Of a DNA stretch of 64,000 bases, positions 1-64,000 are shown one piece after another. A program made the position numbers and the translations under genes. The DNA is taken from contig NZ_OU659204.1 of NCBI RefSeq assembly GCF_915403165.1, positions 248,001 to 312,000 of the forward strand. Direction: 5' to 3'. The notes beneath the pieces are model-generated. The model was not told where the DNA came from. It saw only the letters and a program-made list of their open reading frames with translations, and made no database searches. The DNA is from Providencia alcalifaciens. Its GTDB lineage: Bacteria; Pseudomonadota; Gammaproteobacteria; Enterobacterales; Enterobacteriaceae. Position 1 is the stretch's first letter, and each line of letters starts with the position of its first letter.

Positions 1-870
1 GTAAGCATATGATTCGTGGTGTTCAATGGCATCACCCGCTATATTTTTAGGGGGCAGAGCTTGAAGCATCTTGGTGATGAGTGTTTTGCCCCCAACTTTA
101 CCGGTAGTGTAATTTTCACCCCATTTCATTAAATCGAGGACATTCGAATGAATGGCTCCATCCCCTGTTTGGGTCCACAAACTTTCGCTTAATTGATAGC
201 CGCATTCAGGATTTGAGCGATAACCTCGAGCAATCACGGTATGTACAGGATATGAATCCACGATGAAGGTGCTATTCATTTGTAAGGGCTCAAAAATATA
301 TTGTTGAGCAAATTCACGATAACTTTGTCCACTGATGCGCTCAATCATAATGGAGAGTAAAAAATACCCCGTATTACAATAATCAAATTGTGTTCCGATA
401 GGGTAAATGGGGTTAGGAAAAGCAATTAAATCTGCCAAACTCTCCTCTGGCCCCAGTGCGTCAAAATAACCTCTACCCTTATCTAGAGCCAGTTCAATAT
501 AATCCACCATTCCACTGATGTGATAAATCAAATCTTGGATCGTAATTCCATTCGTGTATTCAGGTAACTCAGGGATATATTTCGTAATTGGGTCATTCAA
601 AGAAAGCTTGCCATTTTGCTCTAATAGTAGAATAGAAAACGCAGTGAATTGCTTCGATACCGAAGCTAAATTAAAAATAGTATCGACTGTTAGTGCTTCT
701 TTTTTTTCAAGATCAGCGAATCCAAGGCTACCGGAATAAGATTTACCCTGATCAAATTTTGCCATGTAAGTAAAGCCAGGGCCATCCGTATTAAATTGCT
801 GTTCCCATGCTAAAAGTTTTTGTTTCGTATTATTAAATATTATGTTCTCTCGGCTTGCAGAAATACCCAC
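1..870 (-). CDS. Serine hydrolase of the class C beta-lactamase / penicillin-binding family (3' end cut off)
   Basis: The frame reads open for 290 codons from a GTG at 870 to the window edge, so the C-terminus is missing. The start is set by an in-frame TAA just upstream (874-876) and an AAGG ribosome site about 5 bases before the GTG. The S-x-x-K nucleophile motif is S-V-S-K at residues 70-73 and the Y-x-N motif is Y-C-N at 164-166. Both are typical of esterase/DD-peptidase/AmpC-like folds. The K-T-G box would lie beyond the edge. No signal peptide is visible, so a cytosolic hydrolase or esterase is more likely than a true periplasmic beta-lactamase. The substrate cannot be told. It is a different protein from the AmpC encoded at 32.3 kb. 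Confidence 0.85.
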   Translation of the reverse strand, partial: MGISASRENIIFNNTKQKLLAWEQQFNTDGPGFTYMAKFDQGKSYSGSLGFADLEKKEALTVDTIFNLASVSKQFTAFSILLLEQNGKLSLNDPITKYIPELPEYTNGITIQDLIYHISGMVDYIELALDKGRGYFDALGPEESLADLIAFPNPIYPIGTQFDYCNTGYFLLSIMIERISGQSYREFAQQYIFEPLQMNSTFIVDSYPVHTVIARGYRSNPECGYQLSESLWTQTGDGAIHSNVLDLMKWGENYTTGKVGGKTLITKMLQALPPKNIAGDAIEHHESYAY

Positions 871-927
871 TTTTTACCTTCTTACTCGTTAGCTAAAAAT
901 ATTAGACTCAGTACATGAAATTAAATG

Positions 928-956
928 GCTGCCATGTATAGCAGTTACACGGCAGC
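928..956 (-). terminator. Hairpin between alkA and the serine hydrolase gene
   Basis: GCTGCC (928-933) pairs with GGCAGC (951-956), with a partly paired interior. It lies downstream of alkA and about 60 bases upstream of the hydrolase GTG on the same strand. It could end the alkA transcript or be a leader structure. The following T-rich stretch is weak. Confidence 0.35.
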
Positions 957-1080
957 TTAAGTTTTAAAGAATTTATTTATTCTCTTAGATAAATCGAAAT
1001 AGTAATGCTACATCTTCAAGCTAACTTTAAGTCAACCTTAATTTTTGATATCTAAGGTAGGTGAAAACATGATTATTTGT

Positions 1081-1998
1081 TTAATAACCCGCAGCGGATT
1101 GGCTGCGCCAAAGATGAGCGGCAACCAGTGCTCGCCACGGTGCAAATTGGGCTAACCATTGTTGGGTTTCTTTCGCGGACGGTTGCGCATCTTGGGCTAA
1201 TAAGGTTTGTAGATTGCGCCGCACGGCAACATCCCCATGTAGGGAGCCATCTAAGTAATTAAATCCGCGCAGCAATCCATAACTTACTGTCCAAGGTCCA
1301 ATACCTTTGATAGCTAGCAATTTTTCGGTGACATCATGGACGTTTTCAGGGGTAACGGCGTTGTCTAGGTCTAATTCACCCGCTTGAATAGCGTCACAAA
1401 GCCCGCGTAAGGCGATGATTTTTCCAAGAGAAAAACCCGCTTGTCGTAAAATTTCATCGTTCACATTGATGACTGAGGCGACGGTGGGAAAGCACCAAAT
1501 TCCTGATGAATGCTGCTGCCCGACAGCTTGAATAAAACGTCGGCGGATGGCAATGGCGGCAAGAACACTAATCTGCTGGCCGATAATTGCCCATACGAGC
1601 GCTTCAAAAGTAGTGGCTGATTGATACACTCGCACACCTCGCTGTGGTGTAATCAGTTTACCGAGTATTGGGTGGGTAAGGTATTTTTCTTCAAATTGCT
1701 CAACGGGTTGATTCAATCCGAGTAAATGAATCGCAAGCGTGTGTAGCTCATTTAAGGAAGGCGAGGTTTCTGTATTATCAACATCAAGCTGCAATATTGC
1801 TTGTTTATTGTCAGTGGCTTGGTCGTTAATGGATAGGCGAATTTGCGCAGCACGTTCCTGCCAGATAACCCCTTTGCGCAAGGTGTTTTTTTCAACAATC
1901 TCGGCGATATTTTGCGGATCCCGCAAGTGAAAGGCAAAAAAATCATCAATACGGTAATGAAGTGGCAGTGATATAGAAACGGATTGCGTTGATGCCAT
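1081..1998 (-). CDS. alkA: DNA-3-methyladenine glycosylase II (AlkA)
   Basis: Monofunctional base-excision-repair glycosylase that removes alkylated purines (and O2-alkyl pyrimidines) from DNA. It has 305 residues against 282 in E. coli. The order is an N-terminal AlkA domain (about 1-115), the helical HhH-GPD core, a helix-hairpin-helix with the signature KGIGPWTVSYGLLRG, and the catalytic Asp at residue 256 in L-H-G-D-V. The F-A-P-W-R-A segment near the C-terminus matches the conserved active-site region of E. coli AlkA. It stands alone, divergent from the DUF2569 cassette. I saw no convincing Ada box, so adaptive-response control cannot be claimed. ATG start with a purine-rich AGAAGAAG site upstream. 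Confidence 0.9.
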   Translation of the reverse strand: MASTQSVSISLPLHYRIDDFFAFHLRDPQNIAEIVEKNTLRKGVIWQERAAQIRLSINDQATDNKQAILQLDVDNTETSPSLNELHTLAIHLLGLNQPVEQFEEKYLTHPILGKLITPQRGVRVYQSATTFEALVWAIIGQQISVLAAIAIRRRFIQAVGQQHSSGIWCFPTVASVINVNDEILRQAGFSLGKIIALRGLCDAIQAGELDLDNAVTPENVHDVTEKLLAIKGIGPWTVSYGLLRGFNYLDGSLHGDVAVRRNLQTLLAQDAQPSAKETQQWLAQFAPWRALVAAHLWRSQSAAGY

Positions 1999-2208
1999 AG
2001 TTCGTCTTCTTCTGATTTATACTCATTTTTGGTTAAATTTTGACAAAAAACGTCAAGCGCTACATTTTTAGCCGTTAGAGTATGTTAGCTTAGCAAAAAG
2101 GTGATTCAGATAATCATGTGCTAATTTAACTTGCTCATACCTATTCAGCAAATTCTTGCGCAAGTCGGTGAGCAGATTAACTGCATAAATTAAATCAAGG
2201 ATGTGAAG

Positions 2209-2706
2209 ATGAGCGCAGAAAATAATGAAATGCACCCTGTACCAAAGCCTAAGCCTGAATTAAATGGCATCGGTGGATGGTTAATTCTTCCCTTACTTGG
2301 GGTGATTTTCTCGGCACTATTTATGCCGTTTAGACTTTGGCATCATAATCAAGAAGTGATTGAATACTGGAGCGAATTGACGTCACCGGGTTCAGACTAT
2401 TTCGTACCGCTATTCAAAGAATTGATATATTTTGAAGTGGTTGGTAACGCGATTATTTACGGTACAATTCTGTATCTTTGTTATCTTTTTTTCACTAAGA
2501 AAAAATTAATTATTAAGGTGTATGCCTTTTTTCAAATTTTTTCATTGGCTGTGATGATTTTTGATTTGGTGCTCGCCAATCAATTGTTAGACCTCGAAAT
2601 AGATTCCAATGATATTCGTGAATTGATACGAGGATTATTTGGTTGCTTCGTCTGGGTGCCTTACTTTTTTGTCTCTGTGCGTGTTCGCAATACGTTTATT
2701 AATTAG
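2209..2706 (+). CDS. DUF2569 inner-membrane protein, copy 1
   Basis: Small integral membrane protein of about 165 residues with the DUF2569 signature: an N-terminal G-I-G-G-W-L-I-L-P motif opening the first membrane helix and a C-terminal W-V-P-Y-F-x-x-S-x-R-V-x-x-T-F motif. About four hydrophobic segments are visible. The family has no established function. A GTG at 2203 is also in frame, but AAGGA at 2197-2201 sits 7 bases before the ATG at 2209, which I prefer. It heads a three-gene, same-strand cassette with a DUF488 gene and a second DUF2569 gene. Confidence 0.8.
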   Translation: MSAENNEMHPVPKPKPELNGIGGWLILPLLGVIFSALFMPFRLWHHNQEVIEYWSELTSPGSDYFVPLFKELIYFEVVGNAIIYGTILYLCYLFFTKKKLIIKVYAFFQIFSLAVMIFDLVLANQLLDLEIDSNDIRELIRGLFGCFVWVPYFFVSVRVRNTFIN

Positions 2707-2734
2707 TGAACCCCAATGATCGTGGAGCCTGCTG

Positions 2735-3094
2735 ATGATTTACTGTAAACGAGTCTATGACCCTTGTAGCCCTCAGGATGGTTATCGCATTTTGGTGGAT
2801 AGGCTGTGGCCTCGAGGGATCAAAAAGGTGGATCTGCAGTGTGATGAATGGAATAAAGCGGTCGCGCCCTCCAATGAATTGCGCAAATGGTTTCACCAAC
2901 ATACTGACCAGTTTGAGCAGTTTGTGACGCAATATCAGCAAGAACTTCAGCAAAGTGATGAATGGCACGCCGTATTTGCGAAAGCGCAGCAAGGTGATAT
3001 CACATTGTTATACAGCGCCAAAGATACGCAACATAATCAGGCATTGGTATTGAAAGCATTTATTGACGAAAAACTCAAAGAACATAAAGAATAA
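2735..3094 (+). CDS. DUF488 family protein (YeaO-like)
   Basis: A compact 119-residue soluble protein with the DUF488/YeaO hallmarks: I-Y-x-K-R-V-Y-D near the N-terminus, the D-G-x-R-I-L-V-D-R-L-W-P-R-G block at about 15-28, a following K-W-F-x-H region, and a hydrophobic T-L-L-Y-S-A-K-D strand near the C-terminus. The family is widespread and has no biochemically settled role. GGAG lies 7 bases before the ATG. It sits 28 bases after the first DUF2569 gene and 14 bases before the second, which suggests one transcript. Confidence 0.85.
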   Translation: MIYCKRVYDPCSPQDGYRILVDRLWPRGIKKVDLQCDEWNKAVAPSNELRKWFHQHTDQFEQFVTQYQQELQQSDEWHAVFAKAQQGDITLLYSAKDTQHNQALVLKAFIDEKLKEHKE

Positions 3095-3108
3095 AAAAGG
3101 TTATCACT

Positions 3109-3639
3109 ATGGATGTAAATTTATCATCTAACCCCGAATCATTACCCGCGGCTCAAATACCTGTGCAGAGTCATAGTAAACCTCAAAAATCCCTCCAAGG
3201 GATTGGTGGCTGGCTTATTTTACCTCTGCTAGGTCAGCTGTATATGCTGGGGAATTTGATCAAAATGATGGTGAATGATATTGCTGAGGTTCAAGGTGCT
3301 TGGTCATTGGCAACGAACCCAGCATCGGACTTTTATATGTCAGGATTTGCCTCTGGTTTTTATGCTGTGCAGCTCAGCCTTGGGGTAATTATCGCATTAA
3401 TGGTGGGGTCATTTATTGCGGTATTTAAAAAGAAATCCATGGTTAAGTGGCTATTTATCATTACGATGATGCTCTATGTTGCGGTGATTGGTGCCTCACG
3501 CATCGCTTTTCCCGTCGCGTTTCACCTCGAAATCGACTATAGCTACATTACTAGCTTTTTTAATGGCAGCTTTTATTGCTTGATTTGGGTTCCCTATTTT
3601 CTGGTTTCTGCCCGCATTAAAAATACCTTTGTGAATTAA
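3109..3639 (+). CDS. DUF2569 inner-membrane protein, copy 2
   Basis: 176 residues, paralogous to the protein at 2.2 kb. It has the same G-I-G-G-W-L-I-L-P-L-L-G opening after a hydrophilic, proline-rich N-terminus of about 30 residues, and the same W-V-P-Y-F-L-V-S-A-R-I-K-N-T-F-V-N ending. Four hydrophobic helices are evident. The two copies flank the DUF488 gene and look like a duplication that has since diverged. Function unknown. A terminator-like hairpin follows directly. Confidence 0.8.
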   Translation: MDVNLSSNPESLPAAQIPVQSHSKPQKSLQGIGGWLILPLLGQLYMLGNLIKMMVNDIAEVQGAWSLATNPASDFYMSGFASGFYAVQLSLGVIIALMVGSFIAVFKKKSMVKWLFIITMMLYVAVIGASRIAFPVAFHLEIDYSYITSFFNGSFYCLIWVPYFLVSARIKNTFVN

Positions 3640-3643
3640 GAAA

Positions 3644-3662
3644 GGGCTGCGAAACACAGCCC
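3644..3662 (+). terminator. Hairpin closing the DUF2569/DUF488 cassette
   Basis: GGGCTG (3644-3649) pairs with CAGCCC (3657-3662) around a 7-base loop and is followed by GTACAGTTTATTT. It lies between the convergent cassette and the ABC-F gene and may serve both strands. Confidence 0.6.
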
Positions 3663-3683
3663 GTACAGTTTATTTAATCTTTA

Positions 3684-5267
3684 TTAACTGCCTAGTTGTA
3701 AATCATGGGTAATATTGCACTGCTCCACAAATGCTTCATCATGAGAAACCAGTAGCAGCGTCCCTTGGTAATCCCGTAATAGCCCTTCTAATAGCTGTTT
3801 TGAATCTAAATCTAAGTGATTGTCTGGCTCATCGAGCAGTAAAACGGCGGGAGGATGAGGGCTATGCGTCAGAGCTAGCAGCGTCGCTTTGAGTTGCTCA
3901 CCACCGCTGAGCTGGCCCAACGGCAGTAACGATTTATCCCCTCGAATACGTAACATACCCAACTGAGTGCGCCACTGCTCTACGGAAATCGCTGGCTGAT
4001 ATTGATAGAGAGCCTCGGCAACCGGTAACGATTTATCCAAAAGATTCAGATGTTGATCTAAATAGCAAAAAGCACCGCTGATGCGAGATTCCCCAGAAAG
4101 TGCCTGCAACTTATTTGCCAACACTTTCAATAGGGTGGATTTCCCAGAGCCATTGCGTCCTTGAATATGCCAATGTTCACCGCTATAAGCGGTAAATGAG
4201 AGTGGCGCAGTTTGCCCATAAGGGAGTTTCAGTTGGGAGACAAAAATGCGCATTTTTCCGCCTTCGCTTTGGTAATTGAGTACCATTTTTTGAGGCTGAA
4301 TATGGCTGACTTTGTCTTGATTCTGCTGATGTTGATGTTGTAATTCGCCTAATACTCGCTGATGACGCTCTGCCACATTGGATTGCCTTTTTTCGGCTCG
4401 GTTTTTCTGCATATCGAGCAACAGTAAGGATTGAGAACCACCATAGCGAATATTTTCACCTTGCTTGCGTCGTTGAGCGGCTTTTTGTAGGGTGGCTTGC
4501 TGCTGTTTTTTCTCTTGGCGGATCTGTTTTTCAAGTTGTTCGCCTTCGGCTTCAATAGCATTGATAGCAAAGGTTTTTTGCTCATCATACAGGGTGTAAT
4601 TTCCGCCGTATTCCACTAAGCCTTTGTCGGTTAATTCAAAAATAGCATCCATTTTTTCAAGAAGATGCCGGTTATGGCTGATGACTAAACAGCCGGCTTT
4701 GTGCTGACTGAGTTTTTCACTTAGCCATTGGCGTCCTTGTTGGTCAAGGTGGTTGTCGGGTTCGTCGAGCAAAAGAAAATGGTCAGGATGTAAAAATGCA
4801 CGACATAGCGCTAAGCGAGTGCGTTCACCGCCACTCAGTTGTTCAATAGGGATATCCATTGATGCCGTTAGCTGTGCAGACGCTAACAGCATTTCCCATG
4901 TTGCGGGCAGATGCCAATTATCTTCCGTTAGCTCGAAATCGGTCATGGTGCCGTGACCTTGTTCAATGCGCGAAAAGGCTTGCCAAAGTACATCAATACC
5001 TAGCGCTTGAGCAATAGTGTCGCCCGTTAAGCGGTTGAGTTGATCCACATGAATTATTGGCAAATGCCAATCAACTTTGCCGTGAGTGGGAGTGAGTTGC
5101 TGGGCAAGTAATCGCATTAACACGGATTTTCCACGACCATTGTGACCAATCAGCGCATTTTTTTGGCTAAATAAGCTACCACCCAATGGCGGAAAGAGTG
5201 CGGTTTGGTCGAACTCGATAGTTAATTGTGAAAAATGGCACGCGAGAGCTGGATTAGCTATTGTCAT
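3684..5267 (-). CDS. ABC-F family ATPase (soluble, duplicated ABC)
   Basis: Two ABC nucleotide-binding domains in one chain and no membrane segment. The first has Walker A G-H-N-G-R-G-K-S (from about residue 41), signature L-S-G-G-E-R-T-R and Walker B L-L-L-D-E-P-D-N-H. The second has G-R-N-G-S-G-K-S, L-S-G-G-E-Q-L-K and L-L-L-D-E-P-D-N-H-L-D. A charged, Gln/Lys-rich linker of roughly 90 residues joins them, as in ABC-F proteins that act on the ribosomal E-site. Members are translation factors or ribosome-protection antibiotic-resistance proteins, and the sequence alone does not say which. The open frame extends to a TTG at 5279, but GGAGG sits 5 bases before the ATG at 5267, giving 527 residues. 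Confidence 0.85.
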   Translation of the reverse strand: MTIANPALACHFSQLTIEFDQTALFPPLGGSLFSQKNALIGHNGRGKSVLMRLLAQQLTPTHGKVDWHLPIIHVDQLNRLTGDTIAQALGIDVLWQAFSRIEQGHGTMTDFELTEDNWHLPATWEMLLASAQLTASMDIPIEQLSGGERTRLALCRAFLHPDHFLLLDEPDNHLDQQGRQWLSEKLSQHKAGCLVISHNRHLLEKMDAIFELTDKGLVEYGGNYTLYDEQKTFAINAIEAEGEQLEKQIRQEKKQQQATLQKAAQRRKQGENIRYGGSQSLLLLDMQKNRAEKRQSNVAERHQRVLGELQHQHQQNQDKVSHIQPQKMVLNYQSEGGKMRIFVSQLKLPYGQTAPLSFTAYSGEHWHIQGRNGSGKSTLLKVLANKLQALSGESRISGAFCYLDQHLNLLDKSLPVAEALYQYQPAISVEQWRTQLGMLRIRGDKSLLPLGQLSGGEQLKATLLALTHSPHPPAVLLLDEPDNHLDLDSKQLLEGLLRDYQGTLLLVSHDEAFVEQCNITHDLQLGS

Positions 5268-5554
5268 AGAGACCTCCAAATAGAGAGGGCAGACAACGTT
5301 ACGCTATCTTTCGCACGATCATTTTTCGAAGCATGTTTTTTTCAAAAAAGCATATTTCAAAAAAGAAGCGATGAAAACTGTGTCTGCCAAGAACAGAAAA
5401 ATAATGACCTTCAATAAGGCATTGTGGATATTTTCTGGCAGTACTTAGTTCATCGTCGGAAAGGCTCACTTTAGAAGGGGCAAAATTGCGGGTGAATTAT
5501 AAACAGAATTGAGAGGTGGAAGCAAGGTAGATAAATTGAAAAGGGTCTGAAGGT
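5268..5554 (-). promoter_or_regulatory. Long structured leader upstream of the ABC-F gene
   Basis: About 290 noncoding bases precede the ABC-F gene. GGCAGAC (5288-5294) and GTCTGCC (5382-5388) form a long-range inverted repeat enclosing A/T runs that can pair (TTTTTTGAAAAAA type). Inside it, 5299-5334 encodes an 11-residue frame starting M-L-R-K and ending I-A-stop. A TATAAT-like box lies further upstream on the minus strand. This could be an attenuation leader of the kind known for some resistance ABC-F genes. The short frame has no good ribosome site, so the idea is tentative. Confidence 0.35.
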
Positions 5555-5590
5555 AAAAGCGCCAGTCTGTGGGCACAGATAGGCGCTTTT
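5555..5590 (-). terminator. Strong bidirectional terminator after glpD
   Basis: AAAAGCGCC (5555-5563) pairs with GGCGCTTTT (5582-5590), and TCTGTG/CACAGA extend the stem inside with a GG loop. A and T tracts flank both sides, so it can stop glpD transcripts and readthrough from the other direction. Confidence 0.9.
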
Positions 5591-5643
5591 GGTACAACAA
5601 CGAGTTTTTTACGATTCTATCTTACTGCGTATCTCTTGCGAGA

Positions 5644-7146
5644 TTATGCTGTCACAGCCACTTTAGTATGCTCTGCAAGCCATTGTGCAATGTGCTGTTT
5701 CTCAGCGTCGTTCAGCCACATGCCCAATTTGGTACGACGCCAAATCGCATCGTCTAATTCTACAACCCACTCATTTTCGACTAAGTAGCGTAATTCGGCT
5801 TCATAGACGTTTGCGCCGAATGCTTCACCTAAATCAGACAGTGAGTTTGCGCCTGCTAAAATCAACTTACTGTTGCTGCCGTAAGTTCTTGCGTAACGCA
5901 GTGCTAAGCCTTCTGGGAGCCATGGGTAATGCTGGGTTAATACGCGTGCGTAACCATCGCGGTCACAACCTTCGATGTCGCCACCAGGTAATTGACCATT
6001 TTTAGTCCAAGGTCCGCTAGCGTGAGGGTAGTATGCCGCTAATTTACCCACAGCAGCTTCAGCCAGTTTACGGTAAGTGGTTAATTTACCACCGAATACT
6101 GACAGTAATGGCGCTTTACCCTCTTCATCGTGAATATCTAAAGTGTAGTCACGAGTGATAGCTTGCGGAGAGTCAGATTCGTCATCACACAGAGGGCGAA
6201 CACCTGAGTAATCCCACACAACATCTTGCTTAGTAAGCTGTTTTTTGAAGTGGTCGTTATACACTTTTAGCAGATAATTGACTTCGTTTTCGTCAATTTT
6301 CACATCTTTAGGGTCCCCTTTGTACTCAACATCGGTGGTACCGATAATTGAGAATTCATCCATCCAAGGGATCACAAAGACAATTCGGTTATCTTCGTTT
6401 TGCAGGATATACGCTTGTGGTTCATTGTGAGCGCGTGGAACCACGATATGGCTGCCTTTGATCAGACGAATGCCATAAGGAGATTTCAGTTTTAAGCCGT
6501 CATCGAAGAACTCTTTAACCCAAGGCCCCGTAGCGTTGACCAGACCTTTGGCTTTCCAAGTATGAGTTTCGCCAGTACGTAAGTCTTGAGCTTCAACCAC
6601 CCAAAGACCATCTTCACGGTATGCGCGAGTTACTTTTGTACGAGTGCGCACTTCACCGTTTTTACGTACCACTTCTTGAGCGTTCAATACCACTAAACGC
6701 GCATCATCAACCCAACAATCTGAGTATTCGAAACCTTTGGTTAGTTCAGGTTTTAACACAGAGTTTTGGTTGAATTTTAAGCTCTTGCTGCTTGGCAGAC
6801 TAACGCGTTTACCTAAATGATCGTACAGGAACAGACCGATACGGATCATCCAAGCTGGGCGTAAGTGAGGCTGATGAGGTAGACGGAAGCGCATTGGGAA
6901 TGCAATGTGCGGAGCCAGTCGTAATAAGACTTCACGCTCTGCAAGTGCTTCACTCACCAGTCTAAATTCATAATGTTCGAGGTAGCGTAAACCACCGTGG
7001 ATTAGTTTCGAACTGGCAGATGAAGTTGCACTCGCTAAGTCTTGAGATTCAAGCAGCAGTACAGATAATCCACGCCCAGCAGCATCAGCCGCAATACCAG
7101 CGCCGTTGATTCCGCCGCCAATTACAATCAAGTCTTTCGTTTCCAT
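5644..7146 (-). CDS. glpD: Aerobic glycerol-3-phosphate dehydrogenase
   Basis: FAD enzyme at the inner face of the cytoplasmic membrane that oxidises sn-glycerol 3-phosphate to dihydroxyacetone phosphate and passes electrons to ubiquinone. It has 500 residues (E. coli 501). The N-terminal FAD-binding motif G-G-G-I-N-G-A-G-I-A-A-D-A-A-G-R-G starts near residue 10, followed by the conserved S-S-A-S-S-K-L-I-H-G-G-L-R-Y-L segment. The C-terminal glpD cap domain is complete. It follows glpR on the same strand but has its own promoter region with GlpR-like operators and its own terminator. In E. coli glpD is divergent from glpEGR, so the arrangement differs. Confidence 0.97.
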   Translation of the reverse strand: METKDLIVIGGGINGAGIAADAAGRGLSVLLLESQDLASATSSASSKLIHGGLRYLEHYEFRLVSEALAEREVLLRLAPHIAFPMRFRLPHQPHLRPAWMIRIGLFLYDHLGKRVSLPSSKSLKFNQNSVLKPELTKGFEYSDCWVDDARLVVLNAQEVVRKNGEVRTRTKVTRAYREDGLWVVEAQDLRTGETHTWKAKGLVNATGPWVKEFFDDGLKLKSPYGIRLIKGSHIVVPRAHNEPQAYILQNEDNRIVFVIPWMDEFSIIGTTDVEYKGDPKDVKIDENEVNYLLKVYNDHFKKQLTKQDVVWDYSGVRPLCDDESDSPQAITRDYTLDIHDEEGKAPLLSVFGGKLTTYRKLAEAAVGKLAAYYPHASGPWTKNGQLPGGDIEGCDRDGYARVLTQHYPWLPEGLALRYARTYGSNSKLILAGANSLSDLGEAFGANVYEAELRYLVENEWVVELDDAIWRRTKLGMWLNDAEKQHIAQWLAEHTKVAVTA

Positions 7147-7159
7147 GCATCCCCCTGAG

Positions 7160-7199
7160 ATGTTCGAACCATTTTCTATAATGTTCGTTTTCGCTCATT
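7160..7199 (-). promoter_or_regulatory. GlpR operator-like sites upstream of glpD
   Basis: Two ATGTTCG half-sites occur at 7160-7166 and 7181-7187. The second belongs to an imperfect palindrome, AATGTTCG-TTTT-CGCTCATT (7180-7199), close to the known GlpR operator pattern ATGTTCG...CGAACAT. They lie 14-55 bases before the glpD start, where repressor binding would block transcription, and the glpR gene is next door. Confidence 0.7.
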
Positions 7200-7360
7200 T
7201 GATTGTAATCAAATTTTGTACGTCTGCCAACCTGTAATCCATAAAAATAACAAGCGCGTGATGCTAATAACATTTTGTGTATAAATTTAATCTGTTTAAT
7301 AAATTGGCAATATGACAAAGGGATGACAACAGAATGAAAAGAAAGGAAAAAATAAGAATT

Positions 7361-7381
7361 GATGGTAGGCAAGCTACCATC
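7361..7381 (-). terminator. Terminator after glpR
   Basis: GATGGTAG (7361-7368) and CTACCATC (7374-7381) form a perfect 8-bp stem with a 5-base loop. On the minus strand a T-rich stretch follows (about 7341-7357). It separates the glpEGR transcript from glpD. Confidence 0.75.
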
Positions 7382-7404
7382 ATTGGGAAAGTTAAAGCTG
7401 GGGG

Positions 7405-8163
7405 CTAGCAGAGCTCTAATTGAACGTTATGCTGTTCGATAACCTTTAGGATACTGGCTGGAGGTGCTTGGGTGGTAAACAACGTATTGATTAGGTTCAT
7501 ATTACCTAAATTAACCATCGCATTTCGACCAAATTTGGAGTGGTCGGTAACCAACATGACATGGCGAGAGTTTTCAATAATTGCGCGCTTGGTGCGGACT
7601 TCATGATAATCAAACTCAAGCAATGAGCCGTCCATATCAATCCCGCTGATCCCCAGGATGCCGTAATCGAGTCTAAATTGAGAGATAAAGTCGAGGGTGG
7701 CTTCACCGACAATCCCGCCATCACGAGAACGAACTTCACCGCCTGCGAGGATCAAACGAAAATCTTCTTTTCCCATGAGCAATGTGGCGACGTTCAGGTT
7801 GTTGGTCACGACGCGCAGGTTTTTATGATTAACCAATGCGTGAGCGACAGCCTCAGGGGTTGTGCCAATATCAATAAATAGGGTTGCGCCGTCAGGAATT
7901 TGGCTTGCCACACGTTGAGCAATACGCGCTTTTTCCTCAGACCACATGGTTTTGCGGTCATTGTAGGCGGTATTGACGGAACTCGAAGGCAAGGCTGCGC
8001 CACCATGGTGTCGTAGGATTTTATTTTGTTCAGCAAGATCATTGAGGTCTCGGCGAATGGTCTGAGGGCTAACCTCAAACTGTTCGACAAGTTCTTCAGT
8101 ACTGACATATCCCTGAAGACGCACAAGTTCAACAATTGCATCATGTCTCTGGGTTTGTTTCAC
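7405..8163 (-). CDS. glpR: Glycerol-3-phosphate regulon repressor, DeoR family
   Basis: 252-residue repressor (same length as E. coli). The N-terminal DeoR winged helix is plain: Q-R-H-D-A-I-V-E-L-V followed by the recognition helix V-S-P-Q-T-I-R-R-D-L-N-D-L at about residues 30-42. The C-terminal sugar-phosphate sensing domain contains D-I-G-T-T-P-E-A and the V-T-N-N-L-N region. It binds glp operators and is released by glycerol 3-phosphate. It is third in the glpE-glpG-glpR run and ends in a hairpin terminator. GlpR-like sites before glpD are the obvious local target. Confidence 0.95.
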   Translation of the reverse strand: MKQTQRHDAIVELVRLQGYVSTEELVEQFEVSPQTIRRDLNDLAEQNKILRHHGGAALPSSSVNTAYNDRKTMWSEEKARIAQRVASQIPDGATLFIDIGTTPEAVAHALVNHKNLRVVTNNLNVATLLMGKEDFRLILAGGEVRSRDGGIVGEATLDFISQFRLDYGILGISGIDMDGSLLEFDYHEVRTKRAIIENSRHVMLVTDHSKFGRNAMVNLGNMNLINTLFTTQAPPASILKVIEQHNVQLELC

Positions 8164-8190
8164 AGCATTAGCCTCTAATTATAAAATGTT

Positions 8191-9036
8191 CTATTTGGAA
8201 CCTTGGTGTTTAAAACTGAGCCTATTATCCCATATTCCCATCAATAATCCGATAATTAACCCTGAAGTATGTGCGGCATTAGCAATGTCCATACCAAGCA
8301 GGTCAAAGTAACCGAAGAATAACCAGATAATCGAGAATACCATGAGTCCGCGAGGGATACCGATACCGATTTCTGGGCGACGTTCGCCAGTGATCCAAAC
8401 ATAGCTAACCAGTGCATAAACGACACCCGATAAACCGCCAAAATTGTTTTCACTGAATAGGGATTGACCCCAGTTACTGAATAATGCGGAGACTAATAAA
8501 ATGGTGAACAGTTTTCCTGTGCCCATTTTTTTCTCAACTTGCCCGGCAAGGAACCACCAGAGCGCAAGGTTGAAACCGATGTGCGAAATAGAAAAGTGAA
8601 CGAACGCCGGGCTTATCCAACGCCACAATTCGCTTTGCTGATCACCAATAGGCCAGCCTAGATAGTATAGAACGATACGGGGATCTGTCAGTGTGACCCA
8701 AAGATAAACCGCGATAGACAGCAAAATAACGGCGATAGTTAATGGGCCTGATTGCTGTTTTAAATAGCTGAATGTCAGATAATTTCGATACTGAAATTGG
8801 GCATCTGTGCGGCCCGTTTGCCAGCTAGCTTCGAGATAACGGGGATCATTAGGGTTACGCAAAAAGGTTTCTAACTCTTGGCGTACTTGCTCAGTGTGCT
8901 GCTCATCGGCGAGCCAAAGTTCATAATGTTGTTGGTCGTTGGAAGGATGGAGTTGTAGTTGGATATTTTGTCCTGCCATATAATCGACAAACGCTTGAGC
9001 CATCCGTGGGTTTTCAAAAGAGATAATGTGGATCAT
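8191..9036 (-). CDS. glpG: Rhomboid intramembrane serine protease
   Basis: 281 residues, a full-length GlpG. A cytosolic N-terminal domain (about 1-90) precedes six membrane segments. The catalytic Ser203 lies in G-G-L-S-G-V and His256 in N-A-A-H-T-S-G, matching S201/H254 of E. coli. The W-R-x-x-(S/T)-x-x-x-x-H segment (W-R-W-I-S-P-A-F-V-H) is present. It cleaves membrane proteins within the bilayer. The open frame runs up to 9135, but the homologous start is the ATG at 9036 (M-I-H-I-I-S-F-E-N-P-R, as in E. coli). That leaves a 16-base gap after glpE. Confidence 0.95.
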   Translation of the reverse strand: MIHIISFENPRMAQAFVDYMAGQNIQLQLHPSNDQQHYELWLADEQHTEQVRQELETFLRNPNDPRYLEASWQTGRTDAQFQYRNYLTFSYLKQQSGPLTIAVILLSIAVYLWVTLTDPRIVLYYLGWPIGDQQSELWRWISPAFVHFSISHIGFNLALWWFLAGQVEKKMGTGKLFTILLVSALFSNWGQSLFSENNFGGLSGVVYALVSYVWITGERRPEIGIGIPRGLMVFSIIWLFFGYFDLLGMDIANAAHTSGLIIGLLMGIWDNRLSFKHQGSK

Positions 9037-9052
9037 AAATACGTTGTCTCGT

Positions 9053-9376
9053 TTAGAGCGCCGTAATGGCTTGTGGGTATTCTCGTGACCATGCCTCAAA
9101 TCCGCCATTAATGCTATATACAGATTCAAAACCAATATTAATTAAGTATTGCGCCGCGCCTTGGCTGCTGTGACCGTGGTAGCACATCACCATAATCGTT
9201 TGTTCATAATCAGTTTTTTCGACAAACGGGTGTAGGGACTCATTGGTTAAGTGATAAGCGCCTGTCGCGTGACCAGCACGAAAACTTTGGGGATCGCGAA
9301 CATCGACAAGGATAGCAGTGCCATCTAACCAGTGCTGATAGGCTTGTTCAGGTGTTAGTGTCTCAAAATGGTCCAT
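9053..9376 (-). CDS. glpE: Thiosulfate sulfurtransferase GlpE (single-domain rhodanese)
   Basis: Single rhodanese domain of 107 residues. It transfers sulfane sulfur from thiosulfate to cyanide or thioredoxin in vitro. The catalytic Cys65 sits in M-C-Y-H-G-H-S-S, the same position as in E. coli GlpE. The conserved D-V-R-D-P-Q-S-F and G-G-F-E-A-W motifs flank it. The start at 9376 (M-D-H-F-E) matches the E. coli N-terminus. A longer in-frame start at 9406 is less likely. First gene of glpEGR, whose link to glycerol metabolism is positional rather than enzymatic. Confidence 0.93.
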
Positions 9377-9410
9377 AAAATACCGGGAAGTTAGGGGAAA
9401 TATCATGAAA

Positions 9411-9439
9411 GAGCATCCGCAGGTGCGCTGAGGATGCTC
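9411..9439 (-). terminator. Terminator between nfuA and glpE
   Basis: GAGCATCC (9411-9418) pairs with GGATGCTC (9432-9439). On the minus strand TTTCATGATATTT follows. It would end the nfuA transcript ahead of glpE. Confidence 0.65.
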
Positions 9440-9475
9440 CGATACTCAGTAGAAAATGCGTGTGAGCAGAATCTA

Positions 9476-10054
9476 TTAGTAGAAAGAGTGCTCGCCGCGT
9501 TGGTGTTCAGTCAGGTCTTTAACACCTTTTAATTCACCTTCGAACATTTTCAGTAATTCTTTTTCGATACCTTCTTTCAGCGTCACATCGACCATGGAAC
9601 AACCGTTACAGCCGCCGCCGAATTGCAGGATAGCAAAACCATCTTCGGTGATTTCCATTAAGGAAACACGACCGCCATGGCTCGCTAATTGCGGGTTAAT
9701 TTGTGATTGTAAAACGTATTCAACACGCTCAATTAATGACGCATCTTCAGACACTTTGCGCATTTTCGCGTTCGGTGCTTTTAACGTTAATTGAGAGCCT
9801 AATTGGTCAGTGACGAAATCAATCTCAGCATCTTCTAAGAATGGTGCGCTAATTTCATCAACATAAGCAGAGAGTTTTTCAAACTTCAGCTCTTTATCGG
9901 TGGCCTCTACGGCACCAGGAGGGCAATAAGAAACACCACACTCAGCGGTTGGTGTGCCTGGGTTAATGACAAATACTCGAATTTGGGTTCCTGACTCTTG
10001 GCTTTCCAATAACTTGGAGAAGTGAGTCTGTGCTGCTTCTGTAATATTAATCAT
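9476..10054 (-). CDS. nfuA: Fe-S biogenesis scaffold/carrier NfuA
   Basis: 192 residues (E. coli 191). An N-terminal degenerate A-type carrier domain (about 1-95) is followed by a C-terminal Nfu domain with the cluster-binding C-x-x-C at Cys149 and Cys152 in G-G-G-C-N-G-C-S-M. It accepts a 4Fe-4S cluster and delivers it to apoproteins, especially under oxidative stress or iron limitation. It sits beside gntX and bioH as in E. coli. Single-gene transcript with a terminator downstream. Confidence 0.97.
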
Positions 10055-10117
10055 AATCTCTTGCTCAATAATAGTTGACTGCTTTAGTTGGTTATAATAC
10101 GCCCATTTACACCCATC

Positions 10118-10801
10118 CTACAAGGTGCGACAGAGTGACCACGCGTCAACAGTATGCGCGCCCGCACAAATCAACAATTGAGCGGCTGCATGCATGGTTG
10201 AGCCAGTTGTAATCACATCATCAATAATAGCTATGTGTAGACCTGAAACCGAAGTTTCAAGGGTAAATGCCTCTTTTAGGTTATTGCGGCGCTGTTTACG
10301 TGTTAATGAAACTTGCGTCAGTGTATCACGAGAGCGCAATAATGAATTTTGCGAATAGGCAATATTTAACCATGTGGTTAAATTACCACCAATTAATGCC
10401 ATGTGGTCAAATCCCCGACGCCAACATCGCCGAGGATGGGGAGGAATGGTTATCAATAAGTCGGGTTTTTTCCATTGCTGTTGACGATATCCATTCAACC
10501 AATAATGTAAAAATACTCGCGTCAGGGGAATGGCTAACTGAGGTTGATAACGAAATTTATATTGATGGATAAGCTGGCGTAATGGCGCTTGATACGGCGT
10601 TACGGTAATTAGCCTCTGCCAAGGTGGTGGCTGCACAAGGCAGCGTCCGCAAGGAAATTGGTGATATTCACACGGGAGAGCGCATTGTAGACAAACTTTC
10701 GGCATTGGCGGTAAGCTTTTGATACAAAAGCTGCATATTCCTTGCTGAGGAATTTTTAATAACTGCCGGCATAGCCAACAGACCCCTTCCATTGCTAGCA
10801 T
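10118..10801 (-). CDS. gntX: ComF/GntX family phosphoribosyltransferase-like protein
   Basis: 227 residues. The N-terminus has paired Cys-x-x-Cys motifs (C-W-L-C, C-S-F-C, C-x-x-C, C-G-R-C within residues 9-54) that look like a zinc ribbon. The C-terminal PRTase fold contains the PRPP loop I-I-D-D-V-I-T-T-G-S-T and ends S-L-C-R-T-L as in E. coli GntX. Homologues include ComF of naturally transformable bacteria. The role in enterobacteria is uncertain (reported for gluconate use and for DNA uptake as a nutrient). Divergent from bioH, with AGGA 7 bases before the ATG. Confidence 0.92.
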   Translation of the reverse strand: MLAMEGVCWLCRQLLKIPQQGICSFCIKSLPPMPKVCLQCALPCEYHQFPCGRCLVQPPPWQRLITVTPYQAPLRQLIHQYKFRYQPQLAIPLTRVFLHYWLNGYRQQQWKKPDLLITIPPHPRRCWRRGFDHMALIGGNLTTWLNIAYSQNSLLRSRDTLTQVSLTRKQRRNNLKEAFTLETSVSGLHIAIIDDVITTGSTMHAAAQLLICAGAHTVDAWSLCRTL

Positions 10802-10857
10802 AGGTGAGTCCTAGATTGAAAAATCAGAATGAAAATAACATTGAAGAGAGTGTAATC

Positions 10858-11631
10858 ATGGCGACGTTATATTGGCAGACAGTGGGTGAAGGAAAACAAG
10901 ATATTGTGTTACTGCACGGATGGGGATTGAATGCCGAAGTCTGGCAAACAATTATTCCTCGAGTGGCTTCGCAATTTCGCATCCATTTAGTTGATTTACC
11001 GGGTTATGGGCGTAGTCACGATTTCACTCCGATGACCATTCAATCAATGGCCAATGTTGTGTGGGAGCAAGCGCCTAAAAATGCGATTTGGCTGGGATGG
11101 TCTTTAGGTGGGCTAGTGGCAAGCCGCATCGTGCTTGATCACCCAAATGAGGTAAAAGCCTTAATCACCGTGGCATCCTCCCCTTGCTTTGGGGCTCATG
11201 ATGAGTGGCAAGGTATCAAGCCTGAAGTCTTACTTAATTTTGAGCAGATGCTGGCTGAAAATTTCCAGCGTACCGTCGAGCGTTTTCTGGCACTGCAAAC
11301 ATTGGGAACTGAAAGCGCCCGCGAAGATGCGCGTACATTGAAATCTGTGGTATTGGCGCTGCCAATGCCATCGGTTGAAGCCTTGAATATGGGGCTGGAA
11401 TCTTTACGTACTGAAGATTTACGTGAGGAACTCACCCATTTACAGGTTCCTTTCTTACGTATTTATGGTTATTTAGATGGCTTAGTCCCGCGTAAAATTG
11501 CAGGTAAATTAGACGAGTTGTATCCCAATTCATTATCCGTTGTGATGCGCAATAGTGCCCATGCGCCGTTTATTTCTCATCCCGATGAGTTTTGTGAAAC
11601 ATTGGTTCAGTTTGCGAAATCATTGAACTAA
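10858..11631 (+). CDS. bioH: Pimeloyl-[acyl-carrier protein] methyl ester esterase
   Basis: Alpha/beta-hydrolase of 257 residues that demethylates pimeloyl-ACP methyl ester to end pimelate synthesis for biotin. The triad is complete and in E. coli numbering: Ser82 in G-W-S-L-G-G, Asp207 in Y-L-D-G-L and His235 in S-A-H-A-P-F. The oxyanion region L-H-G-W-G-L-N is present. The frame opens at 10804, but the E. coli-like start is the ATG at 10858 (M-A-T-L-Y-W-Q-T). Divergent from gntX, convergent with feoC. Confidence 0.96.
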
Positions 11632-11670
11632 ATCAGTGCATTAGAAGCTAATTCGCTGAAATGGAAACAA

Positions 11671-11904
11671 CTATTTAATCTTATAGACAAAATGTGAGCA
11701 ATCGTGACTCTCGGGGCATCCCTTACAACTGGTACCCGTAAGGCACGCGCTCACATCGACTTTCTCAATTTTCTCCATGCTGACCAGCTTTTCAGCCATC
11801 GCGTTCACCAGTGCAGCAGGGGCGTTTAATTGAGAACTCAGAAGCGCAATGTCAGCTTGCCCATATAATGCAATCAAATCTCGGACTTGCAGCAAGCTGA
11901 CCAT
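11671..11904 (-). CDS. feoC: FeoC, small regulator of ferrous iron transport
   Basis: 77-residue winged-helix protein with a Cys-rich C-terminal wing: Cys54, Cys60, Cys63 and Cys69. This is the FeoC arrangement proposed to bind an Fe-S cluster. FeoC is reported to bind and stabilise FeoB. It is the last gene of feoABC, 10 bases after feoB, and convergent with bioH. Confidence 0.9.
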   Translation of the reverse strand: MVSLLQVRDLIALYGQADIALLSSQLNAPAALVNAMAEKLVSMEKIEKVDVSACLTGTSCKGCPESHDCSHFVYKIK

Positions 11905-11914
11905 CGTATTTTCC

Positions 11915-14233
11915 TTAGTGGCAACTGTTGTTTGAACAACCAGAACACTGTTGCGCTGTTTTGGATTTAATATTGAACGTCACACGACTGCGCATACGGC
12001 GTAGGAAGGTGATGAGTGCAATATTAAACAGCAGCACAGCACCAATAGTGATCAAGCTGCTTTGTGGATGTTCGCTAAATGTGGCTGTTTGATAGAACAG
12101 CGCTGCAAGGCTATAAGCAACGTTTAATCCCCACAGAATAGAGAATGTCATCCAGCTTTTGTTGGTTTCACGGGCGATTGCTCCCATCACTGACACACAA
12201 GGCACATACAGCAGCACAAAGATTAAGTAACTATAAGCTGCGATATCTGAACCAAATTTCGCCGCCATGGTACCCATGGAACCTGTTGCCATCTCAGCAT
12301 CACCCATACTCGCTTCGATTGGGTTAGATAATGCACTGATGGAGAATGTCTGTTTTAAGCTATCCCATGTATCTGTGACTGCCGCGCCTAACTCATCGAG
12401 CAGGTCAAAAGAGTCGGCATCGAAAGGTTCGCTGGTGATCGCCTCGGCGGTGTACAGGGTATTTAATGTCCCAACTACCACTTCTTTAGCCATCGCACCC
12501 GTGATCAAACCGACAGTCGCTTGCCAGTTATCATTGTGCACGCCGATAGGCTGTAATACTGGGGTGATCACTTTACTGACGGAGGCCAGCGCAGAGTCAT
12601 TGATGTTGTCCACAGGTTTGCCGGAGAACGAAAAGCTGTTTAGCGCGCCGATAAAAATACTCGCGACAACAATCACTTTACCAGCACGGATCACGAAGCC
12701 TTTTAAACGCTGCCAAGTTTGGATGAGCAATGTTTTTGCATGAGGTACATGGTAGACCGGCAGTTCCATCACAAACGGAGAAGCTTCACCACGCATCAAG
12801 GTATGTTTCAGTAGCAGGCCTGTTAGGATTGCCACGACAATACCGAGAATGTAGAGAGAGAATACGACGCTTGCGCCATTTTTACCAAAAAACGCTGCTG
12901 CGAATACTGCGAAGATAGCTAAGCGAGCACCGCAGGACATAAACGGTGCCATAAGCACTGTGATCAAGCGCTCACGAGGTGCATCTAAGGTGCGTGCGCC
13001 CATGATGGAAGGCACGTTACAACCGAAGCCAACAATCAAAGGAACAAAGGATTTACCCGGTAAACCAAGCGCTTGCATGAGTCTATCCATAACGAAAGCC
13101 GCTCGAGCCATATAGCCAGAGTCTTCCAAGATAGATAAAAACAGGTACATCATACCGATTTGTGGCACCAGCGGTAGGACAGTATTGATACCGCCACCGA
13201 CACCTTGAGCAAGGAAAACGGTCAACCAATCAGGGAAGTTTGCAGTTGCGCCAATCCATTGAATACCATGAATAAAGATAGCCTCAGACGCCCCTTCAAA
13301 GAACGGTTGTAAAGCACCACCGATATTGATAGCAAGGACGAACATTAGATACATCACGAACAAGAAAATTGGCACGCCAAGCCAGCGGTTCAAGATAAAT
13401 TTATCCAGCGCTTGAGTGAGTTTATTCGGCTCAGCGGCACTGTTATTAATCGCGGCGTCACAAATTGAGGCAATGGATTGATAGCGAGCATCTGCAATGA
13501 GCAACTCAGGTTCTTCTTGCAAGGTCTCTTTGAGTTTAAGGCGAGTTTCAGCAAATACTTGCTCAGAGATATCAGCCCGCTGGCGGCTATAAATATCGCC
13601 TTCTAAAATTTGGAGAGCTAACCAACGGCGCTGCTGCTGACTAAATTGCTGAGCAGAAATTTGTTCTGAAAGCATATCCACGGTTTGTAACAGTTGTGGC
13701 GGATATTGCACTAGGGCTTGTTGGTTGTTTTGAGGATGGCTATCAATCGCTTGCTTGAGCTGTTCAAGGCCTGTTGCTCGGGTAGAGACCATTGGAATAA
13801 CAGGGCAGCCGAGCTGCTTTTCGAGCTGTTTAACATCGATATCGATATGTTGGCTTTTGGCAATATCCAACATGTTCAGTGCGACGATGCAGGGAACACC
13901 TAGCTCAACAAGCTGCAATGTCAGATATAAATTGCGCTCGAGGTTTGAAGCATCCACCACGTTGATCAACATGTCGGCTTCACCACTTAAAATAAAGTAG
14001 CAGGCGATTTGCTCATCGAGGGAGGTTTGCTCTGAGATAGTCGTAAGGGAATAAGTACCTGGTAAATCAACAAGTTCAATCTTGTGTTCAGGTGTGTGGA
14101 AGCGCCCAACTTTACGTTCGACGGTCACTCCTGCCCAGTTACCGACGCGCTGACGTGACCCTGTTAACTGGTTAAACAAGGTTGTTTTACCTGCGTTAGG
14201 GTTGCCAATAAGGCCGATAGTTAATGGTTTCAT
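11915..14233 (-). CDS. feoB: Ferrous iron transporter FeoB
   Basis: 772-residue inner-membrane Fe2+ permease with a cytosolic N-terminal G domain. G1 is G-N-P-N-A-G-K-T-T (about 10-18), G3 is D-L-P-G-T-Y-S and G4 is N-M-L-D. The GDI domain follows, then two Gate segments and about ten membrane helices. The C-terminal tail has a Cys cluster (C-S-G-C-S-N-N-S-C-H). It lies between feoA and feoC in a three-gene operon whose upstream region carries Fur- and FNR-type sites. Confidence 0.97.
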   Translation of the reverse strand: MKPLTIGLIGNPNAGKTTLFNQLTGSRQRVGNWAGVTVERKVGRFHTPEHKIELVDLPGTYSLTTISEQTSLDEQIACYFILSGEADMLINVVDASNLERNLYLTLQLVELGVPCIVALNMLDIAKSQHIDIDVKQLEKQLGCPVIPMVSTRATGLEQLKQAIDSHPQNNQQALVQYPPQLLQTVDMLSEQISAQQFSQQQRRWLALQILEGDIYSRQRADISEQVFAETRLKLKETLQEEPELLIADARYQSIASICDAAINNSAAEPNKLTQALDKFILNRWLGVPIFLFVMYLMFVLAINIGGALQPFFEGASEAIFIHGIQWIGATANFPDWLTVFLAQGVGGGINTVLPLVPQIGMMYLFLSILEDSGYMARAAFVMDRLMQALGLPGKSFVPLIVGFGCNVPSIMGARTLDAPRERLITVLMAPFMSCGARLAIFAVFAAAFFGKNGASVVFSLYILGIVVAILTGLLLKHTLMRGEASPFVMELPVYHVPHAKTLLIQTWQRLKGFVIRAGKVIVVASIFIGALNSFSFSGKPVDNINDSALASVSKVITPVLQPIGVHNDNWQATVGLITGAMAKEVVVGTLNTLYTAEAITSEPFDADSFDLLDELGAAVTDTWDSLKQTFSISALSNPIEASMGDAEMATGSMGTMAAKFGSDIAAYSYLIFVLLYVPCVSVMGAIARETNKSWMTFSILWGLNVAYSLAALFYQTATFSEHPQSSLITIGAVLLFNIALITFLRRMRSRVTFNIKSKTAQQCSGCSNNSCH

Positions 14234-14287
14234 AGTGTATGCCAGTCGTGAAAATGAAAATCTTTATTGGAATTAATCCAAAAATAA

Positions 14288-14518
14288 TTAGTTCGCTTGA
14301 GCTTCATCTAAGTTAATGAGAGCTAAATCTTTTTTGCGTAATACTAAGCTGACGCGATGAGTTTCAATTTGCACGGGATCACCAAACGGCGCTACGCGCA
14401 CAACTTTGAACACTGAGCCTGGAAGCAGACCAAGGGAAAGCAGTTTTTGGCGATAGGCCGGGCTTATCTCTGGTGAAAAGCCAAGTATTTTATAACTGCA
14501 TTGAGGAAGTATGGACAT
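14288..14518 (-). CDS. feoA: FeoA, SH3-like partner of FeoB
   Basis: 76-residue cytosolic protein with an SH3-like fold ([16 protein letters not shown] motif, then R-V-A-P-F-G-D-P and R-K-K-D-L-A-L). It is essential for FeoB-dependent Fe2+ uptake in several bacteria. The frame opens with a TTG at 14530, but GGAAGG lies 6 bases before the ATG at 14518, which I take as the start. First gene of feoABC. Confidence 0.95.
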
Positions 14519-14598
14519 AGTACCTTCCAATCATGGTTTATTCTGTTGATTTAACATGAAAATAACGATGTTAAATTACAGAGAGTGTTATTAAGAAT

Positions 14599-14617
14599 AA
14601 TATTGATAATTATTATT
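14599..14617. promoter_or_regulatory. Fur box 1 upstream of feoA
   Basis: AATATTGATAATTATTATT matches 15 of 19 positions of the classical Fur box GATAATGATAATCATTATC. It is about 80 bases before feoA, a position suited to iron-dependent repression. Confidence 0.7.
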
Positions 14618-14672
14618 ATAAAAGTGGTTATCTTTAAAAGAAATAGGATGGCAGATAAAATTAAATCTAATT

Positions 14673-14691
14673 AACAATGAGAATCATAATC
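14673..14691. promoter_or_regulatory. Fur box 2 upstream of feoA
   Basis: AACAATGAGAATCATAATC matches 15 of 19 positions of the same Fur consensus, 74 bases upstream of the first box. Two separate boxes suggest two-site repression or two promoters. Confidence 0.65.
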
Positions 14692-14734
14692 ATCTACCAT
14701 GGTTATATTTAGCCTCTTTTTCGGGCAATATTAA

Positions 14735-14748
14735 ATGATGTGGATCAA
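14735..14748. promoter_or_regulatory. FNR-like site upstream of feoA
   Basis: ATGAT-GTGG-ATCAA matches the FNR consensus TTGAT-N4-ATCAA at 9 of 10 bases. FNR activation of feo under anaerobiosis is established in E. coli. Here the site is about 215 bases before feoA, far for direct activation unless the promoter lies upstream of the Fur boxes. Nothing else gene-like was seen in 14519-14930. Confidence 0.5.
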
Positions 14749-14930
14749 AAAGGGATTTAGTTGGTGGAGTTTTTTAAAACTAAAATGCAGATGTTAGTAT
14801 TGTTAATTAATATAATTAAATAAGACAATATGCGGATAATAAATTGAATTAGTTATTTAATTTATTTTTATAAGAAAAATGGAAGATGTTTAAATTAAAT
14901 ACTGAGAGATGATTAAATGCATTTTAATAA

Positions 14931-14960
14931 ATGCCCTTACCGATGAAACGGCAAGGGCAT
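14931..14960 (-). terminator. Terminator after tex
   Basis: ATGCCCTTAC (14931-14940) pairs with GCAAGGGCAT (14951-14960), almost perfectly, directly after the tex stop codon. An A/T-rich tract follows on the minus strand. Confidence 0.75.
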
Positions 14961-14966
14961 CATGTC

Positions 14967-17309
14967 TTAGCGCTTTTTACCAAAAGCAGCAGCCAGTGCA
15001 TCACTCATCGCACTGTTGCTAGATGCCGCAGAGTTAGATGATGAATTACCTCGCGCATTCCCTCGTGAAGCAGGGGCTTTGCGGGTATTTCTATCTTGCG
15101 CTGGAGCCGCACTGCGAGGTGCGCTGCTACCTTCACCCGCTTGTTCATCTAAACGCATAGTGAGCGCAATACGCTTACGAGCAATATCCACATCCAGCAC
15201 TTTGACTTTCACAATGTCGCCAGTTTTGACGACTTTGTGAGGATCTTCAACGTAGCTGTTTGAAAGGGAAGAAATATGCACCAAACCATCTTGATGAACA
15301 CCGATATCCACAAATGCCCCGAAGTTAGTGACGTTAGTCACTGCACCTTCTAAGATCATGCCGGTCGTTAAGTCATTCATCGTTTCAATACCGTCAGCAA
15401 AGGTTGCCGTTTTAAACTCAGGGCGTGGGTCACGACCCGGTTTTTCCAGCTCTTTGATGATGTCTGTGACGGTAGGAACCCCAAACTGTTCGGTGGTAAA
15501 TTCACGCGGACTCAAACCGTTCAATATCTGTGAATTGCCCATAATTTCTTTGAGTGGCTGGCGCACGGCTTCAAGGATTTTTTCAACAATTGGGTAGGCT
15601 TCTGGGTGAACCGTTGAGGCATCCAGTGGGTTATCCCCATTGGTGATACGCAAGAAACCCGCGCACTGTTCAAAGGCTTTTGGTCCTAAGCGAGCGACTT
15701 TAAGTAACTGTTTTCTGTCATTGAATTGACCATTCGAATCACGCCAATCGACAACGTTCTGCGCGATCATTTTGCTCAACCCTGCAACACGGGTGAGTAG
15801 CGCAACAGAGGCAGTGTTCAAGTCTACGCCGACGGAGTTTACGCAATCTTCAACGACCGCATCTAACTTACGGGCTAGCTGAGTTTGGCTGACATCATGT
15901 TGATACTGGCCAACACCGATAGATTTCGGGTCGATTTTCACCAGTTCAGCCAGCGGGTCTTGTAAGCGGCGAGCAATAGAAACTGCACCACGCAAAGAGA
16001 CGTCTAAGTCAGGAAATTCTAATGCTGCCAGCTCAGAAGCAGAATAAACAGAGGCACCAGCTTCACTGACAATCACTTTCTGTGCTGTGACTGCTGGGAA
16101 CTGTTTTTGCACTTCAGCAAAGAAGCGCTCCGTTTCTCGTGATGCGGTTCCATTACCAATCGCGACCAGCTCGACGTGGTATTTTTGACATAATGCGGCA
16201 ACGATAGTGGCAGCTTTGGCTGCCTGACCTGTGTGTGGGTAAATAGTATCTGTTGCCATTACTTTACCCGTCGCATCAACGACCGCTACTTTTACTCCAG
16301 TACGTAAACCTGGGTCGAGGCCCATAGTGGTACGCATACCCGCAGGAGCCGCCATCAATAAATCACTGAGATTACGGGCGAATACGTTAATCGCTTCTTC
16401 TTCCGCTTTCTCGCGCAGGGCGCTCATGATTTCGGTTTCTAAGTGCAGTAACACTTTGACTCGCCAAGTCCAGCTGATGACGGCTTTACGCCATTGGTCA
16501 GCGGGAGCATTGTTTAAACGCACATCTAAATGGCGAGTAATAATTTCTTCGCAATAGCTCTCTTTTGGCGGCTCTTCAAACTGAGGGTCACAGTTGAGGG
16601 ATAACTGCAAAATACCTTCATTGCGACCACGAAACATGGCCAAAGCGCGGTGCGAAGGAACTTGAGCAACCGGTTCATGGTGATCAAAATAGTCGCTAAA
16701 TTTTACGCCTTCAGTCTGTTTACCATCAGCAACAACAGAAACAATGTGCGCATTCTTCCAAATATAGTCGCGAACTTTCGCTAATAAGGAAGCATCTTCG
16801 GCGAAACGCTCCATTAAAATGTAGCGAGCACCATCTAAAGCAGCTTTGGTATCGGCTACACCTTTATCCGCGTCAACATAGCGTTGTGCAAGTGTATCCG
16901 GTGATTGGCTTGGATCGTTCCACAGCGTATCAGCTAAGGGTTCTAAGCCCGCTTCGATTGCAATTTGCCCACGAGTACGGCGCTTTGGTTTGTAGGGGAG
17001 GTAAAGGTCTTCGAGTTCGGTTTTATTCAGCGTTGTATTGATGGCAGAAGCGAGTTCTGGAGTAAGCTTACCTTGTTCGTCAATGGATTTTAGAATGGTT
17101 TGCTTACGGTCGTTTAACTCTCTCAAATACCCTAAACGGCTCTCTAGCTGACGCAGCTGAGTGTCATCCAATCCCCCCGTAACCTCTTTACGGTAGCGGG
17201 CGATAAATGGGACGGTATTGCCTTCATCCAATAATGTAATGGCTGAAAACACCTGTTTCGGTTGGGCTTGTAGTTCGGCCGCAATAATTTGGCTTAGAGT
17301 TTCATTCAT
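14967..17309 (-). CDS. tex: Tex / YhgF RNA-binding transcription accessory protein
   Basis: 780-residue cytosolic nucleic-acid-binding protein (E. coli YhgF 773). The order is an N-terminal helical Tex domain, a YqgF/RuvC-like fold beginning [11 protein letters not shown], a helix-hairpin-helix region (V-A-G-L-S-K-M-I-A and [10 protein letters not shown]), and a C-terminal S1 domain ([16 protein letters not shown]). A low-complexity Ser/Ala/Arg tail follows. Tex affects transcription and toxin expression in Bordetella. Its role in enterics is not well defined. Divergent from greB as in E. coli. Confidence 0.95.
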
Positions 17310-17471
17310 GTCGTGTTTAAATACCTACTCAAAGAACAGTGAAAATAGACTGCACAGTTATACTTGCTGGTAGACAGAATTGCCAGACAGAATTTTTGCC
17401 TAGTGGTAGGCAAGTCGCAGATTATATTTTATAAAATATTATAATTATCCGATTTATATACCTTTAATGAG

Positions 17472-17957
17472 ATGAATAAGAGCCTTTTAATTACCCGTGA
17501 AGGATGGGACGCTTTAGACAAAGAACTTAAATATCTTTGGAGAGAAGAGCGCCCACGAGTGACACAGTCCGTCTCTGAAGCCGCAGCCCAGGGGGATCGT
17601 TCCGAAAACGCAGAATATATCTACGGTAAAAAACGGCTACGGGAAATAGACCGCCGTATTCGTTTTTTATCCAAAAGGTTGGATCAGCTTAGAATTGTTG
17701 AACCCGACCCTCGACAAGAGGGGCGTGTGTTTTTTGGCGCATGGGTTAAGCTTGAAGATGATAATGAAAATATCAGAATTTTCCGGTTAGTGGGGGCGGA
17801 TGAATTTGATCCTGCTAAGCAGTGGATTTCTATCGATTCACCAGTGGCTCGCGCATTAATTGGCAAGCAGGTTGATGATGAAGTGGTCGTCACAACGCCG
17901 GGCGGAAAAGTCACGTACGTTGTGCTAGAAATTAGCTATAAGCCATTAATCAGTTAA
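17472..17957 (+). CDS. greB: Transcript cleavage factor GreB
   Basis: 161 residues. An N-terminal antiparallel coiled coil (about 1-75) carries the acidic tip G-D-R-S-E-N-A-E-Y, whose Asp and Glu position Mg2+ in the RNA polymerase active centre. The C-terminal FKBP-like domain is complete and ends with V-V-L-E-I-S-Y. It rescues backtracked RNA polymerase by stimulating cleavage of long 3' ends. The basic residues around K-K-R-L-R-E-I-D-R-R favour GreB over GreA. Gene order tex/greB/ompR as in E. coli. Confidence 0.95.
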   Translation: MNKSLLITREGWDALDKELKYLWREERPRVTQSVSEAAAQGDRSENAEYIYGKKRLREIDRRIRFLSKRLDQLRIVEPDPRQEGRVFFGAWVKLEDDNENIRIFRLVGADEFDPAKQWISIDSPVARALIGKQVDDEVVVTTPGGKVTYVVLEISYKPLIS

Positions 17958-18071
17958 CGAGTAAAATGATTCATTAAAGTTAGTGTTAATGGTAAATTAC
18001 TGGCATGAATATTATTTTTGTTACTTTCATCAGCAGAATAATTCTAAAATTCCACACTTTGGGGGCTATAA

Positions 18072-18791
18072 ATGCAGGAAAGTTATAAAGTTCTTGTCGT
18101 CGATGATGATATGCGTTTACGTGCTCTGCTTGAACGTTACCTCACCGAGCAGGGTTTTCAGGTAAGAAGTGCAGCGAATGCTGAACAGATGGACAGGATC
18201 CTAACGCGGGAATCTATTCATTTAATCGTATTGGACTTAATGCTTCCTGGGGAAGATGGCTTATCCATTTGCCGTCGTTTACGTAGTCAAAACAACCCAA
18301 TTCCAATCATTATGGTCACCGCGAAAGGCGAAGAAGTTGACCGTATTGTGGGCTTAGAAATTGGTGCGGATGACTATATCCCTAAACCGTTTAACCCTCG
18401 TGAACTGTTAGCGCGTATTCGTGCGGTGCTGCGTCGCCAAGCGAATGAGTTACCAGGTGCACCATCGCAAGATGATGCCGTCATCACTTTTGGTAAATTT
18501 AAACTTAACCTCGGAACCCGTGAAATGTTCCAAGGCGAAGAAAATATGCCATTAACCAGTGGTGAGTTTGCGGTGTTGAAAGTATTAGTTTCTTATCCAC
18601 GCGAACCATTATCTCGTGACAAGCTGATGAGTTTGGCTCGAGGTCGTGAATACAGTGCGATGGAACGTTCTATCGACGTTCAAATCTCACGCTTACGCCG
18701 TATGATTGAAGAAGATCCTGCGCACCCACGTTACATTCAAACCGTTTGGGGCTTAGGTTACGTATTTGTTCCAGATGGAAGCAAAGCATGA
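18072..18791 (+). CDS. ompR: Osmolarity response regulator OmpR
   Basis: 239 residues, same length as E. coli. The receiver domain (about 5-118) has D11/D12, the phospho-acceptor Asp55 in V-L-D-L-M-L-P-G and Lys in I-P-K-P-F. The C-terminal winged helix covers about 135-235 and ends [13 protein letters not shown]. It controls porin genes with EnvZ. GGGGGC precedes the ATG. Its stop overlaps the envZ start (ATGA), so translation is coupled. Confidence 0.98.
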
Positions 18792-20119
18792 AGCGACTGA
18801 GGTTCTCACGACGTAGTACATTTTCTCGCTCGTTATTTTTGTTTGTCGCGCTCCTGTTCGCAAGCCTTGTGACCAGCTACATGGTTGTATTGAATTTTGT
18901 TGTGATGCCAAGCTTACAGCAGTTCAATAAAGTGCTTGCCTATGAAGTGCGTACATTGATGACAGAGAAAATGGTTCTACAAGATGGAACCTCAGTGCGA
19001 GTCTCTCCCGCATTACGTAAAAAAATCTACAATGAGCTCGGTATTACCTTTTACGCCCATTCAGCGGCGATGGAAGAGGGATTAAACTGGGCAAAAGAGT
19101 ATGATTTTCTAAGTGAAAACATGTCGGAATACTTAGGTGGCAAGGCCAGCGTGCATCTGGAACTTGGGCGTGAGTATCCGATATTGTGGTTAACATCCTA
19201 CCTAGCACCAGATATTTGGGTGCGCGTTCCACTCACCGAAATCGGTCAAAATCAGTTTTCTCAAGTTTTCCGCTATACACTCACGGTCTTCCTCACTATC
19301 TTTGCGGGGGTTTGGCTCTATATTCGCTATCAAAACAAGCCATTATTAGAGCTGGAATATCACGCGGGTGAGGTCGGTAAGGGGCATGTTATGCCACCGA
19401 TGCAAGAGAAAGGTGCCACAGAGGTTCGCGCGGCTATTCGCTCGTTCAACCATATGGCGGCAGGGATAAAATCCCTCGAAAATGACCGTACAGTATTAAT
19501 GGCAGGGGTCAGTCATGACCTTCGAACGCCACTAACCCGCATTCGTCTCGCGACGGAAATGATGGGGCCTGAAGATGGCTATCTCGCTGAATCTATCAAC
19601 AAAGATATTGAAGAGTGCGACGCAATCATCGGTCAATTCATGTCTTACCTGAAAACAGGGCAAGAGATGGATATGGAGTTCTGCGACCTTAACGCTATTC
19701 TCAACGAAGCTGTTGTTGCTGAAACCAACGTCGTGGGTGAAATTGAAACCAATTTAGTCCCAGGGCCGGTGATGTTCAACGGTAACCATCTTGCTATCAA
19801 ACGCGCAATTACCAACATGATAGTCAACGCTTATCGCTACGGAAATGGCTGGATCAAAGTCAGCAGTGGTAAAAACGAAGATTACGTTTGGTTTCAAGTT
19901 GAGGATGACGGCGCAGGGATCAAAGAAGAAGACATTCAACGCCTATTCCAGCCATTCGTACAGGGTGAAAAAGCCCGTAGCAACAAAGGTACAGGGCTGG
20001 GACTCGCGATAATTCGCAGAATTATTGATGCCCATGAAGGGAACATTGAGATCCATAAAAGCGAGCGCGGCGGGTTTGCTATACGGGCTCTTCTCCCCCT
20101 AAAAGAACGTGAAGACTGA
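18788..20119 (+). CDS. envZ: Osmosensor histidine kinase EnvZ
   Basis: 443-residue inner-membrane kinase. TM1 lies at about 15-35, a periplasmic loop of about 110 residues follows, then TM2. HAMP is next, and the DHp H-box is [12 protein letters not shown] with the phosphorylated His. The CA domain shows an N box (N-M-I-V-N-A-Y-R-Y) and the G-x-G-x-G-L motif G-T-G-L-G-L-A-I. The start is the ATG overlapping the ompR stop. A longer frame from 18746 is an artefact inside ompR. An ERIC element begins at its stop codon. Confidence 0.97.
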
Positions 20120-20245
20120 TATCTCGTCGTATTTCAACTTGTAGGGGTGTTGACTACGCTCAGCTACTCAGGTCACATACTTGTGTATGCTCCCTGAGAT
20201 ATCTTCTCTTGTCGCCTACCTACAAGCTGAAATACTTAGAGATAT
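20119..20245. repeat. ERIC element 1 (127 bp)
   Basis: 127-bp imperfect palindrome with ends ATATCTC...GAGATAT and the ERIC core pattern TCACATACTTGTGTATGCTC, then CTTGTCGCC. This corresponds to the canonical TCACTTACTTATGTAAGCTCCTGG...CTTGCCGCC arrangement. It begins at the envZ stop codon, so the envZ 3' end lies in the element. Confidence 0.85.
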
Positions 20246-20253
20246 ACTGTGTA

Positions 20254-20341
20254 GATAGAAAGATAGAAAGATAGAAAGATAGAAAGATAGAAAGATAGAA
20301 AGATAGAAAGATAGAAAGATAGAAAGATAGAAAGATAGAAA
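20254..20341. repeat. Tandem array: 11 perfect copies of GATAGAAA
   Basis: Eighty-eight bases made of exactly 11 uninterrupted copies of the 8-mer GATAGAAA, followed by degenerate A/G-rich sequence. It lies between ERIC element 1 and the Pho boxes of pstS. Copy number of such repeats changes by slipped-strand mispairing. Being intergenic it would alter spacing rather than reading frame. Confidence 0.97.
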
Positions 20342-20379
20342 GAATAAAAGAGAAAGAAATTTTTTCATTTATGACAACA

Positions 20380-20407
20380 TGTCATATTCCAAACGCTAAG
20401 CTGTCAT
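20380..20407 (+). promoter_or_regulatory. Upstream Pho half-sites
   Basis: TGTCAT occurs at 20380-20385 and again at 20402-20407, 22 bases (two 11-bp steps) apart, in phase with PhoB half-site periodicity. About 215-240 bases before pstS. Confidence 0.45.
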
Positions 20408-20499
20408 ATTCATTAATCTTATTTAGTTGATTGAAAAATAAGAAAATAATCATTTTTGTACCCTTCTGCTACACTTAATCATGTCGATAAAATCCGCAA

Positions 20500-20517
20500 A
20501 TGTCATAAAACTGTCAT
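20500..20517 (+). promoter_or_regulatory. Pho box of the pst operon
   Basis: ATGTCATAAAACTGTCAT fits the PhoB consensus CTGTCATA(A/T)A(T/A)CTGTCA(C/T) at all but the first base, with two TGTCA half-sites 11 bases apart. It lies about 100 bases before the pstS start and indicates activation by PhoB under phosphate limitation. Confidence 0.85.
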
Positions 20518-20618
20518 AAAGATGACATATTGCCGTAACTCAATTGTCCTATTTTCCCTACCGTGACATACACCCAATAATTTAATACTTGATTATTTCT
20601 TACATCCCCGGAGGGATT

Positions 20619-21662
20619 ATGAAAATGATGCGTACCACACTAGCAAGCGTAATGGCAGCAACCTTATCTCTGACTGCAATGTCTTCTTTTGCTGCTACCA
20701 GCCTGACCGGAGCTGGCGCGACATTCCCTGCTCCTGTTTATGCGAAGTGGGCAGATACTTATCAGAAAGAAACAGGTAATAAAATTAACTATCAGGGGAT
20801 CGGTTCTTCTGGTGGTGTAAAACAAATTAATGCGAAAACAGTTGATTTCGGTGCGTCTGATGCGCCATTGACTGATGAAAAACTCAAAGAAGACGGCTTA
20901 TTCCAATTCCCAACCGTGATTGGTGGCGTGGTTTTAGCGGTAAACGTTAAAGGCATCGAGTCTAATCAACTGGTTCTTGATGGTAAAACTCTGGGCGACA
21001 TCTACTTAGGCAAAATTGCTAAATGGAATGACCCAGCCATCGCAAAACTGAATCCAAACGTAAAATTACCTGACCAAAACATCGCTGTGGTTCGCCGCTC
21101 TGATGGTTCTGGTACCACATTCGTCTTCACAAGCTACTTAGCAAAAGTTAGCTCAAACTGGAAAGATGAAGTGGGTGCAGGTTCAACGGTTAACTGGCCG
21201 AAAAACAGCGTAGGTGGTAAAGGTAATGATGGCGTTGCAGCCTTTGTTCAACGTCTGCCAGGCTCTATCGGCTATGTAGAATATGCTTACGCAAAACAGA
21301 ATAATCTTGCGTATACTAAGCTGATTTCTGCAGATGGTCAGCCAGTTTCACCAACAGGTGAAAGCTTCAGCGCAGCAGCGAAAAAAGTGGATTGGTCCAA
21401 ATCATTTGCACAAGACCTGACTAACCGTGAAGGCGCTAACGCATGGCCAATTACCTCCACCACATTCATCTTAGTTCACAAGCAACAAGCGGATGCTGAG
21501 AAAGGTAAAGCGGTTCTTGATTTCTTCAACTGGGCTTACGACAAAGGCGGTAAACAAGCAGAAGCATTAGATTATGCTGTATTACCTCAAGAAGTTGTGA
21601 CCGCAGTACGTGCAGCATGGAAAACAGAAGTAAAAGATAGCCAAGGTAAAGCACTGTTCTAA
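20619..21662 (+). CDS. pstS: Periplasmic phosphate-binding protein PstS
   Basis: 347 residues with a signal peptide cleaved after S-S-F-A, so the mature protein begins [14 protein letters not shown]. It binds inorganic phosphate for the high-affinity Pst ABC importer. The phosphate-binding R-S-D-G-S-G-T-T segment is present. GGAGG lies just before the ATG at 20619. A longer frame from 20589 has no support. First gene of pstSCAB-phoU, with a Pho box 100 bases upstream and a hairpin before pstC. Confidence 0.98.
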
Positions 21663-21685
21663 GTGCCCCTCGGGTTGGAAAAGGG

Positions 21686-21716
21686 TAAGCGGGTGCTGAG
21701 GAATAGCTCCCGCTTA
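21686..21716 (+). terminator. Intercistronic hairpin between pstS and pstC
   Basis: TAAGCGGG (21686-21693) pairs with CCCGCTTA (21709-21716), with no T run after it. Probably a partial attenuator or 3' mRNA stabiliser that lets pstS exceed the downstream genes. Confidence 0.6.
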
Positions 21717-21773
21717 TTCACCGTAGTAACGTAAGTCCTACTGAAAAGTAGGCATGGAATGAGAACAAAGCGC

Positions 21774-22730
21774 ATGGCCGAAAAAATAACGGCATTCAAA
21801 GCCCCTAGTAAATCGGGCGACGTGATTTTTAGTGCATTAGTCAAAATAGCAGCGCTAATCACTCTCCTCATGCTTGGTGGCATTATTATTTCCCTGATTT
21901 TCGCATCTTGGCCAAGTATGCAGAAATTCGGGTTTTCGTTTTTGTGGAATAAAGAATGGGATGCGCCAGCAGAACAGTTTGGTGCATTAGTGCCTATCTA
22001 CGGCACCATCGTCACATCATTAATCGCTCTGATTATCGCCGTACCTGTGAGTTTTGGTATCGCATTATTCTTAACAGAGCTAGCGCCTAACTGGTTAAAA
22101 CGCCCATTAGGTATTGCGATTGAGCTTCTCGCTGCGATCCCAAGTATTGTTTATGGTATGTGGGGACTGTTTGTCTTCGCACCGTTATTTGCAGAATACT
22201 TCCAAGAACCAGTTGGTAATGTCATGTCGAGCATTCCAATTGTTGGCGAGTTATTCACCGGTCCTGCGTTTGGTATCGGTATTCTTGCGGCGGGTATTAT
22301 CCTCGCCATTATGATCATTCCTTACATCGCCTCAGTAATGCGCGATGTATTTGAACAAACTCCTGTGATGATGAAAGAGTCAGCCTATGGAATTGGCTGT
22401 ACTACATGGGAAGTAATTTGGAATATCGTTCTGCCTTATACCCGTAATGGGGTGATTGGTGGAGTGATGCTGGGGCTAGGTCGTGCACTGGGAGAAACCA
22501 TGGCGGTCACCTTCGTCATCGGTAACACATACCAACTCGATAGCCCTTCACTGTTTATGCCGGGTAACAGTATTACCTCCGCGCTGGCGAACGAATTTGC
22601 TGAAGCGGAAAGTGGTTTACACACGGCGGCATTGATGGAACTTGGTTTAATTCTGTTTGTGATTACCTTCATCGTTCTGGCGATTTCCAAGCTGATGGTA
22701 ATGCGCCTTGCTAAGAATGAGGGACGCTAA
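21774..22730 (+). CDS. pstC: Phosphate ABC transporter permease PstC
   Basis: 318-residue inner-membrane permease (E. coli 319) with about six helices and the binding-protein-transport loop ([12 protein letters not shown] followed by G-R-A-L-G-E-T). The ATG at 21774 gives [16 protein letters not shown], aligning without gaps to the E. coli start. An ATG at 21759 is also possible. It pairs with PstA to form the phosphate channel. Confidence 0.96.
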
Positions 22731-22731
22731 T

Positions 22732-23613
22732 ATGTCGACTTATGAGCCTGTTGTAGTGAATCAAAAAGAGCGCGCACGCCGTCAAGCATGGCGTCGTCAA
22801 GTCAACAGAATGGCATTATTAGTCTCCATGCTGACGATGGCATTTGGTCTGTTTTGGTTAGTGTGGATTTTATTCTCCACGGTAACGAAAGGGATTGATG
22901 GTATGTCCCTCAATCTGTTTACCGAAATGACACCGCCGCCAAATACAGAAGGCGGTGGTTTGGCGAACGCCATTGTGGGAAGTGGATTGCTTATCTTGTG
23001 GGCGACCGTTATCGGAACACCATTAGGGATTTTAGCGGGCATCTACTTAGCGGAATATGGTCGCAAATCGTGGTTAGCTTCGGTGACGCGTTTTATTAAC
23101 GACATTCTGTTATCTGCGCCTTCAATTGTCGTTGGTCTGTTTGTTTACACCATTGTGGTGGCTCAAGTACAGCATTTCTCAGGTTGGGCTGGCGTGATTG
23201 CACTTGCATTACTGCAAATCCCAATTGTTATCCGTACCACTGAGAATATGTTGAAGCTCGTGCCAGATAGCCTGCGTGAAGCGGCATATGCACTGGGCAC
23301 CCCAAAATGGAAAATGATTTTATCCATTACATTAAAAGCATCTGTATCTGGGATTATTACCGGTATTTTGCTGGCTATCGCGCGTATTGCGGGGGAAACC
23401 GCACCGCTGCTGTTCACGTCACTGTCGAACCAATTCTGGAGTACCGACATGAATGAGCCAATTGCTAACTTACCAGTGACTATCTTCAAATTTGCAATGA
23501 GTCCGTTCTCTGAATGGCAGCAATTAGCATGGGCAGGGGTTCTCCTTATCACCTTATGTGTCCTGTTAATCAATATCATTGCCCGTGTTGTGTTTGCACA
23601 GAAAAAACACTAA
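22732..23613 (+). CDS. pstA: Phosphate ABC transporter permease PstA
   Basis: 293-residue inner-membrane permease (E. coli 296) that forms the phosphate channel with PstC. About six helices are visible. The ABC-coupling loop [12 protein letters not shown] and [10 protein letters not shown] are conserved. The start at 22732 lies one base after the pstC stop. The longer frame from 22708 lies within pstC. Confidence 0.96.
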
Positions 23614-23639
23614 TCCCAGACGAATAAAAGAATTGATAG

Positions 23640-24428
<789 letters not shown>

Positions 24429-24441
24429 TATGGAGCCGACG

Positions 24442-25173
24442 ATGGATACGCTGAACCACAACAAACATATATCAGGGCAGTTCAATGCTGAACTGGAACA
24501 TATCCATACTGAGTTGATGACCATGGGAGGGCTAGTTGAAGAACAGCTCACCAAGGCTATCACTGCGATGCATAATCAGGATGAAGCCCTAGCGCGAGAA
24601 GTGATTGCCAACGACCACAAAGTTAACATGATGGAAGTGGCAATCGATGAAGAGTGCGTCAAAATCATCGCCAAGCGCCAGCCAACAGCAAGCGACTTGC
24701 GTTTGATTATGGCAATCTCAAAAACCATCGCTGAACTGGAAAGAATCGGTGACGTCGCGGATAAAATCTGCCAAACCGCACTGGAAAAATTCTCTCAGCA
24801 GCACCAGCCATTATTGGTGAGCTTGGAGTCATTAGGTCGCCATACCGTGCAAATGCTGCATGACGTGCTGGATGCTTTTGCGCGCATGGACTTGGAAGAA
24901 GCTATCCGTATTTATCGTGAAGACGAAAAGGTAGACCAAGAGTACGAAGGGATTGTTCGTCAGTTAATGACGTACATGATGGAAGACCCGCGTACCATTC
25001 CAAGCGTCTTAACTGCGCTGTTCTGTGCTCGCTCCATTGAGCGTATCGGTGACCGTTGCCAGAATATTTGTGAATTTATTTTCTACTATGTTAAAGGGCA
25101 AGATTTCCGCCATGTAGGTGGAGATAGCCTTGAAAAAATGCTGACTAGCTCGAAAGACAGCAACAAAGAGTAA
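24442..25173 (+). CDS. phoU: Phosphate signalling protein PhoU
   Basis: 243-residue all-helical protein of two three-helix bundles, each with the metal-binding E/D-x-x-x-D type motif ([11 protein letters not shown] and [11 protein letters not shown]). It couples Pst activity to PhoR, keeping the Pho regulon off when phosphate is plentiful. GGAG lies 6 bases before the ATG at 24442. Last gene of the operon, followed by two terminators. Confidence 0.97.
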
Positions 25174-25182
25174 TCGCTAAAC

Positions 25183-25206
25183 CACTGAGGTGTTCGCACC
25201 TCAGTG
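25183..25206 (+). terminator. Terminator after phoU (UUCG tetraloop)
   Basis: CACTGAGGTG-TTCG-CACCTCAGTG: a perfect 10-bp stem with a stable UUCG loop, then a T/C-rich tail. Confidence 0.9.
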
Positions 25207-25260
25207 TTCATCTTCTTCATTTTCTTCTTGCTCGATAAGAGTCTTAATCTGCAACATTTT

Positions 25261-25295
25261 AGGGGTCGCTCCGATGGATTTTCACCCCTTTTTTT
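25261..25295 (+). terminator. Second terminator after phoU
   Basis: AGGGGT (25261-25266) pairs with ACCCCT (25284-25289) and runs straight into at least seven T residues. Confidence 0.75.
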
Positions 25296-25413
25296 ATGTC
25301 TACCCATATTCCAAATTGATATAAATATATTATTTAATATTATTTCAAGTGCTAAGAAATAGTTGATAGCTTGTGATGGTCAATTTACGCAAATTTACCG
25401 TTAGGGGCATTCA

Positions 25414-26253
25414 ATGAAAGCACGTTTTCTTACTTCCGCACTTTTAGTTGCAGGTCTGGCGCTAACAGCGAATGTCGCTAGCGCAGATAAATTAGATGAT
25501 ATTAAACAAGCGGGAGTGATCCGCATTTCTGTTTTTGACAGTAATCCCCCATTCGGATTTATTGATCCTAAAACCAAAAAACTTGCTGGCTATGATATCG
25601 ATATCGCCCAAGCGATTGCTGATGATCTTGGCGTGAAATTAGAGCTGCGTCCAACCAACCCAGCTAACCGCATTCCATTGCTCACATCCGGTAAAGTTGA
25701 CCTGATTGGTGCCAACTTCACAATTACAGACGAGCGTGCAAAACAGGTGGATTTCTCCATTCCTGATTTTGCGACCGGGCAGAAGTTCATTGCTCGTAAA
25801 GGTGTCTTGAAAACCCCTGAAGATATCGCGCCGCTGCGTATTGGTGCAGATAAAGGCACGGTGCAGGAAGTGACTCTGCGTGAACGTTTCCCAAATACCA
25901 AAGTGATTTCTTATGATGACACTCCCCAAGCCTTTGCCGCGCTGCGTAATGGCAACGTTCAAGCGATTACCCAAGATGATGCGAAGCTGGTGGGCTTGCT
26001 AGGTAATTTGCCAGAAAAAGTGAAAGCAGACTTTGAAATCTCACCGTTTAGCTTAACTAAAGAATATCAAGCGTTAGGCGCGAGCAAAGGGGAAACGCGT
26101 TTAATTGAGAACGTGAATGCCACCTTGCTGAAACTGGAGAAAGAAGGCAAAGCGAACGAGATTTATAACCGTTGGTTTGGTCCAGACACCAAAGCGGCAC
26201 AACCTCGTGGTGAATTCAAATTTGCCCCATTGAGCGAACAGCCTAAATCTTAA
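25414..26253 (+). CDS. Amino-acid ABC transporter substrate-binding protein (family 3)
   Basis: 279 residues. A signal peptide ends at about residue 24 (V-A-S-A before D-K-L-D-D). The SBP family 3 fold is recognisable from the N-P-P-F-G-F-I-D...A-G-Y-D-I-D-I-A block, the G-K-V-D-L-I-G-A-N-F-T-I-T-D-E-R segment and the R-I-G-A-D-K-G-T hinge. These fit polar or acidic amino-acid binders (Glu/Asp or Gln type). The substrate is an inference. It is followed by a hairpin and two permease genes. Confidence 0.88.
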   Translation: MKARFLTSALLVAGLALTANVASADKLDDIKQAGVIRISVFDSNPPFGFIDPKTKKLAGYDIDIAQAIADDLGVKLELRPTNPANRIPLLTSGKVDLIGANFTITDERAKQVDFSIPDFATGQKFIARKGVLKTPEDIAPLRIGADKGTVQEVTLRERFPNTKVISYDDTPQAFAALRNGNVQAITQDDAKLVGLLGNLPEKVKADFEISPFSLTKEYQALGASKGETRLIENVNATLLKLEKEGKANEIYNRWFGPDTKAAQPRGEFKFAPLSEQPKS

Positions 26254-26283
26254 GTTAGTCATGTAGTTTAGTGAGAATAAACG

Positions 26284-26303
26284 CCCCTGCCATGTTGCAG
26301 GGG
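26284..26303 (+). terminator. Intercistronic hairpin between binding protein and permease genes
   Basis: CCCCTGC-CATGTT-GCAGGGG, a perfect 7-bp stem without a T run. It is typical of the mRNA-stabilising structures after binding-protein genes. Confidence 0.65.
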
Positions 26304-26327
26304 TTGTCAGTTATAGCGAGGCGAAAT

Positions 26328-27080
26328 ATGTTCGACAAATTTTTCAGCGGTGACTTCTGGTCTGCGCATTTACTAGCACCACAATACCTTGAGTGGTTTG
26401 GCTATGGTTTTTTGCTCACAGTCTGGATCTCGATTTGTACGATCATCGCTGCCACGCTATTAGGGTTTATTGCCGCCTCGGCAAGAGACAGCCAAATCGC
26501 GCCGCTACGCTGGTTTGTGACCGTTTATATTTCGATTTTCCGTAATACACCGCTACTAGTGCAACTGTTTTTTTGGTACTTCGCCTCGGGAGAAATTCTC
26601 CCTCAATCAGCCATGGAATGGCTGAATACTCCCCATGAAATTGAAATTTTAGGGGTTACATTGGGTTGGCCGTCCTTTGAATTTTTAGCCGGATTTGTCG
26701 GTTTAACGTTATACACCGTGCCTTTCATTGCGGAAGAAGTGCGCTCGGGTATCCGAGGAGTGCGGCAAGGACAGAAACAAGCGGCTCTCGCTTTGGGGCT
26801 TACCTCATGGCAGTCCATGCGCTTAGTGATTTTACCGCAAGCCGTAAAAATCGCGTTACCGCCGCTGTTAGGGCAATACATGAACGTCGTCAAAAACTCG
26901 TCATTAACGATGGCGATCGGGGTGGCAGAGCTCTCTTATGTATCACGTCAAGTAGATAGCCAATCATTACAAACATTTGCTGCATTTGGTTTAGCAACGG
27001 TACTGTACATCGCAATCATCGCCTTTATGGAAGGCTGGGGTCAATGGCGACAACAGCGTCAGTTGGCTCAGGGGGTATAA
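26328..27080 (+). CDS. Amino-acid ABC transporter permease 1 (HisM/GlnP family)
   Basis: 250-residue inner-membrane permease with the signatures F-R-N-T-P-L-L-V-Q-L-F-F-W-Y-F and E-E-V-R-S-G-I-R-G-V-x-x-G-Q-x-x-A-A-L-A-L-G-L, the EAA loop that docks the ATPase. GAGG lies before the ATG at 26328. The longer frame from 26271 runs through the hairpin and is rejected. It is separated from permease 2 by one base. No ATPase gene follows. Confidence 0.88.
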   Translation: MFDKFFSGDFWSAHLLAPQYLEWFGYGFLLTVWISICTIIAATLLGFIAASARDSQIAPLRWFVTVYISIFRNTPLLVQLFFWYFASGEILPQSAMEWLNTPHEIEILGVTLGWPSFEFLAGFVGLTLYTVPFIAEEVRSGIRGVRQGQKQAALALGLTSWQSMRLVILPQAVKIALPPLLGQYMNVVKNSSLTMAIGVAELSYVSRQVDSQSLQTFAAFGLATVLYIAIIAFMEGWGQWRQQRQLAQGV

Positions 27081-27081
27081 G

Positions 27082-27834
27082 ATGGATTTTTCAGTCATTA
27101 CAGATAACTGGCAATATTTGCTATTTGGGGCTTACCCTGATGGACCACTGGAAGGAGCCGCTCTAACGCTAATTATGAGCATATTGGCTGGTGCCGCGTC
27201 TATTGTCCTCGGCACATTGGGCGGTATTGCGCTGGCGATGCTACGTGGCTTCTGGGTGAATCTATTTGCCGCCGTTTTAGGCTTTTTCCGCGCGATTCCC
27301 GTTATCATGTTGATTTTTTGGACTTACTTTCTATTGCCTATTGTCTTCGGAACGGAAATTCCGGGCGTGACGGCAGTGGTGTGTGCATTAGCGCTGATCA
27401 CCTCAGCCTATTTAGCCCACGGCGTGAAAGCAGGAATTTTAGCTATCAGCCAAGGGCAATGGAACGCCGGGCTTTCTCTCGGATTTAACCGCTGGCAAGT
27501 GCTGTGGAATGTGGTGTTACCTCAAGCTTTACGCATGATGGTACCTTCCTTTATTAACCAATGGGTTGCGTTAATTAAAGATACCTCCCTGGCGTATATT
27601 GTAGGGGTGGCGGAGCTGTCATTCCTAGCAACACAGGTGAATAACCGTGAAATGATCTACCCGCTGGAAGTATTCCTGTTTGTGGCATTTATCTACTTTG
27701 TGATGTGCCTGTCAGTCGAAATTATTGCCAATCAAGTGGCGAAAAAACTCAGTGATAAAAGTGCAGCGCGCAGCCGTTCAGCAAAACGCGGTTGGCTGTT
27801 TTGGCGACGTCAAAAGCTGATTGCGCTTTCTTAA
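27082..27834 (+). CDS. Amino-acid ABC transporter permease 2
   Basis: 250-residue permease, partner of the preceding gene. F-R-A-I-P-V-I-M-L-I-F-W and the EAA loop (A-G-I-L-A-I-S-Q-G-Q-W-N-A-G-L-S-L-G) are present, with about five membrane helices and a basic C-terminal tail. The two permeases probably form a heterodimer. The expected ATPase gene is missing here. The next gene is an unrelated purine permease, so the complex must borrow an ATPase encoded elsewhere. Confidence 0.88.
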   Translation: MDFSVITDNWQYLLFGAYPDGPLEGAALTLIMSILAGAASIVLGTLGGIALAMLRGFWVNLFAAVLGFFRAIPVIMLIFWTYFLLPIVFGTEIPGVTAVVCALALITSAYLAHGVKAGILAISQGQWNAGLSLGFNRWQVLWNVVLPQALRMMVPSFINQWVALIKDTSLAYIVGVAELSFLATQVNNREMIYPLEVFLFVAFIYFVMCLSVEIIANQVAKKLSDKSAARSRSAKRGWLFWRRQKLIALS

Positions 27835-27859
27835 TCGCACAAAGGCGGCGAAAGCCCCA

Positions 27860-27881
27860 ATGGCGGTGTGACAACCGCCAT
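27860..27881 (+). terminator. Hairpin after the amino-acid permease genes
   Basis: ATGGCGGT (27860-27867) pairs with ACCGCCAT (27874-27881) around a 6-base loop. The T run is weak. Confidence 0.55.
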
Positions 27882-27941
27882 GTCTCCCTCGATATTCATT
27901 TACAGTATCAGTCAGTTAGGAAATGCGACTTATTTAAAATG

Positions 27942-27957
27942 ACGCAATCGTTTTCTT
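27942..27957 (+). promoter_or_regulatory. PurR box upstream of the adenine permease gene
   Basis: ACGCAATCGTTTTCTT matches the PurR operator consensus ACGCAAACGTTTTCNT at all but one defined position. It lies about 105 bases before the ATG, fitting purine repression of the permease. Confidence 0.8.
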
Positions 27958-28060
27958 TTGCATCGTTTAGTTGTACCATGAGCCGAAAAAAACTTTTTTT
28001 CGTGCCCACCACGCATCCATTGGCAATCTAGGGCATGACATTTCGACAAGGCGCATTTTA

Positions 28061-29395
28061 ATGACTAATCAATCATCTGGCTCCTCGCAATCGCAGGGTC
28101 TGTTTCAGCGTGTGTTTAAATTACAAGAACACGGTACCACCGCAAGAACAGAGGTCGTTGCAGGGTTCACCACCTTCCTGACGATGGTATATATCGTTTT
28201 TGTTAACCCACAAATTTTGTCTGTAGCTGGTATGGATATCAAAGCGGTATTCGTAACCACCTGTTTAATCGCCGCCCTCGGCAGTATTTTAATGGGCTTA
28301 CTGGCTAACTTACCTATTGCCGTTGCACCTGCGATGGGGCTAAACGCCTTCTTTGCCTTTGTGGTTGTTGGGGCGATGGGCTATTCATGGCAAGTCGCTA
28401 TGGGCGCTGTATTCTGGGGCGCAGTTGGATTATTTATTCTGACGTTATTCCGTATTCGTTACTGGATCATCGCCAATATTCCCCTGAGTTTACGAGTGGG
28501 GATCACCAGCGGTATCGGTCTGTTTATCGCCATGATGGGACTGAAAAACTCCGGTATTATCGTTGCAAACCCAGATACCTTAGTGTCGATTGGTAACCTA
28601 ACTCACCATAATGTGTGGCTAGGGGCATTAGGCTTTTTCATTATTGCCATTTTAGCGGCGCGTAATATCCATGCGGCAGTATTGGTGTCTATCGCCGTGA
28701 CTACGCTGATTGGCTTAGCACTGGGTGATGTGAAATATACGGGCATTTTCTCAATGCCACCAAGCATTAGCAGTGTTGTTGGACAAGTGGACTTTGCTGG
28801 TTCACTGGATCTCGCACTTTCTGGGGTTATCTTTGCCTTTATGTTGGTGAACCTGTTTGACTCCTCAGGCACCATGATTGGGGTAACAGACAAAGCAGGT
28901 ATTACCAACGAGCGCGGGACTTTCCCTCGCATGAAGCAAGCGCTGTATGTAGATAGCTTAAGTTCGGTAGCCGGTTCTGCAATGGGGACTTCGTCCGTAA
29001 CAGCGTATATCGAAAGTTCTTCAGGGGTATCCGTAGGCGGCCGTACGGGCTTAACCGCGATTGTCGTCGGTGTGTTATTCCTGCTGACTATGTTTATCTC
29101 TCCGCTGGCAGGAATGGTTCCAGCCTATGCAACCGCAGGTGCGCTGATTTATGTTGGCGTTCTGATGACTTCAAGCTTAACGCGTGTGAAATGGGATGAC
29201 TTAACGGAATCCGTTCCAGCGTTTATAACTGCGGTAATGATGCCATTTAGTTTCTCGATTACAGAAGGTATTGCGCTAGGCTTTATCGCGTACTGTGCGA
29301 TGAAGATTGGTACAGGGCGCTGGCGTGATCTGGGTCTGTGTGTGATCCTTGTAGCAGCGATGTTCTTGTTAAAAATGGTTCTCGTCGACGCCTAA
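28061..29395 (+). CDS. NCS2/AzgA-type purine permease, probably adenine
   Basis: 444-residue inner-membrane symporter with 12 or more hydrophobic segments. It is close to the E. coli AdeP/AdeQ group: F-K-L-x-x-H-G-T-T-x-R-T-E, T-T-F-L-T-M-V-Y-I-V-F-V-N-P, A-P-A-M-G-L-N-A-F-F-A-F and N-L-F-D-S-S-G-T...G-V-T-D-K-A-G. The last block and G-T-S-S-V-T-A-Y-I-E-S carry substrate-binding residues of the family. AAGG precedes the ATG at 28061. A frame from 27971 crosses the promoter region. The PurR box upstream supports a purine substrate. Adenine is inferred from family resemblance. Confidence 0.88.
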   Translation: MTNQSSGSSQSQGLFQRVFKLQEHGTTARTEVVAGFTTFLTMVYIVFVNPQILSVAGMDIKAVFVTTCLIAALGSILMGLLANLPIAVAPAMGLNAFFAFVVVGAMGYSWQVAMGAVFWGAVGLFILTLFRIRYWIIANIPLSLRVGITSGIGLFIAMMGLKNSGIIVANPDTLVSIGNLTHHNVWLGALGFFIIAILAARNIHAAVLVSIAVTTLIGLALGDVKYTGIFSMPPSISSVVGQVDFAGSLDLALSGVIFAFMLVNLFDSSGTMIGVTDKAGITNERGTFPRMKQALYVDSLSSVAGSAMGTSSVTAYIESSSGVSVGGRTGLTAIVVGVLFLLTMFISPLAGMVPAYATAGALIYVGVLMTSSLTRVKWDDLTESVPAFITAVMMPFSFSITEGIALGFIAYCAMKIGTGRWRDLGLCVILVAAMFLLKMVLVDA

Positions 29396-29403
29396 TATGC
29401 TCG

Positions 29404-29531
29404 AATGCTCGTCATATTTTGCACTGTAGCAGCGTTGGCTTCGGTTGCTAACCCTAGTCACATACTTATGTATGCTCCTAGGGATTAGCAACTCTTGCCG
29501 CCTTGCTACAGCACAAACTATTTAGAGCATT
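29404..29531. repeat. ERIC element 2 (128 bp)
   Basis: Imperfect palindrome with ends AATGCTC...GAGCATT. The core TCACATACTTATGTATGCTC, then CTAGGG and CTCTTGCCGCCTTGC, corresponds closely to the canonical ERIC sequence. It lies 8 bases after the permease stop codon. Confidence 0.88.
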
Positions 29532-29657
29532 GGAATGCTTAGGCAACTTGAATTATTTAGAATATTACTCAAGATGGTTTTCTGTTTTCTGGCGATACAG
29601 CTATTTAGAGCATTGGACAACATAAGCAACTTGAATTATTTAGAATATTGCTCAAGG
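29519..29657. repeat. Direct repeat of an ERIC right end (period about 82 bp)
   Basis: The 17-mer CTATTTAGAGCATTGGA at 29519 recurs at 29601, and GCAACTTGAATTATTTAGAA at 29543 recurs at 29626, followed by ATATT(A/G)CTCAAG. Both blocks resemble the ERIC right terminus. A third degenerate copy (GCAACTCAAATTATTTAAGG) lies near 29715. Remnants of repeated or truncated ERIC insertions. No gene is seen in 29396-29867. Confidence 0.75.
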
Positions 29658-29867
29658 TGACTCTCTATTTTTAGTACAAGACCCTTCAACGAGCTTCCCT
29701 TTTGTTGCTTGCATGCAACTCAAATTATTTAAGGTATAATCATTAAAGTATTGCTGCGAATGCAAAGTGAGATAAAATTCACCTACAATTGCAAAGTAGT
29801 GCTTTCACCGCTAAAAGGATCCTGCTAGATTCCGCAGCAGAAACTGATTTTATCAAGGTAGCAAACC

Positions 29868-30386
29868 ATGAATTCACCAAAAAAACCGACCAGCAATCCA
29901 AAGAAAAAATACCGTAAGACGAAAGAAGAAATTAACGCGGAAGGTCGTGAGCGTAAGCGCGAGAAAAAACATCGCGGGCATAAGTCTGGTAGCCGTAATC
30001 AAGACGAGTCTTCAAATGGTCAAAAAAATGGACAAAATGTTCAGGCTGACCCACGTATTGGCAGTAAAAAACCCATTCCATTAATTGTGGAAGATAACAA
30101 GCCAACAGCACGTCCAGTTGTGAAAGAGAAGCCAGTTGCTAAAGAAAAACTGACCCCAGAAAAAGAACTGGAAATGTTGGAAAGTGACGATCGTTTAGAT
30201 GCGTTATTAGCGCGCTTGGAAGAAGGTGAAACGATTACGGCGCAAGAGCAAAAATATGTTGAAACATGCTTAGACCGTATTGATGAGCTGATGAACACTC
30301 TTGGCATTGAATATGCTGAAGAAGAGGGTGATGAAGAGGAAGAAGAGAAATTTGATGACATTATGCGCATCTTAAAAAGTAAATAA
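29868..30386 (+). CDS. yihI: Der GTPase-activating protein YihI
   Basis: 172-residue, highly charged cytosolic protein. The Lys/Arg-rich N-terminus (K-K-x-Y-R-K-T-K-E-E-I-N-A-E-G-R-E-R-K-R-E-K-K) is followed by a disordered middle and an acidic C-terminus (E-E-E-G-D-E-E-E-E-E). This is the YihI layout. It stimulates the GTPase Der and so modulates 50S ribosome assembly. Next to hemN as in E. coli. AAGGT precedes the ATG. Confidence 0.93.
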   Translation: MNSPKKPTSNPKKKYRKTKEEINAEGRERKREKKHRGHKSGSRNQDESSNGQKNGQNVQADPRIGSKKPIPLIVEDNKPTARPVVKEKPVAKEKLTPEKELEMLESDDRLDALLARLEEGETITAQEQKYVETCLDRIDELMNTLGIEYAEEEGDEEEEEKFDDIMRILKSK

Positions 30387-30403
30387 TTGCCTCTCTATTT
30401 GTT

Positions 30404-30424
30404 CCTCCCGCGGCAGGCGGGAGG
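30404..30424 (+). terminator. Hairpin after yihI
   Basis: CCTCCCG (30404-30410) and CGGGAGG (30418-30424) form a GC-rich 7-bp stem. The following sequence is only mildly T-rich. Confidence 0.6.
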
Positions 30425-30601
30425 AATGCTGCTTAATTTCTCGCCTACCTTCCTTTTCTTTGATGTTGCATCAGATCTGTTTTTCCTAACATCGCTATAA
30501 TCTTTGCGGTATAGACTCTTTACATAAATAGCTAAAAAATAATCTAAAGAGATATAATTAACAGTGATGCTTTCGAGCTTGTGGTCAATTAAGGAATATC
30601 A

Positions 30602-31975
30602 ATGTCAGAGCAAAATATTGTTTGGGATCTCTCTCTCATCCAGAAATATAACTATTCAGGCCCACGTTATACCTCTTATCCAACAGCCTTAGAGTTCAAT
30701 CAAGACTACAACGAACAGGCTTTTGTTGAGGCAACCCAACGTTATCCTGACCGCCCTTTGTCTCTGTACGTCCATATCCCGTTTTGCCATAAACTGTGCT
30801 ATTTCTGCGGCTGCAATAAGCTGGTCACTCGCCAAAAACATAAAGCGGATGAGTATTTACAAGTCATTGAAAAAGAAATTATCCAGCGTGCTGCGTTACT
30901 TAAAAACCGCACAGTGACTCAAATGCACTGGGGCGGCGGTACACCAACGTATCTAGACAAGGCACAAGTGAGCCATTTAGTTGGCTTGCTGAAAAAACAT
31001 TTTCATTTTGCACCAGATGCCGAGATGTCCATCGAGGTAGATCCCCGTGAAATAGAACTCGACATGATTGACCATCTGCGCAGCGAAGGCTTTAACCGTC
31101 TAAGCATGGGTGTTCAAGATTTTAATAAAGAAGTGCAAGTTCTGGTTAACCGCGAGCAAGATGAAGAGTTTATTTTTGCGCTCATTAAACGTGCCAAAGA
31201 GACTGGCTTCACTTCAACCAGTATCGACCTAATTTACGGTTTGCCAAAACAGACCCCCGAAAGCTTCGCGTTTACGTTGAAAAAAGTGGCGGAGCTAGCA
31301 CCTGATCGTCTAAGCGTTTTCAACTACGCTCATTTGCCGAATTTATTTGCAGCGCAGCGTAAAATCAAAGATGAAGACCTACCAACGGCGGAGCAAAAGC
31401 TGGATATCCTGCAAGATACTATCGCAACGCTAACATCCGGCGGTTATCAATTTATTGGTATGGATCATTTTGCTCGCCCAGAAGATGAACTGGCAGTGGC
31501 GCAGCGAGAAGGGATTTTACATCGTAATTTCCAAGGCTATACCACCCAAGGGGATTGTGATTTATTAGGATTAGGGGTATCGGCGATTAGCATGCTCGGC
31601 GATAACTATGCCCAAAATCAGAAAGATTTAAAAACCTACTACGCGCAAGTGGAAGAAAAAGGCCATGCTCTATGGCGTGGATTAGTGCTAACAGATGACG
31701 ACTGCCTACGCCGCGATGTAATCAAAACGTTGATCTGTAACTTCCAATTGAGCTTTGCCCAAATTGAAGCGCTCTACCCAATCGATTTCAAAAGCTACTT
31801 CAAAGAAGACCTAGAACTGCTCAAACCAATGGCAGAAGATGGGCTGGTGGAAGTCAGTGAGAAGGGAATTAAAGTGACGCCTCAAGGGCGTTTGCTGATC
31901 CGCAATGTGTGTATGTGTTTTGATGTTTATCTTAGAAGTCAGATGAGGCAGCGCCAATTCTCCCGCGTCATCTGA
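30602..31975 (+). CDS. hemN: Oxygen-independent coproporphyrinogen III dehydrogenase
   Basis: 457-residue radical SAM enzyme (same length as E. coli) that decarboxylates coproporphyrinogen III to protoporphyrinogen IX in anaerobic haem synthesis. The 4Fe-4S motif C-x-x-x-C-x-x-C is Cys62, Cys66 and Cys69, followed by a further Cys71. The W-G-G-G-T-P-T SAM-binding motif and C-terminal HemN domain are complete. In E. coli the next gene is glnG. Here ERIC elements and about 23 kb of accessory genes intervene. Confidence 0.97.
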   Translation: MSEQNIVWDLSLIQKYNYSGPRYTSYPTALEFNQDYNEQAFVEATQRYPDRPLSLYVHIPFCHKLCYFCGCNKLVTRQKHKADEYLQVIEKEIIQRAALLKNRTVTQMHWGGGTPTYLDKAQVSHLVGLLKKHFHFAPDAEMSIEVDPREIELDMIDHLRSEGFNRLSMGVQDFNKEVQVLVNREQDEEFIFALIKRAKETGFTSTSIDLIYGLPKQTPESFAFTLKKVAELAPDRLSVFNYAHLPNLFAAQRKIKDEDLPTAEQKLDILQDTIATLTSGGYQFIGMDHFARPEDELAVAQREGILHRNFQGYTTQGDCDLLGLGVSAISMLGDNYAQNQKDLKTYYAQVEEKGHALWRGLVLTDDDCLRRDVIKTLICNFQLSFAQIEALYPIDFKSYFKEDLELLKPMAEDGLVEVSEKGIKVTPQGRLLIRNVCMCFDVYLRSQMRQRQFSRVI

Positions 31976-32102
31976 ATACTCTTCATATTTCGTGCTGTAG
32001 CGTTGTTGGCTACGTTCGCTAACCCTAGTCACATACTTGTGTATGCTCCTAGGGCTTAGCTTCTCTTGCCGCCTAGCTACAACACGAACTATTTTGAGTA
32101 TT
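31975..32102. repeat. ERIC element 3 (128 bp)
   Basis: Ends AATACTC-like/GAGTATT with the core GTCACATACTTGTGTATGCT, then CTAGGG and CTCTTGCCGCC. It begins at the hemN stop codon, just as ERIC 1 begins at the envZ stop. Confidence 0.88.
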
Positions 32103-32103
32103 A

Positions 32104-32231
32104 AATTTTCTTTATATTTCGTGCGATAGCTGCGTTGGCTTTATTCGGCTACTCGGGTCACATACTTTTGTATGCTCCCCGAGATATCCGAATTTTGCCG
32201 CCTTGCTCTAGCGCGAACTATTTAGAACATT
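32104..32231. repeat. ERIC element 4 (128 bp), in tandem with element 3
   Basis: A second full element starts one base after element 3, in the same orientation. The core GTCACATACTTTTGTATGCT is followed by CCCGAG and TTTTGCCGCC, with end GAACATT. The two differ enough to be independent copies rather than a fresh duplication. No gene lies in 31976-32300. Confidence 0.85.
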
Positions 32232-32300
32232 GGATGTTTATTAGATAGTTATCTAAAACACTCCACATCCCACATCCCACACTCTGCATATTCCGCAGGG

Positions 32301-33443
32301 CTAGTGCTTCACTTTTTCGATCAGCTGGTAGGCGGTGTTGATGCGCTCCGGGATTGGGTACCATTGGTTGGAGAGCAGAACGACGGCGATTTTTTCTTCG
32401 GGAATAAATACCGCGTAAGTGGCGAATCCGCCGGTGGAGCCAGTTTTGTTATACAGTGCGCGGGATTCTGGTGGCATTGGTGGCTGAATGGCATCCACTT
32501 TTTGCGGTTTAAGCGCCATATCATCACGGTTACCTTGTTGTAACTGGGCGAGTGAAACCGGCCACGGGTAACTTTCCCACATCAAATCTTGCACAAACGA
32601 ATCCGTCATATATACGCCAGCATGTGTATCTTCCACCGCCTCTTGCCACGGTTTTGCCACGTCGGCCACTTGCAGATTAATATCTAAAAAGTGGATCAAA
32701 TCCTTCGCATTAGACTTCAAACCATACGCTTCATTATCTAAAATTTGCGGCGTCACACGCACAGGCTGATGCTGCTTGTTATACCCTTGAGCATAATTTT
32801 TTTGCTGATTGTGCGGTACCTGTAAATAGGTATGCTTCATGCCCAAAGCCGGTAACATCATCTTTTCCATCGCATCTGGGAATGACTGATTAAGCTGCTT
32901 AGCCGTGACCATGCCTAATAAACCTACACCAAGATTGGAGTAAGAACGGTATTCACCGATAGGTTTTACAGGGGACCACTGCTGATAATAATGGATGAGC
33001 TCCGCACGGTTAGTCACTGCATCCGGCACAAATAGGGATAAGCCAGAAGTGTGAGTGGCTAAATTCATCACGGTCACTTTATCAAATACGCTGTTTTTTA
33101 ATTCAGGTAAATAATGGCTGACGGTTTGCGCAAAATCTAACTTACCTTGCCCTTGAGCATAGGCGGCAAGCGTAGCCGTAAAAGTTTTTGATAAAGAACC
33201 AATTTCATACAGCGTATTGTTGCTTACTGGCACCTGAGTTTGTTTGGACTGTACGCCATAATGATAAATGAAGTGTTCGCCATCCACTGAAATGGCAACG
33301 GACATTCCCGGAATTTGTTGCTGCTTCATCAACGGCTTAATAATGCTGTCCACATCCGATTGCGTTAATGCTGCGCTAGATAATGAGGTAAATGCCAAAC
33401 TCAGGGCGACAAGCAGCCGTCCGCGACGAAAAAGATTTTTCAT
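32301..33443 (-). CDS. ampC: Class C beta-lactamase AmpC
   Basis: 380-residue periplasmic cephalosporinase. A signal peptide ends at about residue 24-25 (L-S-S-A-A before L-T-Q-S-D). The three active-site motifs are complete: S-L-S-K with nucleophile Ser83 (Ser64 in mature numbering), Y-S-N at 168-170 and K-T-G at 333-335. The ATG at 33443 is chosen over one at 33455 because the likely promoter -10 box is at 33460-33465. Divergent ampR with a 153-base gap implies an inducible system. It is a chromosomal-type enzyme and I see no mobile element. Confidence 0.96.
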   Translation of the reverse strand: MKNLFRRGRLLVALSLAFTSLSSAALTQSDVDSIIKPLMKQQQIPGMSVAISVDGEHFIYHYGVQSKQTQVPVSNNTLYEIGSLSKTFTATLAAYAQGQGKLDFAQTVSHYLPELKNSVFDKVTVMNLATHTSGLSLFVPDAVTNRAELIHYYQQWSPVKPIGEYRSYSNLGVGLLGMVTAKQLNQSFPDAMEKMMLPALGMKHTYLQVPHNQQKNYAQGYNKQHQPVRVTPQILDNEAYGLKSNAKDLIHFLDINLQVADVAKPWQEAVEDTHAGVYMTDSFVQDLMWESYPWPVSLAQLQQGNRDDMALKPQKVDAIQPPMPPESRALYNKTGSTGGFATYAVFIPEEKIAVVLLSNQWYPIPERINTAYQLIEKVKH

Positions 33444-33459
33444 ACAGATGTCCATTTAA

Positions 33460-33488
33460 ATAAAAGTTTTAGTTATGATGAGTGACAA
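33460..33488 (-). promoter_or_regulatory. ampC promoter
   Basis: On the minus strand TTGTCA (33483-33488) and TTTTAT (33460-33465) are separated by exactly 17 bases. The -35 box equals that of E. coli ampC. The predicted transcript start near 33453 gives a very short leader. Confidence 0.55.
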
Positions 33489-33502
33489 GTAAAATTGGTC
33501 AC

Positions 33503-33529
33503 ATACCAAAGGGTGAATGATTCTGGTAT
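33503..33529. promoter_or_regulatory. Putative AmpR operator
   Basis: ATACCA (33503-33508) and TGGTAT (33524-33529) form an inverted repeat over a 15-base spacer, just upstream of the ampC -35 box and inside the ampC-ampR gap. This is the expected place and style for a LysR-type regulator site. Confidence 0.5.
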
Positions 33530-33596
33530 CGGAGTATGCGGCTTTTTGGGCATGAGTTAAAACGATATAAAATTCGATGAGGTAAAAGAAAATCTT

Positions 33597-34487
33597 ATGG
33601 CTGAAAATGCTCGCTACCGTTTACCCCTCAATGCACTCAGAGCTTTTGAGGCATCTGCGCGCCATCTAAGCTTTACTCGAGCAGGTATGGAGTTAAACGT
33701 CACTCAGGCAGCGGTAAGCCAGCAAGTTCGCGCGCTGGAAGAACAATTAGGCTTAGAGCTATTTATTCGTTTGCCAAGAGGATTGGCGCTAACCGATGAA
33801 GGGCTGGCATTATTGCCTGTCGTTAGCCGATCTTTCGACCAAATTGAATCATTATTGCAGCAATTCGAAGATGGTCATTATCATGAAGTCCTGAATGTTT
33901 CCGTGGTAGGAACCTTTGCAGCGGGCTGGCTATTACCGCGTTTATCGCGTTTTTCCGATCTCTACCCCTATATTGATTTGCGTATTATGACCCACAATAA
34001 CGTGGTGAACTTAGCTGGGGAAGGGGTTGATTTTGCGATCCGTTTTGGGGAAGGGCTTTGGCCATTAGTGGAAAATACCCCGCTGTTTTCTGCACCGCAT
34101 ACAGTGCTTTGTGCCGAAAAGGTAGCCCATAAAGTTAAGCATCCAAATGATCTACAAAGATTTCCTTTGATGCGTTCTTATCGAAAGGATGAATGGGAAA
34201 AATGGTTTTTAGCAGCGAATGTGGAACCGTGGCGTGTGAAAGGACCTGTTTTTGACTCTTCTCGTTTAATGGTGGAAGCCGCTTTACTCATGAACGGTGT
34301 CGCCATTGCTCCAAGTTGTATGTTTGAACGGGAGTTAAGTGCAGGGGATTTGGTGCAGCCGTTTGATATTTCCGTGACCCTCGGCGGTTATTGGCTAAGC
34401 CGTTTGAAATCCAAGCCGATGACGCCAGCTATGGCGATTTTCCAGCAATGGTTACTTGAAGAGTCTAAAAGTAGAGGGCATTTATAG
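33597..34487 (+). CDS. ampR: LysR-type regulator AmpR
   Basis: 296 residues. The N-terminal winged helix (N-A-L-R-A-F-E-A-S-A-R-H-L-S-F-T-R-A-G-M-E-L, then T-Q-A-A-V-S-Q-Q-V) is followed by an effector domain that resembles Citrobacter/Enterobacter AmpR closely: V-V-G-T-F-A-x-G-x-L-x-P, T-H-N-N, L-x-R-S-Y-R-x-D-E-W and F-D-S-S. In those organisms AmpR senses muropeptides and UDP-MurNAc-pentapeptide and activates ampC when the wall is damaged by beta-lactams. Divergent from ampC. Confidence 0.93.
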   Translation: MAENARYRLPLNALRAFEASARHLSFTRAGMELNVTQAAVSQQVRALEEQLGLELFIRLPRGLALTDEGLALLPVVSRSFDQIESLLQQFEDGHYHEVLNVSVVGTFAAGWLLPRLSRFSDLYPYIDLRIMTHNNVVNLAGEGVDFAIRFGEGLWPLVENTPLFSAPHTVLCAEKVAHKVKHPNDLQRFPLMRSYRKDEWEKWFLAANVEPWRVKGPVFDSSRLMVEAALLMNGVAIAPSCMFERELSAGDLVQPFDISVTLGGYWLSRLKSKPMTPAMAIFQQWLLEESKSRGHL

Positions 34488-34494
34488 AGCGATA

Positions 34495-34524
34495 AATCGG
34501 TGCTTAAATCCTGAAGCACCGATT
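34495..34524. terminator. Shared terminator between ampR and fimbrial operon 1
   Basis: AATCGGTGCTT (34495-34505) and AAGCACCGATT (34514-34524) form a perfect 11-bp stem between two convergent transcripts. The T run is weak on both sides. Confidence 0.7.
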
Positions 34525-34556
34525 GTGAAATTGGATAAAATATGTGTAATCGGTAA

Positions 34557-34844
34557 TTAGAAAACTATTGATTCGGCGGCATAGTAACTTTTCTTGCCGT
34601 CTTGTCTATCTTGCTTATCATTAGTCTTGTTAAATTCAGTAAAAAAATAAATTGGGTCTACTGAGAAAATCAATGAGAATTGGTAAAGTGTATCTACATG
34701 TATATTGACTTCACCATTTTCATAGCGTGATAAGTGCTGCTGACTGATCCCCATTAGCTCACTGAGCTTTTTACCACTCATTCCATGAATATCTCTCAGC
34801 GCTCTTATTTTTAGACCGACAGATTTTGATATTATTTTCTCCAT
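34557..34844 (-). CDS. MrpJ-type HTH regulator A (fimbrial operon 1)
   Basis: 95-residue XRE/HTH_3 protein. The recognition helix reads G-I-S-Q-Q-H-L-S-R-Y-E-N-G, a variant of the S-Q-Q-Q-F-S-R-Y-E motif that marks Proteus MrpJ-family proteins. These are encoded at the ends of fimbrial operons and repress flagellar genes while fimbriae are made. It closely resembles regulator D of operon 2 (shared I-H-V-D-T-L-Y). Last gene of operon 1. Role inferred from family and position. Confidence 0.8.
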   Translation of the reverse strand: MEKIISKSVGLKIRALRDIHGMSGKKLSELMGISQQHLSRYENGEVNIHVDTLYQFSLIFSVDPIYFFTEFNKTNDKQDRQDGKKSYYAAESIVF

Positions 34845-34921
34845 ATCTTTAACTCCTAGATATATTTATTATGAGAGTTACTTATAGGTTATATTTAGAT
34901 ATATAAAATGTATCGAAAGAA

Positions 34922-35149
34922 TTATTTATGATTGATGTCTAATAAGGATTGAATATCAATATTAAAATAATTCGCATATTGGCCTAATCTATCTAAATTA
35001 ATTCTATTTATCCCCCTTTCGTAGCGTGATTGTTGTTGTTCACTAACACCTATAGTGTTAGCAAGTTCCTTTAATGTAACTCCGTTCATTTTTCGATAAT
35101 AAATAATTTTACTACCAACCATTGTAGATATGGGATAGTTTTTATTCAT
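34922..35149 (-). CDS. MrpJ-type HTH regulator B (fimbrial operon 1)
   Basis: 75-residue HTH protein, nearly only the DNA-binding domain. The motif V-S-E-Q-Q-Q-S-R-Y-E-R-G-I-N-R-I-N-L-D-R-L is almost the same as in regulator C, so B and C are tandem duplicates. They are separated by about 200 AT-rich bases with no visible gene. Probable fimbrial/motility switch regulator, by analogy with MrpJ. Confidence 0.75.
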   Translation of the reverse strand: MNKNYPISTMVGSKIIYYRKMNGVTLKELANTIGVSEQQQSRYERGINRINLDRLGQYANYFNIDIQSLLDINHK

Positions 35150-35351
35150 ATTGAGCCTTCTGGTGAGTAAATTTATAAACTAAAATAAATAAACCTTAAT
35201 TTAAATGGTTGAAAAAATAGGATAATATCAATGTAGATAACAACCTAGCACTAATTCGTACATGAAACTAGAGTATTAGACTAATAAATAAAGTCTATTT
35301 TTCTAAATATTTTGTGGTTTACTGATATTTTGGTTATCATTATTTGATTAT

Positions 35352-35609
35352 TTAAATAGGGTCTTTTTTCATGTTGTTTATTTCCTGCTCACTAATATTA
35401 AAAAAATCGATTAAATCGACTCTAAATATTTCAGCATACTGATTAAGGCGATCCAAATTAATGCGATTAATTCCACGTTCATAGCGAGATTGTTGCTGTT
35501 CACTAACATTGATTATTTTGGCTATATCATAGAGTGACATACCACTCATTTTTCTATAATAGGTAATTTTCCCACCAATAATTCGGGAGATAGTATAATA
35601 TTTAGGCAT
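35352..35609 (-). CDS. MrpJ-type HTH regulator C (fimbrial operon 1)
   Basis: 85 residues, 39 bases after the last minor pilin gene, so likely cotranscribed. I-G-G-K-I-T-Y-Y-R-K-M-S-G-M-S leads into V-S-E-Q-Q-Q-S-R-Y-E-R-G-I-N-R. GGAG-like AAGGAG precedes the ATG. First of three regulators in this operon. Confidence 0.8.
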   Translation of the reverse strand: MPKYYTISRIIGGKITYYRKMSGMSLYDIAKIINVSEQQQSRYERGINRINLDRLNQYAEIFRVDLIDFFNISEQEINNMKKDPI

Positions 35610-35648
35610 TGTTAACTCCTTTTTTCATCCCCTAATTCGAATCTCACT

Positions 35649-36143
35649 TTATAGATATATTAATGTAAATTCTAAATGACTTTGAAAATCTCCTGGTGTA
35701 AACATTGTTTGAAGAGTAACCATTCTCGCAGATAATGGAATTTCGGCACTTTTTGTGGCGCTATTGATAATAATATCTACAGTACTGCCATTTTTTAGAG
35801 TGGCTTTATTGTTTTTTTGTGCCAAATGAAGCAGGCTGCCAGTAGAACTGCCTGTATTCACAAAATAGTTATTATCAGTACTATCTGGCGTTCCACTAAC
35901 ACTGAATTTGGCACTTTTAGTTGATACGGGACAATCAATGAGTTTGATAGAGAAATCGACCCATGGGCTTTGGGCTGGGTTACGATAATTCCAGCGATTT
36001 ATCTTACCTAATGCCACGTTATAACTGGTATTCTCAATTTTGCAGGGCATAACTACCACATTGCCATGCACGTAGATATTGACGCTTTGAGCCATCACTG
36101 GTAGAGCCAATAATCCCAGAAAAATGAATAAAATTTTTTTCAT
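35649..36143 (-). CDS. Minor fimbrial subunit 1b (operon 1)
   Basis: 164-residue secreted pilin. The signal peptide ends P-V-M-A before Q-S-V-N-I. The Ig-like pilin fold has a conserved Cys pair (V-M-P-C-K-I and I-D-C-P-V) and an alternating-hydrophobic C-terminal beta strand ending L-E-F-T-L-I-Y-L, for capture by the chaperone. Nearly identical in layout to the 42.9-kb subunit of operon 2. The ATG at 36143 follows GAGAC. A longer frame overlaps the upstream gene and is rejected. Confidence 0.85.
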   Translation of the reverse strand: MKKILFIFLGLLALPVMAQSVNIYVHGNVVVMPCKIENTSYNVALGKINRWNYRNPAQSPWVDFSIKLIDCPVSTKSAKFSVSGTPDSTDNNYFVNTGSSTGSLLHLAQKNNKATLKNGSTVDIIINSATKSAEIPLSARMVTLQTMFTPGDFQSHLEFTLIYL

Positions 36144-36153
36144 AATCAGTCTC

Positions 36154-36660
36154 TTATAAATAAGTGATAGTGGCTGTAATATTGGCTGATAAGGTGCCTG
36201 CTGTACCATTACCGAGGGAAGAAAATGCCCGTGTGCGTAGGGGTACACTCACTAAGGGCTTCCCGTTGGTGGGAACCGTTAGCACCTTGGCATTACCCAG
36301 CGGTGTTGCTCCATCGCCGCTTTGCAATTGAATGGCAATATTGGTCGCTGTGCCACTATTTTTATACAGGCTTGCGACATCGGCATTATCGGCGGTACCA
36401 GTAAAAGAGAGCTTTACGTTATTAATAAATGAGGAGCAATCTTTTAATTCAATGGTAAAAGGTTTCCAATCCGAGGCTTTCGTCCCACTATAAAAGGTAT
36501 CTAGCGGAATTGTGGTCAAATCGACATCTAAATTATTACCCGTTGATAAATTACAGGTTGCTGCTTTTATATTTCCCGTAAATTTTAAATACACAGTATC
36601 TGCCGCATAAGCCGTTATCGAGATATTTAAGAATAGTAAGGTAAGCAGTAATTTTTTCAT
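36154..36660 (-). CDS. Minor fimbrial subunit 1a (operon 1)
   Basis: 168 residues. Signal peptide to A-Y-A-A, then the pilin fold with Cys pair (A-A-T-C-N-L and L-K-D-C-S-S). It ends T-I-T-Y-L, the usual penultimate-aromatic donor strand. Its last 60 residues are almost the same as the operon 2 counterpart. Likely an adaptor near the fibre tip. Gaps of about 10 bases to both neighbours show tight cotranscription. Confidence 0.87.
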   Translation of the reverse strand: MKKLLLTLLFLNISITAYAADTVYLKFTGNIKAATCNLSTGNNLDVDLTTIPLDTFYSGTKASDWKPFTIELKDCSSFINNVKLSFTGTADNADVASLYKNSGTATNIAIQLQSGDGATPLGNAKVLTVPTNGKPLVSVPLRTRAFSSLGNGTAGTLSANITATITYL

Positions 36661-36669
36661 TTTAAACCT

Positions 36670-37641
36670 CTATTCATAGCGAATATTAACAGTAGCATTG
36701 GCATTGGCTGTACCCGGTGTAATTGCTGCTGCAGTTTTAATATAACGGGCTTTCCAACCAAAAATATAATCTGTTTGGGTCACACCACCTTGCTGAGTAA
36801 ATTCTTGATTTAACACAATAGGCGTTCCGGCATTATTTAATAATTGAATTGCAACTCCAGTCGCCTTATTTGCACCAGTTAAACCTAATCGGCCATTTGC
36901 CGCATTATCGATCGTATCTGAGGTTACGGTAACTTTAATATTGGAGCCAGAGAGGCAACTTAAAGCAATAGGAATATTAACCATACCTTGTGTATCATTA
37001 ATATTTTTAAATTGAGTGTCATACCAATCTCCCATATTAATATTGTATGTGTTTTGATTATTTTTTAATGAACAGCTAAGAACATTAATTTTTATTGTGT
37101 TAGCTGGCATATTTAATGTTGTTAAATACCAAGTGCCACTTGGTGTTGTATTAGTTTGAGTTAATTGTGCAATCGCACCAGAGCGTATGGAGCCTGTTGA
37201 TGTGACTTGGCCTGTTTTCTTTATAGTTATAAACCATACCGTATCAAATATTTGCCAAGGCATTTTGCCAGGAGTACCTGGACCAAAAGTCGCATTAAAA
37301 TTACCAATTGCGGCGGTGGTAACCACAAGACCTATTCCTGAAATATTGCTAGGCGCTATTTGGGCTGAGTTTGGTGCCCAACCATTCATATAATTACCTT
37401 TTAGGTATGAAGTACCACATTCACCATCTTGGTTGGCATATGTATTAGCGCCATTTAAATATCTAATGGATATTGTTTCAAGATCTCGTTGCCCTAAGTC
37501 ATCATATTGTATGTTGTAGGTTCTTGGAGGAACACCGATTTGAATATTGCTAAAGCTTGAATTTTGAATACATGCGGCACTCAGATATCCTGAATATAAA
37601 TATCCTAGTATTAATATGGATTTAATTATTAATTTTTTCAT
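36670..37641 (-). CDS. Two-domain fimbrial tip adhesin 1 (operon 1)
   Basis: 323 residues with signal peptide (about 1-22, ending L-S-A before A-C-I-Q-N). The N-terminal domain (about 23-185) is not a pilin domain and is probably the receptor-binding lectin. It is related to that of adhesin 3 but not adhesin 2. The C-terminal pilin domain starts near I-N-V-L-S-C-S and ends A-T-V-N-I-R-Y-E. AAGGAAG precedes the ATG at 37641, 13 bases after the usher gene. Ligand unknown. Confidence 0.82.
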   Translation of the reverse strand: MKKLIIKSILILGYLYSGYLSAACIQNSSFSNIQIGVPPRTYNIQYDDLGQRDLETISIRYLNGANTYANQDGECGTSYLKGNYMNGWAPNSAQIAPSNISGIGLVVTTAAIGNFNATFGPGTPGKMPWQIFDTVWFITIKKTGQVTSTGSIRSGAIAQLTQTNTTPSGTWYLTTLNMPANTIKINVLSCSLKNNQNTYNINMGDWYDTQFKNINDTQGMVNIPIALSCLSGSNIKVTVTSDTIDNAANGRLGLTGANKATGVAIQLLNNAGTPIVLNQEFTQQGGVTQTDYIFGWKARYIKTAAAITPGTANANATVNIRYE

Positions 37642-37654
37642 TTTACTTCCTTTA

Positions 37655-40147
37655 TTATTGGCAAACGGCAGTCGCTTTATATAAGCCAATATAATTCGGT
37701 AAGCCTGCCAAGTTATAACTCACTTGGCACTGCTGTTTATCGTTATATTGAATGGTAAATGAACCACTTTCAGGCATTCCCGACAGGTAAATTTCACCGT
37801 CATTGCCTACCAAGGCATTGAGCTGATTATTATTGGGGAAAATTGCCTGTGCCCCAAATGGCACCGGTTTGCCATCTTTGAAATGCAAAATCATGATGGC
37901 GCGATAGCCCACATTGGCATTAAAGCTGGCTTTGGCAATCGCTCCACGGCTGGGTGCCACATTTTGGGTGGTTAACTCCATTTCGGTATCACTTGGTAGT
38001 TTGCTGGTATCAATTTGAATCCCATTACTGCGATACGCGGTGACGTAAGGCACTAATGCATAGCCTTGCCCGTTGGTTTGGATACCCGTTTGGTTCAGTA
38101 TCGGGACATTAGGCGCATCGGGAATTTCCACCAAAGCGGCTGTTTCACCCAGTTGCTGACCGAGAACTATCCCTTTGGAATGGGCGACTACACTACCGCT
38201 GGCACCGTAATACAGGTTGTAATTGTTGGTGCTGTAACCCGTACCACCTGAAACTTCCCCATACTGCCCACGGTAGCTGGCATTTAAGTTACCGGAAGTT
38301 CCTGAATTTCGTGTTGAAAAATTCTGCTGAACACTCCAATTTAAGCGGTTATCCAATTGCGTTGCCGAAATTCCCATGCTGCCCGAAGACCCATTGCTAC
38401 TACTGTTTGTAGCGTTGAGGTTGTAATAGAAGGTGCTATCAAACACACTAAATGGCACGCTCACGGTAAAGGCAAATTGGTGATCATCATCCTTATTGCG
38501 CCCGCTGTTGTTCTGGCTCGGGTTGGTGTTTTTATTGTAGTTATAGTTCAGCCCATAACTGATATTGTTCCAGCTATTGTTATAGCCAATGGTCGTAGAT
38601 TGCGTTTTACGATCGCTGTTCCAATAATCTTCACTCACAAAGCCCACTGACAACGAACCCCATCGGTCACCTAAACTTTGGCTGAGCGTAATTTCACCAC
38701 GATTACGGCGGCGCTCATACAGTGGGTCAATTCCATTTTTACGGTATCCATCAAAGACTTCCGATAAGCTGTAGAAGCCTTGCGTAGAGTAGCGATATCC
38801 TGCGAGGGCGATGTTGGTACCAATATCATTCAGGTTTTTGTTATAGCGAAAACGGTAGGATTGCCCACTTTCGGTGGTGCCATTATTTAAGGTGGAATTG
38901 GCGTGGGTGACATCCACAGACAATGCCCCAAAGCGCCCTAAGTTTTGCCCCGCTCCCACAGAATAGGCTTGGTATTTATCACTCAGTTGGCTACCTCCAA
39001 AGGCGGTGAGCCCCCATGGCAAGCCATAGATCAAGGTGAATTGGGTGAATGGTTTTTTATCTACGCTGCTGTCATAACTGCGGTATTGCCCACCTGTTAC
39101 ACTATAGGAAACATAGCCTTCACGTTGTAAAACCGGTAAAGAGGCATACGGAATAATTTGATATTGCTCGCTACCATTGGCTTCTTTGATGGTGACGTGC
39201 AGATCCCCGCTACCGCCAGTGGGGTAGAGGTCGTTAATTTCAAACGGGCCTGCTGCCACATCTGTTTGGTAAATGGTGTAACCGTTTTGGCGAATGGTGA
39301 TCTGTGCATTACTGCGGGCGATACCGCGTACCACTGGCGCATATCCACGTAAGCTCTCTGGGTTCATATCATCATCGGTCGCCAGTTGCACCCCACGAAA
39401 TGGCACACTATCAAAAATATCCGATGGCGAAGTGCTATCCCCAAGGAATAACTGGCTTTTTATCGAATTGATATTGCGGCTTAAATAGGTATAGACCGTA
39501 TCCCATTTATTACGCTGTCCGTCACTGCTTTGCCACGTGGTGTAGTTACGCAGACGCCAAGGACCGATATTGAGCCCCGGACGTAAGTTCACGTAGTTGG
39601 CATTGCTGCTGTTTTTATCGTTTTTACGGTCAGTATTACGAGAGCCGTTATAACTGTAATTAAGTAACAGGGCATTCACACCATTATCGATTGCAGCCAG
39701 ATCCACATAACCACGCGGGTTCATGTTTAACGCAATCTGCGGAATGCTTAAATAGAGGCGCTGAGAGCCAAATTCAAACTCACTTTTCGCGTCAGGGATC
39801 GCAGATAAGTTAATACATTGGCTCGTTGACATATGTAATTCAGGGTAGTCACCCACTTTGACCCCCACATCTTTTAGATCTGAGAGGGTTAAGCAAGGTT
39901 CTAGTTCATTACTTTTATTGGTAGAAAAGCTGACACTTTTTGCGCCAATCAAGCTCTTATTAATGTAGATATCCACATAATATTGCCCCGGTAATTGTTC
40001 ATTACGCTCAAACTGCTCTAAGTTCACCGATTCTTTATTGGGAAGCTCAAGGAACTCCGGGTCAAAATAGATTTCTGGTTCCGCTGGGGTCGTTGCAATA
40101 TAGCCTAAGGCGACAAATAGGCTAAGGCATATTTTATTTATTTTCAT
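37655..40147 (-). CDS. Outer-membrane fimbrial usher 1 (operon 1)
   Basis: 830 residues, a full-length FimD/PapC-type usher. Signal peptide, N-terminal chaperone-binding domain beginning Y-F-D-P-E-F-L-E, a 24-strand barrel with plug (conserved S-D-I-F-D-S-V-P-F-R-G and G-Y-A-P-V-V-R-G-I-A), and the C-terminal domains with a Cys pair ending L-Y-K-A-T-A-V-C-Q. It assembles and exports the pilus. It is the intact counterpart of the interrupted usher 2. Confidence 0.95.
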   Translation of the reverse strand: MKINKICLSLFVALGYIATTPAEPEIYFDPEFLELPNKESVNLEQFERNEQLPGQYYVDIYINKSLIGAKSVSFSTNKSNELEPCLTLSDLKDVGVKVGDYPELHMSTSQCINLSAIPDAKSEFEFGSQRLYLSIPQIALNMNPRGYVDLAAIDNGVNALLLNYSYNGSRNTDRKNDKNSSNANYVNLRPGLNIGPWRLRNYTTWQSSDGQRNKWDTVYTYLSRNINSIKSQLFLGDSTSPSDIFDSVPFRGVQLATDDDMNPESLRGYAPVVRGIARSNAQITIRQNGYTIYQTDVAAGPFEINDLYPTGGSGDLHVTIKEANGSEQYQIIPYASLPVLQREGYVSYSVTGGQYRSYDSSVDKKPFTQFTLIYGLPWGLTAFGGSQLSDKYQAYSVGAGQNLGRFGALSVDVTHANSTLNNGTTESGQSYRFRYNKNLNDIGTNIALAGYRYSTQGFYSLSEVFDGYRKNGIDPLYERRRNRGEITLSQSLGDRWGSLSVGFVSEDYWNSDRKTQSTTIGYNNSWNNISYGLNYNYNKNTNPSQNNSGRNKDDDHQFAFTVSVPFSVFDSTFYYNLNATNSSSNGSSGSMGISATQLDNRLNWSVQQNFSTRNSGTSGNLNASYRGQYGEVSGGTGYSTNNYNLYYGASGSVVAHSKGIVLGQQLGETAALVEIPDAPNVPILNQTGIQTNGQGYALVPYVTAYRSNGIQIDTSKLPSDTEMELTTQNVAPSRGAIAKASFNANVGYRAIMILHFKDGKPVPFGAQAIFPNNNQLNALVGNDGEIYLSGMPESGSFTIQYNDKQQCQVSYNLAGLPNYIGLYKATAVCQ

Positions 40148-40171
40148 AGATAAACCTAATTGTCATTAAGA

Positions 40172-40843
40172 TTATATTTTTGCTTCAGCTGAATCATTGG
40201 CTGAGCCATAATCATTAATCACTTCCCAATTAATAGTACCGTGTAATTCAGGGCTATTAATGGTGAAGGACTTGCTTGAAAATGGGGCGACATACGAAAT
40301 GTCATCTACTTTCTTGCCATTAAAGCTGACACTTTGAAAATTCATATAGTAGGGTGTCGGGTTTTTAACGGTGATAGATTTACTATCTTTTGACCATGTT
40401 AATTTTTTTTGCTCTTCCGCAAAGTCTACTTTGCTTATTAATTTAGGACGATAAATTAATTTCATCTGTGTTTTAAAAGCAATTTTTAATGAATTTTCAG
40501 ATTTCTTTTCTGTTGCAGGAATTGTTTTTATATTTAGCCAAAATAGGGATTCCCTATCTTTAGGTAATGTGTTTTGAGTTAAAAAAATACGTAGAGTATT
40601 GGTTTTTTCTTGGTTTAAGCGAAAAAGTGGTGGCGTAATAGTAAAGTCCGTTTGCTTGCCTTCATTGGCATTTTCAATCCATGACTGAATTAGATAAGGA
40701 ACATTATCTGGATTTTCCACACTAATGCTCACGTCTTTTTTCCCTTCAGGATAAATTACGCGGGTACCACCAATAATAACACCTGCATTGGCGGTATTGA
40801 TAAGTGTGAAAAAGAAGATAAAAAAAACGGTTATTGATTTCAT
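40172..40843 (-). CDS. Periplasmic fimbrial chaperone 1 (operon 1)
   Basis: 223 residues. Signal peptide ends N-A-N-A before G-V-I-I-G-G-T-R-V-I-Y, the G1-style start of PapD-like chaperones with the conserved Arg. The second anchor Lys is in L-I-Y-R-P after K-T-Q-M-K. Two Ig-like domains. It holds pilins by donor-strand complementation and delivers them to the usher 24 bases downstream. Confidence 0.95.
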   Translation of the reverse strand: MKSITVFFIFFFTLINTANAGVIIGGTRVIYPEGKKDVSISVENPDNVPYLIQSWIENANEGKQTDFTITPPLFRLNQEKTNTLRIFLTQNTLPKDRESLFWLNIKTIPATEKKSENSLKIAFKTQMKLIYRPKLISKVDFAEEQKKLTWSKDSKSITVKNPTPYYMNFQSVSFNGKKVDDISYVAPFSSKSFTINSPELHGTINWEVINDYGSANDSAEAKI

Positions 40844-40879
40844 ATAGCCACCACTGAGTTATAGCAAAAATAAATCACT

Positions 40880-40903
40880 AAGGCTTATATCCGTATAAAC
40901 CTT
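40880..40903 (-). terminator. Pilin-chaperone intercistronic hairpin (operon 1)
   Basis: AAGGCTTATA-TCCG-TATAAACCTT: a 10-bp stem with one wobble pair and a 4-base loop, lacking a T run. It lies in the 69-base gap after the major pilin gene. Probably limits readthrough or protects the pilin message so that pilin outnumbers usher. Confidence 0.7.
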
Positions 40904-40912
40904 AAATTGAAA

Positions 40913-41443
40913 TTAGTTATAATTAATTGTGAATGTTGCCGTTGAGTTTGCTAAACCAGCACCGACAGCATCAGTCATTGCAATATAACGTGCAGTAAAA
41001 TCTAAATTATTTACAACCGTTTCTTTAAGTGCATATTGGTTGGATGCCGTATATAAAGGAACGGTAATTCCTTTTGCGTCTTGAATTTGGATACCAACGC
41101 CCTCTGCTATGCCCGATGTACCTGCATTGGTTAATTGCAGAACACTGCTATTACCCGCATAAGAGACACCATCGAATTTTACCGTTGCCGAGGTAACTGC
41201 AGCTGGGCATTTTTCTAATTGAATAGAAAATTTGGTTGCTGCTGTTGTACTTCCTGTATTTGATAATGAATTCTTAGATACTTTACCTAAATTAACTTGA
41301 ATAGCATCAGAGCCTGTCGCTAATTGGCATGCGTTATCTGTAATTTCACCGGTAAAATTAATATCGCCATCTTTTGCAAAACTATGGGCAGAAATTAATA
41401 AGGTGCTGGTTGCAATTAAAGATGCAATAACCTGATTTTTCAT
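40913..41443 (-). CDS. Major fimbrial subunit (pilin) 1
   Basis: 176 residues. The signal peptide ends S-F-A before K-D-G-D-I-N-F-T-G. The FimA-like fold has the Cys pair (N-A-C-Q-L and E-K-C-P-A) and the C-terminal donor strand T-A-T-F-T-I-N-Y-N. First gene of operon 1 behind a 570-base AT-rich region, and very similar to pilin 2 (48.2 kb). Confidence 0.93.
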   Translation of the reverse strand: MKNQVIASLIATSTLLISAHSFAKDGDINFTGEITDNACQLATGSDAIQVNLGKVSKNSLSNTGSTTAATKFSIQLEKCPAAVTSATVKFDGVSYAGNSSVLQLTNAGTSGIAEGVGIQIQDAKGITVPLYTASNQYALKETVVNNLDFTARYIAMTDAVGAGLANSTATFTINYN

Positions 41444-42014
41444 TTTTACTCTCCGAACCTAAATTCGATATTATTGGGGAAATATATTGATTTGCATGCT
41501 TACACAAATCGAGAGTATTTTGTGACTATTTTTACAAATAAACAAGGTGGGGTGAATTTAGATAAATATAATTAAATTATAAATTTAAAGTAAGTAATTG
41601 TTAAATTAACTCAATATGCGTTAATTTAAAGATTAAATGTTTTGAAATTTTATATTTTGTTGTTTTGGGTGGTGAGGTCATAAGGTAAAATAACGATATA
41701 AAACTAAAAATAATTATTCTGCAATTTTAAACTATAAGTCATCTCTCATATGGAGATTATTTAAATTTAAAGTTCGAAATAGGTTTTGTTTTTTTAAAAT
41801 CATATCAAATACGTACCATCTAAAAAAGAGAGTAAATCTATTCATTCTTAAATTAATAGTCGAAATAAGTGCATGTGAGGATTTTTTACTCTAAAAATAT
41901 AATGGTATAAGTCTGTCATTAATTATTTTTTTGCTAATTTTGGCCGGAGAGAAATCTTGGGAGGATACCTGCCAGTATCAATGATAAAAAAGATACCGGT
42001 AGGTAAATTAAGCA
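41444..42014 (-). promoter_or_regulatory. AT-rich promoter region of fimbrial operon 1
   Basis: About 570 bases with no credible gene, very A/T-rich. The block near 41510-41550 (AGTATTTTGTG, then TTTTTA-AAATAAACAAG) is conserved in the same place upstream of operon 2 (48835-48870), which marks it as a likely promoter or operator. No inverted repeat pair typical of a fimS-like switch was seen. The far end holds the operon 2 terminator. Confidence 0.5.
41967..42004 (-). terminator. Terminator of fimbrial operon 2
   Basis: ACCTGCCAGTATC (41967-41979) pairs with GATACCGGTAGGT (41992-42004) with two wobble pairs, starting 11 bases after the stop codon of regulator D. Confidence 0.65.
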
Positions 42015-42335
42015 TTATTTAAACAGTGAAAAATCTTGCTCTGGTGAAATCAACGATTCGGCCTGATAGCGAAGGCTGCGATCAGCCTTACAGAAATAAT
42101 TAAAACCATCTTCTTGTTCAGTACCATCACAGACTAATTCTTTAATATCGACGTCTAAAATTTCAGCGATGGAATATAAGGTATCAACGTGAATACGCAT
42201 ATCGCCCAGTTCATGGCGGGAATGGTGTTGTTGGCTAATGCCCAATAATTTGCTTAACTGTTGAATGCTCATATTTCGCTCTTTTCTGAATGAGCGAATG
42301 CGAGCTCCAACAATTTTGGAGGTGTTCTTTTTCAT
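42015..42335 (-). CDS. MrpJ-type HTH regulator D (fimbrial operon 2)
   Basis: 106-residue HTH protein. The recognition helix G-I-S-Q-Q-H-H-S-R-H-E-L-G-D and the following I-H-V-D-T-L-Y match regulator A. The longer C-terminal tail contains a Cys and ends Q-D-F-S-L-F-K. ATG at 42335 preferred to a TTG at 42347. Last gene of operon 2. By analogy it links fimbrial expression to motility genes. Confidence 0.8.
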   Translation of the reverse strand: MKKNTSKIVGARIRSFRKERNMSIQQLSKLLGISQQHHSRHELGDMRIHVDTLYSIAEILDVDIKELVCDGTEQEDGFNYFCKADRSLRYQAESLISPEQDFSLFK

Positions 42336-42366
42336 TATAATGACCAATATTGATTAAGTAGAAATA

Positions 42367-42639
42367 CTATATATTTTGAGATGTTTTAAGACTTTGCTTT
42401 ATTTTTTCCCTTTCATTCTCATTAAATAAAAAGAAGTCATTAATACTCGTATTGAAATAAATAGCATATTGTTTGAGCCGATCAATCGATATTCGATTAT
42501 TCCCACGCTCATAACGTAGCTGTTGCTGTTCACTAATTCCAATCGACTGAGCTACAGTGAGTAGGGATAGCCCTTTTTCTTTACGTAATTTTCGTATTTT
42601 ATATCCAATAACAGCGGAGACTGGATAGCTATTTTCCAT
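42367..42639 (-). CDS. MrpJ-type HTH regulator E (fimbrial operon 2)
   Basis: 90 residues. V-I-G-Y-K-I-R-K-L-R-K-E-K-G-L-S, then I-S-E-Q-Q-Q-L-R-Y-E-R-G-N-N-R-I-S-I-D-R-L, the same class as regulators B and C. AGAGGTG precedes the ATG at 42639. The frame further upstream (to 42693) is not homologous. It lies 272 AT-rich bases after the minor pilin gene, so it could have its own promoter. Confidence 0.8.
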   Translation of the reverse strand: MENSYPVSAVIGYKIRKLRKEKGLSLLTVAQSIGISEQQQLRYERGNNRISIDRLKQYAIYFNTSINDFFLFNENEREKIKQSLKTSQNI

Positions 42640-42911
42640 CAATTCACCTCTTTTTATTATTTGCGATATGTTAAATAAACTAACAGATAGCAAATGAATT
42701 TTATTACCTCAAAGATATGTTTATCAGTTATTTATATTGATATCTTGACTTAAATCACATCAATTAAAGTTATCCATTTTATATGGAGGTTAATAATTAA
42801 AATTTCAATTAGAGAATGCTATTTTTATCCTATTAATAATGCTTTTCATAATAAGAGCATTGTATTCAGATTATCTTTAACGGATAACCATATGAATATC
42901 ATATTCCTTTA

Positions 42912-43406
42912 TTAAGGATATATAACTGAAAACTCTAAATGGCTTTTAAAATCTCCAGCAGTAAACATAGGCTGTAAACTTACCATTCTTGCAGATAGTG
43001 GAATTTCTGCACTTTTAGTGGTGCTATTGATTGTAATATCTACCGTGCTGCCATTTTTAATCGTGGCTTTATTACTCGTTTTCGCGAGATGCAGCAAGCT
43101 GCCAGTGGAGCTCCCTGTATTCACAAAATAGTTATTGTCGATGGTATCGGGTGTTCCATTAATGCTGAATTTGGCATTTTTTGTTGTCACAGGGCAATCA
43201 ACCAGTTTAATAGAAAAATCCACCCACGGGCTTTGGGCTGGGTTACGATAATTCCAACGATTTATCTTACCGAGCTCCACGTTATAACTGGCATTTTCTA
43301 CTTTGCAGGGCATGGTAATCACATTGCCATGCACCTTAATATTGACGGTTTCTGCCATTACAGGTAGCGCTAATAATCCCAATACACTGAATAAAAATAT
43401 TTTCAT
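42912..43406 (-). CDS. Minor fimbrial subunit 2b (operon 2)
   Basis: 164 residues, signal peptide ending P-V-M-A before E-T-V-N-I. Nearly the same sequence as minor subunit 1b of operon 1, including R-W-N-Y-R-N-P-A-Q-S-P-W-V-D-F-S and L-E-F-S-V-I-Y-P at the end. Cys pair conserved. Last structural gene of operon 2. Confidence 0.86.
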   Translation of the reverse strand: MKIFLFSVLGLLALPVMAETVNIKVHGNVITMPCKVENASYNVELGKINRWNYRNPAQSPWVDFSIKLVDCPVTTKNAKFSINGTPDTIDNNYFVNTGSSTGSLLHLAKTSNKATIKNGSTVDITINSTTKSAEIPLSARMVSLQPMFTAGDFKSHLEFSVIYP

Positions 43407-43415
43407 TATTCGCTC

Positions 43416-43931
43416 CTATAGATAAGTAATGGTGGCAGTAATATTGGCGGATAAGGTGCCTGCGGTACCATTACCGAGTGAGGATAATGCCCGTGTACGT
43501 AGAGGAACACTCACCAAAGATTGCCCATTGGTGGGAACGGTTAATTCTTTAGTATTACCGAGCGGCGTTGTGCCATCGCCACTTTGCAGTTGAATGGCAA
43601 TATTGGTGGCGGTGCCGCTATTTTTATACAGACTGTTGATATCCGCGTTATCCCCTGAACCTGTGAAGGTTAATTTCACATTATTGATATATGCGGAGCA
43701 ATCTTTTAATTCAATATTAAACGTTTTCCAAGGTGAGGCACCTTGTGCATGAATAAAGGAATCTAAACCTATATTCGTAAGGTCAACATCAATATTATTT
43801 CCAGCAGATAAATTACAGGTTGCTGATTTAATATTACCGGTAAAGTTTAGTTTAACTACGCTTGCGGAATAAGATAATAAAGGCATTCCTGTGGAGCTTA
43901 GGAATAAAAATAGCAAAATATTTTTTCTCAT
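43416..43931 (-). CDS. Minor fimbrial subunit 2a (operon 2)
   Basis: 171 residues. Signal peptide ends S-Y-S-A before S-V-V-K-L-N-F-T-G-N-I-K. Counterpart of subunit 1a, with the Cys pair and T-I-T-Y-L C-terminus. AAAGG precedes the ATG at 43931. The longer frame into the adhesin gene is not used. 9-10 base gaps to the genes on either side. Confidence 0.86.
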   Translation of the reverse strand: MRKNILLFLFLSSTGMPLLSYSASVVKLNFTGNIKSATCNLSAGNNIDVDLTNIGLDSFIHAQGASPWKTFNIELKDCSAYINNVKLTFTGSGDNADINSLYKNSGTATNIAIQLQSGDGTTPLGNTKELTVPTNGQSLVSVPLRTRALSSLGNGTAGTLSANITATITYL

Positions 43932-43941
43932 TATATGACCT

Positions 43942-44979
43942 TTATTCATAACGAATATTGACGGTTGCACTGGCATTTGCTGTGCCGGGAGTGACTGTAT
44001 TTGATGTCTTAATATAACGGGCTTTCCAGCCAAAAATATAATCTCCTTCAGGTACATTATCTTGCTGTGTCCACTGGGTATTTAAGGCTATAGGGTTACT
44101 GGCATTATTTAATAATTGTACAGCAATGCCTGTGGCTTTATTGGAGCCAGTTAAACTTAGCTTACCTGTCGATGCATTATCGATAGCATCGGATGTGACA
44201 TTGACTTTAATATTCGTCCCTGCAGCGCAGGATAAAGTAATTGGTATATCTATATTGCTACTCGTATCTCCAATATTTTTAAATTGGGTATCATACCAAT
44301 CACCTAATTTAATATCGTAGGTGTCTTGTTTTAAAGAGCAATTCAGTACATTGATATAAATAGAGTTTGGTCTAATTGATAAAGTTGCATTCCGATAGAA
44401 GGTAGCACCTGCAGCTGCATTACGATTAGATTTTGTCGCGATCATGCCACTATTAATATATCCAGACTTAGTTACAGGGCCTGTTTTTACAAGAGTAAGC
44501 GTAAATTTAGCAGGACTTCCATGCTCAATGCCAAACGCACTTGAATCAGCAATCCAGGCTACATATGGAAAATATTTGGAGGATTCGCAAGTAGGGCAAG
44601 CAATTGATGGAAATCTAACATACTGAGAAATCCCTAAGATGTTAGTTGCAAAAGGAGCTTGAGATGCATACCCATTAGCATAAGCAGTTTGCATATAGAG
44701 TGTCCCAATATTGGGGTTTCTAGACGCTAAACCTTTACACTGGGCATTAAAATCTTGACCTCCATTATTTACGAAGAAACTTAATGGAACATTAGAGTTT
44801 GAACTAATTGTTTCTAGATTCCCTGTAAAGGTACTATCAAATGGGATAGTAATAATATGGTTACCCTCTATAAAAGCTTCTCTAATAGGCTGGCCTGAAT
44901 AACAGTTATAAGCAGCATTAGCTTTGCCTATGCCGAAAAGTAAAATAATAGTCGAGGTTAATAATGTGATGATTTTCAT
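43942..44979 (-). CDS. Two-domain fimbrial tip adhesin 2 (operon 2)
   Basis: 345 residues, signal peptide to about 23 (A-N-A before A-Y-N-C). The C-terminal pilin domain is close to adhesin 1 (both end T-V-N-I-R-Y-E and share F-G-W-K-A-R-Y-I-K-T). The N-terminal receptor domain is unrelated to that of adhesins 1 and 3 and contains extra Cys residues (A-C-P-T-C-E). The ATG overlaps the usher stop codon by one base (TAATG), so translation is normally coupled. The upstream nonsense codon may lower its expression. Confidence 0.82.
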   Translation of the reverse strand: MKIITLLTSTIILLFGIGKANAAYNCYSGQPIREAFIEGNHIITIPFDSTFTGNLETISSNSNVPLSFFVNNGGQDFNAQCKGLASRNPNIGTLYMQTAYANGYASQAPFATNILGISQYVRFPSIACPTCESSKYFPYVAWIADSSAFGIEHGSPAKFTLTLVKTGPVTKSGYINSGMIATKSNRNAAAGATFYRNATLSIRPNSIYINVLNCSLKQDTYDIKLGDWYDTQFKNIGDTSSNIDIPITLSCAAGTNIKVNVTSDAIDNASTGKLSLTGSNKATGIAVQLLNNASNPIALNTQWTQQDNVPEGDYIFGWKARYIKTSNTVTPGTANASATVNIRYE

Positions 44980-47468
44980 TACTGGCATACCGCCTCCATT
45001 TTATATAAACCAATATAATTCGGTAATCCCGCCAAGTTATAATTCACTTGGCATTGTTGCTTATCGTTATATTGAATCGTAAATGAACCACTTTCCGGCA
45101 TTCCTGACAGATAAATTTCTCCGTCATTACCTACCATCGCATTGAGCTGATTATTGCTTGGGAAAATTGCCTGCGCCCCGAATGGTACCGGTTTGCCATC
45201 TTTAAAATGCAAGGTCATGATGGCACGATAGCCTACATTGGCATTAAAGCTAGCTTTGGCAATTGCCCCACGGCTTGGTGCCACATTCTGAGTGGTTAAC
45301 TCCATTTCGGTATCATCCGGCAATTTACTGGTATCAATTTGGATACCATTGCTGCGATATGCAGTGACATACGGCACCAACGCATAGCCTTGCCCGTTGG
45401 TTTGGATACCTGTTTGGTTCAGAATCGGGACATTAGCGGCATCGGGGATTTCCACCAATGCTGCGGTTTCACCCAGTTGCTGACCGAGAACTACCCCTCC
45501 AGAATGAGCGACCACACTGCCGCTGGCACCGTAATACAGGTTGTAATTATTGGTGCTGTAACCCGTGCCACCGGAAACTTCCCCATATTGCCCACGGTAG
45601 CTGGCATTTAAGTTACCGGAAGCCCCAGAATCGCGGGTTGGGAAGTTTTGCTGAGCACCCCAGTTCAAGCGATTATCCAGTTACGTTGCCGAAACCCCCA
45701 TGCTGCCCGAGGAGCCATTGCTACTGCTGTTCGTGCCATTAAGGTTGTAATAAAAAGTGCTATCAAACAGGCTAAATGGCACGCTAACCGTAAAGGCAAA
45801 CTGGTGGTCATCGTCTTTATTGCGGCCATCGTAGTTATTTGGGTTGGTGTTTTTGTTATAGCTATAATTCACACCATAGCTAATGTCGTTCCAGCTATTG
45901 TTATAGCCAATGGTTGTAGACTGGGTTTTGCGATCGCTATTCCAGTAATCTTCGCTCACAAAACCTACCGACAAGGAGCCCCAGCCGTCACCTAAACTTT
46001 GGCTAAGGGTAATTTCTCCGCGGTTACGGCGGCGCTCATGCAAGGCGGTAAATGCTTCTTTTCGATAGCCATCAAACACTTCCGACAAGCTATAAAACCC
46101 TTTAGTGGAATAACGATAGCCCGCTAAAGCGATGTTAGTGCCGATATCATTCAGGTTTTTGTTATAGCGAAAGCGGTAGGATTGTCCGCTCTCTTTTTCA
46201 CTGTTACTGAGGGTCGAACTGGCGTGGGTGACATCGATAGATAATGCACCAAATCGCCCTAAGTTTTGCCCTGAGCCGATGGAGTAAGCCTGATATTTGT
46301 CACTGACTTGGCTTCCGCCAAACAGAGTCACCCCCCAAGGTAGTCCGTAAGTTAGTGCAAATTGCGCAAAGGTTTTTTTATCTACGCTGCTGTCATAACT
46401 GCGGTATTGCCCGCCCGTCACGCTATAGGAGAGATAGCCTTCCCGTTGCAAAACAGGCAAAGAAGCAAAGGGGATAATTTGGTACTGTTCACTACCGTTG
46501 GCTTCTTTAATCGTGACGTGTAAATCACCACTACCCCCTGTAGGGTAGAGATCGTTGATTTCAAACGGACCCGCTGCCACATCGGTTTGGTAAATGGTGT
46601 AACCGTTTTGACGAATGGTGATCTGCGCATTACTGCGCGCAATACCCCGTACCACTGGCGCATATCCACGCAAGCTTTCTGGGTTCATATCATCGTCAGT
46701 GGAAAGCTGCACCCCACGAAACGGTACACTGTCAAAAATATCGGACGGTGATGAGCTGTCCCCAAGGATCAGCTGACTTTTTATCGCATTGATATTACGG
46801 CTTAAATAGGTATATACCGTGTCCCATTTATTGCGTTGCCCATCACTACTTTGCCACGTCGTGTAGTTGCGCAGACGCCACGGACCGATATTCAGTCCCG
46901 GGCGCAAGTTCACATAGTTGGAATTGCTGCTGTTTTTATCGTTTTTACGATCGGTATTGCGCGAGCCGTTATAACTGTAATTGAGTAACAGCGCGGTGAT
47001 CCCATCGTCGATCGCCGCGAGATCCACATAACCGCGCGGGTTCATGTTCAATGCAATCTGCGGAATGCTCAAATACAGGCGCTGAGAACCAAACTCAAAC
47101 TCACTTTTGGCATCAGGGATAGCAGATAAATTAATGCATTGGTTACCCGCGATTTGCAGCTCAGGGTATTCCCCGATTTTAACCCCAACATCTTTCAGGT
47201 CAGAGAGCGTTAAGCAAGGCTCCAGTTCATTATTTTTATTGGTGGAAAAGCTAACACTTTTTGAGCCAATCAAGCTCTTATTAATGTAGATATCCACATA
47301 GTATTGCCCCGGTAATTGTTCATTACGCTCAAACTGTTCTAAGTCCACGGATTCTTTATTCGGTAGCTCAAGAAATTCAGGATCAAAATAGGTATCCGTT
47401 TCTGCCGAAGACGTCGCAATATAGCCTAGAGATAAAAATAGGCTAAGGCATATTTTATTTATTTTCAT
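44979..47468 (-). pseudogene. Outer-membrane fimbrial usher 2, interrupted by an in-frame TAA
   Basis: The frame is continuous for 829 codons apart from a single TAA at codon 596 (45681-45683). Usher 1 has Gln (CAA) at the same place in S-A-T-Q-L-D-N-R, and both flanks stay in the same frame and almost identical. So one C-to-T change truncates the protein to 595 residues. The truncated protein keeps the N-terminal domain, plug and much of the barrel but loses the last strands and both C-terminal domains. It is unlikely to work unless the stop is suppressed. Signal peptide and start are intact. Confidence 0.93.
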
Positions 47469-47492
47469 AGATAAACCTAATTATCCTTAAGG

Positions 47493-48164
47493 CTATATTT
47501 TTATTTCTACTGGATTATTAGCGGAACCATAATCATTAATGACTTCCCATTTAATGGTTCCGTGTAATTCAGGATTATTTATATTGAAATTTTTCTCTGA
47601 AAATGGGGCAACATAAGAAATATTCTCTGCGCTCTTTCCGTTAAATTTAATACTCTGGAAGTTCATGTAATAAGGGGTTGGGTTATTAACAGTAATGACT
47701 TTACTATTTTTCGACCACTTAAGTTTATTTTGTTCTTCATTAAAATCGACATTCGCTAGTGAATCAGGGCGATAAATTAATTTCATCTGAGTTTTGAATG
47801 CGATCTTTAGTGAGTTTTCTGATTTCTTCTCTGTTGCAGGAATTGTTTTTACATTTAACCAAAATAAAGATTCTCTATCTTTAGGTAGAGTATCTTGAGT
47901 TAGAAATATACGTAGCGCATTTGTCTTTTCTTGATTTAAACGAAAAAGTGGTGGCGTAATGGTAAAGTCCGTTTGCTTACCTTCATTGGCATTTTCAATC
48001 CATGATTGAATTAAATAAGGAACTTTATCCGGATTTTCCACGCTAATGCTCACGTCTTTCTTCCCTTCAGGATAAATGACGCGGGTACCGCCAATAATGA
48101 CACCGGCATTGGCTGTACTGATGAGTGTGAAAAAAAAGATAAAAATAGTAATTATTGATTTCAT
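47493..48164 (-). CDS. Periplasmic fimbrial chaperone 2 (operon 2)
   Basis: 223 residues, a close duplicate of chaperone 1, with G-V-I-I-G-G-T-R-V-I-Y-P-E-G-K-K-D and Q-M-K-L-I-Y-R-P. Divergence is concentrated in the second domain (after residue 135). Intact, 24 bases before the interrupted usher. Confidence 0.95.
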   Translation of the reverse strand: MKSIITIFIFFFTLISTANAGVIIGGTRVIYPEGKKDVSISVENPDKVPYLIQSWIENANEGKQTDFTITPPLFRLNQEKTNALRIFLTQDTLPKDRESLFWLNVKTIPATEKKSENSLKIAFKTQMKLIYRPDSLANVDFNEEQNKLKWSKNSKVITVNNPTPYYMNFQSIKFNGKSAENISYVAPFSEKNFNINNPELHGTIKWEVINDYGSANNPVEIKI

Positions 48165-48200
48165 ATAGCCACCACTGAGTTATAGCAAAAATAAATCACT

Positions 48201-48224
48201 AAGGCTTATATCCCTATAAACCTT
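48201..48224 (-). terminator. Pilin-chaperone intercistronic hairpin (operon 2)
   Basis: AAGGCTTATA-TCCC-TATAAACCTT, the same hairpin as in operon 1 with a single base change in the loop. The stem is fully conserved. Confidence 0.7.
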
Positions 48225-48233
48225 AAATTGAAG

Positions 48234-48764
48234 TTAGTTATAATTAATTGTGAATGTTGCCGTTGAGTTTGCTAAACCAGCACTGACAGCATCAGACATC
48301 GCAATATAACGTGCGGTGAAATCTAAATTATTCACAACTGTTTCTTTTAGGGCATATTCACTGGATGTTGTATATAAAGGAACTGTGATCCCTTTAACGT
48401 CTTGAATTTGAATACCAACATCTTTAGCAATTCCAGATGTTCCCGCGTTGGTTAACTGCAGAACGCTGCTATCACCAGCATAAGAAACACCATCAAATTT
48501 TACCGTTGCAGTGGTCACTGCTGCAGGGCAATTTTCTAATTGAATGGAAAACTTAGTGGCAGCGGCAGTACTACCAGTACTGGCTAATGATGTTTTAGAA
48601 ACTTTACCTAAGTTCACTTGAATAGCATCAGAACCGGATGCTAACTGACAGGCGTTATCGGTAATTTCGCCTGTGAAATTAATATCACCATCTTTGGCAA
48701 AGCCATTAGCAGAAATTAATAAAGTTCCTGTTGCAATTAACGATGCAATAATCTGTTTTTTCAT
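48234..48764 (-). CDS. Major fimbrial subunit (pilin) 2
   Basis: 176 residues, a near copy of pilin 1. Signal peptide ends G-F-A before K-D-G-D-I-N-F-T-G, Cys pair present, C-terminal donor strand T-A-T-F-T-I-N-Y-N. Most differences lie at surface-type positions. First gene of operon 2. Confidence 0.93.
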   Translation of the reverse strand: MKKQIIASLIATGTLLISANGFAKDGDINFTGEITDNACQLASGSDAIQVNLGKVSKTSLASTGSTAAATKFSIQLENCPAAVTTATVKFDGVSYAGDSSVLQLTNAGTSGIAKDVGIQIQDVKGITVPLYTTSSEYALKETVVNNLDFTARYIAMSDAVSAGLANSTATFTINYN

Positions 48765-49234
48765 TTTAACTCTCCGAACTGAGTTCGATATAAAATATAA
48801 TTTCGTGAATGTTTTTCGCTTGTGAATTAAAGCTTAAGTATTTTGTGTTTGTTTTTATAAATAAACAAGTTTGTGTTTTTTTAGAGTTTAAATTTCATAT
48901 TTTGTCACGGTTGTTTATTTTTGATTTGAATTCACTATAGGGGTTGGGTTTTTATTTTGGTTAATTTGAAAAAATAAAATATTAATAATTTCAATTTAAA
49001 TGCGATTGGAAAATAAAGATTAAATAGTAGTATTTGTTTTTAAATGTGAGATTGTGCAAAAGCACGCGTTATGAGTTGGAATGGTGAAATTTTATCTTAA
49101 ATGTAAAATTTTGATGGCAGGTTTTGACGTAAAGTAATGTTCTTATTTATACATTGGATTATTTTATATGCAGATAAATTATCCTATTCCAATCATGAAA
49201 TAAGACTAGTCTCTTTGCGTGTATCTTATAGTGA
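48765..49234 (-). promoter_or_regulatory. AT-rich promoter region of fimbrial operon 2
   Basis: About 470 bases, very AT-rich, no credible gene. The first 110 bases share blocks with the operon 1 promoter region (AGTATTTTGTG, AAATAAACAAG), while the rest has diverged. I see no clear terminator for operon 3 here. Confidence 0.45.
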
Positions 49235-49498
49235 TTATTTTTTATTAAGATAATGCAAAATAAATTTTTTCTCCGCTTCACTAAATATAAAAAAGCTTAA
49301 TAAACTAATCTCAAAATAATTGGCGTATTGTTTTAGTTTATCGACGGGAATTCGATCTTTTCCTTTTTCATATTTCAATTGTTGAAATTCGCAAACACCA
49401 ATCTCATCAGCTAATTCTTTTAATGATAAATGATGATGTTCACGAATCAGTTTTATTTTATGTCCAATAATTTCGGATATTGTATGATTTTCATTCAT
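49235..49498 (-). CDS. MrpJ-type HTH regulator F (fimbrial operon 3)
   Basis: 87 residues. It has the scaffold of regulators B, C and E (I-I-G-H-K-I-K-L-I-R, then Y-E-K-G-K-D-R-I-P-V-D-K-L). The recognition helix is changed to V-C-E-F-Q-Q-L-K-Y, so two of the family's signature positions are replaced. It probably binds a different site or has lost binding. AAAGG precedes the ATG at 49498. 23 bases after the minor pilin gene. Confidence 0.75.
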   Translation of the reverse strand: MNENHTISEIIGHKIKLIREHHHLSLKELADEIGVCEFQQLKYEKGKDRIPVDKLKQYANYFEISLLSFFIFSEAEKKFILHYLNKK

Positions 49499-49521
49499 AA
49501 ACAAACCTTTGTGGTATGTGA

Positions 49522-50028
49522 TTAGTTATAGGTCATAATAAACTCGACATGGCTGCGAAAAGTTCCCGCAACCATGGCACTATTCAAGCTAGTGACACGT
49601 GCAGAAAAAGGAATTTCAGCTTGGCGAGTTTGTAAGTTAATTGGGGTTGTAATTTGGGTTCCGTTTTTTACACGGCTTAAACGGGTTCCCGTGACTAAAT
49701 CTAATGCCACATTTTTTGCTGTGCCACTGTTGATAAAATAATCTGCATTAGTGGGCGCGGCTGTTCCTGTTAACGTCATAACAGATTCGCGGGTATTACT
49801 AGGGCAATCTTTTAATTTAATACTAAAACTTACCCATGGAGCTTGTTGACCATTGCGAAGGTTTGCAATGTTAGTTGTTTTCAAATCAATCACATAATTA
49901 GTTTGTTCTATCTGGCAAGGAGCCGCTTTTATATTGCCTTTAAAATTTAAAGTGATGCTATCTCCTGCTACACAGTAGAAGCTTAATAATGGTCCAAAAA
50001 AAATGAAAGAAATCCAGTTACTTTTCAT
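49522..50028 (-). CDS. Minor fimbrial subunit 3 (operon 3)
   Basis: 168 residues. Signal peptide to about 21 (C-V-A-G before D-S-I-T-L). Pilin fold with Cys pair (A-P-C-Q-I and K-D-C-P-S) and a C-terminal strand ending E-F-I-M-T-Y-N. Operon 3 has one minor subunit where operons 1 and 2 have two. Its features resemble the 1b/2b type (P-W-V-S-F-S-I-K-L). Confidence 0.85.
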   Translation of the reverse strand: MKSNWISFIFFGPLLSFYCVAGDSITLNFKGNIKAAPCQIEQTNYVIDLKTTNIANLRNGQQAPWVSFSIKLKDCPSNTRESVMTLTGTAAPTNADYFINSGTAKNVALDLVTGTRLSRVKNGTQITTPINLQTRQAEIPFSARVTSLNSAMVAGTFRSHVEFIMTYN

Positions 50029-50036
50029 CGTCGCTC

Positions 50037-51011
50037 CTATTCATAGAGAATATTAACAACAGCGGTGGAGTTAGCTACTCCTGGGGTAATCGTCGGAGCT
50101 GTTTGTATGTAGCGTGCTTTCCAGTTAAATAGGTAATCCCCATTGGGGACATTATCTTGTAAGTTATTTTTGTAATTTAAACGAATGGGATTACTATTTT
50201 TATCTAAAAGTTGAATGGCAATGCCCGTTGCTGAGTTATTACCGAATAATTTTAGTTTTCCTGTTGTTTCATCTACATATCCCGCATTACTGGTGATTGT
50301 TGCTTTTATATTGGTACCAGCCATACAAGTAAGGACGACAGGAATTGCAACGGGGGTACTTGTGTCGTTAATGTTCTTAAATTGGTTTTCATTCCAATCC
50401 CCCATATCAATGTTGTACGTTTTGCTTTTTGTTGAGCAGCTTAATACGTTAATACGAATAGCGTTTGATGACATATTGAGGGTAGTTAAATACCACGTTG
50501 AATTGGTTGGTCTGGTATTTGTTTGGTACAGCTGGGCGACGCGTCCAGAAGTTAACGTACCCGCTTGTGTTATTCTTCCTGTTTTTCTGATCACGATACG
50601 CCACTGAGTGTCAGTAATATTCCAGTTTGGAGGGTTTCTACCCGGAATAAAAAAATTGAACCAAGTATTTGCTCCTGTTAGTACTGCCATACTGATGCCA
50701 GGAATATTTGTTGGGGCAAAATTGTTTACAGGTGTCCAACCATTAACAAACCGACCATGCAAGTCAGTGGTACCGCAATCCCTACCGTTACTGGCATTAG
50801 TATCCATTGGTCCTGTGCCGTAAGGTATTACGATGGTATCTAAATCTTTAACCGTTATATCATCATACATAATGCTGAATGTTCGATTTGGTACAGTGAA
50901 CTGTAAATTCATAAATCTAGGATTTTGAATACATGCAGCAGCTGCATGTTGCGAATACAGAAATAAACTCATCAACATAAATATCAGTTTTAGTGAAACA
51001 GAACGGTACAT
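50037..51011 (-). CDS. Two-domain fimbrial tip adhesin 3 (operon 3)
   Basis: 324 residues, signal peptide to about 26 (H-A-A-A before A-C-I-Q-N-P). The N-terminal domain is of the same class as adhesin 1 (R-T-F-S-I-M-Y-D-D, T-W-Y-L-T-T-L-N-M). The C-terminal pilin domain ends T-A-V-V-N-I-L-Y-E. AGAGG precedes the ATG at 51011. Ligand unknown. Confidence 0.82.
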   Translation of the reverse strand: MYRSVSLKLIFMLMSLFLYSQHAAAACIQNPRFMNLQFTVPNRTFSIMYDDITVKDLDTIVIPYGTGPMDTNASNGRDCGTTDLHGRFVNGWTPVNNFAPTNIPGISMAVLTGANTWFNFFIPGRNPPNWNITDTQWRIVIRKTGRITQAGTLTSGRVAQLYQTNTRPTNSTWYLTTLNMSSNAIRINVLSCSTKSKTYNIDMGDWNENQFKNINDTSTPVAIPVVLTCMAGTNIKATITSNAGYVDETTGKLKLFGNNSATGIAIQLLDKNSNPIRLNYKNNLQDNVPNGDYLFNWKARYIQTAPTITPGVANSTAVVNILYE

Positions 51012-51022
51012 ATAAGCCTCTT

Positions 51023-53548
51023 TTAATGGCAAATCGCGGTTGTTTTATATAAACCAAGGTAATTGGGTTGATTAACTAAACTGTATTTCACTTGGCAAAG
51101 AGGTTGATTATTAAATTGAATATCAAAACTCCCTTGTTCACTTAATCCAGATAAGAAAATTTTACCGTGAGCATCGACCATACCTATCGCAACACTGCTA
51201 TCTGCGGATATTGCTTGTGCCCCAAATGGAACAGATTGCCCATTATTCATAGTCAATGTAATAAATGCACGATAGCCAAGGTTTGCTTGGAAACGCGTTT
51301 TGACGAGAGCACCCCGGCTAGGCACAACGGTCTGGCTTGTTATTTCCATCTCGGTATTGTCTGGTATATCGGAGACATCAATCCCAATCATATTTTTACG
51401 GTAAGGGCTAATATTAGGTACTAATGCATAACCTTGAGCATTTGTGCTCACGCCAGCGTTATTGGTAATTGGGATATTGGGTGCTTGAGGAATTTCAACT
51501 AAAGCCGCGGTTTCACCGAGTTGTTGACCTAAAACAATCCCCTCGGTATGAATGACTGCGCTGCCAGTTGCACCATAGTAGAGGTTATAGTTATCGCGAG
51601 TATATCCACTTCCTCCATTGATTGAGCCAAGTTGACCTTTATAACTCGCGTTGAAATTGCCAGTATTCTGTCGGTTATCATTGGTATAGCCTTGCTGCAT
51701 GCTCCAACTGAAACGATTATTTAGCTGAGAAGCGGAAATACCGAGGATGCTTGAGTTACTGTTTTTATTGCTAAAGTTCGTATTGAAATTGAGGTAGGCA
51801 GTATCGTCAAAAAAATCAAAAGGAATGCTGATGGAAAAAGCAAATAAGTGATTAGCATTATGATTGAATGCTGGGTTAACAAGTGTTTGATAAGAATAAG
51901 TATTTCTATCGTAGGTATAGTTAAAACTATAGCTAATTGATTCCCAACTATTGTTATAGCTAATATTGGATGATTCTGTTTTGCGATGGCTATTCCAATA
52001 ATCTTCATTAATATAACTAACAGAAACTGAACCATAATTATCCGATAAACTTTGGCTAATGGATGTTTCTATTCGATTACGGCGTCGTTCAATTTGTGGA
52101 ATAGAATCAGTGTTTTGATAGCCATCAAAAACTTCAGATAAGCTGTAGTAGCCGCTAGTTGAGTAGCGATAACCCGCTAAGGTGATATTTGTACCCACTT
52201 GGTTGAGATTTTTATTGTAGCGAAATCGATAGGATTGCCCTTGGGTAGCAGCGCTATTCTTGGGAGTGGAATTAGCATATGTGATATCAACAGAAAGTGC
52301 GCCAAAATCCCCTAAGTTTTTACCCATACCCAATGATTGGGCTTGATAGTTATCACTATATTGAAAGCCCCCATATGCGGTCATACTATTCGGTAATCCA
52401 TAGACTAGAGACAATTGTGTAAAATCTTGTTGATCGACATGGTTGTTATAAGAGCGATACTGTCCCCCCGTCACACTGTAAAATAGATAGCCTTCTCGCT
52501 GTAAGATGGGTAACGATGCGAAGGGAACAATTTGATATTGTTCAGAGCCATTCGATTCCTTAATCGTCACATGTAAGTCACCACTGCTACCAGTAGGATA
52601 TAGGTCATTGATTTCGAAAGGACCTGCAGCAACGTTGGTCTGATAAATAATATAGCTATTTTGTCGAATAGTAATTTGTGCGTTACTGCGTGCAATGCCC
52701 CTTACTGTTGGTGCATATCCCCGTAAACTTTCTGGGTACATTTCATTGTCAGTGGCTAATTGAATTCCTCTGAAGGGAACGCTGTCAAAAACCATCGAAG
52801 GCGAGACGCCATCACCTACGGTTAGCTGGCTTTTGATTGGGTTAATATTACGGGTGCCATACGTGTAAACATTATTCCATTGACTGGGCTGGTTGTTATT
52901 GTTCGACCATGTGGAGTAGTTGCGAAAACGCCATGACCCCCAATTAATGTTCGGGCGTAAGTTAATATAGTTTGTTGTCGTGGTGCCGTTGTTCTTTCGG
53001 CTGTGATCTTTTGACCCACTGTAGCTGTAGTTCAGCATTGCAGCATTGATGCCATTATCCACTTTAGATAAATCGATGTAGCCTCTAGGGTCATTGTTCA
53101 AGGCGATTTGCGGAATGCTGAGATATAAGCGTTGGGTATTAAAATCAAACTCACTTGTTGCATCTGGAATCGCTGATAAATTTGCACAAGTGGATTGGTC
53201 GTTTTGTAGGGCGGGAAAAAGCTCTGTATTGATACCAAATTGCTTTAAATCAGTTAAAGATAGGCATGGTGTTAATTTATTCTGGTTGCCTTGATTGAAT
53301 AATATTTTTTGAGCATCAATGTAATTTTTATTTACATAGATATAGACAAAATAGCTACCAACTAACTGATTTTGATTCTCAAATAGAGATAAGTCGATAT
53401 TCTCTTTATTTCTACCTTCTAAAAAATCGGGTTCAAAATAGTCGATATCATTATCAGTTATATTTCTATCATCTTTCTGTGTTTTAGTGGTGGCATGAGA
53501 AAATGTTATATTTAAAAAACACAAAAAAATAAAAATATATATTTTCAT
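51023..53548 (-). CDS. Outer-membrane fimbrial usher 3 (operon 3)
   Basis: 841 residues, intact. Signal peptide to about 20, then Y-F-E-P-D-F-L-E. Barrel and plug motifs as in usher 1 (V-F-D-S-V-P-F-R-G, G-Y-A-P-T-V-R-G-I-A), terminal Cys pair ending Y-K-T-T-A-I-C-H. GAGGTGGAA precedes the ATG at 53548. The longer frame to 53614 overlaps the chaperone gene and is rejected. Clearly more diverged than ushers 1 and 2 are from each other. Confidence 0.94.
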   Translation of the reverse strand: MKIYIFIFLCFLNITFSHATTKTQKDDRNITDNDIDYFEPDFLEGRNKENIDLSLFENQNQLVGSYFVYIYVNKNYIDAQKILFNQGNQNKLTPCLSLTDLKQFGINTELFPALQNDQSTCANLSAIPDATSEFDFNTQRLYLSIPQIALNNDPRGYIDLSKVDNGINAAMLNYSYSGSKDHSRKNNGTTTTNYINLRPNINWGSWRFRNYSTWSNNNNQPSQWNNVYTYGTRNINPIKSQLTVGDGVSPSMVFDSVPFRGIQLATDNEMYPESLRGYAPTVRGIARSNAQITIRQNSYIIYQTNVAAGPFEINDLYPTGSSGDLHVTIKESNGSEQYQIVPFASLPILQREGYLFYSVTGGQYRSYNNHVDQQDFTQLSLVYGLPNSMTAYGGFQYSDNYQAQSLGMGKNLGDFGALSVDITYANSTPKNSAATQGQSYRFRYNKNLNQVGTNITLAGYRYSTSGYYSLSEVFDGYQNTDSIPQIERRRNRIETSISQSLSDNYGSVSVSYINEDYWNSHRKTESSNISYNNSWESISYSFNYTYDRNTYSYQTLVNPAFNHNANHLFAFSISIPFDFFDDTAYLNFNTNFSNKNSNSSILGISASQLNNRFSWSMQQGYTNDNRQNTGNFNASYKGQLGSINGGSGYTRDNYNLYYGATGSAVIHTEGIVLGQQLGETAALVEIPQAPNIPITNNAGVSTNAQGYALVPNISPYRKNMIGIDVSDIPDNTEMEITSQTVVPSRGALVKTRFQANLGYRAFITLTMNNGQSVPFGAQAISADSSVAIGMVDAHGKIFLSGLSEQGSFDIQFNNQPLCQVKYSLVNQPNYLGLYKTTAICH

Positions 53549-53570
53549 TTCCACCTCACAGTACGAAAAT

Positions 53571-54239
53571 TTAGATGCTCTTTTCTGTAACCTTGGTTGA
53601 AGCACCATAATCATTAATCAATTCCCATTTAATTGTTCCATGAAGGCTGGGATCGCTGATGCTGAAGGAGGATGAAGAGAAAGGGGCAACGTAAGTAACA
53701 TTTTTCAAGTTAGTTCCATTAAAGGAAATTCGTTGGAAGTTGATATAATAAGGTGTTGGGTTTTTTACTGTTAATGTGTTTTTTGTTTTAGACCATATCA
53801 TCTTTTTCTGTTCATTATTAAAATTAACATCTTTTAATGATGATGGTCGATAAATGAGTTTCATTTGAGATCTAAAAGCAATTTGTAATGAATTTTCTTT
53901 AAATTTCACTGCGGGAATGTTTTTAATATTTAGCCAGAATAGCGATTCTCGATTGTTGGGTAATGTATTCTCGGTTAAAAAAATACGTAGTGTATTTGTG
54001 TTTTCTGCTGGAAGTTTAAACAGCGGTGGCGTAATAGAAAAAATTGACTGAGGATTATTTTCACCATCATCAATCCATGATTGAATTAAATAATCGATTT
54101 CATCAGGGTTTTCAATGATTATACTCGCATCTTTGACGCCTTCATTATAAATAACACGAGTTCCTCCAATAATGACGCCACCATATGCAGTTGTTGCGAG
54201 AGTAAAAAATAATATAAAAAAATAGAAATAGCTCTTCAT
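53571..54239 (-). CDS. Periplasmic fimbrial chaperone 3 (operon 3)
   Basis: 222 residues. Signal peptide ends T-A-Y-G before G-V-I-I-G-G-T-R-V-I-Y-N. The conserved Q-M-K-L-I-Y-R-P and F-L-T-E-N-T-L-P-N-N-R-E-S-L-F-W-L-N blocks are present. PapD-like. Lies 54 bases after the pilin gene. Confidence 0.94.
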   Translation of the reverse strand: MKSYFYFFILFFTLATTAYGGVIIGGTRVIYNEGVKDASIIIENPDEIDYLIQSWIDDGENNPQSIFSITPPLFKLPAENTNTLRIFLTENTLPNNRESLFWLNIKNIPAVKFKENSLQIAFRSQMKLIYRPSSLKDVNFNNEQKKMIWSKTKNTLTVKNPTPYYINFQRISFNGTNLKNVTYVAPFSSSSFSISDPSLHGTIKWELINDYGASTKVTEKSI

Positions 54240-54293
54240 ATTTACACCATCAGTATTGGATCAATTTTATTGATATTAATTATTAAGGTTAAC

Positions 54294-54815
54294 CTAGTTA
54301 TAAATAATCAAAAAAGTTGCAGAAGCGTTGGCTGAGCCTGGCGTAACTGGTATCGCTTTGGCAATATAATTGGCAGTGAAATTAAGGTCATTTTCAACAT
54401 TCGATAATAAAGGGTATTCACTGGATGGTGACAATAAGGTGATGACTGTATTTCTGTAATCGGTAAGTTGAACGCCTACGCCTGTTGCATTTGACGTGGG
54501 CTTTAAGGCGATAACGGTATTGTCATTTGTGTAAGGTGTTGCATCAAATGAAACCTTCGCGCTTGTGATAGCGATAGGACAATTAATTAATTTTATTGTA
54601 AATGGGACTGATGTTGATTTACTTCCTACACTAGGTAAATTAGCTTTCGGAATTTGACCTAGATTGACTTGGATGTTTTTTGATTCAGTTTTTACTTCAC
54701 AGGCTTGGTCAATAATATCGCCTATAAACTCAATGTTTCCATCAGCAGCAAATCCAGAATTAATAAATAAAAATCCTATGCCAATAGTTAGGGTTTTAAA
54801 TGAAAGTGCTTTCAT
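54294..54815 (-). CDS. Major fimbrial subunit (pilin) 3
   Basis: 173 residues. Signal peptide ends G-F-A before A-D-G-N-I-E-F-I-G-D-I. Cys pair in Q-A-C-E-V and I-N-C-P-I, donor strand S-A-T-F-L-I-I-Y-N. GGAGATAATCAA precedes the ATG at 54815. Homologous to pilins 1 and 2 but considerably diverged. First gene of operon 3. Confidence 0.92.
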   Translation of the reverse strand: MKALSFKTLTIGIGFLFINSGFAADGNIEFIGDIIDQACEVKTESKNIQVNLGQIPKANLPSVGSKSTSVPFTIKLINCPIAITSAKVSFDATPYTNDNTVIALKPTSNATGVGVQLTDYRNTVITLLSPSSEYPLLSNVENDLNFTANYIAKAIPVTPGSANASATFLIIYN

Positions 54816-55119
54816 TTGATTATCTCCAAAAAACAATTATTGCATTATTATAATGCTCTCCTTATTATTTTAGATGATTTAATTGATATTCGCTTCTATT
54901 TTGGTGTGATTTTTTATTTGAATGTGTTTTTATCAATATTATATATTCAACATAAGATTGGTTTTGTTAATTTGACCTTTATTATTAACTATTTTTGTTA
55001 TTAGTGATGTTTTTTGATGATCTTGATTTGATTGATTGCTGTTAAATGATTTCATTATTGGTTTTGAATATGAAACCAATAATGAAATAAGAGTGATAAA
55101 ATGGAATAATTTTAATTTG
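54816..55119. promoter_or_regulatory. Promoter region of fimbrial operon 3 and glnG 3' region
   Basis: About 300 AT-rich bases with no gene. The glnG-proximal part holds a strong hairpin (55049-55088). The rest presumably contains the operon 3 promoter. I could not pick out boxes shared with operons 1 and 2. Confidence 0.4.
55049..55088 (-). terminator. Hairpin after glnG
   Basis: A perfect 16-bp stem, 55049-55064 pairing with 55073-55088 (core TTTCATTATTGGTTT / AAACCAATAATGAAA), with an 8-base loop. It ends the glnALG transcript at the edge of the fimbrial region. The T run is short. Confidence 0.75.
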
Positions 55120-56586
55120 TTAATCTTCTATTCCAAGTTCTTTTAATTTACGTGTTAAGGTATTCCTTCCCCAGCCTAATAAGCGAGCCGCCTCTTGCTT
55201 ATGTCCATGAGTATATTTTAGGGCACAATTGAGCATTGTTTTTTCGAGTAATGGCATGGCATCATTAAATAAATCTTGCTTGCCTTCGTTTAAAGCAGAC
55301 TCAGTCCATTTTTCTAATAGATCAAACCAAGTAAGGTCAGGATCATAAGGATGGATGGAGGATGACGCAGGATCTTTCGCTAACTTGTTGGATTCTTGCT
55401 TATTAAACAGATCGCTCGGTAAATCTTGTGGAAGTACCTCTTGGCTGGCTGCCATCACGGTTAACCAACGGCAGACGTTCTCCAATTGACGTACATTTCC
55501 CGACCAAGAATAGCGTTGAAGAATTTTAATGCTGTCAGGATGCAGAACTTTGCTTTCTACCCCTAACTCTTTGGCGGTATTTTGCAAAAAGTAATGGGCG
55601 AGGCGAGGAATATCTTCAACGCGTTCACGTAATGGCGGAAGCTGCACGCGGATTACGTTCAGTCGATGGAATAAGTCTTCGCGGAATAATCCGTCTTCCA
55701 CACGCTTTTCTAAGTTTTGATGCGTTGCGGCGATAATCCGCACATCGACCTTAACAGGGGTATAGCCACCAATTCGGTAAAATTGCCCTTCAGCCAGTAC
55801 CCGCAATAAGCGCGTTTGCACATCCAGAGGCATGTCGCCGATTTCATCAAGAAATAAGGAACCTCGATTTGCTTGCTCAAAACGTCCTTGGCGAACTTGG
55901 GATGCACCGGTAAAAGCGCCTTTTTCGTGACCAAATAGCTCGGATTCAATTAAATCTTTTGGAATAGCCGCCATATTTAAGGCGATAAACGGTTCATTCG
56001 CGCGTGGGCTGTGTTGATGCAACGCGTGGGCAACTAGCTCTTTACCTGTACCGGATTCCCCGTTGATAAGCACACTAATCGAGGAGCGGGAAAGACGCCC
56101 AATAATTCGATACAGCTCCTGCATGGCAGGGGCTTCACCGATCATCGTAGACGAAATGACGGGAGCCTGTAGTTTATCACTTGCTGCACTATTTTGTTCA
56201 CGGATATGGTTTTGCTCACGACTGTGGTTCAGCGCTCGCTCAACTAAAGCGACGGTTTCGTCGATATCAAAAGGCTTAGGGAGATAGTCAAAGGCACCAG
56301 ATTGATAAGCATTTACGGCGGCATCTAAATCTGAGTGTGCGGTCATGATGATAATCGGCAGTAATGGGTGAGACTGTTTTAGTTGGCTAAGCAAAGCAAG
56401 CCCGTCCATGCCCGGCATACGAATATCACAGAGCAATACGTCAGGGACGTCATTGTTGAGGGCGGCAAGTACCGCATCGGCGCTGTCAAAACAGGTGCAA
56501 TTAAGTTCGGCACTGTTGAGCGCTCGCTCCAGTACCCAGCGGATTGAACTGTCATCATCAACAACCCAGATTTTTCCCTTCTGCAT
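55120..56586 (-). CDS. glnG: Nitrogen regulator NtrC (NRI)
   Basis: 488-residue sigma-54 activator (E. coli 469). Receiver domain with phospho-acceptor Asp54, a somewhat longer linker, an AAA+ domain with Walker A G-E-S-G-T-G-K-E and the sigma-54 contact loop G-A-F-T-G-A, and a Fis-type C-terminal HTH (A-A-R-L-L-G-W-G-R-N-T-L-T-R-K). It activates glnA under nitrogen limitation. 9 bases after glnL. Confidence 0.97.
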   Translation of the reverse strand: MQKGKIWVVDDDSSIRWVLERALNSAELNCTCFDSADAVLAALNNDVPDVLLCDIRMPGMDGLALLSQLKQSHPLLPIIIMTAHSDLDAAVNAYQSGAFDYLPKPFDIDETVALVERALNHSREQNHIREQNSAASDKLQAPVISSTMIGEAPAMQELYRIIGRLSRSSISVLINGESGTGKELVAHALHQHSPRANEPFIALNMAAIPKDLIESELFGHEKGAFTGASQVRQGRFEQANRGSLFLDEIGDMPLDVQTRLLRVLAEGQFYRIGGYTPVKVDVRIIAATHQNLEKRVEDGLFREDLFHRLNVIRVQLPPLRERVEDIPRLAHYFLQNTAKELGVESKVLHPDSIKILQRYSWSGNVRQLENVCRWLTVMAASQEVLPQDLPSDLFNKQESNKLAKDPASSSIHPYDPDLTWFDLLEKWTESALNEGKQDLFNDAMPLLEKTMLNCALKYTHGHKQEAARLLGWGRNTLTRKLKELGIED

Positions 56587-56595
56587 GGTTATCTC

Positions 56596-57645
56596 CTATT
56601 TTTTGATGGGTAGATAAATAGAAAACTCGGTATGACCCGGCCAACTGGTAAACTCAATTTTTCCCGCATGTTGATCCACTAAACTGCGTGCGATAGATAA
56701 GCCTAAACCGGTGCCATCAGGGCGACCGCTGACCATCGGGTAAAATAGCGTATCTTGAATAGCGAGTGGAATACCGGGGCCGTTATCTTCAATATCAATC
56801 CGTGCGGCGAGCCTATAGCGCTCTCCTTGCAGCATCACTTGAAATGCGGTGCGGGTGCGTAAAGTGATGGTGCCACCCGTCTCGCCAAGAGCTTGCAAGG
56901 CATTGCGGGTGATATTGAGCAGCACTTGCTCCACTTGGTCTGGATAGTATTCCAAATCAGGAAGGCTTGGGTCGTAATCACGAACCAGCGTGACATTGCC
57001 CGGTTTTTCTAATCCGACTAAACGCATCACATTTTCCACACTATGATGGATACTTTGCTCAGTTTTTGGTCCCGGATATTGAGGACCTAATAACCTATCG
57101 ACTAAGGCTCGGAGGCGGTCGGCTTGCTCAATAATCACTTGGGTATATTCATTTAGCTGCGGGTCGGGCAGCGCCTTAGACAATAATTGCGCCGCGCCAC
57201 GTAATCCCCCCAATGGGTTTTTGATTTCATGGGCAAGCCCACGGATCAATTCACGGGCAGCAAGCTGCTGAGCATTTTGCGCCAACTCTTGGCTAAGGCG
57301 TCGCTGGCTATCCAATTGGGACAGTTCGACAAGAATAAATTGGTCGGATAAAGGCTGAGCACTCAAAGACATCATGTGAGAATGGTTATTGAGCACCAGC
57401 GTCACTTCGTTTTCGGTAAAACTGTGACCGGTTTTGAGGCTATTAAGCATCTGCTCATCATTTAATGAACAATAGTTGAATAGCAAAGGAAGCGGGGTGC
57501 CATAGAGCTTACGTGGGCTTTGTGCCAAAATTTGTAAGGCCGCATGATTGGCATAATGGATGATTAAATCGTAATCCAGCACTAATACGCTGTTAATTAA
57601 GGAATCGAGGAGATGTTCGGGGACAGGTAAATGCTCGGCTTTCAT
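56596..57645 (-). CDS. glnL: Nitrogen sensor kinase NtrB (NRII)
   Basis: 349 residues, equal to E. coli. N-terminal PAS domain, then DHp with the phospho-His in [13 protein letters not shown], then the CA domain with N-x-x-x-N-A and D-N-G-P-G-I and [10 protein letters not shown] cytosolic kinase/phosphatase for NtrC, controlled by PII. AGGAG precedes the ATG at 57645. A GTG at 57663 is less likely. Confidence 0.97.
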
Positions 57646-57658
57646 GTAATATTGCTCC

Positions 57659-57675
57659 TGCACTATTTTGGTGCA
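57659..57675 (-). promoter_or_regulatory. NtrC box before glnL
   Basis: TGCACTATTTTGGTGCA is a near-perfect NtrC palindrome (TGCACYA-N3-TGGTGCA), 14 bases before the glnL start. In E. coli the same site represses the weak glnL promoter, which would fit here. Confidence 0.88.
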
Positions 57676-57748
57676 TTATACGTTATTTACTGATTAACCG
57701 ATACGTCGAAGCCAATATTTGCTGTTTATCACTCGGTGCAGAGAAAAG

Positions 57749-57768
57749 GCCCCATCCAAAGATGGGGC
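57749..57768 (-). terminator. Terminator/attenuator after glnA
   Basis: GCCCCATC-CAAA-GATGGGGC, a perfect 8-bp stem, followed on the minus strand by CTTTTCTC. It allows partial readthrough from glnA into glnLG, as in E. coli. Confidence 0.85.
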
Positions 57769-57809
57769 AAGTGCTTCACGGCAACAAAGACTATCAGTGG
57801 AACGGCGTG

Positions 57810-59219
57810 TTACGCACTGTAGTACATTTCAAATTCGAGTGGGTGTGGTGCCATACGAACGCGTTGGATATCAGCACGCAGTAATTCGATGTAAGCGTCG
57901 ATAGCGTCGTCAGTAAATACACCACCACGAGTTAAGAACTCACGGTTTTTATCCAGTTCAGCCAGTGCTTCTTCTAAAGAGCCCGCAACTGTTGGGATCT
58001 CTTTTGCTTCTTCTGGCGGTAAGTCGTACAGGTTTTTGTCCATTGCATCGCCTGGGTGGATCTTGTTGATGATGCCATCAAGACCTGCCATTAACTGAGC
58101 AGCAAACGCTAAGTATGGGTTAGCAGCAGGGTCTGGGAAGCGAACTTCGATACGACGCGCTTTGGTGCTTGCGACCACTGGGATACGGATAGAGGCAGAG
58201 CGGTTACGTGCAGAGTAAGCCAGCATTACAGGTGCTTCAAAACCTGGGACTAAACGCTTGTAGGAGTTAGTTGTTGGGTTAGTGAATGCGTTCAGTGCAC
58301 GAGCGTGTTTGATGATACCACCGATGTAGTACAGCGCCATCTCAGATAACCCGCCGTATTTATCGCCAGCAAATAGGTTCACACCACCTTTAGATAAAGA
58401 CATGTGGCAGTGCATACCGGAACCGTTATCACCAACTAATGGTTTTGGCATAAAGGTCGCAGTCTTGCCGTATGCGTGTGCAACGTTGTGGACAACGTAT
58501 TTGTAAATTTGAGTCTCATCCGCTTTTTTGGTCATGGTATTAAAGCGAGTTGCAATTTCGTTTTGACCTGCAGTTGCCACTTCGTGGTGGTGAGCTTCAA
58601 CCACTAAGCCCATCTCTTCCATCGTGGTACACATAGCTGAACGTAAATCTTGTGATGAGTCTACTGGTGGTACTGGGAAGTAACCGCCTTTTACTGCTGG
58701 ACGGTGACCTTTGTTACCGCCTTCGTATTTAGTGCCAGTATTCCATGCGGCTTCGATATCATCGATGTGATAGTAGCTGCTGTGCATGCTGTTGCCGAAG
58801 CGAATGTCATCGAACACGAAAAATTCTGGTTCAGGCCCAAATAACACTATATCCGCAATGCCGCTAGAGCGCAGGAAATCTTCAGCGCGTTTAGAGATAG
58901 AGCGAGGGTCGCGATCGTAACCTTGCATAGTGCCTGGCTCTAAAATGTCGCAACGAATGATTAAGGTATTATCGGCGTAGAATGGGTCTAACATTGCGGT
59001 AGATGCATCTGGCATTAATACCATGTCAGACTCGTTAATGCCTTTCCAGCCACCGATGGATGAGCCATCAAACATTTGACCTTCTTCAAAGAAGTCTTCG
59101 TCAACTTGATGAGCAGGGATAGTGATGTGTTGCTCTTTACCTTTGGTATCAGTAAAACGCAGATCAATAAATCTTACATTGTGCTCTTCGATTAACGATA
59201 AAACATGTTTAGCGGACAT
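57810..59219 (-). CDS. glnA: Glutamine synthetase
   Basis: 469 residues, same as E. coli. Type I-beta enzyme, ATP-dependent condensation of glutamate with ammonia. The D-G-S-S-I-G-G-W signature, the [19 protein letters not shown]-binding segment and the adenylylated Tyr in N-L-Y-D-L-P-P-E (Tyr397 in E. coli) are all present, so GlnE control is expected. AGGAG precedes the ATG. Regulated by the sigma-54 promoter and NtrC enhancer sites upstream. Confidence 0.98.
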
Positions 59220-59346
59220 TCTCGGCTCTCCTGGTCGGGTCTAATCAACTTACGCAGCAATTAAGGTGTGCATAAGTTGGTTTATCTGGCTTCGCAAGAT
59301 TAATGATTATTTCATTAACAATATTGCAAGCTCTCTAGGGTTATAT

Positions 59347-59364
59347 AAGCGAAAAGCGTGCCAA
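59347..59364 (-). promoter_or_regulatory. Sigma-54 promoter of glnA
   Basis: On the minus strand TTGGCACGCTTTTCGCTT, against TTGGCACAGATTTCGCTT at E. coli glnAp2. It has the GG/GC dinucleotides at -24/-12 spacing. About 130 bases before the glnA ATG. Confidence 0.92.
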
Positions 59365-59436
59365 CTTTTAAAATCATCGTAAATGGGGGTGATGACAAGA
59401 AGATGGCAATGATTAGGCTAAAAAACAGTCTATCAC

Positions 59437-59484
59437 TGCGCTGTATTGGTGCAAGCAAAAGATTTATCGCACTAATATGGTGCA
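59437..59484 (-). promoter_or_regulatory. Two NtrC enhancer sites of glnA
   Basis: CGCACTAATATGGTGCA (59468-59484) and TGCGCTGTATTGGTGCA (59437-59453) each match the NtrC palindrome with one change or so. They are 31 bases apart, about three helical turns, and lie 75-135 bases upstream of the sigma-54 promoter, like the -108/-140 pair in E. coli. Otherwise nothing is seen in 59220-59566. Confidence 0.88.
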
Positions 59485-59566
59485 ATTAAGGGCGGGAGAA
59501 ACAAAAACGGCGCAGTGCCATTGATTGGCTCCACACCGTTGGTATGTTTAGAGATATAAAAAAGGT

Positions 59567-60391
59567 TTATTCGTCATTACTGTCAGTTAATAACGTATTC
59601 ACTTCTTCAATTTGTTTGACCGCATCATTGATGATCGCCGCAATTTGATGAGTTTGCTCTTCATTTAATTGCTTGAGCACCATTTTATGGCGAAGCAGGG
59701 CTTTAAAACGGCTTACGGCCATTTCGATATCTTCCGATAAGTTGCTGCCTTGCTGTAACTCACGGGCTTTCGCTAATTTACGGGTGATAACGGCTTCAGT
59801 TTCTTTATTCTGTGCGAGGTGTTCAGCCCCTTCAGGAGTAATAGAGAAGCTTTTGCGATTACGCTCTACAATTTGGGATTCCAAAAAGCCTTGTTCTTCT
59901 AATAGCGTTAAGGTTGGATAGATGACACCGGGACTTGGTACATATAAGCCATTAGACGCTTCTTGGATATCTTTGATGATTTCATAGCCATAGCTTGGTT
60001 TTTTTGCCACTAAAGAGAGCACCATAATGTGCAGATCTCCATGGTCAAATAGGCGACGTAGGCCTTTGCCGCGCCCGCGACGACCCTCGCCGTGACAGCC
60101 TTCACCGCGTCCACGACCATGACGACCCTCGCCGTGGCAGCCTTCACCGCGTCCACGACCATGACGACCTTCGCCGTGACAGCCTTCACCATGTTCACGA
60201 CCATGACGACCTTCGCCGTGGCAGCCTTCACCATGTTCACGACCATGACGACCTTCGCCGTGACAGCCTTCACCGTGTTCATGACCATGACGTTGTTCTT
60301 GGTGTTCGCCATTATGGCAGCAGCCACCGTGCCCTCGTTGATGTTCGTCATGATGTGAGGAGTAAACATGACGGCATTGATGTATTCTCAT
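59567..60391 (-). CDS. PadR-family metal-type regulator, YqjI-like, with His/Cys/Gly repeats
   Basis: 274 residues. The N-terminal 110 residues are extraordinarily rich in His, Gly, Glu, Arg and Cys, with five tandem 14-residue units (35-104) of the form H-G-(R/H)-(E/G)-(H/R)-G-E-G-C-H-G-E-G-R. The PadR winged helix follows (D-L-H-I-M-V-L-S-L-V...S-P-G-V-I-Y-P-T-L-T-L-L-E-E-Q-G) and then a helical dimerisation tail. E. coli YqjI, a nickel-responsive PadR repressor linked to iron/nickel homeostasis, has a similar but shorter His/Cys-rich N-terminus. Metal sensing is inferred. AGAGG precedes the ATG. It sits between glnA and typA, which are adjacent in E. coli. Confidence 0.85.
   Translation of the reverse strand: MRIHQCRHVYSSHHDEHQRGHGGCCHNGEHQEQRHGHEHGEGCHGEGRHGREHGEGCHGEGRHGREHGEGCHGEGRHGRGRGEGCHGEGRHGRGRGEGCHGEGRRGRGKGLRRLFDHGDLHIMVLSLVAKKPSYGYEIIKDIQEASNGLYVPSPGVIYPTLTLLEEQGFLESQIVERNRKSFSITPEGAEHLAQNKETEAVITRKLAKARELQQGSNLSEDIEMAVSRFKALLRHKMVLKQLNEEQTHQIAAIINDAVKQIEEVNTLLTDSNDE
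60080..60289 (-). repeat. Five tandem 42-bp units in the PadR-family gene
   Basis: 210 bases encoding the five 14-residue units. Units are nearly identical in DNA, with alternations such as Arg-Glu-His versus Arg-Gly-Arg. Each is a multiple of three, so copy-number changes keep the frame. Confidence 0.92.
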
Positions 60392-60410
60392 AGGAACCTC
60401 TGTTATTATT

Positions 60411-60485
60411 TCGATATATCTAAATTTCGTTTATAGGTTCACTTTATTCCGATATATCTAAACTGTCAAATTAGATATATCTAAA
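60411..60485. promoter_or_regulatory. Repeated GATATATCTAAA operators upstream of the PadR-family gene
   Basis: CGATATATCTAAA occurs at 60412-60424 and 60450-60462, and the fuller palindrome TTAGATATATCTAA at 60471-60484. Three sites in 75 bases just before the regulator ATG (60391) look like autoregulatory operators. The rest of 60486-60817, which must hold the typA promoter, shows nothing I could assign. Confidence 0.65.
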
Positions 60486-60817
60486 TAATAAAAAATGCAT
60501 TGAAATGAGTGATAGGCGAAGAAAGTTTATTTTTTATTCTTTTTTTCGGCTGCTAATATTTCCTTTTTAGCGTATTATCCTGCCACTTTGTGATTTTCTA
60601 GTGCTGATAATTGCTATTTTTTTGAGCATCTTTGCACGACGACGCAACTGAATGTTTTTTAGCTAAAAACTTTTTTAATAGTGATGGCTTTCACATTTAT
60701 TCCACTTGTGTGGAAAAACGTGTAAAATAACAGCAAATTAACGTAGAAAGTATGCTTTGGGCATTACAACAACTCATAAAGCATATTCCTTTCCTGTCAA
60801 TTAAACGGTAAAAATCC

Positions 60818-62641
60818 TTGTCAATTCAAAACTTAAGAAACATCGCCATCATCGCTCACGTTGACCATGGCAAGACAACACTGGTTGGTAAATTACTGCA
60901 ACAGTCCGGTACTTTCGGTGAACGCGAAACTGTTGATGAGCGTGTTATGGACTCCAATGACCTGGAGAAAGAGCGTGGGATTACAATCCTTGCTAAAAAC
61001 ACCGCTATCCAATGGAATGGTTATCACATCAATATCGTAGACACCCCAGGCCACGCCGACTTTGGTGGTGAAGTTGAACGTGTTATGTCCATGGTTGACT
61101 GCGTTCTGCTGGTTGTTGATGCGATGGACGGCCCAATGCCACAAACTCGCTTCGTAACGCAAAAAGCGTTCGATCACGGTTTACGTCCAATTGTTGTTAT
61201 CAACAAAGTTGACCGCCCAGGCGCGCGCCCGGATTGGGTTGTTGACCAAGTATTCGACTTATTCGTGAACTTAGGTGCAACGGATGAGCAATTAGATTTC
61301 CCAATCGTTTATGCTTCTGCATTAAACGGTATCGCAGGTCTTGAGCATACCGATATGGCTGAAGACATGACTCCACTGTACGAAGCTATCGTGGAACACG
61401 TTGAGCCACCAGCAGTTGATCTGGATGGTCCATTCCAGATGCAAGTTTCGCAGTTAGATTACAACAGCTACTTAGGTGTTATCGGTATCGGTCGCATCAA
61501 GCGTGGTATTGTTAAACCTAACCAACAAGTGACTGTTATCGACAGCGAAGGTAAGACTCGCAACGGTAAAATCGGTAAAGTTCTGACTCACTTAGGTTTA
61601 GAGCGTATTGATTCACAACAAGCTGAAGCAGGCGACATTGTTGCACTGACTGGTTTAGGTGAACTGAATATTTCTGACACTATCTGCCAAGTGGGTAACG
61701 TTGAAGCACTGCCTGCACTGGCGGTTGATGAGCCTACAGTTAGCATGTTCTACTGTGTTAACACCTCTCCATTCTGTGGTAAAGAAGGTAAGTTCGTTAC
61801 TTCACGTCAAATCCTTGATCGTCTGAATAAAGAACTGGTTCACAACGTTGCACTGCGTGTTGAAGAAACTCAAGATCCAGATGCATTCCGCGTTTCTGGT
61901 CGTGGTGAGCTGCACTTATCTGTTCTGATCGAAAACATGCGTCGTGAAGGCTTCGAATTAGCCGTTTCTCGTCCAAAAGTTATCATTCGTGAAATCGATG
62001 GCCGTAAACAAGAGCCATTCGAACAAGTGACTTTGGATGTTGAAGAACAAAACCAAGGCGATGTGATGAAAGCGTTAGGTGAGCGTAAAGGTGACCTGCG
62101 TGACATGATGCCAGACGGTAAAGGTCGTGTACGTTTAGACTACATCATTCCTAGCCGTGGTCTGATTGGCTTCCGTACTGAGTTCATGACGATGACTTCA
62201 GGTACTGGCTTACTGTACTCTACATTCAGCCATTACGACGATGTTCGCCCAGGCGAAATCGGCGGCCGTCAAAACGGTGTTCTGATCTCTAACGGTCAAG
62301 GTAAAGCAGTTGCATACGCACTGTACAGCCTGCAAGATCGCGGTAAGTTATTCTTAGGTCATGGTGCTGAAGTGTATGAAGGCCAAATCATCGGTATTCA
62401 CTCACGTTCTAATGACCTGACTGTTAACTGCTTAACCGGTAAAAAACTGACTAACATGCGTGCATCAGGTACTGATGAAGCAACAACGCTGTCACCACCT
62501 ATCAAAATGACTCTGGAACAAGCTCTTGAGTTTATCGATGATGATGAATTAGTTGAAGTAACTCCACTGTCAATTCGTCTGCGTAAGCGTCACTTGACAG
62601 AGAACGATCGCCGTCGTGCAGGTCGTTCTAAAGAAGATTAA
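60818..62641 (+). CDS. typA: Ribosome-associated GTPase TypA/BipA
   Basis: 607 residues, same as E. coli. Translational GTPase with G1 [10 protein letters not shown]3 D-T-P-G-H-A-D-F and G4 N-K-V-D-R-P, domain II, EF-G-like domains III and V, and the BipA-specific C-terminal domain. It aids 50S assembly and stress/virulence adaptation. The start appears to be TTG (60818), giving [10 protein letters not shown]. No ATG is available in frame nearby and the ribosome site is weak. Confidence 0.96.
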
Positions 62642-62690
62642 TCGTTAGTCTTTGAAATAGGCATTGAGTTTTGAATGCCCTATAAAATGC

Positions 62691-62722
62691 AAAAGCCAAG
62701 TTAATTATTTAGCTTGGCTTTT
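62691..62722. terminator. Bidirectional terminator between typA and the hip-like pair
   Basis: AAAAGCCAAG (62691-62700) and CTTGGCTTTT (62713-62722) form a perfect 10-bp stem flanked by A and T tracts. A second small hairpin, GGCATT...AATGCC (62660-62679), precedes it. Confidence 0.88.
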
Positions 62723-62725
62723 ATT

Positions 62726-63166
62726 TTAGCGATTCTCTGAGAGCCTTTTTAATATATCGAATGATATTGGCACCAGAGCCAATCTAAATTTGAATGGCTT
62801 AGTTATGGCGTTGAGCGTTTCGACAGAGAGATTCCCTCGGTTGTTTTCAATATCAGAGATAGTTTTTCGTGAAACTCCAACCAATTTGGCAAACTGCTCT
62901 TGGTTTAAACTAAGGAATTTCTTTCTTAGTTGTTGAATGCCCTCCCCAATAGTGATTTCTCCATGAAGTAATTTTGTGGATATTTCTAGATAATAGCTTT
63001 CCCTGCTTTCCGGTATTGGTTTGCGTTCGTTCTGAATATGGCTTTTTAATTTTAATTGTTCGGTTGAATTACCCCGATTAATGTGTAAATCGTGCAGTTC
63101 TTCTCTTCGCTCCTGTTTTTTGATCCGCTCGATTTCTGTGATCATTTCTAGTTTTTTATCGGTCAT
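62726..63166 (-). CDS. HTH (XRE) regulator, HipB-like partner
   Basis: 146 residues. An N-terminal charged helical extension of about 85 residues precedes an HTH_3 domain (L-N-Q-E-Q-F-A-K-L-V-G-V-S-R-K-T-I-S-D-I-E-N-N-R-G-N). The ATG (63166-63164) overlaps the stop codon of the HipA-like gene, and GGGGGT lies 5 bases before it, so translation is coupled. By position it is the antitoxin/repressor. The extension and its place after the kinase gene differ from classical HipB. Confidence 0.8.
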   Translation of the reverse strand: MTDKKLEMITEIERIKKQERREELHDLHINRGNSTEQLKLKSHIQNERKPIPESRESYYLEISTKLLHGEITIGEGIQQLRKKFLSLNQEQFAKLVGVSRKTISDIENNRGNLSVETLNAITKPFKFRLALVPISFDILKRLSENR

Positions 63167-64000
63167 ACTAACCCCCATCGTGTTAATTTTTCAGGGATAA
63201 AATCAAATCCAAAAGTTGGCATGTTGAGAATACTGTCGGGAACACCGCGTTTCTGTAGCCTTTCTTTTAAGCCGACTAATTGAGTTGCAGTTCTTTTTAT
63301 CTCTTTGATAATAATGTTTACATCAGCTAAATCAGAGAATGATTTTGCAATACCAATATAATCAAACTCACCAGCTTGCTCATATTGTGTAGACCATTTT
63401 GCCGTACGTGAAATACCTTCAGGGTCGGCTTTCATTGGTGCAAAATCATAAATTGGGGCAAATTTTATTTGGTTATCAAACAGAATAAAGGACGTATTTC
63501 GGCCATGATTATCACTATTACCAAAAATAACGTTTAGCAAGTCTCGGTTTATCCATTCCGCTATATATTCTTCTCGGGTAAATGCTGATTTTATATTGTT
63601 ATTTTCAATAAGTTGCAGTAAATCTCTGATCATTTTTTCATTATGCAAAGATGCTCCTGGCCCCATATTTAAAATAGAATATACAGATTGTATTGAGGGC
63701 TTGCTGATGACATCTCCAGAGCGTTGGATATCAAAGCGAGGTAGCCATAAGGAAGGGATATTACTTTCAAGGAGCTTCATGGTCGCTGTTTCTATGGTAT
63801 TAAAACCCAGAGCAGCCAATTCATGGTAGTAATGAAATTCGGTACGTAGAATATCGCAATCTATTGGACTTCGACTTCCCCTCGGATATTTCACTAGATA
63901 AGCAAGGTCGTCTGGGCGATATGAATAGTCTTGATGATAATCTATCCAGATATGGTCATCGTCAGTATAGCGAAGCAATAGCTTTGGTGCTTCACCTCCT
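63163..64000 (-). CDS. HipA-like serine/threonine kinase (5' end beyond window)
   Basis: 279 codons visible, N-terminus missing. The frame stays open to the edge, where G-G-E-A-P-K-L resembles the HipA G-G-x-x-P-K ATP-loop motif. The core kinase motifs are visible: N-V-I-F-G-N-S-D-N-H-G-R-N (catalytic Asp and Asn) and I-Y-D-F-A-P-M (metal-binding Asp). HipA toxins phosphorylate glutamyl-tRNA synthetase or other targets to cause dormancy, but the target here is unknown. It precedes the HTH gene, the reverse of hipBA. A TTG at 63978 is not the true start. Confidence 0.85.
   Translation of the reverse strand, partial: GGEAPKLLLRYTDDDHIWIDYHQDYSYRPDDLAYLVKYPRGSRSPIDCDILRTEFHYYHELAALGFNTIETATMKLLESNIPSLWLPRFDIQRSGDVISKPSIQSVYSILNMGPGASLHNEKMIRDLLQLIENNNIKSAFTREEYIAEWINRDLLNVIFGNSDNHGRNTSFILFDNQIKFAPIYDFAPMKADPEGISRTAKWSTQYEQAGEFDYIGIAKSFSDLADVNIIIKEIKRTATQLVGLKERLQKRGVPDSILNMPTFGFDFIPEKLTRWGLV

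What the first reader, a model, noticed from the sequence alone, without database searches (positions are those of the whole stretch)
43942..44979. Adhesin 2 has a replaced N-terminal receptor domain
Operons 1 and 2 are close duplicates in pilin, chaperone, usher and minor subunits, and their adhesins share the C-terminal pilin domain. The N-terminal domains are unrelated. Adhesin 1's instead matches that of the much more distant operon 3. Domain exchange would change receptor specificity while keeping the assembly module.
Basis: partly seen in the sequence, partly recalled or inferred. Interest (0 to 1): 0.7.

Follow-up and report, generated by a model that had tools for sequence, protein, structure and literature searches.

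The report
Swapped receptor domain on pilus adhesin
In a Providencia bacterium, one pilus-tip adhesin differs sharply from its counterparts while the pilus-building genes around it stay nearly the same; comparison across the genus indicates that this gene position was likely re-equipped by DNA exchange again and again, which would let the bacteria change what they stick to without rebuilding the pilus.

Summary
The divergence is real, but "unrelated" is wrong. Adhesin 2's receptor domain is a distant relative of adhesin 1's (33% over 132 residues, E 3e-9; Smith-Waterman 113 against a shuffle maximum of 57). Both resemble the Abp/MrkD receptor-domain fold.

Operon 2 is 88-100% identical in DNA to its counterpart in congener G009, except for one block from the usher stop (44978) to about 43650 in the next minor-subunit gene. 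The block holds the whole adhesin gene, not only its N-terminal half. Congener G008 carries the nearest adhesin-2 relative beside an usher only 72% identical.

This is one case of a genus pattern. Over 31 operons with a usable usher part, receptor-domain identity does not track usher identity (Spearman -0.006, 465 pairs). In 11 of 14 pairs with usher dS below 0.5, receptor-domain dS exceeds 1.2. One pair shows the reverse: a shared receptor domain between older flanks (dS 0.16 against 0.99 and 1.26). A second adhesin position beside the regulators behaves clonally.

Operon 2's usher has an in-frame stop, so adhesin 2 may not be displayed. Receptor specificity is untested.

The parts
43942..44979 (-). 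Adhesin 2 gene: two-domain tip adhesin, ATG overlapping the usher stop (alternative ATG at 44988; residue numbers below count from 44988)
   Evidence: Open frame; PF00419 in the C-terminal part, E 1.3e-17
44344..44913 (-). Receptor domain of adhesin 2 (residues 26-215)
44587..44598 (-). C131-P-T-C134, a CxxC in a loop found only in the adhesin-2 type among 32 aligned receptor domains
   Evidence: Alignments; letters; low model confidence here
43945..44343 (-). Pilin (assembly) domain of adhesin 2 (residues 216-348)
   Evidence: PF00419 residues 216-348; 70% to adhesin 1
43650..44978 (-). Divergent block against the matching operon of G009; likely the imported segment (3' edge approximate)
   Evidence: 45-75% DNA identity inside, 88-100% outside apart from windows straddling the edges; 5' edge at the usher stop, 3' edge near 43657
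43416..43937 (-). Minor subunit A of operon 2; the block ends inside this gene
42912..43406 (-). Minor subunit B of operon 2
   Evidence: 80% to operon 1, 92% to G009
44979..47468 (-). Usher of operon 2, interrupted by an in-frame stop
   Evidence: Two open stretches in one frame, each 90-93% to usher 1
45681..45683 (-). In-frame TAA, codon 596 of the operon 2 usher
47493..48764 (-). Chaperone (48164-47493) and pilin (48764-48234) of operon 2
42015..42693 (-). Two small HTH genes after operon 2
36670..37641 (-). Adhesin 1 (operon 1 runs 41443-35649)
50037..51014 (-). Adhesin 3 (operon 3 runs about 54812-49522, one minor subunit)

Best explanation
Adhesin 2 is a predicted two-domain pilus-tip adhesin whose gene, together with the start of the next gene, was likely brought in by homologous recombination into an otherwise conserved operon, replacing the earlier adhesin. 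Shown: a sharp block of divergence from the usher stop to about 43650 against the matching operon of a congener, and the nearest relative of the adhesin beside a much more distant usher in another congener. Shown across the genus sample: the position between usher and minor-subunit genes carries receptor domains whose identity does not follow that of the assembly genes. Inferred: incoming DNA pairs with the conserved usher end on one side and with the pilin domain or minor-subunit gene on the other, so a new receptor domain arrives fused to a compatible assembly domain. Inferred and untested: each domain type binds a different receptor. In this genome the usher of operon 2 is interrupted, so adhesin 2 is predicted to be displayed poorly, or only with help from the operon 1 usher.
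For: Block with edges against G009 operon 2: dS 0.32 in the usher C-terminal part and 0.27 in minor B, but 1.42 in the well-aligned pilin domain. G008 relative: receptor domain 65%, pilin domain 86%, usher part 72%, minor B 44%. No correlation of receptor domain with usher over 465 pairs, while pilin, chaperone and minor subunits follow the usher (Mantel 0.76-0.84, 27 operons). The receptor-domain data reject the usher clade and the usher data reject the adhesin-2 trio. Reverse pattern in G001-G009: receptor domain dS 0.16 between flanks at 0.99 and 1.26. Same family at the second position is clonal (Mantel 0.83, n 13) against 0.20 at the first (n 32).
Against: Receptor domains near 30% identity align poorly, so their dS is unreliable. 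Edges at gene and domain borders would also arise from fast divergence; only the pilin-domain dS and the few reverse-pattern pairs separate the two. In one search, 19 pairs passed the reverse filter, most of them saturated and without weight. No donor with near-identical sequence was found for adhesin 2; against G008 DNA identity inside the adhesin varies from 48 to 84%. The 19 pairs share operons, and the clades tested were chosen after the trees were seen. Mantel for the receptor domain is weak, not zero (0.18, p 0.028). One genome per species.
Confidence: 0.83

Rival explanations
1. No exchange: after duplication the receptor domain of adhesin 2 diverged in place under strong diversifying selection while the assembly genes stayed conserved.
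For: Receptor domains are homologous and edges tend to sit at gene and domain borders, as selection on one domain would also give.
Against: Synonymous divergence is also raised in the pilin domain (1.42 against 0.32 in the usher) and into the next gene. The adhesin-2 type recurs beside ushers of 72% and 74% identity. G001 and G009 share a receptor domain at dS 0.16 between older flanks.
Confidence: 0.07
2. Hidden paralogy: the ancestral operon carried several adhesin genes in tandem and lineages lost different ones, so unlike genes now face each other.
For: 15 stand-alone adhesin genes exist at a second position in 14 of 20 loci, and a Salmonella operon with two adhesin genes is in print (PMC3373541, passages).
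Against: The block in operon 2 ends inside minor subunit A, not at a gene end. No locus examined holds two adhesins between usher and minor A. Second-position domains are at most 54% to first-position ones. Loss does not explain dS 0.16 inside older flanks.
Confidence: 0.05
3. The operon is decaying: with a broken usher, adhesin 2 is no longer displayed and its divergence has little functional meaning today.
For: In-frame stop in the usher; ushers are also interrupted in three congeneric loci, L046, L054 and L055.
Against: The adhesin frame is intact with conserved cysteines and motifs, and the same type occurs with open ushers in two congeners. Decay does not produce a homologous alternative domain, so this can be true beside the exchange. 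An assembly error at the stop is not excluded.
Confidence: 0.1

Closest known systems
MrkD, adhesin of type 3 fimbriae (Klebsiella and others)
   Different: In that study single-gene trees agreed with each other; here receptor domain and usher trees conflict
Abp1D and Abp2D of Acinetobacter baumannii (tip adhesins; receptor domains 8df0, 8dez, 8dka)
   Different: About 16-19% identity in the fold alignments; adhesin 2 has a longer CxxC loop; binding of fibrinogen (PMC9942807, passages) is not tested here
ste fimbriae of Salmonella (two predicted adhesin genes)
   Same: Two predicted adhesin genes in one operon and signs of recombination between them (PMC3373541, passages)
   Different: Here the two positions behave differently, one exchanged and one clonal; recombination between them was not seen
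PapG classes of P pili (recalled, no call)
   Same: Different receptor domains on otherwise conserved assembly genes
   Different: Recalled only; not compared here

Membership tests
Two-domain chaperone-usher tip adhesin (FimH-like architecture) | C-terminal pilin domain | tested here: met
Two-domain chaperone-usher tip adhesin (FimH-like architecture) | N-terminal beta-rich receptor domain joined by a linker | tested here: met
   Two-domain model; Abp2D receptor domain over model residues 4-190
Two-domain chaperone-usher tip adhesin (FimH-like architecture) | Location at the pilus tip and receptor binding | not testable with these tools
   Needs microscopy and binding assays
MrkD-like receptor domain (Pfam PF22003) | Profile match above the curated cut-off | tested here: not met
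   Adhesin 2: 23.5 bits against 27, E 5.3e-5; 26 of 32 aligned domains match at E up to 1, best 1.7e-10. I call it related, not a filed member
MrkD-like receptor domain (Pfam PF22003) | Fold of the MrkD/Abp receptor domain | tested here: met
UcaD/F17G-like lectins | Sequence or fold match to UcaD or F17G | tested here: inconclusive
   Not among the listed matches, which excludes nothing
Programmed adhesin switching from silent cassettes (pilS- or shufflon-like) | Silent copies in the genome that match the expressed copy | tested here: not met
   In the loci fetched, second-position domains are at most 54% to first-position ones; the own genome gave no further near copy
Programmed adhesin switching from silent cassettes (pilS- or shufflon-like) | Dedicated recombinase or recombination sites | not tested
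   Only three upstream regions were scanned for inverted repeats

The most novel reading that the evidence does not exclude
Providencia pili of this family have a dedicated receptor-exchange position: between usher and minor-subunit genes, receptor domains of nine groups are swapped between operons and species by recombination anchored in the conserved usher end and pilin domain, while a second adhesin position beside the regulators is kept clonal as a fixed adhesin. The tandem duplicate operons widen the displayed set, and the duplicate with a broken usher here keeps one alternative adhesin in store.
Probability: 0.45. Interest if true: 0.7.

Novelty: new variant of a known kind. Interest (0 to 1): 0.55.

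Why it matters
Tip adhesins usually decide what tissue or surface a bacterium sticks to. A genus in which the receptor domain is decoupled from its assembly genes while a sister adhesin position stays clonal is a natural comparison of what drives adhesin turnover, and it warns that typing such fimbriae by usher or pilin would not predict binding. It also gives a set of divergent relatives of the MrkD/Abp fold, one type with a CxxC loop, for receptor work.

Tried and rejected
Unrelated domain: rejected by direct comparison. Operon 3 as donor of adhesin 1's domain: its 51% is exceeded by congeners at 62-65%, and the receptor-domain data reject adhesin 1 plus adhesin 3 as one clade (p-AU 0.001). 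Second-position adhesins as donors: no match above 54%. Promoter inversion: only weak, AT-rich or hairpin-type repeats in the three upstream regions scanned. Adhesin-2 type outside the genus: in a class-wide sample of 369 genomes searched with the receptor domain, the own genome and one weak partial match (E 9.8e-4, two stops); a family-wide sample of 392 searched with the whole adhesin gave matches at E below 1e-50 only in the own genus and in genus code g83, and otherwise matches mainly over the pilin domain. UcaD was considered from memory; its structures did not appear among the listed matches, which excludes nothing. GC of the block is 36.2% against 42.5% for the operon genes upstream of it, but adhesins 1 and 3 are also low (35.9%, 38.5%), so this shows nothing about import. 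Naming the species by its small second contig: no plasmid match.

Rows dropped: G005's broken first-position adhesin was left out of the domain split; G022's short usher piece was left out of usher comparisons, hence 31 operons and 465 pairs; five rows were left out of the domain clustering (G005 two, G011 two, G013 one). Four of the 24 genomes searched in the genus (own included) had no match at E 1e-15, and no stretch of them was fetched. Fetched stretches were at most 20 kb, so the census of operons and second-position genes is incomplete. Of the 19 pairs listed as having lower dS in the receptor domain than in the usher, I lean on one (G001-G009) and cite G008-window; most others are saturated and carry no weight.

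Full report
What is there. The window lies in a Providencia genome: contig lengths of congeners in the genome search equal those of named Providencia records; the species itself is not named by any search. Three chaperone-usher operons run on the minus strand next to glnG-glnL (gene names from general knowledge of the translated sequences). Operon 1 (41443-35649) and operon 2 (48764-42912) have pilin, chaperone, usher, adhesin and two minor subunits; operon 3 (about 54812-49522) has one minor subunit. Adhesin 2 is 44979-43942; its ATG overlaps the usher stop.

Check of the observation. Protein identities between operons 1 and 2 are 88% (pilin), 85% (chaperone), 90 and 93% (two parts of the usher), 74% and 80% (minor subunits), but 36% of 170 columns for the receptor domain and 70% for the pilin domain of the adhesins. 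Between 1 and 3 the usher is 57-61%, yet the receptor domain is 51%. Other alignments put receptor domain 1-2 at 28-37%. So the mismatch is real. The domains are nevertheless related: BLASTP of the two N-terminal domains gives 33% over 132 residues, E 3e-9; the Smith-Waterman score 113 exceeds all 500 shuffles (maximum 57); a profile of three adhesin-2-type domains against adhesin 1 gives E 7.6e-8. Pfam MrkDrd matches both below its cut-off.

The block. The operon of congener G009 that matches operon 2 (pilin 97%, chaperone 96%, usher C-terminal part 98%, minor B 92%) is 88-100% identical in DNA along operon 2 and its regulators in 150-base windows, except for one block (45-75%) and the windows that straddle its edges (82 and 84%). 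Identity drops at the usher stop (44981-44979) and returns at about 43650 inside minor-subunit gene A (fitted edges -1 nt from the usher stop and +285 nt past the adhesin stop). Inside the block synonymous divergence is 1.42 (pilin domain), against 0.32 in the usher part and 0.27 in minor B. G009's pilin domain and minor A are 90% and 92% to those of window operon 1; those of window operon 2 are 70-75% and 67-74% to the four other operons of this usher clade. The block is therefore most simply the incoming piece in the window. Its nearest relative is G008's adhesin (receptor domain 65%, pilin domain 86%), which sits beside an usher 72% identical in its C-terminal part; G017 has a third member (58%, 61%; usher part 74%). 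DNA identity to G008 inside the adhesin is uneven, 48-84%, so G008 is a relative, not the donor.

Genus pattern. Of 24 genus genomes searched, own included, 20 had a match. Nineteen fetched loci and the window gave 33 adhesins directly after an usher (first position); 32 could be split into domains. Over 465 pairs (31 operons with a usable usher part), usher identity and receptor-domain identity are uncorrelated (Spearman -0.006), while usher and pilin domain correlate at 0.44. For 27 complete operons, Mantel r with the usher is 0.76 (pilin), 0.79 (chaperone), 0.77 and 0.84 (minor subunits), 0.47 (pilin domain) and 0.18 (receptor domain, p 0.028). The receptor-domain data reject the usher clade of five (p-AU 5e-43), the pilin-domain data reject it too (p 0.003), and the usher data reject the adhesin-2 trio (p 5e-4) (quick trees with long branches, clades chosen after the trees were seen). 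Receptor domains at both positions and in Proteus (53 adhesins) fall into nine groups at 45% single linkage, each with first-position members.

Exchange or fast change. Of 14 operon pairs with usher dS below 0.5, 11 have receptor-domain dS above 1.2. The receptor-domain values rest on poor alignments, so two other facts carry the argument. In all 11 of these pairs dS is also higher in the better-aligned pilin domain (0.61-2.78) than in the usher (0.24-0.49). And G001 and G009 share a receptor domain (96%, dS 0.16) between older flanks (usher 0.99, pilin domain 1.26, minor A 1.2), with DNA identity 96-98% across most of the domain and 65-92% around it. A filter for receptor-domain dS below 0.6 of usher dS listed 19 pairs; most are saturated and carry no weight. 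In 19 pairs with usher C-terminal identity of at least 93% and receptor-domain identity under 45%, the fitted 5' edge lies between -19 and +98 nt of the usher stop in 19 of 19. The 3' edge lies within 60 nt of the linker in 12 of 19 and further on in 7 of 19: four inside the pilin domain and three beyond the adhesin stop. These pairs share operons, and such edges alone would also fit fast divergence.

Second position. Fifteen stand-alone adhesin genes lie 3' of the minor-subunit genes, beside the regulators, in 14 of the 20 loci (one is split into two frames); the window has none. In eight Proteus loci this is the only adhesin position seen in the operon. There, receptor and pilin domains evolve together (Mantel 0.83, n 13; Proteus 0.76, n 8), against 0.20 at the first position (n 32). 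Receptor-domain identity follows glnG identity at the second position (0.58, 36 pairs) and not at the first (-0.06, 290 pairs). No first-position domain exceeds 54% to a second-position one, so the second-position genes seen here are not the donors.

Function. The usher of operon 2 has an in-frame TAA at codon 596, and the frame goes on after it. From general knowledge of ushers, such a break should stop secretion through it. Whether the 90-93% identical operon 1 usher can serve adhesin 2 is unknown. Receptors are unknown for all three adhesins.

Known and new. MrkD is the most variable gene of its operon, with agreeing single-gene trees (PMC2900259, passages); a Salmonella operon with two adhesin genes and signs of recombination is in print (PMC3373541, passages); PapG classes are recalled. 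A Providencia genus study mentions fimbriae by presence only in the passages seen (PMC7652902). Searches for Providencia fimbrial adhesins and for adhesin recombination listed no paper whose title or start of abstract describes receptor-domain exchange in this family; most were seen as listings only. I call it a new variant of a known kind.

Noticed in passing
window 45681-45683: In-frame TAA at codon 596 of the operon 2 usher; the frame continues after it. An assembly error is not excluded.
   Followed up: partly
L040 3623-4615, L042 3136-4116, L044 3227-4219, L037 11190-12170 and others: A second, stand-alone adhesin gene 3' of the minor-subunit genes beside the regulators: 15 genes in 14 of 20 loci; in eight Proteus loci it is the only adhesin position seen in the operon.
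   Followed up: yes
L046, L054, L055: Ushers of this family are also interrupted in three congeneric loci, by different breaks; L046 also lacks a first-position adhesin.
   Followed up: no
L041 5562-6541: First-position adhesin of G005 is split into two overlapping frames.
   Followed up: no
L045 3373-4380: G009's stand-alone adhesin groups with first-position receptor domains instead of the conserved second-position type.
   Followed up: partly
window 34922-35609, 42015-42693, about 49238-49525: Each operon is followed by one or two small HTH genes (some sharing a SEQQQ-RYERG motif) that differ between operons; they recall MrpJ-type fimbrial regulators (name recalled, not tested).
   Followed up: no
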